In this document: positions 1 through 64,000 of the stretch, in pieces
Numbering within the stretch: the stretch's first letter is position 1
Layout: every line of letters begins with the position of its first letter
Assembly (NCBI GenBank): GCA_903813345.2
Contig: CAIIXF020000002.1
Span: 536,001-600,000 of the forward strand
Direction: 5' to 3'
Source: Owenia fusiformis
Taxonomy: Eukaryota; Annelida; Polychaeta; Sabellida; Oweniidae
DNA length: 64,000 bases
The notes under the pieces: generated by a model
Told to the model about the DNA's origin: nothing
Database searches by the model: none
What the model saw: the letters and a program-made list of their open reading frames with translations, nothing else
Position numbers and translations under genes: made by a program

Positions 1-541
1 AACATTTTAGGAACATTGGTTATCTCCCTCTATTTAAATATAAACTTAAACATTCTATTTGTAAAAGCAAAATTAAATTTTACTCATTAAAAGCCAGCAA
101 ATCTGCAATTAATCATGGGAGAATCCGAATGGGTCTCAGTGCCTTAAACCATCAACGTTTCTCTTACAACCTCATAGACTTCAAACACTGTGCTTGTGGT
201 TTCGCACAAGAGACACCACTTCATTATTTTCTTGACTGTCCCCTCTATGTTGCCCAAAGAACTACTCTTCTCAGGGAATTAGGGAACATAGCCACAACCA
301 ATAGACATAATCTTCTCAATTGTATAATTCATGGAAACAAAGATTCTTCATTCATTGACAACTGCACTCTATTTAATCATGTCCAGACATTCATCAGAGA
401 CACTCAGAGATTTTTATAACCATATATAAAACTGTCTAACCTATTGCATGACATCTCAAAATTTTATATGTAGACCCCTAGGGGATATAATAGTGTAAAC
501 TGTAAACCCTAGGCTAAATAAAATGATTTAAAAAAAAAATT
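1..541 (+). mobile_element. LINE 3' end: C-terminus of ORF2, 3' UTR and A-tail
   Basis: An open frame runs from the window edge (about position 3) to a TAA at 417-419. Its C-terminal part has the Cys/His-rich tail common after the reverse transcriptase of non-LTR retrotransposons: a C-A-C-G motif, then ET-x2-H and D-C-P-L-Y. About 100 bp of non-coding sequence follow, with an AATAAA-like signal near 516 and an A-rich tail ending about 541. The rest lies upstream of the window. It would be the C-terminus of the endonuclease/RT protein that copies the element at its target site. Assignment to a LINE is firm; the clade is not determined. Confidence 0.75.
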
Positions 542-1527
542 AAACTCTGAAGCTATGCCATATTGGTCTCTGGAGGTTGAATTCATATTATACTCTGGAT
601 GTTGCACCATATTAGACTCTGTAGGCTGTATCAATTTTAAATTATAGAGGCTTGGTCATCTTAGACTCTTGGAATTGAAGGTTGTAGCCATTATAGAAGT
701 AGATGTACCCATTAAACTCCTGAGGCCATATTAGACTCTAATTGTTAATATTAGTAGTAGGCTATACCATTTTCAACTTTGGAGGCTGAACCATTTTAGG
801 CTCTGAAGGCTGTACCATCTTAGATTCTGGAAACTGGTCCTATGTTATATCGAGAGGCTGTACCATCTAAGGGTTGGAGGCTGTACATGTTAGACTCTTG
901 GAGGCTGTACTTATCATAGGCTCTGAATGCTATAGCAATCAAATGATCTGAAGGATCTACCATCTTGGACTCTGGAGACTGAACCCATGTTATATCTGGA
1001 AGCTGTACCATCTTAGACTCGTGGAAACTGTGCCTATCTTAGCCTCTGGATGCTATAGCAATCATAGCCTCTGAAGCTGTTCATCTTAGACTCTGGAGAC
1101 TGATTCCATGTTATATCTGGAGCCTGTACCATCTTAGACTCATGGAGGCTGTACCATCTTAGACTCATGGAGGCTGTACCCATCCTAGGCTCTGAATGCT
1201 ATAGCAATCATAGCCTCTGAAAGCTGTACCATCTTATACTCTGGAGACTGATCCCATGCTATATATGGAGGCTGTACCATCTAAGGGTCTGGAGGCTATA
1301 CCATCTTAGACTTATGGAGGCTGTACTGATTCTAGGCTCTGACTACTATAGCAATCTTAGATTCTGAATGTTATATCATCTTGGACTCTGGATGCTGAAT
1401 ACATATACTACTTGAACTGTATCATATTAGATTCTTGAGACTGCACTAATTTTATACTCTTGAGGCTGTATCATCTATATACTCTGGAGGCTGAACCAAC
1501 TTAGGCTCTTCTGAACTATTCTATATA
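542..1527. repeat. degenerate minisatellite, units of about 25-33 bp
   Basis: Dozens of diverged units built on GGAGGCTGTACCATCTTAGA follow one another. There is a weaker longer period of roughly 120-130 bp in which 'tatatctgg' and 'gctatagcaatc' variants recur. The same motif resumes after 2319 (to about 2400), so the foldback element at 1526-2319 is inserted in the array. The short minus-strand frame here is only repeat read-through. No gene is seen. Confidence 0.8.
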
Positions 1528-2319
1528 CTCGGGGTGGAAGGTGTGAGAATTGTGCAAAAAATGACTTTGTGAGCTGGATGGAGTTTCTCGGTATTTTTCA
1601 TTCTATTAGGGTTTCCTGCATAAGGGATTTCGCCTGCGAAGCATATAACTCTTGCGAACATATCTAAATATTGGTCCGAGGAAGACATACCTTGAATTTT
1701 TTAGAAAAAAATTGGCTAAAAATGGAAACTACAAAAAGTCAAAATGTTCAACTCAAACAAAACTCTAGCTATTTAATATTAACACTATGTATTATTTAAT
1801 GTTTTTCAGATGTTTAAGGACCTTCATTAGTGTACTAGTGTCTAGAAATAAGATAATTAAGGACAAAATTTGGCATTTTTGATCATTTTCACTTTCAGCA
1901 GTAACATATAGTTCCTTATATCTTGAGTTTAATGTTGACTGGTTGTTGCATTTTTGATTAAATCTGTGCTTGTACATATGTTCTTCCATTTAAGGTGTAG
2001 AAAATACTAATGAAGGTCTTGAAACATCTGAGAAACCTTACATAACACAAAATATTGATATAGAATAGCTACAACTTTGTTTGAGTTGAACATTTTGACT
2101 TCTTGTAGTTTCCATTTTTAGCCAATTTTTTCTAAAAAATCCAAGGTATGTCTTCTTCGGACCAGTATTTAGATATGTTCGCAAGAGTTATATGCTTCGC
2201 AGGCGAAATCCTTTATGCAGGACACCCTAATAGAATAAAAAATACACAGAAATTCCATCCAGCTCATAAAGTCATTTTTTCCTTAACGGAGCCTCTTAGA
2301 AAATTTTCCACCCCGAGTA
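1526..2319. mobile_element. foldback (long inverted repeat) element
   Basis: The arms, about 1526-1833 and 2010-2319, are reverse complements apart from scattered mismatches and small gaps. The ends read ACTCGGGGTGG and CCACCCCGAGT. The arms share the block containing GGTATGTCTTCTTCGG and its complement. The central 170 bp are unpaired and AT-rich. Minisatellite flanks both sides. There is no coding capacity and no clear target-site duplication. Confidence 0.75.
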
Positions 2320-2399
2320 ATAGTCTCGGGTTCTACCATATTAGACTATTGGTTGACATGTTCCTGGTATTGAAGGACACCATATACGCTGGGGGTTGA

Positions 2400-3615
2400 T
2401 TCATATTCTATGTTATAAGTTTTTTCAGAACATATTATGCACCACACTATTTGCGTTTATTATGCTCTGTGTTACTATGGCAACCCCTTGACCAATCATG
2501 TACAGACTCACCATATTAAAGAATAACATCCGTATCCATGAGCCCTATAAATATAACTGTGACTGATTTTGTAAAAATAACTGTTTTGGGACATTATCAC
2601 TGAAAAGTGCCACGCCAACTTTTGAGTAGATAGAGAGGTTGTCACCTAATAGAATAGAGTTCAGGGTCAAAGATATCATATAATTTATCACATTTATCAT
2701 GTTATCTTATTAAACACTCCTCAAATATGTTTTTATGGTAGTTTAATGTTCATTTTCAAATGATTTGAAGAGAAATGGCAACATCTGTTATTAAAAGAAG
2801 CTTCAGATTTACCTGAAATATTTAAGATTTTGAGCAATTAAATTGCGTTGCTATGGTAACCAATTGACTAATTAATTTCAAAATTGTCGTGACAACTCAC
2901 TATATATAGGCGCCTAATCCCTGAAAATTTCATGGTGATTAGAGTTATGTAACAGAAATTATTAATGATTATCATATTACCCCCTCATAAAATTATCCCA
3001 AGGGGTATAGATGGTGATTTTAAGGCTTTCCACCACTTAGATTTTTCTAGATTTTTGATATGTTGTTTTACTTACCAATGGCTATTAATTACACTAGGTT
3101 TACTCTGTGTTGCAATTTTTTCATTTATTTGTGAAAATTTACAACGATTTTACTGGAGTATTTTAGTCTTTATAAAACCAGAAATTCCCTAAATACATGT
3201 GTTGTATTTATCAAGTATCACCTTTAACTCTTATAAACTTTTAATTCATTGAGTGCAACTTAAGGCGGACACAAAATTACATTTGGTAGCATAATAAAGC
3301 TGATATTAGAGAAAATATATAAAGTAATAAAGTTAAAAGTTGGTCATTTTGTGCAAAACGGTTCATTTCCATAATATCTTAGAGAACAGATACTATTTAC
3401 ACGATTTCAGGGATACAAATGAAAAGTTTAAAATGCATATGCATCGTGTAGCTAGGACGAAATATTCCCCTTCCTGTCTTTTGGACAGGCGAGATGACTA
3501 CTGACTATCACAAGGTTCAGACCCTTTTCAACGAAAACTGCTGAAAAAATAAATTTCAATAGTAATAGTTATATTCAGTTAGGCTCAGGAAATGCGTCAA
3601 CAGGCAAAATTCGTA
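2400..3615. other. AT-rich non-coding stretch, no gene recognised
   Basis: No reading frame here resembles a known protein; the 75-codon frame at 2965-3192 has neither exon signals nor recognisable motifs. Two GTTRCTATGGYAACC-like sites (about 2452 and 2849) resemble the RFX X-box but stand alone in repeat-like sequence. Confidence 0.5.
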
Positions 3616-3720
3616 TGTTGTAGAGATGTTGAAATGTATCTAAACACCTCATGATAAATAAATACATAAATTTTTACTTTGTTATCTAAAATCAAACTTA
3701 TATTCTTTACTTCTTATATT
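3616..3720 (-). mobile_element. left part of a split LTR
   Basis: This 105-bp stretch starts with TGTTGTAGAGATG and matches the first third of the LTR at 31171-31459. It ends in TATATT, which is repeated at 11518-11523 where the rest of the LTR resumes. An intact LTR of about 290 bp was therefore split by the 7.8-kb insertion between. Orientation (-) is inferred from the polypyrimidine run that follows the right end at 11709, which is a polypurine tract on the other strand. Confidence 0.75.
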
Positions 3721-4254
3721 CACTGGCATGTAGCGGCCCTGATATCGATAAATTCTACACGCAATATAACCCGATTTTAGATGCTTGGTTAAAACTTTAC
3801 ACGAAAAAGCCTCGATATCCGGGCATTTACTCTTACACTGAACTGAAAATAGCATCGTCTAAACGTGTATGTCTTGGCTTCCGGGTAAGTTTATCAACAT
3901 TTATACTCAATTGAAAGAGCAGTCGTGCTTATATCGTGTACCAGTTTGATTGTTTTATATGTGTGTGTATTTATAATATGATAGTCTAGTAATACCGTGT
4001 CGTTAGAACAAGTGCTAGATATCGAACTGATGACCTGAAATTAGATTATTGGACTGATCGCGCATCTGATATTAGATGATTAATTTGCATTGAATCTGAT
4101 ATTAACTTGCAACCCAATGCTACAGTAAATACCATGACTTTACATTAGAATGATAACACGGCCTCATATTCTAATTCATTATACGTCCATTGCAGGCCAA
4201 AAATGTTTCAATGGGGATATTGTAATGCACACGAGAATACATTCGATTCGTATA

Positions 4255-5455
4255 TATTGACACCCCAGTTGTCCGAAACCCAGTTGTCCGAAACCCAGTT
4301 GTCCGAAACCCAATTCCCCGAAACCCAGTTGTCCGAAACCCATTACTCCGAAAAATAAAGTCATAATTTACCAGAGAAAGGGGGGGGGGCGTAGCTTACT
4401 TAAGCTTACGTCAGTTTCATGCCATGTATTTGGCCAAATTAATGACATGGACGCATTCTGATATTCATAGATCACTCTCTCTCACTTTGAATTGCATCCA
4501 TTGCATGGCGTTACCAGAATGGCAGGAACGGGAGATTTATTTTACATTGTGATTCTAAAAAAGGTTATTAAAACACAATATATATTACGGAACAGTTTAT
4601 CTTATCTTCTTCAATCTCTTTTATATAGGCAAAATAAAATGAAACATTTTGAAACAGATAAAATAAGGTATCGCATAGAACTTTAAGAATAAAACAGTAT
4701 ACAAATTACGTTGTCAAAATATTTCGTCGCATTTAATTTCTTAGTCTCAGTCTCTTATCAAATCGTAAAAGAATAAAACATTCTAAACTTAATCACTTGG
4801 GATTTATGTTTCGGCATTCGTTTCAGGCATTTGTTTTTTATGTTCTTCTCCTGAAATGTATTTGTTTGACAATAATCAGAGAAAGTGCGTATACGTATAA
4901 ATATGCCACGCAAACAAACGGGTGTGACTTCAATTTCTTGTCTGTCTGAGGACGTATTGGGAACGAGGTAGAATTAAAGAATTCATATGAACAAATGTAT
5001 TGGCTAAGTTAATTTCTGATGGATCTGGATAAAATATATTTCAAAACTTTGTCAACACTAGATAACTTCATTTAGGCAGATATAGTATCTTGATATATTT
5101 GGCTATCATGCGTTTAAAATACGTTCCTAAAACTATGAAGACGTTGGGTGAGAAATATTGCTTTTGTACGTTCGAAAAGTATTTGGTTGTATTTTGTAGT
5201 TCTCAAGTTACCCATGAACTTTCGTGGGCTAATTAACGTCTTGACTTAGCATATTTAGCCTAATTTTGCAATGATGTCAACGTGATTCAAATGTTATGCT
5301 GTCGTGATTCGCAGAGGTTGCGACAAGATTCGGTTTAAGAAATTGTATTTTTTGATAAGATCCCCTAATTTTCGGAGAACTTGGTTTCAGACAACTGGGT
5401 TTCGGAGAATTGAGTTTCGGACAACTGGGTTTCGGACAACTGGATTGACCCCTAT
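4255..5455. mobile_element. non-autonomous element with inverted mini-arrays at both ends
   Basis: About five copies of the 15-bp unit GTTGTCCGAAACCCA occur at 4265-4350. About four copies of the complement (TGGGTTTCGGACAAC) occur at 5368-5448. Together they form inverted termini around 1 kb of unrelated AT-rich DNA. The small frames in both arrays are repeat translations. No transposase is seen, and the target duplication is unclear. Confidence 0.6.
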
Positions 5456-5564
5456 GAGGGTTGATCATACATCAATTGATTATGGAGATTTTCCTGTACA
5501 CTTTTCCCAAACATGTGGAATAGACTAGATGCGAGTAGAAATTATCTTGATTTATCCTATGCCA

Positions 5565-6170
5565 AGTAGGGTTTTAGGGAGATAAGTTGGTAAGATATAT
5601 CCCGTATCCTGGTTTTGAGGTTTCCATATCAAGAACCTCCACATCTCCCGTCATATCTCCCGCTTCGGTGCATATCTTCCCGCTTCGGGGCGTATCTTCC
5701 CGCTTCCAAAAAGTGGAAATGCAATAAAATGACTTTGCATATGAATGATTTGTTTATTTTTTACACCTTGTACTACTGAAAACTCTACTTGGTATAGGAT
5801 AAAGCAGTTATGTACGGTCGGTTTGGATATTGGGTTCATCCCTCGTGAGATATGCACATCTACTTTCTGTCCCTACGGTCCCTCAGGTAGATATGCATAT
5901 CTCCCTCTGGAAAAACCCCGTATCCAAAACCTCCCAGTACATAACCCTTATCTATCCCATGGTTACAAGGATATAGATCGAATATCACGTGAAGATATAA
6001 TTGATACGTGGATGAAGATATCATATTTTAGCAAACAATTCCCAAATCATCGAATATCACTTTTGAAACCATCGAATATCACTTTTTGAAAGGTGATATT
6101 CGATGGTTTCAAATTGATATTCGATGGTTTCAAAAGTGATATTCGATGGTTTTGATTTTTTCAATTTTTT
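5565..6170. repeat. dispersed repeat block, left inverted arm
   Basis: This block has palindromic pieces such as AGATATGCATATCT and GATATTCGATGGTTTC. Its 5565-5950 part recurs inverted at 32165-32585. Its 5860-6165 part recurs inverted, with a gap, at 10278-10880. It borders the 5' side of the truncated LINE. The longest frame, 5745-6089, has no recognisable domain and is not supported as a gene. Confidence 0.65.
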
Positions 6171-6179
6171 TTATTAATT

Positions 6180-9100
6180 CAGCAAAACGATTGTTTATGA
6201 ATACCTAGCAAGAGCTCAAAAAGTTCAATCATCTATTTATCTCAAAAAGACCTCAAAAATTGAGCTTGAATTAGAAATATGTCTTCTAAAATCTTCCTCG
6301 CCTGGACCTGATGGGATTCTACCATCACTTATTAAGTCTGTAAGACAGTTTTTAATTGATCCGCTCTTGTATATATTTAACTTATCTTTTAAATCTGGTA
6401 TTTTCCCAGACCCCCTCAAATTGGCCAAAGTAACACCTGTATTTAAAAAAGGAGTCACTACAAATCCTTCGAACTATAGACCAATTTCAGTTTTATCGGT
6501 ATTTTCTAAATTGTTAGAAAAGCTCATGCACGCCAAACTCACTGGTTTTTTAGAACGTTTTGAAATTATTTTTACTTATCAATTTGGATTTCAGAAATTC
6601 AACTCTACCTACATGGCCATTTTATATTTCATTGAACAAATTCGAAAATCAACTGATTTGGGGAAAACGAGCATTGGCATAACATTAGATTTTTCCAAGG
6701 CCTTTGACACTATTAATCATGACATTTTGATACAAAAACTTGAATATTATGGCATCAGAGGAATAGCTAAGTCCTGGTTTGAAAGTTATTTAAAAGACCG
6801 CAAACAATATGTCACCATTAACAATTATGAATCTAAACAATCATCTCTAAATTGTGGTGTTCCGCAGGGCTCGGTGCTTGGACCACTATTATTTATTCTT
6901 TACATAAATGATCTGCCTTTTGTTGACCCTAATCTAAAATTTATTATGTTTGCTGCATGTATATCCAAAATTATGGCATATTCTATACTTTCTATACTTT
7001 CGAACTGCTTTAATTTTTTTAAATGATACTTTTTTCAGTCCTAGACGATTTGACTCTCTAAAGTCTATACATGTCTATACTTTCTATACTGTCTATACTT
7101 TTGATTTTGGTGAATTCCCTATGTCTATACGTTCGATACTTTCGATACTTTCTATACTTTACATTTTGGTAAATTCCCTATGTCTATACTTTCGATACTT
7201 TCGATACTTTCTATACTTTACATTTTGGTGAAATCCCTATGTCTATTCTTTCTATACTTTCGATACTTTCTATACATTGTAAAACAATATGTGACGTCAT
7301 AAGTTTCTTGGTCACTTTCGATTTGATTTGCCTTAATGTATTGTAAAACAACAATATGTGATAGAAAGTTTAGAAACTATAGGCATCTAATTTGTCAAAG
7401 ACAGTTTTGTGAAAAGCAGATAGAAAGTATAGAAACTGTAGACATCTGAAGACAGTTATGGGGAAAAGCAGATCGAAAGTATAGAAAGTATAGAAACTAT
7501 AGACATCTGATTTGCCGAAGACAGTTTGGGGGAAAAGCAGATAGAAAATATAGAAACTATAGACATCTAATTTGTCGAAGACAGTTATGGGGAAAAGCAG
7601 ATCGAAAGTATAGAAAGTATAGAAACTATAGACATCAGATTTGTCGAAGACAGTTATGGGAAAAAGCAGATCGAAAGTATAGAAAGTATAGACATCTGAT
7701 ATGTCGAAGACAGTTCTGGGAAATAGCAGATAGAAAGTATAGAAACTATAGACATCTGATTTGTCTAAGACAGTTATAGGAAAAAGCAGATCGAAAGTAT
7801 AGAAAGTATAGAAACTATAGACATCTGCTTTGTCAAAGGCAGTTAGTATGAATGGGCATTTCGAAAGTATAGAAACTATAGACATCTGATTTGTCGAAGA
7901 CAGTTATGGGAAAAAGCAGATCGAAAGTATAGAAAGTATAGACATCTGATATGTCGAACACAGTTCTGGGAAAAAGCAGATCGAAAGTATAGAAACTATA
8001 GACATCTGATTTGCCGAAGACAGTTTTTGGGAAAAGCAGATAGAAAATATAGAAAATATAGAAACTATAGACATCTAATTTGTCGAAGACAGTTATTGGG
8101 AAAAGCAGATCGAAAGTATAGAAACTATAGACATCTGATTTGTCGAAGACAGTTATGGGAAGAAGCAGATCGAAAGTATAGAAAGTATAGAAAGTATAGA
8201 CATCTGATATGTCGAATTTCTGGGAAATAGCAGATAGAAAGTATAGAAACTATAGACATCTGCTTTGTCAAATGCAGTTAGTATGAAAGGGCATTTCGAA
8301 AGTATAGAAACTATAGACATCTGATTTGTCAAAGGCAGTTGGTATGAAAAAGCAGTTCGAAAGTATAGAAAGTATAGAAACGTCGAAGGCAGATAGTATG
8401 AAAAATGAGATAGAAAGTATAGAAAGTATAGACAATGTATAGAAAGTATAGACATTGCCATAATTCTGGATATACCTCGTTTGCTGATGACACCAATCTT
8501 CTTGATAGTGATTATGATTTAAATGAACTAATGCAAACTTGAATTCAATAGATGACTGGATAAAAGCAAACAAACTTTCACTTAATATTGGCAAAACCAA
8601 TGCTATTCTATTTGGACCCCAAAAAAATCAAACAAATCTGAATCTCAAAATACGCAATGAGAACATAAATTTCCGGGATAAAATTGACTTTCTTGGAATT
8701 ATTATTGGTAAAAACTTGAAATTTAAAGAGCACATAAAATCTATTGAAACAAAGATTTCTCGCGTCATTGGTTCTCTTTATCACATTAAACATCTACTTC
8801 AAATAGACAGTTTCAAAACAATTTACTACTCATTGATACACTCTCAATTAAATTATTGCAACATAATCTGGGGTAACACATTTAAATCATTTTATGATCG
8901 TCTACATAAACTGCAGAAACAATTCTTAAGGCTAGCTTTAAATAAGGATAGACTTTCTCACTCCGCTCCCTTATTTGAAGATCTTAACATATTAAATATT
9001 TTTGATGTCAACAGATATTGTACTGGTCAGTTCATGTACAAAATCTTTAATAAGCACCCCAGTCTTCCAAAAAATCTATTTCAAGACTTGTTTGATATCA

Positions 9101-9560
9101 ACATTAATATTCATCATCATTACACAAGACAATTGCATTATTTTCATATCCCTAAATGCTCTAAACTTTCCCTTCGCTATCTAGGTCCTAATCTTTGGAA
9201 TGCTCTACCACATGATATTAAAAAATGCTCCACTCTAAATATTTTCAAATCTTCATATAAAAAACTACTCATCTATCGATAATGTATAATACCAATATCA
9301 TACTATACTGTTGATTTTATACTGATACCTGATTTTTGTAACATTTTTACATTGTACATCCTTAGATTAATTGTTAATACCATTTTTATATACCTACATG
9401 TAACATAATATAAGTGTTTTCTTTTATATGTAGTCTAGATGTCATTTAAATGATTTCTGTTAGACCGCAACATATACCCACTAGGGTGTCTAGCGGCTTG
9501 TTTTTATAGTGTATATTATATAAGAAATATGAAATAAATTGAATTGAATTGAATTGAATT
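6180..9560 (+). pseudogene. 5'-truncated LINE (CR1/L2-like) reverse transcriptase, split by an insertion
   Basis: Non-LTR reverse transcriptase is readable from about 6190. RT motifs appear in order: S-P-G-P-D-G, P-V-F-K-K-G...N-Y-R-P-I-S, D-F-S-K-A-F-D-T-I-N-H, G-V-P-Q-G-S-V-L-G-P and, after the insert, F-A-D-D-T. The thumb and C-terminal domain continue in 8539-9282. The frame is broken twice: by the 1.5-kb insert inside the F-A-D-D box and by a one-base shift near 8540. The 3' end (9520-9560) is a TTGAA/GAATT microsatellite, as in CR1/L2-type elements. The protein is dead, and the clade call rests on the 3' end and motif style only. Confidence 0.85.
6956..8478. mobile_element. foldback minisatellite with 8-bp target duplication
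   Basis: GTTTGCTG occurs at 6948-6955 and again at 8479-8486, flanking 1,523 bp. The ends are imperfect inverted repeats (GTATATCCAAAATTATGGCA left; its near complement right). The left part holds TCTATACTTTCGATAC repeats and the right part the inverted form GTATAGAAAGTATAGAAAC, within units of about 60-70 bp that also contain CAGATGTC- and GACAGTT-type pieces. Long frames in this region are repeat translations. Confidence 0.8.
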
Positions 9561-10277
9561 ATATATTTATTATATATTTTTATTTTTTGGGATCCTGTTT
9601 TTACGGCGTTCGCATTAAATACAAACCACTCTGTTACGTCACGTATATGACGTTCGTTGAATTATCGCAATCAAAATGTCAGACGAAATGGAATTTCCAT
9701 TGCAATTTATCTGACTATTCAATGTTCGCTGGATAATAATTCCCAATGGGATGAAACGGACAATCCTATAGTTTTTCAAAAATATCACTTATATCCACTC
9801 ATGGATATCAGTATCTTCACTCATTCGCTGCGCTCACTCGCGAAGATATCAAAGCCATAGGATATTCCTATATTATTCCATAGTTAGCATGATATCCATA
9901 GGATAACATGTCAAAATAAAAACGGTATTTTTGAAATCAGTGGTAAAATATGATATTTTTGGCAAATTTTCACTTAACCATAGCATACGGTGTTTTAGCC
10001 ATGACATGCGGCGCCGTATGCCATGGTTTATGGATTTTTGCTACTTCAGACTCAAAACGAGGCTAAGTGTCAATATCGCCGTATCGTTTGGAAAATTCGT
10101 TTTAGATCACTTAATTCCCAAAGATTCTGATGATGACTTTAACTATGGAATATAAAGAACATCCTATGATTTACTCGTGATATGATTTTAATCTCTCGCT
10201 ACGCTCACTCGTGCAGATATCATATCCATTCGTGGATAAAAATCATATCACTCATAAATCATAGGATATCCTCTATT
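9561..10277. repeat. AT-rich segment with palindromic repeats
   Basis: Two related palindromic motifs stand out: TCGCTGCGCTCACTCG near 9823 and CGCTACGCTCACTCG near 10198. Each is flanked by arms of GATATC and 'cataggatat' type. The pieces look like degenerate inverted-repeat elements. No gene is seen. Confidence 0.45.
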
Positions 10278-10900
10278 TAAGATGTGATATTCGATAGTTT
10301 AAAAGTGATATTCGATGGTTTGTAAATTGTTTGCTAAAATATGATATCTTGATCCACATATCAAATATATCATCATGTGATATTCGATCTATATCCTCCT
10401 TGCAACCATGGGATAAAGCTTTACGTCCCGCTCCAAGCGGGCAGATGTAGTATATCTGCCCGCTACGTCATAATCGCCGCTTGCATATTTGTTCATAATT
10501 TGTAACGTTCGCGGAATGACTGTAAACGGCAATGGAGAAAACACAGACAATCAGGGTCTGTTTGATAGTTAAAAAAGGGAAAGAGCATCCACTTTATCAA
10601 TAAAAAATTCGAGAAAATAAATATGGGATTATTTGAGAGAACATGAAAATCCGCCCACGGCCAAGAAAACAAAACTGGACATGAATATTCTAAAATATTT
10701 CCACGATTTAACAATGTGAACCAGATGACCAAGATTGGTATGGGATAAACATATTATCCTATAGTCAGGATATTGGGATTATCCCTTGGCCAATATATAG
10801 GGGTTATGCAATTGGAGGTTTTGGATACAGGGAATATCCCGAGAGATATACAATATTTCTTCCCGAGGGACCAAGGGAAGACATACGTATTCCCGGGGAA
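10278..10900. repeat. dispersed repeat block, right inverted arm
   Basis: 10278-10415 is the reverse complement of 5945-6085 and repeats GATATTCGATGGTTT. 10798-10880 is the reverse complement of about 5865-5950. The intervening 10420-10740 is different. The block pairs with the left arm across the LINE, so the two may be ends of one older foldback. The 79-codon minus frame at 10493 has no support as a gene. Confidence 0.6.
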
Positions 10901-11517
10901 CCATAAATATTTTGTGTAGTGTGTGGACATTTTTCTTTTCATTTCTCTAAAATCAGATTATTCTCATAAAATTCATACAAAGTTGGGCCTAAGCCTCTAT
11001 TTTCGTATTCTGCATGTTAAGATATTTATAATGTAAAACCTAAGAGATAAATTCAATGTCTTCAGTTGAGAATAAGTATAAGGTAAATGTGTGAATTCTG
11101 CTTGTTGTTGCACTATTTTTATAATAAACAAGGTTCGATACGCAACACTGAATAGACTGCAGTCATAGCTTAGTTGTAAAGAAAACAAAAGAAGTTGGGA
11201 CGTGGTCATGCTTGAATACGATTTTAAATATATCGCCGTTTACATTTGTTGAAATCGGCCTGTATTAATTTCAACAGGTGATCGGTGTACAAGGGCATAT
11301 ATTTGAGTTATTGGTTTAACGATAAGTATGACCTATGAGTGGGTAACGTTTTACAAATGCATGAAACAAATACTCCAATGGCCTAATCTCAATTTTCCTG
11401 CATAAACTATTACATTGAAATGATGGTCATTTGCTCTCTAACTTCCGCACCGCATACGTAACTTCGTAACAATTCAATAAGCCAAGACAGGACCGCTATA
11501 ATCGCTACATGCCAGTG

Positions 11518-12031
11518 TATATTGCACATTTGTAATTCACTGTTACTACTTCAGTGTCTCAACTCTAACTCCCAAGTCCATATAATGACCTTTGGTCATG
11601 CATAAATAAATGTTTCACTCAACACATGAATAGAAATTCAAACACTCAGAGTTCTTATGCAATTAAGTGAAGCATGGAACTCGAAGGGGTAACCATTACA
11701 TCATCACATCTCCCCCCTTTCTTTTGACTTCTTAATTTAGCAACATCTTTCATTAAAACAGTCACACAAATCTATATAACTACTTGTAAAACTTAAAGTC
11801 AAATACTTATGATTAAAATCCATGTGTCACTTAAAATATATCACTCTAATGTAGTTTTGGTTCATCATACACTATAGATTAATTATCCATCTACAGTAGA
11901 AGGTTTGGATTAGGTAATCCTGTCTTGGTTAAAGAGTTGGCGATCCTTTCTTCTTTAGAAACGCCTATCTTTGTCTTGTGGTCGGATCGGTTGGTATCCA
12001 TTCTTCAGATTCCATAATCCTATCTTTGTAC
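11518..12031 (-). mobile_element. right part of split LTR plus adjoining retroelement interior
   Basis: After the TATATT duplicate (11518-11523) the LTR resumes and ends ...CATCATCACA at 11708. A pyrimidine-rich run follows, the complement of a polypurine tract; this places the element on -. The interior (to 12031) is collinear with 31460-31789 and reaches a TTAA at the same point. The interior is too decayed to assign coding sequence. Confidence 0.7.
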
Positions 12032-12035
12032 TTAA

Positions 12036-12758
12036 GGTGACTGTTAACTTAATCGATTTTCAGAAAAATTGAAAATTTTACAATCTTGAAATTTTCAAAC
12101 TCTTCCTGAGAAGTCGTTTTTATTATTTCACATATGCTTGTGCACTGTAATCATTACAAAGACATCAAAGAACAACAAAAAACTTTAGTTTGAGAAAAAA
12201 AGTGCCGTTTAAAGAATTTGAGAAGATTTTTTTCAAGGAGTAGCCCGTGAAAACCGCTGATTCAAAATATCTGAACATTTCAGAAAATATACTTCAAACA
12301 TATATCAAAAACGAAGGAGCAACGGAAATTTGAAAAATTACCCGATAAAAAAATTGGGATCAAAATAAGGAAAAAAGTACACTTCTCAAATTGTTTTTTT
12401 CTATTTTTTTAATTTGTATGAGAGATTTCAAAATTCTAAAGCTCCTTCCATTTTGGGCTATATTAAAGGGATCTTTCAGAAAAATTAGAAAAAAATGTTC
12501 AGGGACCTTTTCCGTGCTACTCTTTTTGTCAATTTTTCTGTCACATTTTCAGAGGATTCAAATTCCCATTCCAAAATGTTTACTGTTTCTATTTGCATTA
12601 CCACAGTGAGCCTGGTTATATAAATGATAAGTGGAACTAAAAAATTGAGAGAAAATCCAACTAAAAGACAGTTAATTTTGATGGTCAGATTATACTCAAA
12701 TGCCATGTGCTTCCTGGTTTCGGTCATCTTGGATTTTTTGATTAAGTTATAAGTTACC
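12036..12758. mobile_element. TTAA-flanked insertion of 723 bp
   Basis: TTAA occurs on both sides (12032-12035 and 12759-12762). The inner ends GGTGACTGTTAACTTAATC and the complement of GATTAAGTTATAAGTTACC are imperfect inverted repeats. A TTAA duplication is the habit of piggyBac and Kolobok transposons. No transposase is present, so this would be a non-autonomous copy. Confidence 0.5.
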
Positions 12759-12762
12759 TTAA

Positions 12763-13284
12763 ATACTTGGTCTTATTCTTGTATATGTAGAAAATTCCTT
12801 TTTGTGACGTAGTAGCACAATACGATTGCCGAATCCTTGCGAGCAAACGTTGATCACTTTCTGGGATCAAAGTTATCTTCAACTTCAAATCCACCCTGAA
12901 GAATCATATGATGCCATAGTAAAACCTGTAGATAAAAGTGACGACTTAAAGTGACCATTACATCATCACTACTTAGTGAGAATGGTGCCACAATTGAAGC
13001 AAAACTCTTATTATTTTGGCAAACATGAAAATGTAAATTTTTATTTTCTGAAGCATATTGTAATTAAGAACAACATGGCCGTTTCTGAATTTCTCTGTGT
13101 TCCCGTTTATCCATATTTCGAAAGATGTATGTTATTTGTCATTTTTCATCATGAACCAACCACGAATGCATTTTTTTCTTGTTTACATTTAGAATAACAT
13201 CACTATTTTTGAATATTGACAGATGAAACTGTACTTATTGTTTTGTAATATGGTGCTTATTGGATTTTCAAATTAAGACAATTA
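12763..13284. other. no gene recognised
   Basis: AT-rich sequence. It could continue the retroelement interior interrupted at 12036, since a CCATTACATCATCAC motif like the LTR end recurs near 12955. The open frame at 12976-13197 has no recognised domain. Confidence 0.35.
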
Positions 13285-14190
13285 TGACGTGCACGGACCT
13301 GGGGACAATTCGGGAAATACGGGGTAATCTCAGCTTTAAGCGTTAATATCTGCCTTATTTAAAAAGCTAACTATGTGCATTATATATCATTTTGAAGTAT
13401 TTTTTATTCGCATTTCACTGAAATTGTTTTTCCATGGAAAGTGTGATAGGATCTACCATATTTTTGAAGTTAAATGTACTCCGACATCGTCAAATACGCT
13501 GTAAGGCGTAACATTTCACGCTTACACGGTTCGTTGAAATCGGGATAACTTTTGAAATACTGATTAGAATTTTACTCAAATTTCACATTTTATTCATTGA
13601 AACATGTGCTTTTATGACGTCACAATTGCCTAGCGGTTACAGTTCAAATCGTCTCATATGAACGCTTTTAAGATTTTCAAAAGCGTGTAAGGTTTTGAAG
13701 GCGAAGGAGACAAGCAATACGTTTACCTTTATTTAACCTTCTAATTTAGGTCTGATTTCAAAAAAAATTTAACTGCACAATACTGTCATGGCGAAATTTA
13801 AAAAACAATAACCGATTTCTTTATTTTTCAAATAATAAGAGAATAAGAGTTGCTTTTAGAGACTTGAAAAAATGTAACGCATCGATTTTTTACCACAAAT
13901 CCCATACATATCAATTTTTACTAACGCCCCGAGTGGACTTCCTGACCGTTTTTCAAAAATCAAAAACATTTTAGAAATATTGTCCTCGAGATCTTGTTGC
14001 TCTGTTAATTTTACCAGGATTGAATAAGAATAAAGCATCTTATTTTTAGGTTGACTAAACTTGACAAAATGTAACGGTTGTCGTTTTTGACGTTATAATG
14101 CTGATTGCGCCATATACTGCCCATTGTATTGTTTTGGTATTTTGACGCCATAATGTTACTCTAATTGTCCCCAGTTTCGTGCGACGTGTA
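13285..14190. mobile_element. MITE-like element with CTGGGGACAATT termini
   Basis: About 25-bp imperfect inverted termini share ACGTGCACGGACCTGGGG on the left; the right end is CCCCAGTTTCGTGCGACGTG. They bracket about 0.9 kb of non-coding DNA. The small minus frame at 13856-14038 is unsupported. Confidence 0.5.
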
Positions 14191-14311
14191 AATATTAAAT
14201 AATAATTGTTTACATTAGCTTTATGTATTAAAAAAGGTTAACTGTTGCAAAATGATTAATGTTTAATTCTTAAAAATTAAACTTATTTGATTTATATTTA
14301 AATTATAAAAC

Positions 14312-17300
14312 ATGAGTAAATACTTTCCTTCAGATCTTTTAAATGTAGGTCATATCTAATTTCTCACCTTATGGGACTGGCTTATGTGCCTTCTCTTTGT
14401 TGACAATTGAGTAAATACTTTCCATCGGATCTCATGATGTAGTTCATGTCTAATTTCTCATTGTATGGTACTGGCCTATGTGCATTCTCGTTGTTGATAA
14501 TTGAGTAAATACTTTCCCTCGGATCTTATAGATGTAGTTCATGTCTAATTTCTAACCTTATGGTACTGGCTTATGTGCCTTCTCTTTGTTGACGATTGAG
14601 TAAATACTTTCCATCGGATCTTATAAATGTAAGTCATTTCTAATTTCTCACCTTACGGCACTGGCCTATGTGCCTTCTCTTTGTTGACAATTGAGTAAAT
14701 ACTTTCCATCAGATCTTATAAATGTAAGTCATTTCTAATTTCTCACCTTACGGCACTGGCTTATGTGCCTTCTCTTTGTTGACAATTGAGTAAATACTTT
14801 CCTTCAGATCTTATAGATGTAGCTCATGTCTAATTTCTCACCTTACGGCACTGGCTTATGTGCCTTCTCTTTGTTGACAATTGAGTAAATACTTTCCATC
14901 GGATCTTATGATGTAGTTCATGTCTAATTTCTCATTGTATGGTACTGGCCTATGTGCCTTCTCTTTGTTGTCAATTGAGTAAATACTTTCCATCGGATCT
15001 TATGATGTAGTTCATGTCTAATTTCTCATTGTATGGTACTGGCCTATGTGCCTTCTCTTTGTTGTCAATTGAGTAAATACTTTCCATCGGATCTTATGAT
15101 GTAGTTCATGTCTAATTTCTCATTGTATGGTACTGGCCTATGTGCCTTCTCTTTGTTGACAATTGAGTAAATACTTTCTATCGGATCTTATAGATGTAGT
15201 TCATGTCTAATTTCTCACCGTACGGCACTGGCCTATGTGCCTTCTCTTTGTTGACGATTGAGTAGATACTTTCCATCGGATCTTATGATGTAGTTCATGT
15301 CTAATTTCTCATTGTATGGTACTGGCCTATGTGCCTTCTCTTTGTTGACAATTGAGTAAATACTTTCCTTCAGATCTTATAAATGTGAGTCATTTCTAAT
15401 TTCTCACCTTACGGCACTGGCCTATGTGCCTTCTCTTTGTTGACGATTGAGTAGATACTTTCCTTCAGATCTTATAGATGTAGTTCATGTCTAATTTCTC
15501 ACCTTACGGCACTGGCCTATGTGCCTTCTCTTTGTTGACGATTGAGTAAATACTTTCCATCAGATCTTATAAATGTAAGTCATTTCTAATTTCTCACCTT
15601 ACGGCACTGGCCTGTGTGCCTTCTCTTTGTTGACAATTGAGTAAATACTTTCCATCGGATCTTATGATGTAGTTCATGTCTAATTTCTCATTGTATGGTA
15701 CTGGCCTATCTGCCTTCTCTTTGTTGACGATTGAGTAAATACTTTCCATCAGATCTTATAAATGTAAGTCATTTCTAATTTCTCACCTTACGGCACTGGC
15801 CTATGTGCCTTCTCTTTGTTGACAATTGAGTAGATACTTTCCTTCAGATCTTATAGATGTAGTTCATGTCTAATTTCTCATTGTATGGTACTGGCCTGTG
15901 TGCCTTCTCTTTGTTGACAATTGAGTAAATACTTTCCATCGGATCTTATGATGTAGTTCATGTCTAATTTCTCATTGTATGGTACTGGCCTATGTGCCTT
16001 CTCTTTGTTGACGATTGAGTAAATACTTTCCATCAGATCTTATAAATGTAAGTCATTTCTAATTTCTCACCTTACGGCACTGGCCTATGTGCCTTCTCTT
16101 TGTTGACAATTGAGTAGATACTTTCCTTCAGATCTTATAGATGTAGTTCATGTCTAATTTCTCACCTTACGGCACTGGCCTATGTGCCTTCTCTTTGTTG
16201 ACAATTGAGTAAATACTTTCCTTCAGATCTTATAAATGTGAGTCATTTCTAATTTCTCACCTTACGGCACTGGCCTATGTGCCTTCTCTTTGTTGACGAT
16301 TGAGTAAATACTTTCCATCGGATCTTATGATGTAGTTCATGTCTAATTTCTCACCTTACGGCACTGACCTATGTGCCTTCTCTTTGTTGACAATTGAGTA
16401 AATACTTTCCATCGGATCTTATAAATGTAAGTCATTTCTAATTTCTCACCTTACGGCACTGGCTTATGTGCCTTCTCTTTGTTGACAATTGAGTAAATGC
16501 TTTCCATCGGATCTTATAGATGTAGCTCATGTCTAATTTCTCACCTTACGGCACTGGCCTATGTGCCTTCTCTTTGTTGACAATTGAGTAAATACTTTCC
16601 ATCAGATCTTATGATGTAGTTCATGTCTAATTTCTCACCTTACGGTACTGGCCTATGTGCCTTCTCTTTGTTGACAATTGAGTAAATACTTTCCGTCAGA
16701 TCTTATAGATGTAGCTCATGTCTAATTTCTCATTGTATGGTACTGGCCTATTTGCCTTCTCTTTGTTGACAATTGAGTAAATACTTTCAATCGGATCTCA
16801 TGATGTAGTTCATGTCTAATTTCTCACCTTACGGCACTGGCCTATGTGCCTTCTCTTTGTTGACGATTGAGTAAATACTTTCCATCAGATCTTATAAATG
16901 TAAGTCATTTCTAATTTCTCACCTTACGGCACTGGCTTATGTGCCTTCTCTTTGTTGACAATTGAGTAAATACTTTCCATCGGATCTTGTGATGTAGTTC
17001 ATGTCTAATTTCTCATTGTATGGTACTGGCCTATGTGCTTTCTCTTTGTTGACAATTGAGTAAATACTTTCCATCAGATCTTATAAATGTAAGTCATTTC
17101 TAATTTCTCACCTTACGGCACTGGCTTATGTGCCTTCTCTTTGTTGACAATTGAGTAAATACTTTCCTTCAGATCTTATAGATGTAGTTCATGTCTAATT
17201 TCTCACCTTACGGCACTGGCCTATGTGCCTTCTCTTTGTTGACAATTGAGTAAATACTTTCCTTCAGATCTTATAGATGTAGTTCATGTCTAATTTCTCA

Positions 17301-20300
17301 CCTTACGGCACTGGCCTATGTGCCTTCTCTTTGTTGACAATTGAGTAAATACTTTCCTTCAGATCTTATAGATGTAGCTCATGTCTAATTTCTCACCTTA
17401 CGGCACTGGCTTATGTGCCTTCTCTTTGTTGACAATTGAGTAAATACTTTCCTTCAGATCTTATAGATGTAGTTCATGTCTAATTTCTCACCTTACGGCA
17501 CTGGCCTATGTGCCTTCTCTTTGTTGACAATTGAGTAAATACTTTCCTTCAGATCTTATAGATGTAGTTCATGTCTAATTTCTCACCTTACGGCACTGGC
17601 CTATGTGCCTTCTCTTTGTTGACAATTGAGTAAATACTTTCCTTCAGATCTTATAGATGTAGTTCATGTCTAATTTCTCACCTTACGGCACTGGCCTATG
17701 TGCCTTCTCTTTGTTGACAATTGAGTAAATACTTTCCTTCAGATCTTATAGATGTAGTTCATGTCTAATTTCTCACCTTACGGCACTGGCCTATGTGCCT
17801 TCTCTTTGTTGACAATTGAGTAAATACTTTCCTTCAGATCTTATAGATGTAGCTCATGTCTAATTTCTCACCTTACGGCACTGGCCTATGTGCCTTCTCT
17901 TTGTTGACGATTGAGTAAATACTTTCCATCGGATCTTATGATGTAGTTCATGTCTAATTTCTCATTGTATGGTACTGGCCTATGTGCCTTCTCTTTGTTG
18001 GCAATTGAGTAAATACTTTCCTTCAGATCTTATAGATGTAGCTCATGTCTAATTTCTCACCTTACGGCACTGGCTTATGTGCCTTCTCTTTGTTGACAAT
18101 TGAGTAAATACTTTCCTTCAGATCTTATAGATGTAGTTCATGTCTAATTTCTCACCTTACGGCACTGGCCTATGTGCCTTCTCTTTGTTGACAATTGAGT
18201 AAATACTTTCCTTCAGATCTTATAGATGTAGTTCATGTCTAATTTCTCACCTTAGGGCACTGGCCTGTGTGCCTTCTCTTTGTTGACAATTGAGTAAATA
18301 CTTTCCATCGGATCTTATGATGTAGCTCATGTCTAATTTCTCATTGTATGGTACTGGCCTATGTGCCTTCTCTTTGTTGTCAATTGAGTAAATACTTTCC
18401 ATCGGATCTTATGATGTAGTTCATGTCTAATTTCTCATTGTATGGTACTGGCCTATGTGCCTTCTCTTTGTTGACAATTGAGTAAATACTTTCCTTCAGA
18501 TCTTATAGATGTAGTTCATGTCTAATTTCTCATTGTATGGTACTGGCCTATGTGCCTTCTCTTTGTTGACAATTGAGTAAATACTTTCCTTCAGATCTTA
18601 TAGATGTAGCTCATGTCTAATTTCTCACCTTACGGCACTGGCTTATGTGCCTTCTCTTTGTTGACAATTGAGTAAATACTTTCCTTCAGATCTTATAGAT
18701 GTAGTTCATGTCTAATTTCTCACCTTACGGCACTGGCTTATGTGCCTTCTCTTTGTTGACAATTGAGTAAATACTTTCCTTCAGATCTTATAGATGTAGT
18801 TCATGTCTAATTTCTCACCTTACGGCACTGGCCTATGTGCCTTCTCTTTGTTGACAATTGAGTAAATACTTTCCTTCAGATCTTATAGATGTAGTTCATG
18901 TCTAATTTCTCACCTTAGGGCACTGGCCTGTGTGCCTTCTCTTTGTTGACAATTGAGTAAATACTTTCCATCGGATCTTATGATGTAGCTCATGTCTAAT
19001 TTCTCATTGTATGGTACTGGCCTATGTGCCTTCTCTTTGTTGTCAATTGAGTAAATACTTTCCATCGGATCTTATGATGTAGTTCATGTCTAATTTCTCA
19101 TTGTATGGTACTGGCCTATGTGCCTTCTCTTTGTTGACAATTGAGTAAATACTTTCCATCGGATCTTATGATGTAGCTCATGTCTAATTTCTCATTGTAT
19201 GGTACTGGCCTATGTGCCTTCTCTTTGTTGACAATTGAGTAAATACTTTCCATCGGATCTCATGATGTAGTTCATGTCTAATTTCTCACCTTACAGCACT
19301 GGCCTATGTGCCTTCTCTTTGTTGACAATTGAGTAAATACTTTCCATCGGATCTTATAAATGTAAGTCATTTCTAATTTCTCACCTTACGGCACTGGCCT
19401 ATGTGCCTTCTCTTTGTTGACAATTGAGTAAATACTTTCCATCAGATCTTATGATGTAGTTCATGTCTAATTTCTCATTGTATGGTACTGGCCTATGTGC
19501 CTTCTCTTTGTTGACAATTGAGTAAATACTTTCCTTCAGATCTTATAAATGTAAGTCATTTCTAATTTCTCACTTTACGGCACTGGCCTGTGTGCCTTCT
19601 CTTTGTTGACAATTGAGTAGATACTTTCCTTCAGATCTTATAGATGTAGTTCATGTCTAATTTCTAACCTTATGGTACTGGCCTATGTGCCTTCTCTTTG
19701 TTGACAATTGAGTAAATACTTTCCTTCAGATCTTATAAATGTAAGTCATTTCTAATTTCTCACCTTACGGCACTGGCCTGTGTGCCTTCTCTTTGTTGAC
19801 AATTGAGTAAATACTTTCCTTTAGATCTTATAAATGTAAGTCATTTCTAATTTCTCATTGTATGGTACTGGCCTATGTGCCTTCTCTTTGTTGACAATTG
19901 AGTAAATACTTTCCTTCAGATCTTATAAATGTAAGTCATTTCTAATTTCTCACCTTATGGTACTGGCTTATGTTCCTTCTCTTTGTTGACGATTGAGTAA
20001 ATACTTTCCATCGGATCTTATGATGTAGTTCATGTCTAATTTCTCACCTTACGGCACTGGCCTATGTGCCTTCTCTTTGTTGACAATTGAGTAAATACTT
20101 TCCATCGGATCTTATGATGTAGTTCATGTCTAATTTCTCATTGTATGGTACTGGCCTATGTGCCTTCTCTTTGTTGTCAATTGAGTAAATACTTTCCTTC
20201 AGATCTTATAGATGTAGTTCATGTCTAATTTCTCACCTTACGGTACTGGCCTATGTGCCTTCTCTTTGTTGACAATTGAGTAAATACTTTCCATCGGATC

Positions 20301-21360
20301 TTATAAATGTAAGTCATTTCTAATTTCTCACCTTACGGCACTGGCTTATGTGCCTTCTCTTTGTTGACAATTGAGTAAATACTTTCCTTCAGATCTTATA
20401 GATGTAGCTCATGTCTAATTTCTCATTGTATGGTACTGGCCTATGTGCCTTCTCTTTGTTGACGATTGAGTAAATACTTTCCATCGGATCTTATAAATGT
20501 AAGTCATTTCTAATTTCTCACCTTACGGCACTGGCCTATGTGCCTTCTCTTTGTTGACAATTGAGTAAATACTTTCCATCGGATCTTATAAATGTAAGTC
20601 ATTTCTAATTTCTCACCTTACGGTACTGGCCTATGCGCCTTCTCTTTGTTGACAATTGAGTAAATACTTTCCATCAGATCTTATAAATGTAAGTCATTTC
20701 TAATTTCTCACCTTACGGCACTGGCTTATGTGCCTTCTCTTTGTTGACAATTGAGTAAATACTTTCCTTCAGATCTTATAGATGTAGCTCATGTCTAATT
20801 TCTCATTGTATGGTACTGGCCTATGTGCCTTCTCTTTGTTGACGATTGAGTAAATACTTTCCATCGGATCTTATGATGTAGTTCATGTCTAATTTCTCAT
20901 TGTATGGTACTGGCCTATGTGCCTTCTCTTTGTTGACAATTGAGTAAATACTTTCCATCGGATCTTATGATGTAGCTCATGTCTAATTTCTCATTGTATG
21001 GTACTGGCCTATGTGCCTTCTTTTTGTTGACAATTGAGTAAATACTTTCCATCGGATCTCATGATGTAGTTCATGTCTAATTTCTCACCTTACGGCACTG
21101 GCCTATGTGCCTTCTCTTTGTTGACGATTGAGTAAATACTTTCCATCAGATCTTATAAATGTAAGTCATTTCTAATTTCTCACCTTACGGCACTGGCCTA
21201 TGTGCCTTCTCTTTGTTGACAATTGAGTAAATACTTTCCATCAGATCTTATGATGTAGTTCATGTCTAATTTCTCATTGTATGGTACTGGCCTATGTGCC
21301 TTCTCTTTGTTGACAATTGAGTAAATACTTTCCATCAGATCTTATAGATGAAGTTCATGT
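14312..21360. repeat. 7-kb satellite of about 74 units of about 95 bp, derived from a C2H2 zinc-finger exon
   Basis: Uninterrupted head-to-tail units of 94-95 bp run through the region, each with GAGTAAATACTTTCC, GATCTTAT, CTAATTTCTCA, a G-G-C/T-A-C-T-G-G-C core and CTTCTCTTTGTTGAC. Three variants are interspersed; they differ at 'ataaatgtaagtcatt', 'atagatgtagttcat' and 'atgatgtagttcat', and at 'caccttacggc' versus 'cattgtatggt'. Read on -, each unit aligns with the last zinc finger, stop codon and first 3' bases of the exon at 39469, for example CAATTGTCAACAAAGAGAAG against CAATTGTCAACAAAGAGAAG. The array abuts the decayed copy of that exon at 21361. Because the unit is not a multiple of three and keeps the TAG, no long frame exists. 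Confidence 0.9.
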
Positions 21361-21645
21361 CTAATTTCTTAACTTAAGGTACTGACTGATGTGCCTTCTC
21401 AGAGAAGATTATTGAGTAAAGCCTAAAGGTCTCCTACAGATCTCACACATATATGTTTTTATTCTCCGATGTAAGAATTAAGGTGACCCTTTAGGTGCAG
21501 ACTCACTTTAAACAATTTATCGCAATGAGGACATTCGAACTTCCCTTGTTTCATGATGGAGGTGCGGAGCTTGAAAGGTAATATCTCTATAACTGTTTGG
21601 CAGATCATATCGATATTTGAACAGCTGCGATTGATTCATCCCTGA
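21361..21645 (-). pseudogene. decayed terminal exon of a C2H2 zinc-finger gene
   Basis: It is the paralogue of the exon at 39469-39742 across its whole length, including the acceptor-side sequence 'catccctgaaac' and the flank beyond. It keeps the first part (M-N-Q-S-Q-L-F-K), but the frame shifts before the first finger and a TAA falls in the inter-finger linker. The second finger is rearranged where it meets the satellite. It was once the 3' coding exon of a DNA-binding protein gene on -, and it is now dead. Confidence 0.85.
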
Positions 21646-22098
21646 AACTAAATGGAAAATATGTTAAAATCATAATTTGTCAAATTACAAAAGAAAAATA
21701 ATACATAAATATGGGCATCAACATATTACGTGTTATTGGTTTCCACCATGTTTACTATATGAGACAATTTTGGTTTGGGCGAAATTCAGAGAAATACAAT
21801 CTTCGAGATAACATATGTCATGTTATGGTCTTTCTTTTTAGTCATTTTATGCTTTTTCAATATTCGTTTTTTATTCACCTTACATGTCCTCTTTATCAGT
21901 CACTTAAATGCTCATAATTACCTGGGGTACCTATACCTCCTTCACGGAAATAAAGATATATCAAAAGTATAACATGTTTTGTTTTCAAATCTTCAGAGTT
22001 GATTGATAATTGAATGATGTATCACTGGTAAGAAAATCAAAGGTATTGTTTTATAAAAAGCATCCGTGTAAAAAGCGTCCATTACTTATTGATCACCT
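21646..22098. other. duplicated flank of the zinc-finger exon, then a mariner fragment
   Basis: 21646-21915 parallels 39745-40095, including 'atgggcatcaacat' and 'gaatgctcataat' stretches, so it belongs to the large tandem duplication. 21919-22098 is a reversed end fragment of the mariner family at 35368: it contains the GGTACCTATACCTCCTTCACG region and the terminal AAAAAGCGTCCATTACTTA. The small frames are not genes. Confidence 0.65.
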
Positions 22099-22153
22099 CT
22101 CGTACAGTAGTATATTTTTTTTAAATAATCATTTATTTCATATATATAATATA

Positions 22154-23528
22154 TATAAAAAAACGCAACCCAAAGAAATTGCTATATCTTGAAAAATACT
22201 GGTTCAATTATGTTCATATTTTCAGGAAATAAAGAGGAGACTGTGTATGTATATCTCCTATAAATGGTTAGTTGTAAAATATGATGCCTTGGACACCTGC
22301 TCAAAAGACAGTTGTACGAGGAAAATACGAAAAATGCAAAAAAACAAACTTCCTAACCATAGTGTTTTGGCTCTTCAAATTTGGCACAAACCATTTGTTT
22401 TCACTGTATGGTAAATCTGTAGAGTGAAATCAAAATCACTTCAGGGACTTCACTGTCATGGTTGAAATGCTTTCAAATCGCAGTCAAACGACCTGGTTCA
22501 GAGAGACTTAAGACGGCATTTTGACCATGACTGTAAATTCCCTGGAGTGATTTTGATGAAACTCCACAAATTCACCAAACATTGAATGAGGATAATTTGT
22601 GCCAAATCTGATGGTTAGAAAGTTATTTGGTTTTATTGCTGTGGCAGTCACCTCTGACTGCGTTTTCATATTTTCGTATTACAACTGTCATTTGAGCAGG
22701 TGTCCAAGGCATCATGTTTTACAACTTACTGACAACAGGAGCTATACATACACAGTCTCTTCTTTCTTTTCCTGAAAAAATGAACATAATTGAATGAGTA
22801 TTTTCCAAGATATAGTGATTTTCCATTCACGTTTTTCGTATTTTGCTAGTACAACTTTGTTATTAGCAAGTGTCCAAGACATAGAGGTTCTTATATGAGT
22901 ACCTGTGCAAGATCGTCCATTCTTGATGAGCTTTGATAATTCTTCTTTATCGAGTCGCAGACGAGAAAAAGAAACATTATCAAAGCGAGTCAAGAATGGA
23001 CGATATTGCACAGGTACGAGTACAAGAAAGTTTTTCTCATATGACTCTGTATTATGCCATATTTTCACCATTTTATCATAAAACTGAGTGAAAAATAGCT
23101 TCAAATTGATTGAACTTCATTTTTCAATTGTTATGACGCCATAACAATATTGAAGAAAATACATAGATACACGTGGCAACAAAGCTCCATTGTTATGACG
23201 TCACAGATTAGTTTTGTAGAATTAGCATGGATACTCAAAGCAACGATGTGTCCGTTGCCATGTTGTTGATGTTTATAGACCAGTGATGTCACAAGTAAAT
23301 CTCATCTTGCACGTGGGACTTTTTAGGATGAAAGATGGCAATATCTTGCATGGGGTAAAGATGGCTGTATCTTTGTTAGTCATATGAGAAATCATGTTTT
23401 ACAACTAACCATTTACAAGAGCTATACATACACAGTCTCTTCTTTCTTTCCTGAAAATATGAACATAATTGGATGAGTATTTCCCAAGATATAGCGATTT
23501 CTTTGGGTTGCGTTTTTTGAACACCCTG
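22154..23528. mobile_element. composite inverted-repeat (Tc1/mariner-like) element
   Basis: The termini contain AAAAACGCAACCCAAAGAAA on the left (22159 on) and the complement at 23505-23520, ending GAACACCCTG followed by TA. A third, inverted copy of the subterminal block lies at about 22680-22830. A separate hairpin of about 105 bp (22905-23020, arms built on CCATTCTTGA...TCAAGAATGG) sits inside. The 120-codon minus frame at 22742-23104 spans these repeats and has no recognisable domain. Confidence 0.6.
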
Positions 23529-23599
23529 TACAATAATACAATAGTTAAGTTAAAGGGTAAGATAAGGTGATCATAATTAACTTTAGTTGGTTATGAATC

Positions 23600-23830
23600 A
23601 TACTACTCACTGACGGATCTGGGGGCTGCACCCCCCCCCCTAAAAGAATTGGCCCAAGAAGCATTTTTGCTCATTACTGGGCCTTGAAAGGCCTTATTTT
23701 CTAATTCCAGGCCAAATTTTGAAGAAAATGGGCCTCAAAATTTCCCACTTTTGGGTTTCAGGGGCTCAACATTTTTTCTCTGCCTGAATTTGTCCCCCCC
23801 CCCCTGTTGGTTCCCAGATCTGCTCCTGCT
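23600..23830. repeat. G/C-tract repeat with GGATCTGGG ends
   Basis: It starts GACGGATCTGGGGGCTGCACC with a C run and ends with a second C run and CCCAGATCTGCTCC, giving inverted ends. GGCCCA/TGGGCC words fill the interior. Related sequence occurs at 43570-43735 and, weakly, 29390-29525. It is probably a non-autonomous mobile element. Confidence 0.5.
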
Positions 23831-24042
23831 ACTCATAACAGATTTATTAACATCAATCCGAGCATTGTTGTGTAAGCTTAATGAACGTTTTAAAGTTACC
23901 AATTGAAATTGATACAATAAACAAAGTTATAAAATAGAGTTAACCTTTCAACATACGATTAGGAATACTGTAAGGCGTTTACAGTTACAGAATTAAACAT
24001 TATTTGAAGTTACTTGCGTTTAATTGTCAGTACACCCCCACA

Positions 24043-24135
24043 GTGAAAATCGAGGTCAGAGTTGCCATAGTAACTTAGAAGAACTAGGGTATTGTTAAAT
24101 CAAAAGTCACGTCTCTACTAAAATTTTGAGCTTAA
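24043..24135 (+). pseudogene. ghost of dehydrogenase exon 1
   Basis: The stretch aligns with exon 1 of the dehydrogenase, including about 80 bp of its 5' flank ('attaaacatt...tttaat'). The initiator is GTG instead of ATG, in-frame stops occur, and the glycine-rich TGxxxGIG stretch has been destroyed. It lies about 600 bp upstream of the intact exon 1, so exon 1 and its promoter-proximal flank were duplicated separately. Confidence 0.75.
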
Positions 24136-24399
24136 GGAAATTCACAATTTCGACCAAGTGCTGATCTAGCTTTGTTTTTAACTTTGTTAATGAATGTTAC
24201 ACGGATGGGAATCTGTAGGTACCCCCCCCCCCCAGATGTTCCCACCTTACAAGTGAAAATAAACCTCAAACTTTCATCTCTGTTGTTTTGTCAATCTAAC
24301 CATCCAAGTATTATACATAAAGAGAGCTCATGAGTTGGACAAGCATTAAGAAATAGTAAGAATAGGAAAAACGGATATGATTTGAAATTTTAGATCAAA

Positions 24400-24656
24400 G
24401 GTCAAGGTCCCAGTGAACGGGTAACTCTTTTGTTTTAAATTGATAACAGATGCATAAGTCACTGGATGCTATTTACACATGTAGTGTTAAGTATAACGTT
24501 TAGATGTAAACCATTGAATGAATACAATAACTACGTTGATAAATTATAGCTATACTTAAAATATAAGTTTATCAGTAATGTTAGGTGTTAAACAAATATG
24601 AAAATTAAACATTTTTTGAAATCACCTTTGTATTTAATAGTAAGTGCATACCGACA
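24400..24656 (+). promoter_or_regulatory. conserved 5' flank of the dehydrogenase gene
   Basis: The sequence from about 24445 to the ATG at 24657 is collinear with 41341-41553 upstream of the second copy, while more distal DNA differs. No convincing TATA box is seen. The shared segment probably holds the 5' UTR and proximal promoter; this is an inference from the conservation between copies. Confidence 0.45.
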
Positions 24657-27600
24657 ATGAAAATCGAGGGAAGCGTTGCCGTGGTAACCGGAGGAGCTCA
24701 TGGAATAGGGAAATCGATAGTAACATCTCTACTCAAACTTGGAGCCAAAGTAAGTTCACTGTACTTTTGATGTTAGTTTGATATGCATTCTAGTAATAAT
24801 TTCGAACTAGTATTAATTTAGGTTTCTAATAGTTTTTCTCAACTGACTGTTTCCAGTAGAATTTCTTGAAAATAAACAGAAATTCCACATTTATTTAAAC
24901 CTAGATTAGTTAAGGAAATCTTAGTTTCAGAGGCAATCTGCCACCTAGCTGATGTTACATAGATGCAAATATATAATGTTTACATGGCTAGCAATGTCAC
25001 AGAGATTATCTTCAACACTTCACATCTCACATAGATGGTGCTTACACTGATACCAATGCCAAATAGGTCATATAAACATGAATTTAACATATATACATAT
25101 AGTATGGAGACCAAAGTCTAACGTTTGTTCTTTTAAATTGAATATATGCACGTGTCCCATTTACTGCCAACCCTGTACGAGGGTTGTCCCATAAGTTTTA
25201 TTCTAATTCATAGAATAGTTGAGATACGATGAAAAAAACTTACCATCTTGTAACTTGGATATATTTCTACAATCTCAGTAAGTTTCATGGCATAATACGA
25301 TCATTTGGCAATATTACCAATGATTTAAAATGGAATGTCTGGGGTATCCGGGCAGAAAACAGTGTAAAATTTGTATTTTTCTGCTCCTCTCTCAGAATAT
25401 GTAGGACGAATCTAGGTGCTACATTTGACATCCCAAGGTCTTTCCTCATCGCCATGTTAGCAATACTCTTACTAATACATGACATCAAAGTCTTGGGCGA
25501 TCTTCCTCAAAGTAGTTCTTCGTTCAGCCCTTATACTCTCTGCAATATGTGGTATGAGATCTTCACTGGATTTAAGCCTTAGACTTCTAGGAGCATCCTC
25601 CAGGCTGGTATCTCCAGTTTTTAACGTCTTCTACCACCTCCATATTGTAGATACATTCGGAGTATACTGTCTAGATGCTTTTTTCATGGTTGTTCTTGTT
25701 TGTGTAGGTGTATGCCCTAAGGAGGCGTGGTATCGCACGGCTGCACACGAAGATTTAACATCTGGTGACAAAATCCCTCCAATTTTGATTTTCAATATGC
25801 TGTGTCTCTGTACCAAACTTGACCAATTGTGCTAAATATAACATCTCAGAGGTATTTCACAAGGTTTTACTAAGAAGAGGGTGTTTTTGACAGGTGCTTC
25901 ACAATTTAAGATGCATGCCATCCTTTAAAATCCTTAATACTCTCATGGTTCCATTTCACTATTTTACTATATTTCATGACTGCCTCGCCCCCCCCCCCCC
26001 GACTCCCCCGGTTACCATAGTAACCATAATATGTACTCTTAAATTTGTTATGAAACATACCAATTTTCTGCCAAATTCATTAAAATCTTTTTGAATTGGA
26101 ATAAAAATGTCAAGACTTATGGGACAACCCTCGTATATGCTAGAAATATTTAGCAAAACACTGGAAACTGTTTTGATATGGTCAATATTAAGGAATAATG
26201 TAAAATAACACGCATAAAATGCCTGTCATTTTTCAAAATGGGCACTCACAAGCTAGCCAATTTATAAGAAAATGTAAAATGCTTCTTATAATTCACATTT
26301 AAAGGATTGGTATCGATATGGAGAACTGAATTTAACAATGTTTTTCTCTTAAACCAATCATTGAAAACATTCTGTAAAAAAAGAACACGATATCTTATGT
26401 AATGTTGGCTGATTGACAACAATTTAATGCGAAAATTATTTAGAAACATTTTTAAACTGTTTTTGTTATCGATTTTGTTTTTTCTGCTCCTTTCTACCAA
26501 TTCTTTAGAATGAAATAAAATGTCTTTCCGAACCTTGTAGGAACAAAATAGCACATTCGATATGTTTTTAGACCTCTCAATATTATATTTATACAAAGGA
26601 ATTTTTGGTTGATTTTAAAGAAGTATTCAAAAATTAAAACAAAATTCCCCCAAAATAGATAAAAATCAAGATGAACCTTTTATTTCATTTAACAAGATAC
26701 TTTTTTAATATCAACCAAAATTTCCTTTGTTCAATTACAATATTGAGAGACCTAAACATGTTGTGTTTATGTCGTTTTGTTCCAATGAGGTTCGGAAAGA
26801 TGTTTCATTTCACTCTGGAAACATGATACCAAGAACAAAACAAGTGTATATTTTTCAAATAATATTGTTACCATTCGAAAGATGACTATTAAATTGACGA
26901 TGTGTTAAATAGATTTTTTATGACTGGTTTAAGAGAAACGTGTGTTCAAAATTTTCTCCATATCGATACCACTCCTTTCATCAGAATTTCATGTTAATAC
27001 ATTTTCTCAAGAATACAAACATTTAAATTATTTTTCAAAAAACTGATAGGTATGCAGTGTTGATGTAAACAATGTGGATGGTGAAAAAACAGTTGAAGAT
27101 TTGAAGCAAATTCACGGAGACAGTGTGATATTTCAAAAATGTGACATCACAAAGGAAAATGAAGTCAGAAGTAAGATATATGTTTCACTTTTTTTGCACT
27201 ATGTTTAATAGGGTGTTTCGTTTTTGGAATTTTTTTCTGATCAAGTTGCTATTCATACATTATGATCTATGGTTAGTAGGGACCGCACAAAAAATTTTCA
27301 GCCAAATCGGACATCGTATGCCTCACCCCCTCAAGCCATCTTTATTTGACACATTTAGCATGAATACATGAGATTCAATTATGGAACATGTACTAAATTG
27401 AAAACTGACATACGATAAAATAGGTGGAGTCCTATATTCTTGTAATAAATGAATTACAATGTCAAGTAACATTTGAAGATGTTTTGAATGCATTAATATA
27501 TTTCTGTTGATACATGTTTCTAACTTTATGCTGCAAAAAGATTAAATTGATGACACCCACTTTCTTATATTTTCCAGGGGTGGGGCACTATAAAGTTATA

Positions 27601-30600
27601 TCAAAAATATGAAATAGTCATTATAATTAGTTGTATTAAAATATCAGAAATAGAATAGAAATGATTTTAGAATACTTCTTTGAACAGTACAAGCTGTCAT
27701 CATTTGCTTGATGCTACAATTATAAGATAGATGAGACCAAAAAGAGATGTGTAGTGGATCAAAATTGACACAAAAAGTTTGATATCTCTGGATTCAGTTG
27801 TCATAAAATGATGTATAATGGCTCTTTAGAAAGGCCTTCTTATGTATTTTATGTAAGAAGCCATAATACAACATTTTATGACAACTGAATCCAGAGATAT
27901 CAAACTTTTTGTGTTAATTTTGATCCGCGACACACTTTTTTAGTCTCATTTATTTTATATTTGTAGCTTCAGGCAAAAGATGACATCTTTAACAGCTCAA
28001 ACAAGTAATCTAAAGTCATCTGGTTGCTATTTGTGATATTCTAATGCAACTATTATAATGACTAAGTACTATTTCATATTTCTAATAACACTTTATAGTG
28101 CCCTACACCTGGAAAAATATAAGAAAGTGGGCATCATCAATTTTATCTTTTTGCAGCATAAAGTTAGAAACATGTATCAATAGAAAGCAAATCAATCATT
28201 CAAAACATCTTCAAATGTCACTTGAGATTGTAATTCATTTATTACTAGAGTATAGGACTCCACCTATTTTATATATCAGTTTTCAATTTAGTACATGTTT
28301 CATAATTGAATCTCATGTATTCGTGCTAAATGTGTCAAATAAAGATGGCTTGAGGGGTGAGGCAAACGATGTCCGATTTGGCTGAATTATTTTTCTGCAG
28401 TCCCTACTAACCATAGATCATAATGTATGAATAGCAACTTGATAAGAAAAAAAATTCCAAAAATGAAACACCCTATTAAACATAGTGCAAAAACATTACA
28501 TTACATGTAGCATCGTCCTCTAGAACGTTGGGGACCAACACAGACAATCTAAAACATGAATCGACGTATATCTGCAAATATCTACACAAAATAACCTAAA
28601 CAAATGACAACAATGACCGACGACATCGTCTTGAATTTTTCACTGCACTATACGATCGTATTAATAAGAACATACCTTTATTTTGATATATAATACGATT
28701 TGCAAAGCAAATCTTACCGACTGCTTCTTCTGGACTGCATTTTTAAAATTCTATTTCACCGGAAGTTGAAAGAACCAATTAGAAGCCCCAGTTTATGGTA
28801 CGTAGTTCGTCCAGTGCAACTAACTACCACTCTGTTCCTGGGCCTGTTGATGATTCAGTGACATTGTTATTCTATTTAATTATCATTAAAGTAGGGGCGC
28901 CGTAAATGAATTGTGGGCATTAACCCTAGCTTATTCTTTGCAATAATTATATCAGAAATAATCATTCTATCAACATGAAATTCCATCTTATTCTCAATTA
29001 ATCCAATTCCTTTCAGTTAAAACAAACCAGATATAAATCGCATTATGACTTTTTGTGCTACCTGAGGCCAAAGAACATCACTATCACTGAAACATTATCA
29101 ATTAATACAGTGTTATATATAAATGGTACGAAATGTTACAAAGTGCTGAAACACCTGTCCCCTCATGATGAGGTTTACACATATTTCCATGCATTCATGA
29201 TTAGTAATGCATACATATTCTGAAAGGTAATAGTAGTAATAGATTAACCTATGTAAAACATAAGTCAGAATGAAAAAAAGCTTCTCTGGTAGCAAAGTAA
29301 TTGCAAAATATATCTTGGGATTTAGAGGGTGTAAAAAACAAAAAAAACATTTAAGAGTTGAATAAACTTATTTACAATCAAATATTCATTTAGTGCCCGG
29401 AATGAAAATTATAGGGGCCTAGTTTCATTTGTTTAGGGCCCAGAATGCAAACCAAGGGCCCAATTTTCGGGGCCCAATATTTTTCTGCCATTTTTTGGGC
29501 CCAACTTAGGGGAGGGGCAGGCAACTGTATCATAAAGTAGATAAAGCTTGACATCTGGTAAATCGTGTGACATATTGAATAACATAAATGTTCACTTTTT
29601 TGCTGCGTTTTTTGGGGTGTTTGGTAGTTTTTCCGGACAGTTTGATAAATTACGCATTAGTCATAATTATGTACAACATAAAAGGACAATGTTTCTGTTA
29701 ACGATCCCTTTATATTTGTATATAAGCAATGCAAATCTTCTTTGTACATGTAGATGCACTAAAGGTTGCGAAAGACACACTTGGTGACGTCACGATAATG
29801 GTGAACAACGCAGGGATCATGGATGAATATAATATATCTGGCACTATTGCGATCAACCTAGTAAGTTATTCAAAGAATTATAAACTGTTAAAAACAATTG
29901 ATTATCAATTAATTCTAGAACACAGCACAGACTTGCAAAAATAGGACTGTAGTAGCTTCATGTTGATTCTTAAAATACTCAAAACCGTTCGTGATAGCAG
30001 GGACTGAATAATTATTTAGAACCATTTACATTGTGTTGGAAAATAATAAACATTCATATAAGTGTCTAGAAATAATTTTTATAATAAAATTCGATGTTGG
30101 AATTGCAAAACACGTATCATTTTATTTTGTTTAGGAGGCCCCGATACGATGTACAATGAATGCACTGGAGTTCATGGGTCGCAACAATGGGGGAAACGGA
30201 GGGGTTGTAGTATTTACCTCTTCGGTAGCCGGTAAGCTTTGGTTCAGATTATACAAGGAGAATGATATCCCATATAGTGCAGTCAGTTAGGTCAATAAAA
30301 CCATAAAATTGCACATGCTATATGTTTTGCCCCAAAGACATGTGAATTTTCAAATAGACGTCATTTTAATTACCTAATATTTGAAGCTCGAAATTTTTAC
30401 AAATAAAGAATAAATATGCATACTATATGTAAAATGTTAAACCAAAACCATATTCTATTGTTGCCGGATTTTTTAGAGATATTCGTGGGAGGGGTATTTT
30501 GCAAAAAAAGAGAGTGAAAAGTAGAATTACCTCTTACGTAAAGCGAGACGCTGCTTGGTTAAAATTGGGGGGTGGAGAAGGTGGCGGAAATTTCAAAATT

Positions 30601-33600
30601 TGATTATGTGACTTTTGAAGAACCATATTTTTAAAGTTCAAAAGATATTTCGATGGGCCAATTTGCCCCAGGGGGCTGTTTTGCCCCATGTTCCCTTACT
30701 CCACTTGAAATAAAAGAAAAAAATGCCAATTACTTTGAAGATAGGCCATATTTTTATGACCAAACAAATTCTCTTTACGAGAAAAAGACAAAAGAAAGAT
30801 GCAGAAATAGGGAATTTGCTAATAGCATCGGATGGACAGGGAGTAGACATAGTATTTGTTTATATGAAAGATCTAAAAATGATTTAAGGTCAGGGTGCAC
30901 TTTGATGAAAAGACCACGTGCAGTATGGCAAGTGATTTAAGACGGTCATATCTTTCACCATAAGTACTTTCTGGGCATAAATACAGTGTTTTTATTAAAA
31001 CAATATGTTTTCTTTCAATTGAAGTACCCATGATAGTAAAAATATCAATCAAACAATTATGAATAGGGACCCCATGTCAGCATTTTTTTCTAAATATTGA
31101 ACCTATTTGCTCAAGAGGATCTTCTTTTTCTGATTTTTATTGCATGAAAACATTATTATCCTGGAAGTCCTGTTGTAGAGATGTTGAAAGGTATCTAAAC
31201 ACCTCATGATAATAAATAACTAAACTTTACTTTCTTGTCTAAAATCAAACTTATATATTTCTTAGTTTTTATTGCACATTTGTAATTCACTGTTACTACT
31301 TCAGTGTGTCAATTCTAACTTCCAAGTCCATATAATGACCTTTGGTCATGCATAAATAAATGTTTCACTCAACACATGAATAGAAATGCAAACACTCAGA
31401 GTTCTTATGCAATTAAGTGAAGCATGGAACTCGAAGGGGTGAACCATTACATCATCACATCTTTCCCCTTTCTTTTGACTGTTCTTAATTTAGCAACATC
31501 TTTCATTAAAACAGCCACACAAATATATAACTTCTTGTAAAACTTAGTCAAATACTTATGATTAAAATCCATATGTCACTTAAAATACATCACTTTAAAT
31601 TAATGTAGTATTGGTTCATCATACACTATAGATTAATTATCCATCTACAGTAGATGTAAGGTTTGGATTAGGTAATCCTGTCTTGGTTTAAGAGTTGGCG
31701 ATCCTTTCTTCTTTAGAAACGCCTATCTTTGTCTTGTGGTCAAATCGATTGGTATCCATTCTTCAGATTCCATGATCCTATCTTTGCACTTAAGGTGCTA
31801 TGGAAGTTAACAGGAAATGACAAAACAGGAAGTGACAAAGCCATGCTGGATTTTGAAAATTTTTTGATCCAAGATAACAGAGTTCTGTTTGGACCTCCAG
31901 TCAGTTTAACTAGTTCCACATATCATTTACATGACCGGTGTAAAAGGGTAGGAGGTCCTATCAAATTATGGTCCTACTCTCCATTGATTTATATGGTGAC
32001 CTAAATACAACTCTTTCCCTCATTATCTTATACGCAACCAGGGCCAGTAAGGGCCGTTAAGAAAGGGGACCATAATCCCTGGGGGACCATAATTTCTTTC
32101 TTTTGGAAACTGTTCAGCAGGGGTCTTTTAAATATTGATAAATTAACATGGGGCTCAATATATAAGGGTAATGTACTGGAAGGTTTTGGATAAGGGGTTT
32201 ATCCAGAGGGAGATATGCATATCTACCCGAGGGACCGTAGGGACCGAAGGTAGATGTGCATAGCTCACGAGGGATGAACCCAATATGTAAACCGACCGTA
32301 CATAACTGCTTTATCCTATACTACGTAGAGTGTTCGGAGGCATATGGCAATTCCAATAGTACAAGGTGTAAGAATAAACAAACCATTCATATGCAAAGTC
32401 ATTTTATTGCATTTTCACTACTTACCGGAAGCGGGAAGATATGCACCGAAGCGGGAAGATATGTATCAAAGCGGGAGATATGGCGGGAGATATGGAGGTT
32501 CTGGATATGGAAACCTCAAAATTAGGATACGGGATATATCTTACCAACTTATCTCCCTAAAACTCTACTTGGCATAGGATAAAGGTTTTTATACAACTTC
32601 ACGGCTAGATATATTAAAAATGAGAAATTTTTAGAAATGTGCCTGTTTGATTTTCCTTAAGTCAATATATTAGCTGTAGAAATCTACAATATTAGAAAAT
32701 TCCATCGTAGACTTTTTGAGAATAAGGACAAGTTAATAAAGCCATATTGATAGCGGTTTATAATGGCAGCCAATGGAGATTTTCCAAAATTCAAACGCCA
32801 ATATCTTTGGAACTAAGCAAAATAAAAAAAACTTCTTATTTTGAACATAATCATGTTAAACTGTTCTGCAGGAGATCTTTGAAGATTGATAAATTAACAT
32901 GGAGCCCAATGTAAATGTGCAAAATTTTCAACTGGGGCCACTTTTCACCACCACTTCATTAGATGTCAAAAATATATGTATTAATGATACTTTTGTCAAA
33001 TAATGGTGCTTTATATATAGCATGTGCAATTAAACAGCCAACTGACTGCACTAATAGTTCATATCAGGATGTCCAAATAGACTGCTTGATGATTTTTAGT
33101 AAGAACTTATGGGTCGCAGCAAGGGAGGGGAGACTGGCGCCAACGCATCATAGTATACCGACTTCGTCATCTGAAATACTAGTACTTGTGATTACGTTTA
33201 CAATTTAACTAAAACCCGACTGACTAACTACTGAGAATAATATTCCAGGTATAACACCAGTTGTTGGAGTGCCAGCGTATAGTGCAGCGAAACATGGACT
33301 TGTTGGCTTCGTTCGTAGTATGGCGGTAAGTTGTAATTCTTGAATTATATACTTTTCTAGATTCAGGCTCCATGTACACTGTTCACATGCCAGTGTACAT
33401 AGCAGTGAAACTCGCACTTGTTGGCTTTGTTTGTAGTATGGAGGAGAGTAGTAACAGTCAACATTGTTCTAAATGCATGCTCTGTGCGCTCTATGTACAC
33501 TGCCATTACCAGTGTATGCAACAGCGAAACATGGACGTGTTGGTTTCGTTCTTACTATGGCCGTGAGACATAGCAGTCGAAAGTTTTTCTAAATCCATGC

Positions 33601-36600
33601 TGCATGTACACTGTCACCGCCAGTGTATGTAACAGCGAACATTGACTTGTTAGCTCTGTCCGTAGTTCGTATCATTAAAGATATTAATACAAGAACACAA
33701 ATGTGTACAAAATGTCCCCACCAAGTGGTGATCCCGTGAAATGGTTATCCTGAAAATGAGTAGACAAGACTTTACCAACACAATTTGAGGACGGAAAATC
33801 CAAAGTGGCCACCTTAAAATTTACCCAGAATGCCAAAAATTTAGTCAGTTCTAGATTTTCATACTAAGAACCACCCCTGAAAATTTGAAATTGATCCGTC
33901 ACACAGTTAACCAGAAAACATGTAAACAAGACTTTACAGACAAGATTTCAGGATGGAAAATCCAAAATGGCTGCCTTGACATTTACCCAGAATGTCAAAA
34001 AACTAATCTGTTTGTAGATTTTCATACTAAGAATCATCCCTGAAAATATGAAATTGATCTACCAAACGGTTCACCTGAAAACGGGTAGACAAGACTTTAC
34101 AGACAAGATTTTAGGACAGAAAATCCAAAATGGCTGCCTTAACATTTACGCAGAATGCAAAAAAAGTAATCAGATGTAGATTTTCATACAAAGAATCATC
34201 CCTGAAAATTTGAAATTGATCTATCAAACCGTTCTCCTAAAAACGCGTAGACAAGACTTTACAGGCAAGATTTTAAGACGGAAAATCCAAAATGGCTGCC
34301 TTGACATTTACCCAGAATGCAAAAAAACTAATCAGTTCTAGATTTTCATACTAAGAATCATTCCTGAAAATTTGAAATTGATCTACGAAACAGTTCACCT
34401 GAAAACGAGTAGACAAGACTTTACAGACAAGATTTTAGGACGGAAAATCCAAAATGGCTGCCTTGACATTTACCCAGAATGCCAAAAAACTAATGAGATC
34501 TAGATTTTTATACTAAGAATCATCCCTGAAAATTTGAAATTGATCCACCAAACGGTTCACCTGAAAACGCGCAGACAAGACTTCACAGACAAGATTTTAG
34601 GACCAAAAAATCAAAAATGGCCGACAATAAAAAAGTCCTTATGAGTTTTTGCTGATTTCTTTTTACAAAATTATCACATATAACTACTGTTAACAATAAA
34701 GTAGGCTTTTACAGCAAAGTACATCTGAAATTATTTATAAAGCTACTAAATAGTTAAAGTATGAAAACTCAAAAACACCATTCAATATGATACAAAGTAT
34801 TATCGCGCGCTAACTTTTCTTAAGACATTCAAAATGGCTGACATGACTGAGCTAGCAGGTCCAAAACCTAATCAGATCTAGAATGAAGTGAGCTGAACAA
34901 GATGTTAAAGTTTTAAAAGCAACTGTGAAGCAGTTTTTCTTAAAGTTTGCAGACAAGGATTTTAGCATTTGACTTCAAAATGGCCGACAGGAAGTAGGTA
35001 TCGAGTTAATTTTTTTTCATCCACATCTGTATGCACTCATAAGTTATCCCTGAAAATTTGAAGGTGATATCTGTAGCGGTTTTGGAGAAAACTGCCGGAC
35101 GTACGGACAGACAGACGGACAGACGGACAGACGGACAGACAGACGGACGCGCCTAGGCCGACAATATGGCCCCACTATGTGGTGGGGACATAAAAAATGA
35201 CTCAGAATGTACCATGGTTTTCTGCATAACGGCATCGTGTTCCGTCAACTATATTTTCGATATAGGAGGGTTGTCCTAGAAGTAATGCACTATATGCTCT
35301 AATGTTCTTTATTATTAATCAATTCAGCTGAAATATTGTTTATATAACAATTGAAGTTTATGTTATACGAGGGGTGATCAATAAGTAATGGACGCTTTTT
35401 TACACAGATACCTTTTATAGACCAATCCCCTTGATTTTCCTACCAGTGATACATCATTCAATTATCTATCAATTCTGAAGATTTGAAGACAAAACATATA
35501 ATACATATTGATATATCCTTATTTCTGTGAAGGAGGTACAGGTACCCCGGGACCGACATTTACGTCACATATTCAGTTTTTAGCCAGTTTGGTAAATTTC
35601 AGTTAGATTTGAACTTTTTATTTGCAACAAGTGTTGTGTTGTTTGAAATTTCTTGCTTACTGGTAACACATAAACAGAAAGTATTGTGATGTCAGAGTGT
35701 TGTATGGAAGGGGTTTGCAGGTCAATTTGAGAAAGCATTGTGGAAGAAAGGGGTGGTGAGAGAAGGGAACGCCCTACTCCATATGGAGAATGCACCTGCC
35801 CACAGATCTCAAAATGTTCAGAAAACAATATCCCTGGACCTCAAAATTGAGCCCTTGGCCAATGTACCATATTGTCCAGATCTGCTCACATGCGACTTGT
35901 TTATTTCTATACTACTTATTTCTATAGAGAAAGGACGCGGGTTTATCGACATTGATGAAATAAAACAACCCGTGCAACTGCGTCTTGCTACCATGCCAGA
36001 GAATGGATTCAGCCTTGTCTCACAATCTTGAGTTAAGAGGATGAGGAATTGTGTACATGTAGCACATGTTGGAACCTATTTAGAGGGCCCTGTGGAATGA
36101 ATGTGGCATGAATACCACATAGTGATGATGATAAAATAATCTAAATCAACTATGGCAAAACAAAATGGGGTAATTCATGACCATAATGGTTTGTTTTGTT
36201 CAGCCTGTATTCAACTGCATTGCATGTTAAACAAGCTAAAACAGCTTCAGAATATGTGACGTAAATGTTGGTCCCGGGGTACCTGTACCTCCTTCACGAA
36301 GGGATTGGTCTACAGAAAGCATCTGTGTAAAAAGCGTCCATTACTTATTGATCACCCCTCGTATCCCGAAGTTTCAGCATAATACATAAATAGTTAGTCT
36401 TAAAATGGTTGATTTAGAAGGGCGGGGGTAGGTGTGGGAGGGGCAGGACAGGTACCACTTTTTCTAATCATGAAAAGCTCCAAAGAGTATGATCAAAATA
36501 TTTGGGAAATCGTTAAATTTATTCAGCATGATGTTCGTCAAGTACAATTAATGACATTTAGCACTGTGATGTCATCAGTTCAATTATCAAAGTCAAATTC

Positions 36601-38905
36601 AGTCACAGTCAAAAATGGCTGCGTTTGGTGGCCTAATTTCATATTTCACAGCCACACAAACTTATGCTACCACCAAAAAAGTATAAAATGTGTACTTCTG
36701 AATCGGCCTTTGTCTATGTTAATATAGAAACGTGGGCCTTTCGTTCGTTCGTTTTTCGTTCGAGGGAGGTTGGTAGCGTTCCAAGCCTCAATAAGACTTG
36801 CTTGTAATAGACCCTCGCTTGTTTAACCTTTGCTATAAATTCCAAACACCTCAATGTAAATATCCTTTATCCTGTATAAAATAAGTAAATGTGTATAACA
36901 GTACAGTACAAATGTATATCTAATAAAAACAGGCATTGACACCTTAAAATCAAGAGTGCAACTGACTACAGACACTGGTCCTGCTCCTTGCTTGAGACCC
37001 TGGTCATATGACCCATTGGTCACTCTGATTGGTGAAAACCTAATGACACTATCACCCAAACAAGAATAAGGAGCACACACAAGCTGTCTGTAGTATTGAA
37101 TGTTAAATATTATGAGAGATTTAAAGTTACTTATATTGAAAAGATCAAAATACAGGGTGATCACTAAGTTCTGGGGATTCACTTTACTTGAACTTTTCAA
37201 GGTAAATAGGGAATGTAATTTTGGGTTGGATCAAACAGTCTCATTGTCATCTGATGTCACAATGGATAATTATTGTTACTATAGCAACATGACAAATGGC
37301 GTAGTGGGTCAAGTAAAATAAAAATGAATTAAAATTTTGCTTGATCCAAAAGTATGGTTAATAAATACTTATTTGGTGGACATATTTCTGTGATTTTTCA
37401 TATTTTCAAATATTTTCTAACTTCAGTTTCTAAAGTAACATCTGTATTGTTATATAAGAGTGTACTTTGCTCTATTTTCGTATCATTCATCAGCATCTCA
37501 AACTCACGATTACGACTTAAAATAGCGGGGAGTTTTCCATTATGCTCCTTCCCATTACTCAAGCTGCCCATACTACTCTTGAAGAATTAGGGTTCACACA
37601 AGTTGTTAGTGCCCCATATTCCCTAGACATTATTCACCAGATGAAGCATCATTGGGCTTCACTACATTTGGGTGCTAGAACATTATATGAGAGGTCATAA
37701 GTTTGATTCTGATAAGGGACTGATCTCAACGGCTTGGGCAAATCTTCAAGGGATATCAAAGGGAGGACTGGAACACATCTTTATGGACTAGGTTTGTCAA
37801 CAACGCATGTGCGTTTAGACTAATGGAAACAATTATAAATGAAATGATCCTCTCAGCAATGAAGAATACTTCTGAATAAATGACTTCACCAGTACTGTTC
37901 TGCCTCTAGTACAAGTAGTTTGAAGCAACCATCTAGGCAAGATGAATATGTTTAAGCAGGAAATTTTCAAATTAACATCAGTCAAAATTTGCTGACCTGC
38001 AGACCACTTTTACTTTTTTTGTAATTACAATAAAATAAATTGTAGATGTGATATGTATATGGAACATTGCTTGTCAATTCAGAATTATACATTGTACACC
38101 TGCTGAAAATTTCAACTCAAATGGTTGAGAGATCTTGAAATGGCAGACCAATTCCCAGAACTTAATGATCACCCTGTATGTCCCTGTCTAAAATAAAAGT
38201 GAAAGAAAATTATATATTTTCTTCTTTAGTTGAGTCCAAGGATAAACGATTGGGGTGTACGTTTTAATTGTGTTTGTCCAACCGCGGTAGATACACCAAT
38301 GTTGAGGACAGATTACTTACGAAGAGGGTTGCATCCTGATGATGTTGATTCAATAATGCAAATTATAGATCAGAACAGGAAAGCAAACACGATGCTACAG
38401 TAAGGCGTTACACTGCATACTCAAACTTTATTAAATGTAAAAATGATTTTTTTATACAAATTTAACAGACGTTGAGACTCTGAATATTAACCTCTACTCC
38501 ATTTTACCTGAATTCTTTTGGTTTTAGTTGAGCTTGTATCAGCATTTTATTTTCCTCAGTCATTTCGCATGTATAGGGGTAGCCGATGTTCACTTGGTGT
38601 AATATAATATTTGGTTAGGATTATCAATGATCAGAAGGTTGGTTAGTGATATGTAATGTTACGTCGATTGTTTCACGTGTAGTTTAGAGTCACATTTGAT
38701 TTGATTGCTTTATTGTTGCTATTGAAGAAATATATTGAATGTTATACGAACTTGATAATGACTTAGCCATACATGTTTTTGCAGGCCATCTGAAGTAGCT
38801 GATGCGATGATTAAGCTGATAGAAGATGACACATTGAATGGAGCGTCATTATTAGTTACGAAGGGCAAAACAATCTTAGTCGATCCACCAGCCTTGGACT
38901 TATAA
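24657..38905 (+). CDS. short-chain dehydrogenase, 15-hydroxyprostaglandin dehydrogenase (NAD+)-like, seven exons
   Basis: Exons: 24657-24749, 27050-27170, 29754-29860, 30135-30231, 33249-33325, 38230-38399 and 38785-38905. All introns are GT-AG and all phases join, giving 261 aa, near the usual HPGD length of about 266. A Rossmann fold is marked by T-G-G-A-H-G-I-G (residues 11-18). Asp36 at the end of strand 2 fits NAD+ preference. N-N-A-G is at 89-92, the catalytic Ser is at 136/137, and Tyr150-x3-Lys154 is the catalytic pair. The C-terminal L-I-E-D-D-x-L-N-G-A region is typical of the HPGD group. Soluble oxidoreductase of a secondary alcohol; the substrate cannot be read from sequence. A second copy starts at 41554. 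Introns hold mariner, foldback, LTR and exon relics. Confidence 0.88.
25178..26133 (-). mobile_element. mariner derivative keeping only the helix-turn-helix part of the transposase (copy 1)
   Basis: TA-flanked ends CGAGGGTTGTCCCATAAGT are exact inverted repeats. On - there are remnants of a mariner N-terminal DNA-binding domain (about 25285-25816 in broken frames), with an R-F-V-L-H-x-L-x-E-E-Q-K stretch; the DDE/D catalytic domain is absent. It lies in dehydrogenase intron 1, at the same site as the element at 42192 in copy 2, so it was there before the tandem duplication. Confidence 0.8.
26302..26977. mobile_element. foldback element in intron 1, absent from copy 2
   Basis: The arms are reverse complements with moderate divergence; the ends carry GGTATCGATATGGAGAA and its complement, and the block with GGTTCGGAAAGA pairs across the centre near 26640. 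The paralogous site at about 43321 is empty ('cacatttaaatttcatc'), which defines the insertion boundaries. The 116-codon minus frame in the left arm has no recognised domain. Confidence 0.75.
27188..28498. mobile_element. 1.3-kb near-perfect palindrome in intron 2, absent from copy 2
   Basis: Two arms of about 640 bp pair around a loop near 27838. Matching blocks include the ends (GCACTATGTTTAATAGGGTG and its complement) and ATCCAGAGATATCAAAC near the centre. It starts only 18 bp after the exon 2 donor. At the same place, copy 2 has only a short AT-rich joint (43525-43555). No coding capacity is seen. Confidence 0.85.
28499..29753. other. rest of dehydrogenase intron 2
   Basis: 28500-28725 is collinear with 43737-43932 of copy 2. 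At about 43932 copy 2 is interrupted by the LINE that starts the nest. A GGGCCC-rich patch at 29390-29525 resembles the repeats at 23600 and 43570. No gene is seen besides exon 3 at 29754. Confidence 0.5.
31171..31789 (-). mobile_element. LTR (31171-31459) with adjoining retroelement interior
   Basis: The 289-bp unit begins TGTTGTAGAG and ends CATCATCACA. It is followed by a pyrimidine-rich stretch that on - is a polypurine tract next to the LTR's TG. This is the unbroken counterpart of the LTR split by the 7.8-kb insertion at 3721. The interior stops at a TTAA at 31790, at the same point as the other copy. No intact coding sequence remains. Confidence 0.7.
32165..32585. repeat. dispersed repeat, inverted relative to 5565-5950
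   Basis: Shares stretches such as AGGGAGATATGCATATCTAC, GGATGAACCCAATAT and GCGGGAAGATATGCACCGAAG with the block at 5565-5950, in the opposite orientation. It contains a short array of GAAGCGGGAAGATATG units. Frames here are repeat translations. Confidence 0.65.
33389..33660 (+). pseudogene. three tandem ghosts of dehydrogenase exon 5
   Basis: Copies begin near 33389, 33508 and 33619, at about 118, 119 and 111 bp spacing from exon 5 and from each other. Each aligns with the exon-5 segment that encodes the Tyr-x3-Lys catalytic pair, plus some following intron. The first reads Y-I-A-V-K and the second Y-A-T-A-K-H-G. The second even has a GTGAGA donor-like end, but the acceptor AG of exon 5 is not kept. 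The third is frameshifted. They could be relics of alternative exons or simple slippage products. Confidence 0.75.
33711..35190. mobile_element. non-autonomous element with six 162-bp direct repeats and a GACA microsatellite
   Basis: The ends TGTCCCCACCA and TGGTGGGGACA are inverted repeats. Inside, about six diverged units with AGACAAGACTTTACAGACAAG recur every 160-164 bp from about 33755 to 34620. A (GGACAGAC)n tract lies at 35097-35147 next to the right end. No coding sequence is seen. Confidence 0.65.
35368..36361 (+). mobile_element. mariner-family element with transposase C-terminal remnant
   Basis: TA-flanked inverted ends begin CGAGGGGTGATCAATAAGT and match over about 40 bp, with a second inverted block (GGTACCCCGGGACC and complement) inside. 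The frame 35738-36031 shows the mariner catalytic signature: an H-x-E/D-N-A-P-A-H segment, then P-Y-x-P-D-L-x-x-C-D. The N-terminal half is missing, so this is a deleted copy in dehydrogenase intron 5. Confidence 0.8.
36380..37152. other. intron 5 sequence, no gene recognised
   Basis: Contains a G-rich patch near 36420-36450 and a CGTTCGTTCGTTTTTCGTTCG microsatellite-like tract near 36740. The 97- and 125-codon frames here lack recognisable motifs. Confidence 0.4.
37153..38176 (+). mobile_element. Tc1/mariner-like element, degenerate
   Basis: TA-flanked inverted ends: CAGGGTGATCACTAAGTTCT on the left, and AGAACTTAATGATCACCCTG on the right. A weak P-Y-S-L-D region followed by H-H-W-A is readable near 37605-37680, as expected near the third catalytic position of a Tc1-type transposase, with frame breaks. 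It ends about 50 bp before dehydrogenase exon 6. Confidence 0.65.
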
Positions 38906-38926
38906 AGTCTTGGTTATATAATGTAT

Positions 38927-38932
38927 AATAAA
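38927..38932 (+). promoter_or_regulatory. poly(A) signal AATAAA of the dehydrogenase
   Basis: First AATAAA after the stop codon (22 bp downstream). A second candidate lies near 39032. The convergent zinc-finger gene ends about 540 bp further on. Confidence 0.55.
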
Positions 38933-39468
38933 CTTAGTTTTGTCACAATATAATAGTATACATTGACAGTATATATGACAGTTACAGTGATTTTGTGAAA
39001 CAACGTTTAGATAGGACCACGAACAGAAAATTGAATAAAGTTGCTTGTTACTTCACTATTTACATTGGTGTTTACAATCGAGTTGTGTGAGGCAGATCTG
39101 TGTATTGCAAGTCAAAAATTGGTTAAATAAAATTGTATTTAGAATCGGAATTAAAGTGTTCCGTCCATATAATATCAAATTGAAAATATTTACTGCCTTG
39201 TTCAAATAAAGTCTATTTCATTGCAATTAAAAATGAACTTAAGGTGAAGAAAAAAGTATTAAAGTGAAGAGCTCTGCTCTCTATCGTAATATAGATCGAC
39301 ATTCCTTTGTTTAGTATTTGAGAAAACAGAGAACAAATATTGTATGCGAACTTATGAATATTCTTATAAGCTCATTGTCTTCATAAAGTTCGGACTATAT
39401 TTATTTAATATTATCAATATTTAATGCAAAATGATTAATAAAGATTGGACTATGCAATTGACCAATGT

Positions 39469-39742
39469 CTAATTTTTCAGTTTATGGTACTGCCTGATGT
39501 GTCTTCTCTTTGTTGACAATTGTGTAAAGCCTTTCCTACAGATCTCACAAGTATATGGCTTTTCTCCAGTGTGAGAATTAAGGTGATCTTTTAGGTGCAG
39601 GCCCGCTTTAAAAGATCTATCGCAATATGGACATTTGAATTTCCTCTGAGTTTCTTGATGGAGGTGTGGGCCTTGGAAGGTGATATCTCCATAACTGTTT
39701 GGCTGATCATGTAGATGTTTAAACAGCTGTGATTGACTCATC
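39469..39742 (-). CDS. terminal exon of a C2H2 zinc-finger gene (two fingers)
   Basis: The exon begins after a good acceptor (TTTTGTTTCAG on -, AG at 39743-39744) and ends at TAG 39469-39471. A poly(A) signal (AATAAA on -) lies at 39400-39405. It encodes about 90 residues: a linker, then finger 1 (C-x2-C-x12-H-x3-H), the canonical T-G-E-K-P-Y linker, and finger 2 (C-x2-C-x12-H-x4-H). Tandem canonical fingers imply sequence-specific DNA binding in the nucleus. Upstream exons are not identified; an N-terminal BTB domain as in lola-type genes is possible but unseen. A dead paralogue lies at 21361-21645, and the second finger is the source of the 14.3-21.4 kb satellite. Confidence 0.8.
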
Positions 39743-41553
39743 CCTGAAACAAAATAAAAAATATATTTTAAATTCTTATATGTATGTGATACATTCATAT
39801 AACAAAATAAAATTAATATAAATGGGCATCAACATTTTCACTGGATTACATAATGGCACATCATATTTACTACTCGTATGAAACTTTTTTAGTTCGGGCA
39901 AAATTTAAAAATCTCATATTTCAGAAAAATGCAAATTTCAGGATTATATTACGACCTACATGTATGTCGAAATTTGTCATGGTGTTTCTTTTCAGTAATT
40001 TTATGATTTCCCAATATGAGTTTTTAATACCACTTCATACATGTCATATATACTCTTGTAGCAGGTTTTTTCCTCCGCTTGAATGCTCATAATATACCGT
40101 ATGCAAGGTTAAGAAAATGTAAATAAGAACTCAGGGGCAAAGTGAAGTGATGACAAAGAAACCTACACAGAAAGTTGCACATTTTCTGGAAATTATGCAG
40201 CGGGCTTCAGGAATTTACTTCACTTTGAAGCGATACATAAAGTGCATACTATGATGACAAAGACTGCGTTGAGATGTAGACACACCCCTTAGATATATTC
40301 TCGGTGAACACCTGTGATGTTACTATTTATGTATATATTTTTTTCTTTTTCTGTGTTTTTTCTGTTTAAAACAAAGTACCAAATTTACATATCATAAAAA
40401 TAGCAATCACAAAAATAAAGTACAGTTTAACAGTATCCGTTGAAAATCTTTGACTCGTGAGCTGTTCCTCTTACAATTCAAGGATTACTTTTACATTAAG
40501 TTAATCGGGAGAGGTAGATCTAAAAGTGGTCCACTTTGGAGGTATGTGTCCTGCTTTCAGAGGCATATCACTCAACAGGTTTTGCTGTAAGTATATTCAA
40601 AATATGAATTATCAAATTCCAGGTATATTAGTCTCAGGTTACAAAAATATAACAAAATTCCAACTAAAATACGTTTTTGTTTATTTATTATTGAATGCAG
40701 AATTAAGAACACAAATATGCGTGTACAACGATGATGCATTTTAATTACTCTAACTACAAGTTAATTTTACAAAAGTATAATAAGAAAAACAATTATTTAC
40801 ATTACTAATATCACATTAGATGGTGCTACTTCCTTGAGGATAGTAGCAAAATGACCTAAACTATAAACTTAAATCAATATTTCTGCCATTATATTATTAA
40901 ATTAAATTTGACATAAATTATAAAATCGAGGTCTTTGATCCGATTCTAATATGATAAACATACAAGAAACACAACTATTTGCATATATGAATTTAAGCGG
41001 TCATACATACTCCAATATACAAGTAGAACAGAAAATAAATTGTTCTAGCTATTGTGACATCACGTATCATATTAAAATATAAATTATATCAGTTGTCTCT
41101 AGAAACGGGGACACTAGTCTATGGTAAAAATCACAAGTCTAGACTTACTCAAAAACAAACCATTTATTTTTCTATTGATTTCCATGTTAATTGACCCTTT
41201 ATTTAAGGAGCACCTGCCAACTGGGAACAAGGAAGACGGGTTTGTGGTGAACTTTGAAAATTCATTTATTCACAAAGAGCATTGATAATTGTATCCTCTC
41301 CTACACTCTTTTGGTTATGCATTCTTTTCATAACAGATTTATGGGTCACTGGATGTTATTTAAATATGTAGTGTTAAGTAAAACGTTTAGAAGTAAACCA
41401 TTTAATGAATACAATAACTACCTTGATAAATTATCGCTTTACTTCAAAAGTTAAGTTTATCAGTAATGTAAGGTTTATGAAAATTGCAAGTGTTTGAAAA
41501 TTAAACATTTTTTTGAAATCATCTTTGTATTTAATAGTCAGTGCATACCGACA
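39743..41553. other. spacer between the zinc-finger exon and dehydrogenase copy 2
   Basis: 39743-40095 is collinear with 21640-21915. 41341-41553 is collinear with the 5' flank of dehydrogenase copy 1 and probably holds the promoter and 5' UTR of copy 2. In between I see AT-rich DNA with no gene; the short frames have no recognised domains. Confidence 0.5.
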
Positions 41554-43510
41554 ATGAAAATAGAGGGAAGCGTTGCCGTGGTAACCGGAGGAGCTCGTGG
41601 AATAGGGAAATCGATAGTGGCATCTCTACTCAAACTTGGAGCAAAAGTGAGTTCACGGTACTCTTGATGTTAGTTTGATATGTACTCTAATAATTTCGAA
41701 CCAGTATTAATTAAGGTTTCTAATAGTTTTTCTCTACTTACTGCTTCCAGTAGAATTTCTTCAAAATAAACAGAAATCCCACATTTATTTTAACCTAGAT
41801 CCTTTGTCATCATTACCATCTATGTAATATAATGTAAAGAAAGAGCTTGGTAGATGGACTAGTAGGTCTAGTAATCCTGAAAGAAAATTCACGTCTTCTG
41901 GAAGGATTTTCTATGGTTTTTGTACTTTTAACCCATGTATCAGATGTAACTAAGGAAATTTTAGTTTCAGAGGCAATCTGCCACCTAGCTGATGTTACAT
42001 AGATGCAAATATATAATGTTAACATGGCTAGCAATGTCACAGAGGTTATGTTAACACGGATAACAATCTCACATAAATAAGTCATATAAACATGAATGTG
42101 ACATATATAAATATAGTATGGGGACCAAAGTCTAACGTCTGTTCTTTTAAATAGAATATATGTGAGTGTCCCATTTTCTGCCAACCCTATACGAGGGTTG
42201 TCCCATAAGTCTTGAGAGTTTTATTCTAATTCATAGAATAGTTAATATACAATGATGAAAATTTCACATCTTGTAACTTGGATATATATCTCAGTAAGTT
42301 TCAAAGCATAATAAGATCTTTTGGTATATAACAGATGATTTAAAATGGAATGTCTGGGGTACCCAGGGCAGAAAACAGTGTAAAATTTGTACTTTTTCTG
42401 CTCCTCTGTCAGAACATGTAGGACGAATCTAGATGCTACCATTGACATCCCAAGGTCTTTCTTCATCGCCCTGTTAGCAGTACTCTTACAAATGTCAAAA
42501 TCTAGGGCGATCTTCCAACAAGTAGTTCTCCTTTCAGCCCTTATACTCTCTGCAATATGTGTTATGAGATCTTCACTGGATTTTGGCCTCACACTTCTAG
42601 GAGCATCCTCCAGGCTGGTATAGTTTTTAACGTCTTCTACCACCTCCATATTGTAGGTGCATTCGGAGTATACTGTCTATATACTTTTGCCATGGCTGTC
42701 CTTGTTTGTGTAGGTCTATGCCCTAAGGAGGCATCTTATTGCACGGCTGCACACAAAGATTTAACACCTGGTGACAAAATCCCTGCCATTTTGATTTTCA
42801 ATATGCTGTGTCTCTGTACCAAACTTGACCAATTGTGCTAGTTTATATAACATCTCAGAGGTATTTCACAAGATTTTACTAAGAAAAGAGCGTTTTTGTC
42901 AATCTTGACAGGTGCTTCACAATTTAAGATGCATACCATCCTTTAAAATCCTTAATACTCTCATGGTTCCATTTCACAATTTCACTATATTTCATTACTG
43001 CCCCCCCCCCCCCCTCCACTCCCCCGGTTATGATAGCAACCATAATATGTCAAGTTCTTAATTTTGTTATGAAACATACCAATTTTCAGCCAAATTCATT
43101 AAAATCTTTTTGATTAGAATAAAAATTCAAGACTTATGGGACAACCCTCGTATATGCTAGAAATATCTAGCAAAACACAGGAAACTGTTTTGATATGGTC
43201 AATATTAAGGAACAATATAAAATAACACGCATAGAATGCCTGTCATTTTTCAAAATGGGCACTCACAAGCTAGCCAATTTAAAAGAAAGTGTAAAATGCT
43301 TCTAATAATTCACATTTAAATTTCATCAAAATTTCATGTTAATACATTTTCTCAAGAATACAAACATTTAAATTATTTTTGAAAAAAAGGTATGCAGTGT
43401 TGATGTAAACAGTGCGGATGGTGAAGAAACAGTTGAAGATTTGAAGCAAATTTACGGAGACAGTGTGATATTTCAAAAATGTGACATCACAAAGGAAAAT
43501 GAAGTCAGAA
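41554..43510 (+). CDS. second dehydrogenase copy, exons 1-2 only (partial)
   Basis: Exon 1 is 41554-41646 (donor GTGAGT) and exon 2 is 43390-43510, with the same lengths and phases as copy 1. The 71 residues differ from copy 1 at only a handful of positions. T-G-G-A-R-G-I-G and Asp36 are retained, so the NAD-binding half is intact. The exon 2 acceptor has a weak pyrimidine tract. Exon 3 is not in the window: intron 2 is filled from about 43932 by the nested elements to at least 62.9 kb. Whether the gene still works with an intron longer than 20 kb, or is dead, cannot be judged here. Confidence 0.82.
42192..43150 (-). mobile_element. mariner derivative keeping only the helix-turn-helix part (copy 2)
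   Basis: Same TA-flanked ends and intron position as the element at 25178. The minus frame 42242-42649 gives the DNA-binding half better than copy 1 does: an I-A-E-S-I-R-A-E-R-R region, then a second helix-turn-helix. The catalytic half is absent. It could only be moved by a transposase supplied elsewhere. Confidence 0.82.
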
Positions 43511-43569
43511 GTAAGATAAATGTTTCACTTTTTTGCACTGTGATTTAAAAACATCCATTACATATATTA

Positions 43570-43735
43570 CAGTGGCGGATCCAGGAATCAACGGGGGGGG
43601 GGGGGGGGGTAAAAATAAAAAGTTCCGCCCAAAAATTGTTTGTGTCCTTTATTTAAGAATTTGGGCCCAAATTTTCAAAATATTATGGACCGACCAAGCA
43701 TTTTTGGGCCCTAATTTTCTTAAAAGGCCAACATT
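43570..43735. repeat. G-tract repeat (GGCGGATCCAGG type)
   Basis: Begins GTGGCGGATCCAGGAATCAA and a run of 19 G, then GGGCCC/TTGGGCC words. Related to 23600-23830. It is absent from copy 1 at the paralogous site, so it arrived after the duplication. Confidence 0.55.
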
Positions 43736-43931
43736 ACATGTTGCATCGTCCTCTAGAACGTCGGGGACCAACAAAATCTAAATATGAATCGACGTATATC
43801 TGCAAATATCTACACAAAATAACCAAAACAAATGGATGACAACATCGTCTAGAATGTTCCCCTGCACTATAGCCTAATTAATAGAAGCTTACCAGTTTAT
43901 TTTGATATATAATACGATTTGCATAGCAAAT

Positions 43932-44073
43932 AATAACTTGAACTTGTTCAGATCCTGGCTTGTGGGAAATCACAACAGTTAGTGCTCGATGGTGAATCAA
44001 GTTCAAAAACTCCAGTAAAATCAGGAGTTCCTCAAGGAACAGTTCTTGGACCACTCTGTTTCCTTGTTTATAT
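43932..44073 (+). pseudogene. LINE reverse transcriptase fragment, left part
   Basis: Reads [12 protein letters not shown], then [18 protein letters not shown], the RT palm motif of a non-LTR element. It is cut at ATAT (44070-44073). It resumes at 62685 after the same ATAT with N-D-M-G, so one LINE fragment was split by the solo LTR. Confidence 0.8.
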
Positions 44074-44149
44074 TGCAACGACCCACCGTAGGCAGGCGTA
44101 AGGGGTTGGATAATTAAAGTGTGTTGGAGAAAGTTAATTGTCGGGAAAT
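44074..44149 (-). mobile_element. solo LTR, left part
   Basis: Begins TGCAACGACCC after the ATAT duplicate and is interrupted at about 44150 by the DIRS element. Together with 61932-62684 it makes an LTR of about 830 bp with TG...CA ends. No internal retroelement sequence is present. Confidence 0.7.
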
Positions 44150-44187
44150 GATTTTATTACGCAAACCCTTACTTCTTACCTAATATT

Positions 44188-44312
44188 GCCACTTAGTGCT
44201 AACATTCACCATCTAATCTATCTATGGCCAAATTCCCGGGAATTTCGAGCGCATTTCGTTCAGTGTTACCCCCAACACTTGTAATACCCCAGAATGCTCC
44301 TTGTCAATTATT
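44188..44312. repeat. DIRS left inverted terminal repeat core
   Basis: About 125 bp nearly identical in inverse orientation to 61752-61876, including CCATAGATAGATTAGATGG-type and CCCGGGAATTTCGAGCGC sequence. The outer 44151-44199 segment is copied in the internal complementary region at 61585-61632. Confidence 0.85.
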
Positions 44313-44380
44313 TCGCCATCTTGTTTTCACGAAAGACGTAGTTTTTTTGTTGAGAATAAATTGCAAAATTAGAGTTCATC

Positions 44381-46395
44381 ATGGACTCAGATCTGAATAA
44401 AGATCATCAGAAAGGTTCATCAGCGATCGATGAATCTAAAGAATCTACAAAACAAGATGAATCAGGGAGAGATGAGAGCTCAACAGGCAACGTTTCAAGG
44501 GGTTATAGTCAGTCCCCAAAGAAACGTAAACAAGAAAAAAGAAGACAGAGTTCTTCACGTAGCTTATCTCCAAGCGCTTCAAAGGGTCGTCAGTCCCGTA
44601 AGAAGCATAAGGTAGCCCTTCATTCTTCTGAAAGGAGTGTTAAGTCTCCTATCAAAAAGAAATCTAAAAAATCTAGATCTAAAAAGAAAAAACAAAAAGT
44701 TCGTCATCATAGATCTAGATCTTCCAGTTCTTCTTCTGTGACGTCGTCATCTTTGTCACAGACTAGAAGACATGAACATAAACGTCGTAGACGTAGCCCT
44801 AGTCCCAATGGGTCCAGTTCTTCCTCTGTGTCTTCGTCTTCTTTGTCACCTAAGAGAAAGAATAAAAGAAAACGCCATAGACCTAGTCGTAGTTCTCATC
44901 GTCGTCGTCGAGATTACAGGCGTTATTCTTCTTCCTCATCTAGTTCATCAGACTCTTCAAGGTCAGATGATAGAAGAAGGTATTACAGACATCGTCGTAG
45001 ACCCTCGGTTGATTCATTTAGTCCATCAGAGAGAGGTAGAAGGAGACATCGTTTGTCTAAGTCTCCTTCACGACATAGTCATAGGCGCCGTAACAGGTCT
45101 TTTTCAAGACCACGTCAGTTGGTTCGTAGGTCCATTTCTACTCAACGGCAACCTGGTATGTCACATAACATTAGTCATTTTCCTCGGCAATTGTCACCCA
45201 CACAATCTCCTGTTAGATTTGACAGAAATGTTATGGAACGAACTAATTCTATAGTAAGTTCAGAGATGAGCAAATTCTGCTCACCTCCTCATGTCAACAG
45301 AACTTCTAGATTAGACAACGACTTTGACGAGGAAGATGATGATGTCATTGTGGATATGCCTTTAAGGGAAGAGTTTTCAAAGGCTATAAAGCAGGTACAT
45401 GAAACTTTCCAAGACCTGATTGGAGACTTAACTCCATCAAGAGATAAGTCTCAATCAAAGTCTCTCGTTAGAGACAAAACTCCAATTTCCTCGTCTTCGT
45501 TGGAATTACCTTTTTGTCCAGGGGTGAAACACAACTTAGAAGTTAATGCAAAGTTGTTCACAGAATTACCTCAAAATGCCTTCAAAAAGGATTTTCACAA
45601 TTTTGGTAATAAGCGTTTCAAGATCTCCAAAAAGCTTTATAAGGTAGTCCCTGAGACCAAGGCACAGGTCAAACCATGTGAGGTTGATGAGGATTTTTCA
45701 ACCATTTTAGGTCCAAAGTTTCAATCAACAATCTTGTTGATAAAGATACAAAGTTACCAAATTCTGATACCAAGTTAGAACCACGTCCATTTATAAACTT
45801 GAAAAACGTATCAGAATGGGAACGTGTATCTAGAGAACAACTGTGTACAGCTTCTCACACAGAGTGGTTTGTTGGTTCTGTTCGACCTATTTTGGAAGAA
45901 ATGTTGCAAGATGAATCTCTTGATAGTGCCAACAATGATAAAATTGATAAATGTCTAGCTTTAGTAAAAGCAACAGGGCATTGTATCGAAGATGGGTATA
46001 GACTAGGTTCCCACCTTCTTTCTCAGTTCGTTGGAGTACGTAGGCATTCTTTACTCAGTCTGAGAGCTGACAAAGAGACTCCTTTTTCGGAGATGAAGAC
46101 AATGATGTGTCTTGAACCACATGCTGGTAAGCTTTTTCAGGGCAAAATTTCTGTTGTGAAAGATGCCCTGAGGGAAGCTAAGCAAGATAAAGCACAGAAC
46201 CAGGTTCTAACCTTTACTGCCACAAATCAAGCCTCCGAGTCTTCTAATCCCAATCAGAAGAATACTAATTCTGGTAACCAGCCGTTTCGTGGTAAGGGAA
46301 GAGGCAGTAATAGAGGCAGGGGTAGAGGTTTCAAATCACAGTCCAACGATTTCCAAAAAGGAAATCGTGGGAAAGGACGTGGTAAACAACAGTGA
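44381..46395 (+). pseudogene. DIRS ORF1 (gag-like) with a long RS domain, one frameshift
   Basis: Residues about 40-240 are almost entirely Arg/Ser/Lys with many S-R and R-S dipeptides. An acidic patch (about 320) and a DIRS-gag-like C-terminal part follow. The frame shifts by one base near 45715 (A-run in GGTCCAAAGTTTC) and continues to 46395, with an R-G-x-G-R-G tail that suggests nucleic-acid binding. Its putative role is to package the element's RNA. The RS region resembles those of SR splicing factors, but the neighbouring ORFs show it belongs to the retrotransposon. Confidence 0.8.
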
Positions 46396-48479
46396 CTTGT
46401 TGAAGGTCGGAAACGTTTCCATTCTTCCTGTACAAGTGTTTGTAGGCCCAGTAGGGGCAAGACTACAAAGCTTTTGGCCAAATTGGAAGTCAATAGTAAC
46501 AAATCATTTTGTACTCAATATTCTAAAGGAGGGCTACTTTCTTCCCTTCATAAAGACCCCAAGTCTTACAAGAGTTCCAATTTGGTCAGATTACACAAAC
46601 AATGTAAAAAGGGAAGCTATTTCCGACCTAATATCAAGACTATTGGCCAAAAGAGCCATAGTACAGGTCACAGAGCTAGAGTCTCCTGGGTTTTACAGTC
46701 GGGTATTCATCGTACCAAAAAATCATCAAACAGATTGGAGACTGATAACAGACTTATCCATCTTGAACACTTACCTTCACGTCCCAAAGTTCAAGATGGA
46801 TACTATCGAGGTCATAAAGAAACACATGAAACAAGGAATGTGGATGTGTTCCATCGACCTTGTAGATGCGTATTTGCATGAACCGATTGCAAAAACGCAT
46901 CACAAATTTCTACGTTTTGCTGTAGAAAACACAGTTTACCAGTGGAGATGTCTCCCGTTCGGGGTATCAGTAGCTCCTTTTCTGTTTACTCAGATAGTTT
47001 CAGTGTTGAAAGTTCTTCTTCACAAGCAAAATATACTGATTTTTCAATATCTCGACGATTGGCTCGTTCTCGCAGAATCCAAGGAGATCTGCTCAAGCCA
47101 CACACAGTTAGTTCTAGACCTACAAAGAAGTTAGGTTTTCTGGTAAACGAGAAGAAATCAAACTTAGTGCCAAGTCAAAATCTCGTTTATCTAGGACCAG
47201 GCTTCGATCTAAAACGAGGAGTTGTTCTTCCAACAATGAGTCGGAAAGACTTATTAAAACAGGAAATAGGGAATTTCCTGGCCAAACAGAAGCAAGAAGC
47301 TAAAGTTTGGCAAAGAATTCTAGGTCTTCTTGCTGCCACAGAGAGATCCGTTCCCCTGGGACGTCTCTTTATGAGAGAGATGCAATTCAATCTTCAGATT
47401 GGAATCAGTCTTGTCAGGATCAGTCAGTAGAGATCCAATGGTCTCAAAAGACACAACAAAATCTAATTTGGTGGACACAAGATCAGAATTTGGACAAGGG
47501 AACACCTTTAGAGTTGCTAGTTCCCCAGAGAAAACTGTTCACAGACAGTTCTCATTATGCATGGGGGGCTCACCTAGAAGGTCAAGAGACATCGGGGATA
47601 TGGACAAAAGGAGATTTAGATCTCCATATCAATCTAAAAGAATTGATGGCTATTCAAAAGAGTCTGGTGTTTTTCCAGCATCTTTAGATAGGCAAGGTAG
47701 TACAAGTAGCATCAGACAGTGTGACAGCTGTAGCCTACTTAAAAAACCAGGGAGGAACCCACTCTTATCAGATGTTTCTAGATGCAAAGAATATTCTAAT
47801 GTGGGCACACAAACATCAAATTCTTCTAATTGTCAGACATATCCCAGGTCATCTCAATGTAATTGCAGATTACCTATCGAGACAGCATCAGATAATTGCA
47901 ACAGAATGGTCTCTGAATCATCAGGTCTTTCAGGATCTTTGCAAGATCAGGAATCGACCTCTCATAGATCTTTTTGCAACGAGACACAACAACAAGATCC
48001 CAACTTTTGTGTCCCCAGTCCCAGACCCATTAGCATGGGACGTGGATGCAATGTCCATAAATTGGACAGGCCTGTGGAGCTATGCATTTCCACCAACAGC
48101 TTTGTTAACAAGAGTCCTACAAAAGTCCCAGACTCACAAGGAAGTGCAAATAATTCTAATAGCACCTTGTTGGCCCAAGCAAAGTTGGTTTCCAATGTTA
48201 CTGGATTGTCTGGTAGATCATCCGGTAAAACATCCAATGTTTCAGAATTTACTGAAACAACCTCACAGGATGATTTTCCACCAGAATGTTCAGGCTCTTC
48301 AGCTTCACGCCTGGAAAATATCCAGCAACGTCTCCGAGAGAAAGGCTTTTCGGAAGAAGTTGCAAAACGTATCTCGAAACCTCAGAGATCCTCTTCAGTT
48401 AGACTCTATGATTCAAAGTGGAAAGGATGGGTTGATTGGTGTAATACAAGGAAAATTAATCCACTCGAACCATCTGTGA
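46289..48479 (+). pseudogene. DIRS ORF2: reverse transcriptase, RNase H and methylase-like domain, decayed
   Basis: Overlaps ORF1 by about 107 bp. RT: D-W-R-L-I-T-D-L-S, L-P-F-G-V-S-V-A-P, then the catalytic Y-L-D-D-W-L (about 47048-47065). The frame shifts near 47130 and again near 47420. RNase H follows with L-F-T-D-S-S (about 47538) and an L-K-E-L stretch; an in-frame TAG lies at 47685. The 47721-48479 part has D-L-F-A-T-R and the A-P-C-W-P segment of the region usually called the Dam-like methylase domain in DIRS elements. No functional protein can be made. Confidence 0.82.
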
Positions 48480-48650
48480 TTAAAATAGCTGACTTCTTCA
48501 ATTGGTTATTTGAGTTCAAAGGTTTCCAACCGACTACCATTGCAGGATATAGAACTGCTTTTGCTAATACCTTTAAGCAATAAGATTGAGTAGACATTAG
48601 TGCTGATCCTATGTTAAAAAATCTCTTGTCTAATTTCAAACAAGAAAGAC
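48300..48650 (+). pseudogene. DIRS tyrosine recombinase, N-terminal part
   Basis: Contains the K-x-W-x-x-W-C region and the helical N-terminal DNA-binding domain (about 48380-48580). Two in-frame stops follow (TAA at about 48583 and TGA shortly after). The frame then runs up to the target site CAAGAA at 48651, where the Polinton-like element is inserted. The catalytic half is at 55254. Confidence 0.75.
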
Positions 48651-48656
48651 CAAGAA

Positions 48657-50870
48657 AGTAGTATACGGCGGGCCTTTCGACCCCCTACCGGCACCAGTAC
48701 TTACACTTACACCGGAAGTTACACTTACACCGGAAGTGACATCATAGGTCACGTGTTGAAAGTGACGTCATAGGTCACGTGTTCCTTACACTTACACCTG
48801 GTGACATAACTGGCTCAAAGGTTACTGATAATTGATAAGAGAGTGGTTAAGTGATGATAAGCTATCTGTCTACTTCATGGATGTTTCATTGTTATAGGTC
48901 AAAGGTTGATAACAAACTGATAAAACAGTGAAAAAGATAACTGCACAACAATTTCGACCAATCACATGGCTGTAATATATCAATTTGACCAATTATATTT
49001 GACACATACTTCATAGGTTGTATAAGCTGTAGAACCATCATGCCACTTTATATCACTGGTCAAAGGTTACTGATAATTGGTGCAAGATCAAGGGTTTCTG
49101 ATAACTGATAAGATATTCAAACAAACACTGTTAAGGTAGTTTCCACTTCCACCGGAAGTGACGTCATAGATCACGTGGTAAGATGATGCACCGGAAGTGG
49201 AAGTGACGTCATAGGTCACATGGTTACTGATATAAGGTATGAGGTTCCATATCCATCCGCCAAAAGGTATATTCCCTATATAGTCCATTTAAAAACTCGT
49301 GGTATTGTTCTAAATAACGCCATAGTTGGCTTCTAGGGTACCTAGTATGCCACTATTTGGTATCAAAATAAAGAGGAGGAGTTCAACTTTCATTTGAATT
49401 ACGAAAATAGCGATGTAGGTCAAAAATAGTTCCGGCGTGAGCATGTTTACTACGCGTTTGCCCATCATATCAGAATTGAGGAAGTGGTAGCAAACGCGAG
49501 TCACAATAAATGGACGCTGATATCTCAAAAAGTAACCTGACTCCCTATAATTTGATGTAGATCAATCGAACCCCTATATGAACAGGTACATTTTGATATA
49601 TAACACTATGGGGGGTAAGCGTTTTATAGTTGGTCACGAACGCCATATGTGCAAAGTATTGTTATGAATTTTCGAATTTGGTGTTGGATTACGGTACTCA
49701 TACCTTAACTGGTCAAAGGTTTCTGATAATTGATAAGAGAGAGATAATAAACTGATAAGACCATGAAAAAGATAACTACCATGGTTTCTGATATAACTGG
49801 TCAAAGGTTACTGATAATTGATAAGAGAGAGCTCAATTGATAAGATAATCAAACATTCACTGTTAAGGTAACCTGGTGACTATGTGATAAGTTATCTTGT
49901 TTACTTCATGGATGATCGTCAAAGGTCACATATACGTCATAGGTCACATGTTCCATGTTCCACGGGAAGTGACGTCATAGGTCACGTGTTCGACTTCCAC
50001 CGGAAGTGACGTCATAGGTCACATGTTTACATGGTGTACTGGGAGGGATAGAACTGGTGAAAGGTTACTGATAACTGATAAGAGAGAGCTCAATTGATAA
50101 GATAATCAAACAAACACTTTTAAGGTAACCCGGTGACTATGTGATAAACTATCTTGTCTACTTCATGGATGTTTCATGGTTATAGGTCAAAGTTTGATAA
50201 CAAACTGATAAAACAGTAAAAAAGATAACTGCAGAAACATTTCAACCAATCAGGTTTTGACTTGCAGAATCATTTTAACCAATCAGGGCACAGTATGTTT
50301 GGATTATTTTAACCAATTATGTTTAGAGTTTCAGAATAATTTTAACCAATCGGGTTGCGGTATATTCTCATCCAATCAGATAAAAGAAAATCACTCAATA
50401 GAGGAGAATTTCTGCACAATTTAACAAGTTCAGACAGGTATTGAATATTTATAACCAAAAAGTCTCATCAGTTATTTTAGAATATATTTAAATTGTCAAG
50501 TTGATCAATTTGTGCTAATTTTTTCTCCAAACGATTCTTACTCCTGAGTCATTTTAGAATATTTTTCCAATCTTCACGCTTGAGTGACTTTCGCTTATTT
50601 CTTGAGTTTGAGGTATTTAATCACCAAATGGACACTGTATTCTTACTCCCGATACATTTAAGAACATTTTTACAATCTTCACGCTAGAGTGATTTCTGGA
50701 GTTTGAGGCATTCTTTCACCAAACGATCACTTGATTCTTACTCCTAAGTCATTTAAGAGACCGCCACCGCCACCGCCGTCGCCACCGCCGCCGCCGCCAC
50801 CGCCACCACCACCGCCGCCACCACCGCCACCTCCACCACCACCGCCACCGCCGCCACCACCGCCGCCACC
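48657..50870. repeat. left terminal inverted repeat (about 2.2 kb)
   Basis: Collinear with 53040-55253 without any length change out to the CCG/CCA tract: paired positions always sum to 103910 (checked at five places). It contains five perfect TGACGTCA sites, CACGTG sites, repeated GGTCAAAGGTTACTGATAA-type blocks and a row of CCAATCA/ATTGG boxes (50240-50390). Its inner edge is a GC-rich (CCGCCA)n tract in otherwise AT-rich DNA. Small identical frames in both arms have no recognised domains. Confidence 0.9.
48720..50020. promoter_or_regulatory. array of ETS-CRE-E-box modules in the left repeat
   Basis: The module ACCGGAAGTGACGTCA, then TAGGTCACGTG, recurs in clusters near 48730-48785, 49150-49215 and 49965-50020. 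Perfect TGACGTCA octamers lie at 48763, 49159, 49204, 49970 and 50008. CACGTG lies at 48750, 48778, 49072-type variants and 49983. Each word is a known animal transcription-factor site (ETS, CREB/ATF, USF/Myc). Function is inferred from the density. Confidence 0.6.
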
Positions 50871-50905
50871 GCCGCCGCCACCACCACCGCCTATTAATCA
50901 TTTGA

Positions 50906-50913
50906 TATAAAAG
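50906..50913 (+). promoter_or_regulatory. TATA box of the ATPase gene
   Basis: TATAAAAG just inside the left repeat. An initiator-like TTCAGTG lies about 30 bp downstream (about 50937) and the ATG at 50966 follows, which is ordinary RNA polymerase II spacing. Confidence 0.6.
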
Positions 50914-50965
50914 TGAAAAGCAGACTTGATTCATTCATTCAGTGCAACCTCATCTACGTGGCAAC

Positions 50966-52399
50966 ATGGATTACATTTGCTCTGTGTGTTCTGGTACATT
51001 TGCCAGGAAGGATAGTCTTCTGAGACATATGAAAAACATGCACAAAAAAGATGAGACTAATTTTGATCTTGACTCACCTATACAGTTCAGGCATCCCTTT
51101 ACTAAAATTGTCGCAGGTCCTACTGGATGTGGAAAGACAACCTATGTTGTCAACCTTATTGATAGAGCTGAACAATTTATCAAACCACGGCCACAAAGGA
51201 TAGTATGGTTCTTCAAACAATGGCAGCCTTTGTATGCAGAAATAAAGAGAAAACAGCCTCATATCGAGTTTGTTATGGGTCTTTGCGATGACTTGATGAA
51301 CCCCGATTACTTCGATGAGAATGTGACCAATTTGGTTGTGATAGATGACCTAATGGCTGACTTAAGCAAGGCAGTTACATTGCTATACACAGCTGGTTCT
51401 CATCACAAAAATATATCCATTATCACGCTACAACAAAATATTTTCCCACCCAATGGAGAAAGCAGGACAATGAGCTTAAACAGCCATTACTTGGTATTAT
51501 TCAAGAACCCGAGGGATCAAAGACAGATAAGTGTTTTGGCATCTCAAATGTATCCTGGAAAGACATATACTTTGCTTGACATTTACAGACAAGCTACGGA
51601 AAATCCATTTGGTTACTTAGTGGTGGATCTGAAGCAAGAAACTGAAGATGGTTCGAGGCTGAAGCCTAATGCATTGCAGCAAGTTGCAGAAAGTGATCCA
51701 TATACATCATTTCAACCTTTTTATAACACGGCAGGAAGGTCCACTGCTCAACAAAGGCAAGATATGACGGAATTCCGACCAAATACCATTGTTCAACCAA
51801 GTCAGATGGTGGCTACGTATCCAGGTCCAATGGATGATGTTACTCTAAGAAACCCCTCCATTTTGCATCTCCCCCATTGTAAAGACTGTGGCACAGTGTT
51901 GATTACCACAAAACATACAGACATACATCAAAAATATTGCCAATATGGAGATACTGATAAGAATAAACCCCATGCTGAAGATTTGAAGGAAAATTATACA
52001 TTTTCTACTCTGAAGCAGAATGTGTTGGATGGATTGAAAAAAGAAGCTGACATTTTATATGAAAAATACACTAACAAGGGATTACCGGAGAAAGAAATCA
52101 CTCAAAAGCTTAAAGCAAAACTTTATCCCAAAGCAAAATCTGAGTTTTTAAATGATTATGGTGAAATTCTGAGGTTATTCATTGAAGTCAAAGATGCTGA
52201 TTTACATCGAGAAATTGTAGAAGAAATTGAATTCTTAGTTGATCAAGACATATCTCTGTCGAGAGCCATCAGAAAAACATTGGCCAAATATTCTTATATC
52301 GCTGATGAAATGTTTAACGATGAAGAGTCTATTGACGGAAGTGATTTCGAAGATGCAGATACATCTAGTGAGATGGAAGAAGAAGACGAACGTAGTTAG
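50966..52399 (+). CDS. C2H2 zinc finger fused to an A32/FtsK-type packaging ATPase (Polinton-like), 477 aa
   Basis: The first ATG (50966) starts right before a C2H2 finger (C5, C8, H21, H26). The ATPase follows: Walker A G-P-T-G-C-G-K-T at 51-58, Walker B L-V-V-I-D-D at 123-128, and the G-S-H-H-x-N-I-S...Q-N-I-F block at 144-160. Next come S-L-N-S-H-Y and F-K-N-P-R-D near 170-184, which are characteristic of Polinton/adintovirus genome-packaging ATPases. A Cys/His cluster lies near 305-330. The C-terminal third is predicted helical and ends in an acidic tail. The family pumps DNA into capsids; here the capsid must come from elsewhere. The frame is intact. Confidence 0.88.
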   Translation: MDYICSVCSGTFARKDSLLRHMKNMHKKDETNFDLDSPIQFRHPFTKIVAGPTGCGKTTYVVNLIDRAEQFIKPRPQRIVWFFKQWQPLYAEIKRKQPHIEFVMGLCDDLMNPDYFDENVTNLVVIDDLMADLSKAVTLLYTAGSHHKNISIITLQQNIFPPNGESRTMSLNSHYLVLFKNPRDQRQISVLASQMYPGKTYTLLDIYRQATENPFGYLVVDLKQETEDGSRLKPNALQQVAESDPYTSFQPFYNTAGRSTAQQRQDMTEFRPNTIVQPSQMVATYPGPMDDVTLRNPSILHLPHCKDCGTVLITTKHTDIHQKYCQYGDTDKNKPHAEDLKENYTFSTLKQNVLDGLKKEADILYEKYTNKGLPEKEITQKLKAKLYPKAKSEFLNDYGEILRLFIEVKDADLHREIVEEIEFLVDQDISLSRAIRKTLAKYSYIADEMFNDEESIDGSDFEDADTSSEMEEEDERS

Positions 52400-52424
52400 A
52401 TTTCATGAATGAATGTTTGATGAG

Positions 52425-52433
52425 TATATAAAG
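52425..52433 (+). promoter_or_regulatory. TATA box of the 131-aa gene
   Basis: TATATAAAG, 25 bp after the ATPase stop codon. An initiator-like GCATCAG lies about 30 bp further on. The second gene therefore has its own promoter and need not be read from the ATPase transcript. Confidence 0.6.
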
Positions 52434-52485
52434 GGAAACCTTGGACATAAGCATCAGATGTTTGATAGAAAAGGAAGAAGCAACA

Positions 52486-52881
52486 ATGCCTAAGATAGTG
52501 CCTTATGTGGACAACCCAGAAGTGTGGAAGAAGTTTATACGGGCCCAAGTAGAAGGCCGAGTCATCGAACATGCTGGATATGGTAAACGAGGAAAACTCA
52601 AGTGGGTACCAGTGTCATCAGTCCGTGAACCGATTGTTCAACACGTCAGTCCCACTGAAGCTGTTTATCAGAGAGCCAAGGCAGAAATTGACAAGCAGCA
52701 GAAAGAAATGGGTGAACGGGATAGGCCACCCAAGAGAGTTTGCAGACAAATGAGTGACAATGATTCCTTTGACCACACCTCCAATGGAAATGTGATGAAT
52801 AGACTTTTTAAAAAACCTAAGAAAAAGAGGGATGTTATGGTGTATTCTGGCCCTCCTGGAAAACGTCAACACAGACAGTAA
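52486..52881 (+). CDS. small basic protein of unknown function (131 aa)
   Basis: Starts at the ATG at 52486; a short out-of-frame ATG lies upstream at about 52458. The first half is mixed, with an aromatic-rich start (V-P-Y-V and W-K-K-F). The middle is a charged helix, and the end is strongly basic with K-K-P-K-K-K-R, a likely nuclear localisation or DNA-binding tail. I do not recognise a family. Size and charge would suit a DNA-condensing core protein or a capsid cement/scaffold, but that is a guess from context. Confidence 0.65.
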   Translation: MPKIVPYVDNPEVWKKFIRAQVEGRVIEHAGYGKRGKLKWVPVSSVREPIVQHVSPTEAVYQRAKAEIDKQQKEMGERDRPPKRVCRQMSDNDSFDHTSNGNVMNRLFKKPKKKRDVMVYSGPPGKRQHRQ

Positions 52882-52935
52882 ATCCATCATCCACGGGACT
52901 ATGAAATAATTTGTATAAATGAAAATATGTATATT

Positions 52936-52941
52936 AATAAA
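52936..52941 (+). promoter_or_regulatory. poly(A) signal AATAAA of the Polinton-like element
   Basis: AATAAA 55 bp after the stop of the second gene. None is seen between the two genes, so both transcripts could end here. Confidence 0.55.
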
Positions 52942-53039
52942 CTACTATAGCACTAAATTTTTATTTGTTGTTGGGGTTGTTGTTGTCGTAGTTGTGGCAC
53001 TGGGGCGGCGGCGGTGGTGGCGGCGGTGGTGGCGGCGGT

Positions 53040-55253
53040 GGTGGCGGCGGTGGTGGCGGCGGTGGCGGTGGTGGTGGAGGTGGCGGTGGTGGCGGCGGTG
53101 GTGGTGGCGGTGGCGGCGGCGGCGGTGGCGACGGCGGTGGCGGTGGCGGTCTCTTAAATGACTTAGGAGTAAGAATCAAGTGATCGTTTGGTGAAAGAAT
53201 GCCTCAAACTCCAGAAATCACTCTAGCGTGAAGATTGTAAAAATGTTCTTAAATGTATCGGGAGTAAGAATACAGTGTCCATTTGGTGATTAAATACCTC
53301 AAACTCAAGAAATAAGCGAAAGTCACTCAAGCGTGAAGATTGGAAAAATATTCTAAAATGACTCAGGAGTAAGAATCGTTTGGAGAAAAAATTAGCACAA
53401 ATTGATCAACTTGACAATTTAAATATATTCTAAAATAACTGATGAGACTTTTTGGTTATAAATATTCAATACCTGTCTGAACTTGTTAAATTGTGCAGAA
53501 ATTCTCCTCTATTGAGTGATTTTCTTTTATCTGATTGGATGAGAATATACCGCAACCCGATTGGTTAAAATTATTCTGAAACTCTAAACATAATTGGTTA
53601 AAATAATCCAAACATACTGTGCCCTGATTGGTTAAAATGATTCTGCAAGTCAAAACCTGATTGGTTGAAATGTTTCTGCAGTTATCTTTTTTACTGTTTT
53701 ATCAGTTTGTTATCAAACTTTGACCTATAACCATGAAACATCCATGAAGTAGACAAGATAGTTTATCACATAGTCACCGGGTTACCTTAAAAGTGTTTGT
53801 TTGATTATCTTATCAATTGAGCTCTCTCTTATCAGTTATCAGTAACCTTTCACCAGTTCTATCCCTCCCAGTACACCATGTAAACATGTGACCTATGACG
53901 TCACTTCCGGTGGAAGTCGAACACGTGACCTATGACGTCACTTCCCGTGGAACATGGAACATGTGACCTATGACGTATATGTGACCTTTGACGATCATCC
54001 ATGAAGTAAACAAGATAACTTATCACATAGTCACCAGGTTACCTTAACAGTGAATGTTTGATTATCTTATCAATTGAGCTCTCTCTTATCAATTATCAGT
54101 AACCTTTGACCAGTTATATCAGAAACCATGGTAGTTATCTTTTTCATGGTCTTATCAGTTTATTATCTCTCTCTTATCAATTATCAGAAACCTTTGACCA
54201 GTTAAGGTATGAGTACCGTAATCCAACACCAAATTCGAAAATTCATAACAATACTTTGCACATATGGCGTTCGTGACCAACTATAAAACGCTTACCCCCC
54301 ATAGTGTTATATATCAAAATGTACCTGTTCATATAGGGGTTCGATTGATCTACATCAAATTATAGGGAGTCAGGTTACTTTTTGAGATATCAGCGTCCAT
54401 TTATTGTGACTCGCGTTTGCTACCACTTCCTCAATTCTGATATGATGGGCAAACGCGTAGTAAACATGCTCACGCCGGAACTATTTTTGACCTACATCGC
54501 TATTTTCGTAATTCAAATGAAAGTTGAACTCCTCCTCTTTATTTTGATACCAAATAGTGGCATACTAGGTACCCTAGAAGCCAACTATGGCGTTATTTAG
54601 AACAATACCACGAGTTTTTAAATGGACTATATAGGGAATATACCTTTTGGCGGATGGATATGGAACCTCATACCTTATATCAGTAACCATGTGACCTATG
54701 ACGTCACTTCCACTTCCGGTGCATCATCTTACCACGTGATCTATGACGTCACTTCCGGTGGAAGTGGAAACTACCTTAACAGTGTTTGTTTGAATATCTT
54801 ATCAGTTATCAGAAACCCTTGATCTTGCACCAATTATCAGTAACCTTTGACCAGTGATATAAAGTGGCATGATGGTTCTACAGCTTATACAACCTATGAA
54901 GTATGTGTCAAATATAATTGGTCAAATTGATATATTACAGCCATGTGATTGGTCGAAATTGTTGTGCAGTTATCTTTTTCACTGTTTTATCAGTTTGTTA
55001 TCAACCTTTGACCTATAACAATGAAACATCCATGAAGTAGACAGATAGCTTATCATCACTTAACCACTCTCTTATCAATTATCAGTAACCTTTGAGCCAG
55101 TTATGTCACCAGGTGTAAGTGTAAGGAACACGTGACCTATGACGTCACTTCCAACACGTGACCTATGATGTCACTTCCGGTGTAAGTGTAACTTCCGGTG
55201 TAAGTGTAAGTACCGGTGCCGGTAGGGGGTCGAAAGGCCCGCCGTATACTACT
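53040..55253. repeat. right terminal inverted repeat (about 2.2 kb)
   Basis: Mirror of 48657-50870, with the same CRE/E-box/ETS and CCAAT motif arrays. The small frames in the two arms translate identically (66 and 72 codons). The arms diverge only within the GC-rich tract at the inner edge (52990-53040). Confidence 0.9.
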
Positions 55254-55948
55254 CAAGAAATTTGTCTGAGTTTCCTCAGTGGGATTTGAACATGGTTCTT
55301 CAGGGACTTATGAGACCTCCCTTTGAACCAATTGAATTAGTAGACATTAAATTTGTCACTTGGAAGTCACTGTTTTTGTTAACACTTGCTTCTGCTGCCA
55401 GGAGAAGTGAGATTCATGCCTTAGCTGTTGATAAGGTTTCACATACTCTAGACTGGCAAAAAGTGTATTTGGGTTTCAGTAGTGATTTTGTTCCAAAGAC
55501 CTTTCTGAGAACCAAGAATATCGATCTCCTGAAAGATATAGAGATCAGTGCATTGTTAAACCCTGATTGCGCGGATGAACGTCTTCTTTGCCCCGTCAGG
55601 GCTCTGAAAGTTTATATGAGAAGAACCAAAGCTATCCGTTCCTCTCAGAAGTTACTTTTCATTGCATACAAGAAGAACTTTCAGAGAGACATCCACGTAA
55701 ATACTATCAGTTCTTGGCTTAAACAATGTATTGTGAGAGCGCTGAAAGCAGTACCAGAAGATGTAGCTAGATTGGGAAAGATCAACATACATCAATTGAG
55801 AGCAGTAGCTACTTCTGTGGCTTTTCATGCCCATGCTTCTGTGGAGGACATTTTAAATGCAGGCAGATGGTCCAGCTTTAACACCTTCACAAACTTTTAT
55901 CTTAAGGACTATACAAGAAAGAATTCTATTATGTTATATTTCGAATAA
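55254..55948 (+). pseudogene. DIRS tyrosine recombinase, catalytic part
   Basis: Resumes after the duplicated CAAGAA. The catalytic Arg lies in A-A-R-R-S-E-I-H, then H-Q-L-R-A, the second H/W position in A-G-R-W, and the nucleophilic Tyr in F-Y-L-K-D-Y (about 55912). The frame is open, but its end is replaced by the gypsy LTR from about 55922. The recombinase would integrate the circular DIRS intermediate. Confidence 0.85.
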
Positions 55949-56073
55949 CACTAAGAGATATATTGGCTGACTTTGTCCAGTTTATTTCAATATGGCGTAA
56001 GCCCCGATCATGACGTAATACAAAATAATTATGGCTTGCCAGCCCAACAATACAATCAGACAATTACATGACA
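55922..56073 (-). repeat. gypsy 3' LTR
   Basis: Identical to 61074-61225 except for the outermost two bases. It ends TGACA at 56073, next to the polypurine tract. Confidence 0.85.
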
Positions 56074-56095
56074 TCTCCCTTTTTTCTTTTTGAAG
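56074..56095 (-). other. polypurine tract
   Basis: On - this is an uninterrupted run of A and G ending GGGAGA directly before the LTR's TG. It is the primer for plus-strand DNA synthesis. Confidence 0.75.
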
Positions 56096-56525
56096 TATTT
56101 TATGAGTCTATGTTTAAATTTTCAAAAGTGTCTACAATTTTGAGAGTCTTCATCTGTAGATATATATAGCAGGGTATAAAGTCAATATTCACTGCTTATG
56201 AGTCCATGTCTCGAACCTGTATTCACCCTGTGCACTTATCATGTTGAATACGGTAGTAGAAAATACTGTATGCTGATTTTGTTTTCTTATACACATCTCT
56301 AACAAAAGGTTGTCTTACATATAATCAATACAAATGTTTAAAATAAAACATGCATTATAAAACGTAATCCACACCAATCTGTGTTGTTTGAACATTTTAT
56401 ACAGATCATTATCTAAACAAACTGTTAACTATGTGTACATTATTATGAGCTTTAGTCATTTAATGTCTGAATGTACACTACTGTCTTTTGAATCTTGACA
56501 GTCTATATGCATGAAAAGTATTATT

Positions 56526-59500
56526 TCAAGTCACATAGTCTTTGAGCCATTTTGGCTGATTTACAATCCTCTTCGATTTCCTTAATGGAGAACTAGAACT
56601 TGGTTCAGTGTTAATAGAGCTATGAGAGACTGGTGTAGTATTACTAGTAAGTGGAACATTATTAGAATTTTGACCACCACCATCTATCCCCCCCTCCTTG
56701 GGATGTTTACTCGAGAAAAACACCATTGGTTTAAGCATTTTAGAACCCCGTTCAGGAGTAGGAGTAGGATCATGGCCTGTTGGCATCAAATGTCTACGAT
56801 TTCTCCTGAACAAAGTTCCACTGTCACTTTTGATAATGTATGACCTAGGAGTGTGAGCTTGATTGAGAACCTTATATGGTTTACTCCATGCCTTTTCCTG
56901 ATCAAGCTTCACTCTCACAGACTGTCCAGGGGACAGTTTCTCAAGTTTTCTTGCACCATGAGATCTGTTAAAATGTTTGGCATACAGTGATTTTGCTTTA
57001 GCATCATTGTTTTGAACTTCCTGTTTATCAGGCCAATTTGGGTTTAGATTCTCAGGCGAAACTGGCAGTTTAGTTCTGATTTGTCTACCATAGAGTAATT
57101 GACTTGGCGTTTTACCTGTAGAACTGACTGGAGTGGCCCGATAATTCATAAGGGAGCTTAAGGGGTCTTCTGATTTGAGAATACGTTTGGCAGTTTGGAC
57201 GGCTCTTTCTGCGAGACCGTTACTTTGACTGTATCTGGGACTTGATGTTACATGTTTAAAATCAAACTCTTTTGCGAAATCTGCAAATTGTTTTGAGCTA
57301 AACTGTGGTCCATTATCTGATACTAACACTTCAGGGATACCATTCCTGGCAAATATCTTTTTGAGTTTGTTTATGATTTGAGTTGTTGTGACACTACCCC
57401 TAACATGAGCAATTTCTAGATAGCGAGAATAGTAATCAACTGTGACTAAATATTGCTTCTTGAAGCATTCACATAAATCAGTTGCTAATTGTTGCCAGGG
57501 GCGATCTGGTAATTTTGTTGGAATTAATGGTTCACTTCTCTGTTTAGGTTTCAAAATTTGGCAGTGCTTACATTTGGCCACCAATTCTTTGATTTGTGAT
57601 GTAAGCCCTGGCCACCATACTGTCGCATTAGCGCGTTCACGGCATTTGTGAATTCCGAAGTGACCCTCGTGAATTTGATCAAGAATATTATTGCGACATG
57701 CAGCCGGTATAGTGATACGGTTACCATACATAAGTATGTCATTGACAACACTCAAGGATTCTCTACAATCATAGTATCGCTTGGCAACTTCTTTCACGTC
57801 TTTGTAATATTCCGGCCAACCATGAAGAACATAATTCATGACTGTTGAGATTTCGGGATCAATCTGTGACAAGTCACGAATATTCTCAAGACGCGACTTC
57901 GCGACTGGTAGGTTATCATATATGAAACTCTCATATTCCGTCACACTTTCTACAGTGTTTGATTCCATGCTACTAAGCGGTTTTCTAGACAATGTGTCTG
58001 CTATGACTAATGTCTTTCCGGGTCTGTATTCAGCGATACAATTAAACCTCATGAGACGAATTAGCATTCTCTGGCATCGCACCGGTGTTTGATCAAGATC
58101 CTTTTGATTTATAATTGGCACCAGAGGTTTGTGATCAGTCACATATACAAATGATTCTAGTCCGACCAAATACTGACTGAATTTTTCCATTGACCACACC
58201 CCTGCCAAAAGTTCCTTTTCAATTTGAGCATAGCGGCGTTCGGCATCAGTTAATGAACGAGAACAGTAATGAACAGGAAACCAATCTGTTCCATGCTGTT
58301 GCTCTAAGACACCGCCTAACCCGTAACAGCTACTGTCAGCACTAACACGCGATGGCTTATTGATGTCGTAGTATTTTAGAACAGGCTTACTACTTACCTT
58401 CTGTTTCACTGTTTCAAAGGCATCCATTTGTGCTTTTCCCCAAGTCCAAATTGTGTCTTTTCTCAAAAGTTCATTCAATGGGTGAAGCATTGTAGATAAG
58501 TTTGGTATAAACCTACCTATCCAATTTATCATGCCTAAGAATCGTCGTAATTCTTCAACATTTTCAGGAATTTCCATTTCCACTATCGCAGCGACTTTGG
58601 CTGGGTCTGGCGAGACTCCATTAGCGCTAATTTTATGCCCTAAAAATACGAGCTCAGGCTTCCGGTAATGACACTTCGCCTTGTTGAGAACTAGACCGGA
58701 CTGTTTGATTTTCTGTAAGACTTGTTTGAGATTTTTATCATGATCTTCTACATTCTTACCATGAACGATAATATCATCCATGAATACTGCTACTCCAGGA
58801 CAATTTTGCAAAATGCGCGACATTTCTCTTTGAAAGATTTCTGGAGCAAGCGATATGCCTTGTGGCATCTTCTTGTATACGTAACGACCGAAGGGTGTTA
58901 TAAACGTTGTAAAACGCTGACTTACCTCGCTAAGTGGCACTTGATGAAAACCTCCTGTGGCGTCGAGGGTGGAAAAGACAGAACTTCCCGAAAGTTTCTG
59001 TAATATACAGTCAATGGTTGGTAGGACAAATCTCTCGCGCTTAACTGATTTATTAAGTTTTCTAAAGTCAACCGTCACGCGAATTTTTCCTGATTTTGAG
59101 ACTACCGGGACCATGGGTGAACACCACTCAGTAGGCTCAGTTATCTTGGCAATAATACCATTGGATTCCATTGATTCGAGTTTTTCTTGTAATGGTTTCA
59201 TTATAGGAAATGGAACGCGCCTCGGTACCACAACAGCATATGGTTCAGCATCTTGCTTCAACTCAATTTTGACAGGCTCACATTTCATTGTACCCACTTC
59301 CCCATACAATTCATTATCATTTATGGGGTCTTTTAAATGACCTGGCATTTCAGAAGTATTGTTACTAGGGGGCATTGGAATTTTATTTCTATGGTTACCA
59401 GGATCAGAACCAATTTTACCTGCCTCGCTCTGAGAGGTCTGAGTTACAACATGTACATTTTTAGTAACTAGATTCAACATTTTAGCAGATCTGCGACATA

Positions 59501-60707
59501 ATAAGTTATCACACTTTGGCCCATTTAATACAAATATTCTCATTGAGAATTTGGTACCATCAAGATTGCTATTTGTTATAAAATAACCTCTTGTATCTAT
59601 TACCCCACCTACTGACTTCAGTGGAGGACCATCATGCCTTTGTAACCTAGGTTTTGGTGTAAGGCATTCATATGCTTTGTTACTCATAACATTTACATCA
59701 GCGCCTGTGTCGATCTTGAAACTCATCAATTTACCACAAATGGGTAAGGTCACACGCCATGGTGGCTCTGTGTGCCTATCTACAATCAGTGACTTGGCAG
59801 AATCAACCAAATGCACAAGCTCACCTACATGAAACTCAGTAGTGTCAAGATCGGCTTCAGCACATTCATCATAACATTCATGTACAACTCTTTTATCAAC
59901 AGATTTCTTATTTGATTTACACACACTTGAGAAATGATTTAATTTCTTGCAATTATGACAGGTTTTTCCTTTAGCAGGGCATTTATCATTTCTGTGAATG
60001 TAGCCACATCTGTCACACTTGTGTTTGTCTGCTTTGTGTTGTGCCTGGTCTTGTTTTCTGTAGTTTTGTCGTGTAGCTCTCTGTTGCGGGGGTCGCTTAC
60101 GAACAAAATCAACGTTACTTGTATCAGTAGGTCTCCCTTCAGCTTGAGACTGTGATATTATAAGTTCATGACTACGAACTAGTTCAATAGTTTTCTCTAG
60201 AGTGAGATCACACGTCATGGCAAGTGTCTGGACTCGCTCTGACAAGTCTCTGTCTTTGATGGAAACGATGATCTTATCGCGAATCATTTCGTTTCTGTCA
60301 ACGAATGAACAATGTTGACTCAGTTTATACAAATCTCGGATATATTCCTCCATTGTTTCTGACTCTCCCAGTTGTCTAAGGTTGAAGACCCTTCGTTCAT
60401 GAATAATGTTTATCTTTGGCACAAAATAGTTATCAAATTTGCCCAAAACGGCATCAAAATTGTACCTGTTGTCTGGCGGATCAAGTATTTGGCCATCTTC
60501 AGCAACTGGTAAGGGCTCAAACGTAAACTGTTTGTATATGTCCTCTGCGGATTGGCCCATAATATATATAAGTTGACTGACTTGTGTAATATCATCCTCT
60601 TTGTTAAGTTTTGTAGCTAGCCTAAACCTCAGGAACCTTTCTCTCCAAGCAATCCACTCATTGGGTTTATCAAAGTTAAAAGGGTTTGGAGGCTGTATCT
60701 TGGCCAT
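56526..60707 (-). CDS. gypsy Gag-Pol polyprotein, 1393 aa, intact
   Basis: Gag capsid-like region about 1-200; two Cys-rich knuckles at 231-264, the second a classical C-x2-C-x4-H-x4-C. Aspartic protease D-T-G-A at 333. Reverse transcriptase about 495-690 with the F-M-D-D catalytic box near 642. RNase H about 785-910 (Asp790, T-D-H-K-P). Integrase with the H-H-C-C zinc domain 1014-1050 and catalytic D1077, D1131, E1167 (35 residues between the last two). There is no chromodomain and no env. Gag and pol lie in one frame without a stop or shift, as in several invertebrate gypsy lineages. All catalytic residues are present, so it could be mobile. It would act as a virus-like particle core in the cytoplasm and integrate in the nucleus. 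Confidence 0.95.
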   Translation of the reverse strand: MAKIQPPNPFNFDKPNEWIAWRERFLRFRLATKLNKEDDITQVSQLIYIMGQSAEDIYKQFTFEPLPVAEDGQILDPPDNRYNFDAVLGKFDNYFVPKINIIHERRVFNLRQLGESETMEEYIRDLYKLSQHCSFVDRNEMIRDKIIVSIKDRDLSERVQTLAMTCDLTLEKTIELVRSHELIISQSQAEGRPTDTSNVDFVRKRPPQQRATRQNYRKQDQAQHKADKHKCDRCGYIHRNDKCPAKGKTCHNCKKLNHFSSVCKSNKKSVDKRVVHECYDECAEADLDTTEFHVGELVHLVDSAKSLIVDRHTEPPWRVTLPICGKLMSFKIDTGADVNVMSNKAYECLTPKPRLQRHDGPPLKSVGGVIDTRGYFITNSNLDGTKFSMRIFVLNGPKCDNLLCRRSAKMLNLVTKNVHVVTQTSQSEAGKIGSDPGNHRNKIPMPPSNNTSEMPGHLKDPINDNELYGEVGTMKCEPVKIELKQDAEPYAVVVPRRVPFPIMKPLQEKLESMESNGIIAKITEPTEWCSPMVPVVSKSGKIRVTVDFRKLNKSVKRERFVLPTIDCILQKLSGSSVFSTLDATGGFHQVPLSEVSQRFTTFITPFGRYVYKKMPQGISLAPEIFQREMSRILQNCPGVAVFMDDIIVHGKNVEDHDKNLKQVLQKIKQSGLVLNKAKCHYRKPELVFLGHKISANGVSPDPAKVAAIVEMEIPENVEELRRFLGMINWIGRFIPNLSTMLHPLNELLRKDTIWTWGKAQMDAFETVKQKVSSKPVLKYYDINKPSRVSADSSCYGLGGVLEQQHGTDWFPVHYCSRSLTDAERRYAQIEKELLAGVWSMEKFSQYLVGLESFVYVTDHKPLVPIINQKDLDQTPVRCQRMLIRLMRFNCIAEYRPGKTLVIADTLSRKPLSSMESNTVESVTEYESFIYDNLPVAKSRLENIRDLSQIDPEISTVMNYVLHGWPEYYKDVKEVAKRYYDCRESLSVVNDILMYGNRITIPAACRNNILDQIHEGHFGIHKCRERANATVWWPGLTSQIKELVAKCKHCQILKPKQRSEPLIPTKLPDRPWQQLATDLCECFKKQYLVTVDYYSRYLEIAHVRGSVTTTQIINKLKKIFARNGIPEVLVSDNGPQFSSKQFADFAKEFDFKHVTSSPRYSQSNGLAERAVQTAKRILKSEDPLSSLMNYRATPVSSTGKTPSQLLYGRQIRTKLPVSPENLNPNWPDKQEVQNNDAKAKSLYAKHFNRSHGARKLEKLSPGQSVRVKLDQEKAWSKPYKVLNQAHTPRSYIIKSDSGTLFRRNRRHLMPTGHDPTPTPERGSKMLKPMVFFSSKHPKEGGIDGGGQNSNNVPLTSNTTPVSHSSINTEPSSSSPLRKSKRIVNQPKWLKDYVT

Positions 60708-61049
60708 TATAATAATCCAAAGATGACAATATAATCACGATAGTTAATACACAAGAGTAGAAGTACAGTTCACAAGTTTAAATATCAGTTGGACTCAAAT
60801 TCTTACTGTAGTACAGCAGCAATGACGCAATCCATGGCATTTGCATATCTCCGCGAAGCAATGGCGTAATCCGTGTCGTGTGCACGAAGCAATGATGTAA
60901 TCCGTGTCGTGCGCAAAAATGTCATGCTCGAAATTTGCACAAAATTTCACCGGCAATCAAAGTTAAACACCAAAAATACCTCTAATCTGGTCACTTTCAG
61001 ACAAGTTTTACATGTCCTACTTTTTCTCTGTGGTTTTATATCCCCGTAG

Positions 61050-61073
61050 GCTCGCATCCAACGTTTGACACCA
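61050..61073 (-). other. tRNA primer-binding site
   Basis: On -, TGGTGTCAAACGTTGG directly follows the 5' LTR. The TGG start complements the CCA end of a tRNA; the precise tRNA is not determined (Leu-like is possible). Confidence 0.6.
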
Positions 61074-61225
61074 TGTTCTATTATGTTATATTTCGAATAA
61101 CACTAAGAGATATATTGGCTGACTTTGTCCAGTTTATTTCAATATGGCGTAAGCCCCGATCATGACGTAATACAAAATAATTATGGCTTGCCAGCCCAAC
61201 AATACAATCAGACAATTACATGACA
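61074..61225 (-). repeat. gypsy 5' LTR
   Basis: 152 bp, TG...CA on -. At 152 bp it is very short for a promoter-bearing LTR. DIRS sequence resumes after it. Confidence 0.85.
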
Positions 61226-61584
61226 GACAATTTACATTTTTTGGCCGCAAACGTCAGAATTTGAGTGACTAGTAATTTGGTTGAATTAATTCGCCATAGA
61301 TAGACAGTCAAACTTTTATTATATAATACTGGTATATTGAGTTAACCATGTATGTATATCATGATATAGTTAATAAGTGTTTTGTTTTGTCATTGTTTAA
61401 TTTGTATAATAAACGTGACATTTACCCCAGAACTTGTATTAGTTTACTTAGTTCTTTAGTCCCTTAATTAAGGAAAAGTATGTTAGTTATCCTTGAAGAA
61501 AGGGTTGATCTATTTGCGTTTTGTTGCAAATTTATTCCCGTGGCATTTCTGCTGATACCCACCGCCTTCTTGGCTGGGATTCAG
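61226..61584 (+). other. end of DIRS recombinase frame and 3' spacer
   Basis: The recombinase frame may end at about 61264 (TGA). The rest is AT-rich 3' non-coding DNA of the DIRS element. I see no other gene. Confidence 0.45.
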
Positions 61585-61931
61585 CACTAAGTGGCAATAT
61601 AAGGTAAGTAGTAAGGGTTTGCGTAATAAAATCTAAAAATTTAAAGTAATTTTAGTTTTTATTAGTAAACCATACTTACCTAATATGCCACTATTATAAT
61701 CCCCCCCCTCCTCCGCTGAATCAGCAGTTTTCTGTTAAGATGTATAAGCGGAATAATTGACAAGGAGCATTCTGGGATATTACAAGTGTTGGGGGTAACA
61801 CTGAACGAAATGCGCTCGAAATTCCCGGGAATTTGGCCATAGATAGATTAGATGGTGAATGTTAGCACTAAGTGGCATATTAGGTAAGTATGGTTTACTA
61901 ATAAAAACTAAAATTACTTTAAATTTTTAGA
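61585..61931. repeat. DIRS internal complementary region and right inverted terminal repeat
   Basis: 61585-61632 is complementary to the outer left end (44151-44199), and 61630-61693 is complementary to the outer right end (61870-61931). The two halves join at about 61632, as expected for the template that bridges the two ends when the circle is made. 61752-61876 is the right repeat core. Confidence 0.85.
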
Positions 61932-62684
61932 ATTTAGGAAGTAATTAAGGGAGTTTGACTCAAATATGATGGAATAAAACAACAAAATAAATATCTAAGG
62001 TTATATAAATCAAAGTCTTTTAATGCACACTAAAACTATTTAATACAAAGATGTGTTCACAAACGTACAATAAGACAATACCAGCCATTTAATACACATG
62101 TACTCTGAGACATATAAACAATAAGACAATGAATCAATGCAATATGAACAATCAATCAATTAATAACTCACCAATACGTCAGTGCACTAACGGGTTCAGT
62201 GTAATATATCCTATTTCTAAATGTACTCTATGTATCCTAAACTATCCTAACCTATGAGTCTGCTGATTAGCAAGAGAGAGGCGGAAACGCGAAAACCGGC
62301 GGGCGCAAGACTGACGTTTCTGAGGGTGGGGAAACTTATATACTTCCCCAGAGACAAAGCAAGGGGCAGGGATACTCCCAAAACAGAAATATCAGTCTTG
62401 CCCATTGGTCAATGACACGTGGCTAGCATGTCAAAATATTATTTATGACCTAAAGACTGACGGTGGTGTCCATAGCAATTAAGCATTACAAATTAAACAT
62501 ATATGATTGGTGTAAAATGGAAATATAAGTGTGCCACTGACTAAAAGCCACTGGCCTCTGTACGAATAAGAACTGGAACTAAATACACAATGGTGATTGG
62601 TTGACAATGGTACAATACTGTTTATAAAATATGAATGAGTAGAAGACTTGAAAATATTACATATAAGGACCCAAGTCCGTCACA
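61932..62684 (-). mobile_element. solo LTR, right part
   Basis: Ends ...CGTCACA at 62684, followed by ATAT (62685-62688), the duplicate of 44070-44073. On - it carries a TATATAAGT box (62335-62343) and downstream ATTAAA-type signals, fitting an LTR promoter and terminator. Confidence 0.7.
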
Positions 62685-62865
62685 ATATCAATGATATGGG
62701 CAATAACCTATCATTCACAGCCAGTCTTAAGCTATTTGCAGGCGACAGCCTTTTATTCATGACAGTCAAAAGCAAGCAAGATATATTAACACTACAGGAG
62801 AATCTTTATAAACTGGTCTCCTTGGTATCAACATGGCAAACGAAATTCCATCCATCATAATTATC
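62685..62865 (+). pseudogene. LINE reverse transcriptase fragment, right part
   Basis: Continues the RT from 44073: N-D-M-G-N, then L-F-A-G-D-S where the catalytic box should be F-A-D-D; the first catalytic Asp is lost. It ends at about 62865 without a 3' UTR. Confidence 0.8.
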
Positions 62866-62886
62866 ACAAAGGTAAATCCCCTATCC

Positions 62887-63225
62887 CAGATAGCACAACT
62901 CTGATGGGCCAACGTTGGCCCAACAATTACGTATCTGTTGGTCCAACGTTGGCTGACGTGGTTGGCCCACCGTCGCTATGTCCATTGGCCCAACGTTGGC
63001 CCATCGAAGGAAAATATGGTTGGTCCAACGTTGGCTGACGTGGTTGGGCCACCGTCGCTATTTCCATTGGCCCAACGTTGGCCCACCGAAAGAAAATATG
63101 GTTGGCCCAACGTTGGTCCATTGTTGGCCCGACATGATTTCAAGCTACGTTGGCCCATAGTTGGCCCACTGGTGGTAAGAAGACTGGTTAGCCCATCGTT
63201 GGCCCACCGTTGACACAAATTTACT
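62887..63225. repeat. array of palindromic GGCCAACGTTGGCC words
   Basis: More than ten imperfect copies of TTGGCCCAACGTTGGCCCA are spaced 20-60 bp apart, with a longer direct repeat of about 80-90 bp (GACGTGGTTGG...GAAAATATGG). Each word is its own reverse complement, so the stretch can fold in many ways. Frames on both strands are repeat translations. Confidence 0.75.
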
Positions 63226-64000
63226 TTTTTTGTACAGCCATTGTTGGCTCCCTGGTATTCAGGCCTCTTAGACTTCCAACAACGCGAACATCAGTTCTGA
63301 TACCGCAAACTACGTTCCTTGCACTCGAACCACGAATCTTATATCGCGAACGTGAAATCTTATGTCGCGCACCACCATTTCCTTGTTCCCGAACATATTT
63401 CTTGTACCTCGCACAGAGATCCGTTACCGCGAACAATTTGTACATAATACATCCGGGTGTTTGGGATTCCAAGTTACATGTATATACCATGCAACGGAGT
63501 GAAACAAGGAAACGAAATTCAGTTTCTCCTCCGCTTTCGCCGGACTTTCGTTCCTATGAAAAGCATGCACTTGCATGTTAGATGTCCCATTCGTCACTGT
63601 ATTTTGAAATGTAATCTTAAGATTTACATCCATGCCCCGAGTTGGCAGGGCTTTAAATGATGTGTAAAAGGAAAGCACTGCGTCCCACAGTCATTCATTT
63701 TTGGGATCAGAGAGTATCTGCGCACGGTGTGGTGAAATAGGAGATGTCATTTGTAAAAGCGATATTTTTTTCCTTTTTATGACCGCCATTTTTTCAGACA
63801 AGTTTCTAAAATTTTAAAGATTGTATCATTTAGAGCAATATATTGGGCACATTTCTGAAAAATTCAAAAGACTCTGTTCATGGACCTTTCCTATGCTCCT
63901 ACTTAAAGCTATTTACAGTGACCTTTTCAGAGGACTGAAAAAGTTATTTCATCATGTCTAGAGTCATTCTGACCATGGTCAGTGTGATCCTGGCCACACT
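63226..64000. other. no gene recognised
   Basis: 63270-63440 repeats degenerate 'ccgcgaac' and 'tcgcgaac' words about every 20-30 bp. 63750-63960 is loosely similar to 12390-12560. Missing exons of dehydrogenase copy 2 are not here. Confidence 0.4.

What the first reader, a model, noticed from the sequence alone, without database searches (positions are those of the whole stretch)
48657..55253. Minimal Polinton-like element with only a zinc-finger ATPase and a small basic protein
Seen: AG...CT ends, 6-bp target duplication CAAGAA, two inverted repeats of about 2.2 kb and a core with two intact genes. Known: Polintons make 6-bp duplications and encode PolB, integrase, ATPase, protease and capsid. 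Inferred: this element kept (or took) only the packaging ATPase and an orphan, so it may be a satellite that moves and is packaged with helper Polintons or adintoviruses. It is intact in a dead host element, so it is young.
Basis: partly seen in the sequence, partly recalled or inferred. Interest (0 to 1): 0.9.

Follow-up and report, generated by a model that had tools for sequence, protein, structure and literature searches.

The report
Two-gene satellite of Polinton viruses
A young 6.6-kb mobile element in a marine worm carries only a DNA-packaging motor and a small basic protein, yet shares its ends with full-length virus-like Polintons of the same genome, so it probably lives as a parasite of those viruses.

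Summary
It belongs to a family in the annelid Owenia fusiformis; 17 elements, one of them 13.4 kb long, have exact, different 6-bp duplications. It has no frame long enough for polymerase, integrase or capsid protein. ORF1 is a packaging ATPase by fold, with a zinc finger. ORF2 is no orphan: three Polinton stretches carry its homologue directly before the capsid-like gene. Both genes show purifying selection. A Polinton with integrase has the same terminal 482 bp at 98.5-99% identity but a different, fingerless ATPase, so this is not a simple deletion product of it. Best reading: a satellite replicated and integrated by helper Polintons, which keeps its own motor and basic protein to favour packaging of its DNA. 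Mobilisation in trans is well supported; packaging is inferred. Integrase and polymerase copies were not counted: that genome search did not complete.

The parts
48651..48656 (.). left copy of 6-bp target duplication CAAGAA
48657..50891 (+). left terminal inverted repeat (2,235 bp); end motif AGTAGTATA-N9-TTTCGA at 48657-48680; internal short repeats; (CCG)n-like tract at its inner end
50906..50912 (+). TATA-like box upstream of ORF1
   Evidence: seen in sequence; not tested against chance
50966..52399 (+). ORF1, 477 aa: N-terminal C2H2 zinc finger, HerA/FtsK-type packaging ATPase domain, second C-x2-C...H-x3-C motif at residues 305-325, helical C-terminal domain
52425..52431 (+). TATA-like box upstream of ORF2
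   Evidence: seen in sequence; not tested against chance
52486..52881 (+). ORF2, 131 aa basic protein (29 K+R, 15 D+E); N-terminal ~73 aa conserved with the gene directly upstream of the capsid-like gene in Polinton stretches L035 and L036
52936..52941 (+). AATAAA polyadenylation-like signal
53019..55253 (-). right terminal inverted repeat, 2,235 bp
55254..55259 (.). right copy of target duplication CAAGAA

Best explanation
A non-autonomous satellite of Polinton (Maverick) viruses in Owenia fusiformis. Shown: it is mobile, many-copied and young; it has no frame long enough for polymerase, integrase or capsid protein; it shares its terminal ~480 bp with a longer Polinton at 98.5-99% identity; and it keeps two genes under purifying selection. 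Inferred: when a helper Polinton is active, the helper polymerase copies the satellite from the shared ends, the helper integrase inserts it (6-bp duplication), and helper capsid proteins form the particle. The satellite's own zinc-finger motor (ORF1) and its own version of the basic protein (ORF2: conserved N-terminus, changed basic tail) then favour loading of satellite DNA into helper particles, much as some phage satellites bring their own terminase subunit.
Against: No particles, transcripts or excised DNA were available. In L035 the polymerase-like region is split over several frames, so an active helper is not shown. Conservation of an ATPase shows that it is used, not that it packages. 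The helper has an ATPase of its own, so the satellite one must give some advantage, unproven. The zinc-finger ATPase type is not special to satellites: L034, with integrase and capsid-like genes, has it too. Copies used for dN/dS and the stop count were chosen for open ATPase frames; 6 of 19 core-bearing stretches lack one of 440 aa. Elements without these genes also move (L030, L032, L033). Within subfamily 2 the pairwise ORF2 sums are 413 synonymous to 863 nonsynonymous with two altered-tail copies included, which alone shows no selection.
Confidence: 0.6

Rival explanations
1. Interference element: ORF1 and the tail-changed ORF2 act against the helper (for example as competing motor and capsid-associated protein), so that the element is kept because it limits helper spread; packaging of its own DNA is secondary or absent.
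For: ORF2 keeps the helper's N-terminus but has a different tail; the helper has its own, different ATPase.
Against: Copies multiply and share ends with the helper, which selection for own spread explains without host benefit. Interference and hijacking are not exclusive.
Confidence: 0.2
2. Segment of a divided Polinton: different elements carry parts of one gene set and complement each other, with this one supplying ATPase and basic protein.
For: L034, an ~8-kb Polinton-type element with duplication ATCAAT, has ATPase, integrase, capsid-like and protease genes but no further frame of 75 aa or more that could be a polymerase, so gene sets do get divided in this genome.
Against: The Polintons L035 and L036 carry an ATPase and an ORF2 homologue of their own, so nothing needs to be supplied to them.
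Confidence: 0.1
3. Plain non-autonomous (MITE-like) deletion derivative whose two frames are passengers.
For: Gene-less elements with the same ends and exact duplications exist (L030, L032, L033), and 12 of 30 end pairs hold no match to the core, so ends alone suffice for movement.
Against: Both genes show purifying selection; 13 of 19 core-bearing stretches keep an ATPase frame of 440 aa or more and 17 of 19 a full ORF2; the zinc-finger ATPase is absent from the two Polinton stretches read with these ends or this ORF2 (L036, L035).
Confidence: 0.08

Closest known systems
Polinton/Maverick (adintovirus-type) elements
   Same: 6-bp duplications, (AGT)2//(ACT)2 ends as in vertebrate Mavericks (PMC8097293, passages), inverted repeats, packaging ATPase; ORF2 homologue in L034 and L036 lies between a 136-138-aa frame and the capsid-like gene, where vertebrate Mavericks carry PW between minor and major capsid genes (PMC8097293, passages; homology to PW not tested)
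   Different: 6.6 kb instead of 15-20 kb (size from PMC4028283, passages); no PolB, integrase, capsid or protease; ATPase with zinc finger unlike that of L035/L036
Polintons that lost the capsid module
   Same: reduced gene set
   Different: nine of the MCP-less elements in PMC4028283 also lacked protease and ATPase (passages); here the ATPase is what remains
PICI/SaPI phage satellites
   Same: small integrated element; some encode their own terminase small subunit that directs preferential packaging (PMC6092414, passages)
   Different: bacterial; own integrase and replication genes; unrelated motor family
Virophages and transpovirons
   Same: dependents of a larger DNA virus; transpovirons are linear plasmids (PMC3671162, abstract start in listing)
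   Different: virophages encode their own capsid, transpovirons carry a helicase (PMC3671162, passages); neither description matches a motor-plus-basic-protein element

Membership tests
Polinton/Maverick, autonomous | 6-bp target duplication | tested here: met
   window and 16 others exact, all different; L013 fails
Polinton/Maverick, autonomous | AG...CT ends with short repeats, terminal inverted repeats | tested here: met
   AGTAGT...ACTACT, 2,235-bp repeats
Polinton/Maverick, autonomous | packaging ATPase of the FtsK-HerA/A32 type | tested here: met
   by fold; Pfam Adeno_IVa2 and Pox_A32 below cut-off for the window protein, Pox_A32 above cut-off for the L034 homologue
Polinton/Maverick, autonomous | protein-primed DNA polymerase B | tested here: not met
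   apart from ORF1 and ORF2 no frame inside 48657-55253 exceeds 90 aa
Polinton/Maverick, autonomous | RVE integrase | tested here: not met
   no frame long enough; ORF1 and ORF2 have no rve match
Polinton/Maverick, autonomous | capsid proteins and protease | tested here: not met
   no frame long enough
Satellite of Polintons | cis ends shared with a longer element that carries the missing genes | tested here: met
   98.5 and 99.0% over 482 bp to L036, whose frames include integrase (Pfam run on the L035 homologue)
Satellite of Polintons | helper with working polymerase, integrase and capsid | tested here: inconclusive
   integrase by Pfam; capsid-like by a low-confidence model; polymerase weak and split; activity not shown
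Satellite of Polintons | packaged into helper particles | not testable with these tools
   needs particles or protected DNA
Virophage | own major capsid protein | tested here: not met
   no frame long enough
MITE-like derivative | genes absent or decaying neutrally | tested here: not met
   purifying selection between window and subfamily 2

The most novel reading that the evidence does not exclude
An animal counterpart of phage satellites: an old lineage of packaging hijackers that carry no gene for replication, integration or capsid, but keep a dedicated zinc-finger DNA-packaging motor plus a tail-swapped capsid-cluster protein, and that repeatedly take over helper Polinton ends by recombination. 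At least two lineages (window type and C139/L029 type, ATPases ~40% identical) keep the same two-gene layout.
Probability: 0.4. Interest if true: 0.93.

Novelty: new variant of a known kind. Interest (0 to 1): 0.8.

Why it matters
Mavericks encode capsid genes, but a 2021 paper says that their particles had not been observed (PMC8097293, abstract start). A satellite that keeps only a packaging motor and a capsid-cluster protein under selection would be indirect evidence that such particles are made and that there is competition for them. Helper and satellite sit in one animal genome, which makes this open to direct test. I found no report of a two-gene Polinton satellite in the listings, nor in the passages read of PMC4028283, PMC6431247, PMC11071308, PMC8097293 and PMC3671162. 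That library misses most subscription papers; Repbase was not searched.

Tried and rejected
IMG/VR was scanned for the ATPase with the single protein and with an alignment; no relative was confirmed. In the PDB sequences ORF1 matched at E 0.001 only through its zinc finger; the capsid-like alignment matched nothing; a polymerase-like piece matched zinc fingers at E 0.02 or worse. Pfam did not recognise the polymerase-like pieces; PHROGs gave a polymerase match (4.5e-4) and an endonuclease match (2e-6). ORF2 matched three Owenia proteins and one ENA protein of unnamed source. I rejected domestication by the host (copies move, different targets) and a single-copy assembly artefact. My first end pattern was mis-typed and found nothing; the corrected one is. 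The capsid-like model has mean pLDDT 48.5: of the 50 listed matches 23 are named capsid or hexon, most others bear no telling name, rank 1 is an uncharacterised bracovirus-filed protein, and a few bear unrelated names, so it is only supportive. The ATPase tree used 49 rows: 8 from this genome, 41 outside (odd-numbered ones of the 120 listed homologues with 400-620 aa, plus P0001); the other ATPase copies are not in it, so monophyly of satellite ATPases against those is untested. Enrichment of transcription-factor words is inflated by internal repeats, and not every word is enriched in every repeat (CCAAT not in the window, E-box absent in L017).

How many Polintons with integrase or PF03175 polymerase this genome holds, and whether each ATPase copy sits beside an integrase, stayed open because the genome search did not complete. 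Counts are lower bounds (40 of 57 and 89 of 281 candidates scored).
Full report
Observation. Two 2,235-bp inverted repeats with 4 mismatches flank a 2,127-bp core; the outer ends read AGTAGT...ACTACT and the 6-bp duplication is CAAGAA. The core holds ORF1 (477 aa) and ORF2 (131 aa), each behind a TATA-like box, and one AATAAA after ORF2. Apart from these two, no frame inside the element exceeds 90 aa. The 4 mismatches mean that the insertion is young, or that the repeats were equalised recently.

Host and family. ORF2 matches an Owenia fusiformis protein at 99% on a contig of 42,456,855 bp, the length of contig C5 of the window's genome, so the host is this annelid. A DNA search with most of the core gave 51 matches, a lower bound: five copies at 98-100% including the window, one at 96%, twelve at 92%, one split copy, and shorter or weaker pieces. 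One search scanned for the end motif: 43 forward and 41 reverse hits against 1 and 3 in the reversed control. I count 30 convergent pairs of 3.3-9.6 kb in that list. Sixteen overlap core matches, two more (on C3 and C139) hold an ORF2-like match, and 12 hold no match to the core. Of 21 stretches examined, 11 have both ends with an exact duplication, one has both ends without it, and 9 do not show both ends in the stretch. All five further elements (L029-L033) have exact duplications. With the 13.4-kb element that makes 17 duplications, all different.

The genes are used. Among 19 core-bearing stretches (window, L009-L026), 13 keep an ATPase frame of at least 440 aa and 17 a full-length ORF2 (131 or 144 aa); L024 and L025 have altered ORF2 tails. 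Between the window and subfamily 2 the ATPase has dN/dS 0.18-0.23 in the 9 copies with such a frame (L014 and L015 are identical to each other), and ORF2 0.10-0.15 in the 11 with normal tails, 0.29 in L024 and L025. Within subfamily 1 the values, from few changes, are 0.19-0.30 (ATPase, 3 copies) and 0.08-0.39 (ORF2, 5 copies). With 82 random changes, 965 of 1,000 simulated frames gained a stop, and none had as few nonsynonymous changes as the 36 observed between window and L017. These copies were chosen for open frames, so the stop count is biased; the nonsynonymous count is the better evidence. Within subfamily 2 the pairwise sums are 176 synonymous to 184 nonsynonymous for the ATPase, and 413 to 863 for ORF2 with the two altered copies included; the latter alone would not show selection.

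The helpers. L036 and L035 are stretches of longer Polintons. L036 carries, from the shared end inward, frames of 204, 127 and 136 aa, the ORF2 homologue (116 aa), a capsid-like protein (444 aa), a protease-like protein, an integrase, a 220-aa ATPase without zinc finger and two small frames; polymerase-like frames on the other strand follow in both. L035 has the same order from ORF2 on; its own ends lie outside the fetched stretch, though a motif end lies 2.5 kb further on. Pfam finds rve and chromodomain in the L035 integrase; Peptidase_C5 is weak there (0.019) but above cut-off in the L034 homologue. The capsid-like protein gave a low-confidence model; 23 of the 50 listed viral matches are named capsid or hexon (that adomavirus LO7, ranks 2 and 3, is hexon-like is recalled). 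One polymerase-like piece matches a phage DNA polymerase profile at 4.5e-4; in L035 the region is split over several frames. The last 482 bp of L036 are 98.5% and 99.0% identical to the two window ends. Over the first 500 bp the left window end matches L036 at 98.2% of aligned bases (95.8% of the span). Next among the other elements' ends is L012 (97.2-97.4%, span 91.0-91.2%); relatives with a 98% identical core, such as L009 and L011, have spans of only 59-68%. A further element at C5:3929-17338 (13.4 kb by coordinates) has the motif at both ends (one mismatch on the right), repeats 95.4% alike over 612 bp, and duplication CAGAGC; its inside is known only from an ORF2 DNA match.

Chimaera, not remnant. 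L035 and L036 have a different ATPase: 36% identity over 206 residues, no finger. The zinc-finger type occurs in another Polinton type, L034: ~8 kb, ends AGTAGATAG, duplication ATCAAT, with ATPase, integrase, two frames of 100 and 138 aa, ORF2 homologue, capsid-like and protease genes, and no frame that could be a polymerase. In the tree the satellite ATPases (window, L012, L017, L021, L029) and the outside protein P0001 form one group (98/95) beside L034 (midpoint root, and most ATPases of this genome not included). ORF2's first 73 codons differ from L036 at dS 0.57 with dN/dS 0.14, while the tail is different. Genes thus diverged long ago, but ends differ by 1-1.5%: ends have been exchanged, or kept alike, between satellite and helper. 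In vertebrate Mavericks the order is integrase, minor capsid, PW, major capsid, protease (PMC8097293, passages), so ORF2 sits where PW does; homology to PW was not tested.

Mechanism. Shown: mobility, lack of own polymerase, integrase and capsid, shared ends, two selected genes. Inferred: the repeated end trinucleotide serves protein-primed replication by jumping back, as proposed for Mavericks (PMC8097293, passages), done by the helper polymerase; the helper integrase inserts the copy; helper capsid proteins form particles; ORF1 loads satellite DNA, its fingers possibly choosing it, and ORF2 joins the particle through its conserved N-terminus. Interference with the helper and division of labour between elements remain rivals. 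Replication and integration in trans follow closely from the anatomy; packaging is the least certain step.

Novelty. Nine capsid-less Polintons in PMC4028283 (passages) also lacked protease and ATPase; here the ATPase alone of that set remains. Phage satellites with their own small terminase (PMC6092414, passages) are the closest working analogy. I found no published two-gene Polinton satellite in the searches named under Why it matters.

Noticed in passing
L034:1837-9808 (G000:C1:29046500-29056400): An ~8-kb Polinton-type element with integrase, zinc-finger ATPase, capsid-like and protease genes and 6-bp duplication ATCAAT, but no polymerase-sized frame: itself perhaps dependent on another element.
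   Followed up: partly
L014/L015 (G000:C10:22412600-22427000): Two window-type cores lie head to head with identical ATPase genes; looks like an inverted dimer, possibly a replication product.
   Followed up: no
L030, L032, L033: Elements with the same ends and exact duplications but without ORF1 or ORF2; L032 repeats carry a piece of the 204-aa gene of L036 at 92% DNA identity.
   Followed up: partly
window 48657-50750: The inverted repeats hold many GATA (31), AGGTCA (10), CRE (5), ETS (5) and CACGTG (4) words, above shuffles (inflated by internal repeats; CCAAT is not enriched); a possible promoter or origin region.
   Followed up: partly
G000, one search list: Several further zinc-finger ATPase subfamilies (about 37-56% identical) with open frames and apparently several copies each; apart from L034 and L029 their surroundings were not read.
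   Followed up: no
window 46289-48583 and 55262-55948: Interrupted retroelement with reverse-transcriptase-like and recombinase-like frames (DIRS type by inspection only); a separate long retroelement frame lies at 56526-60707 on the minus strand.
   Followed up: no
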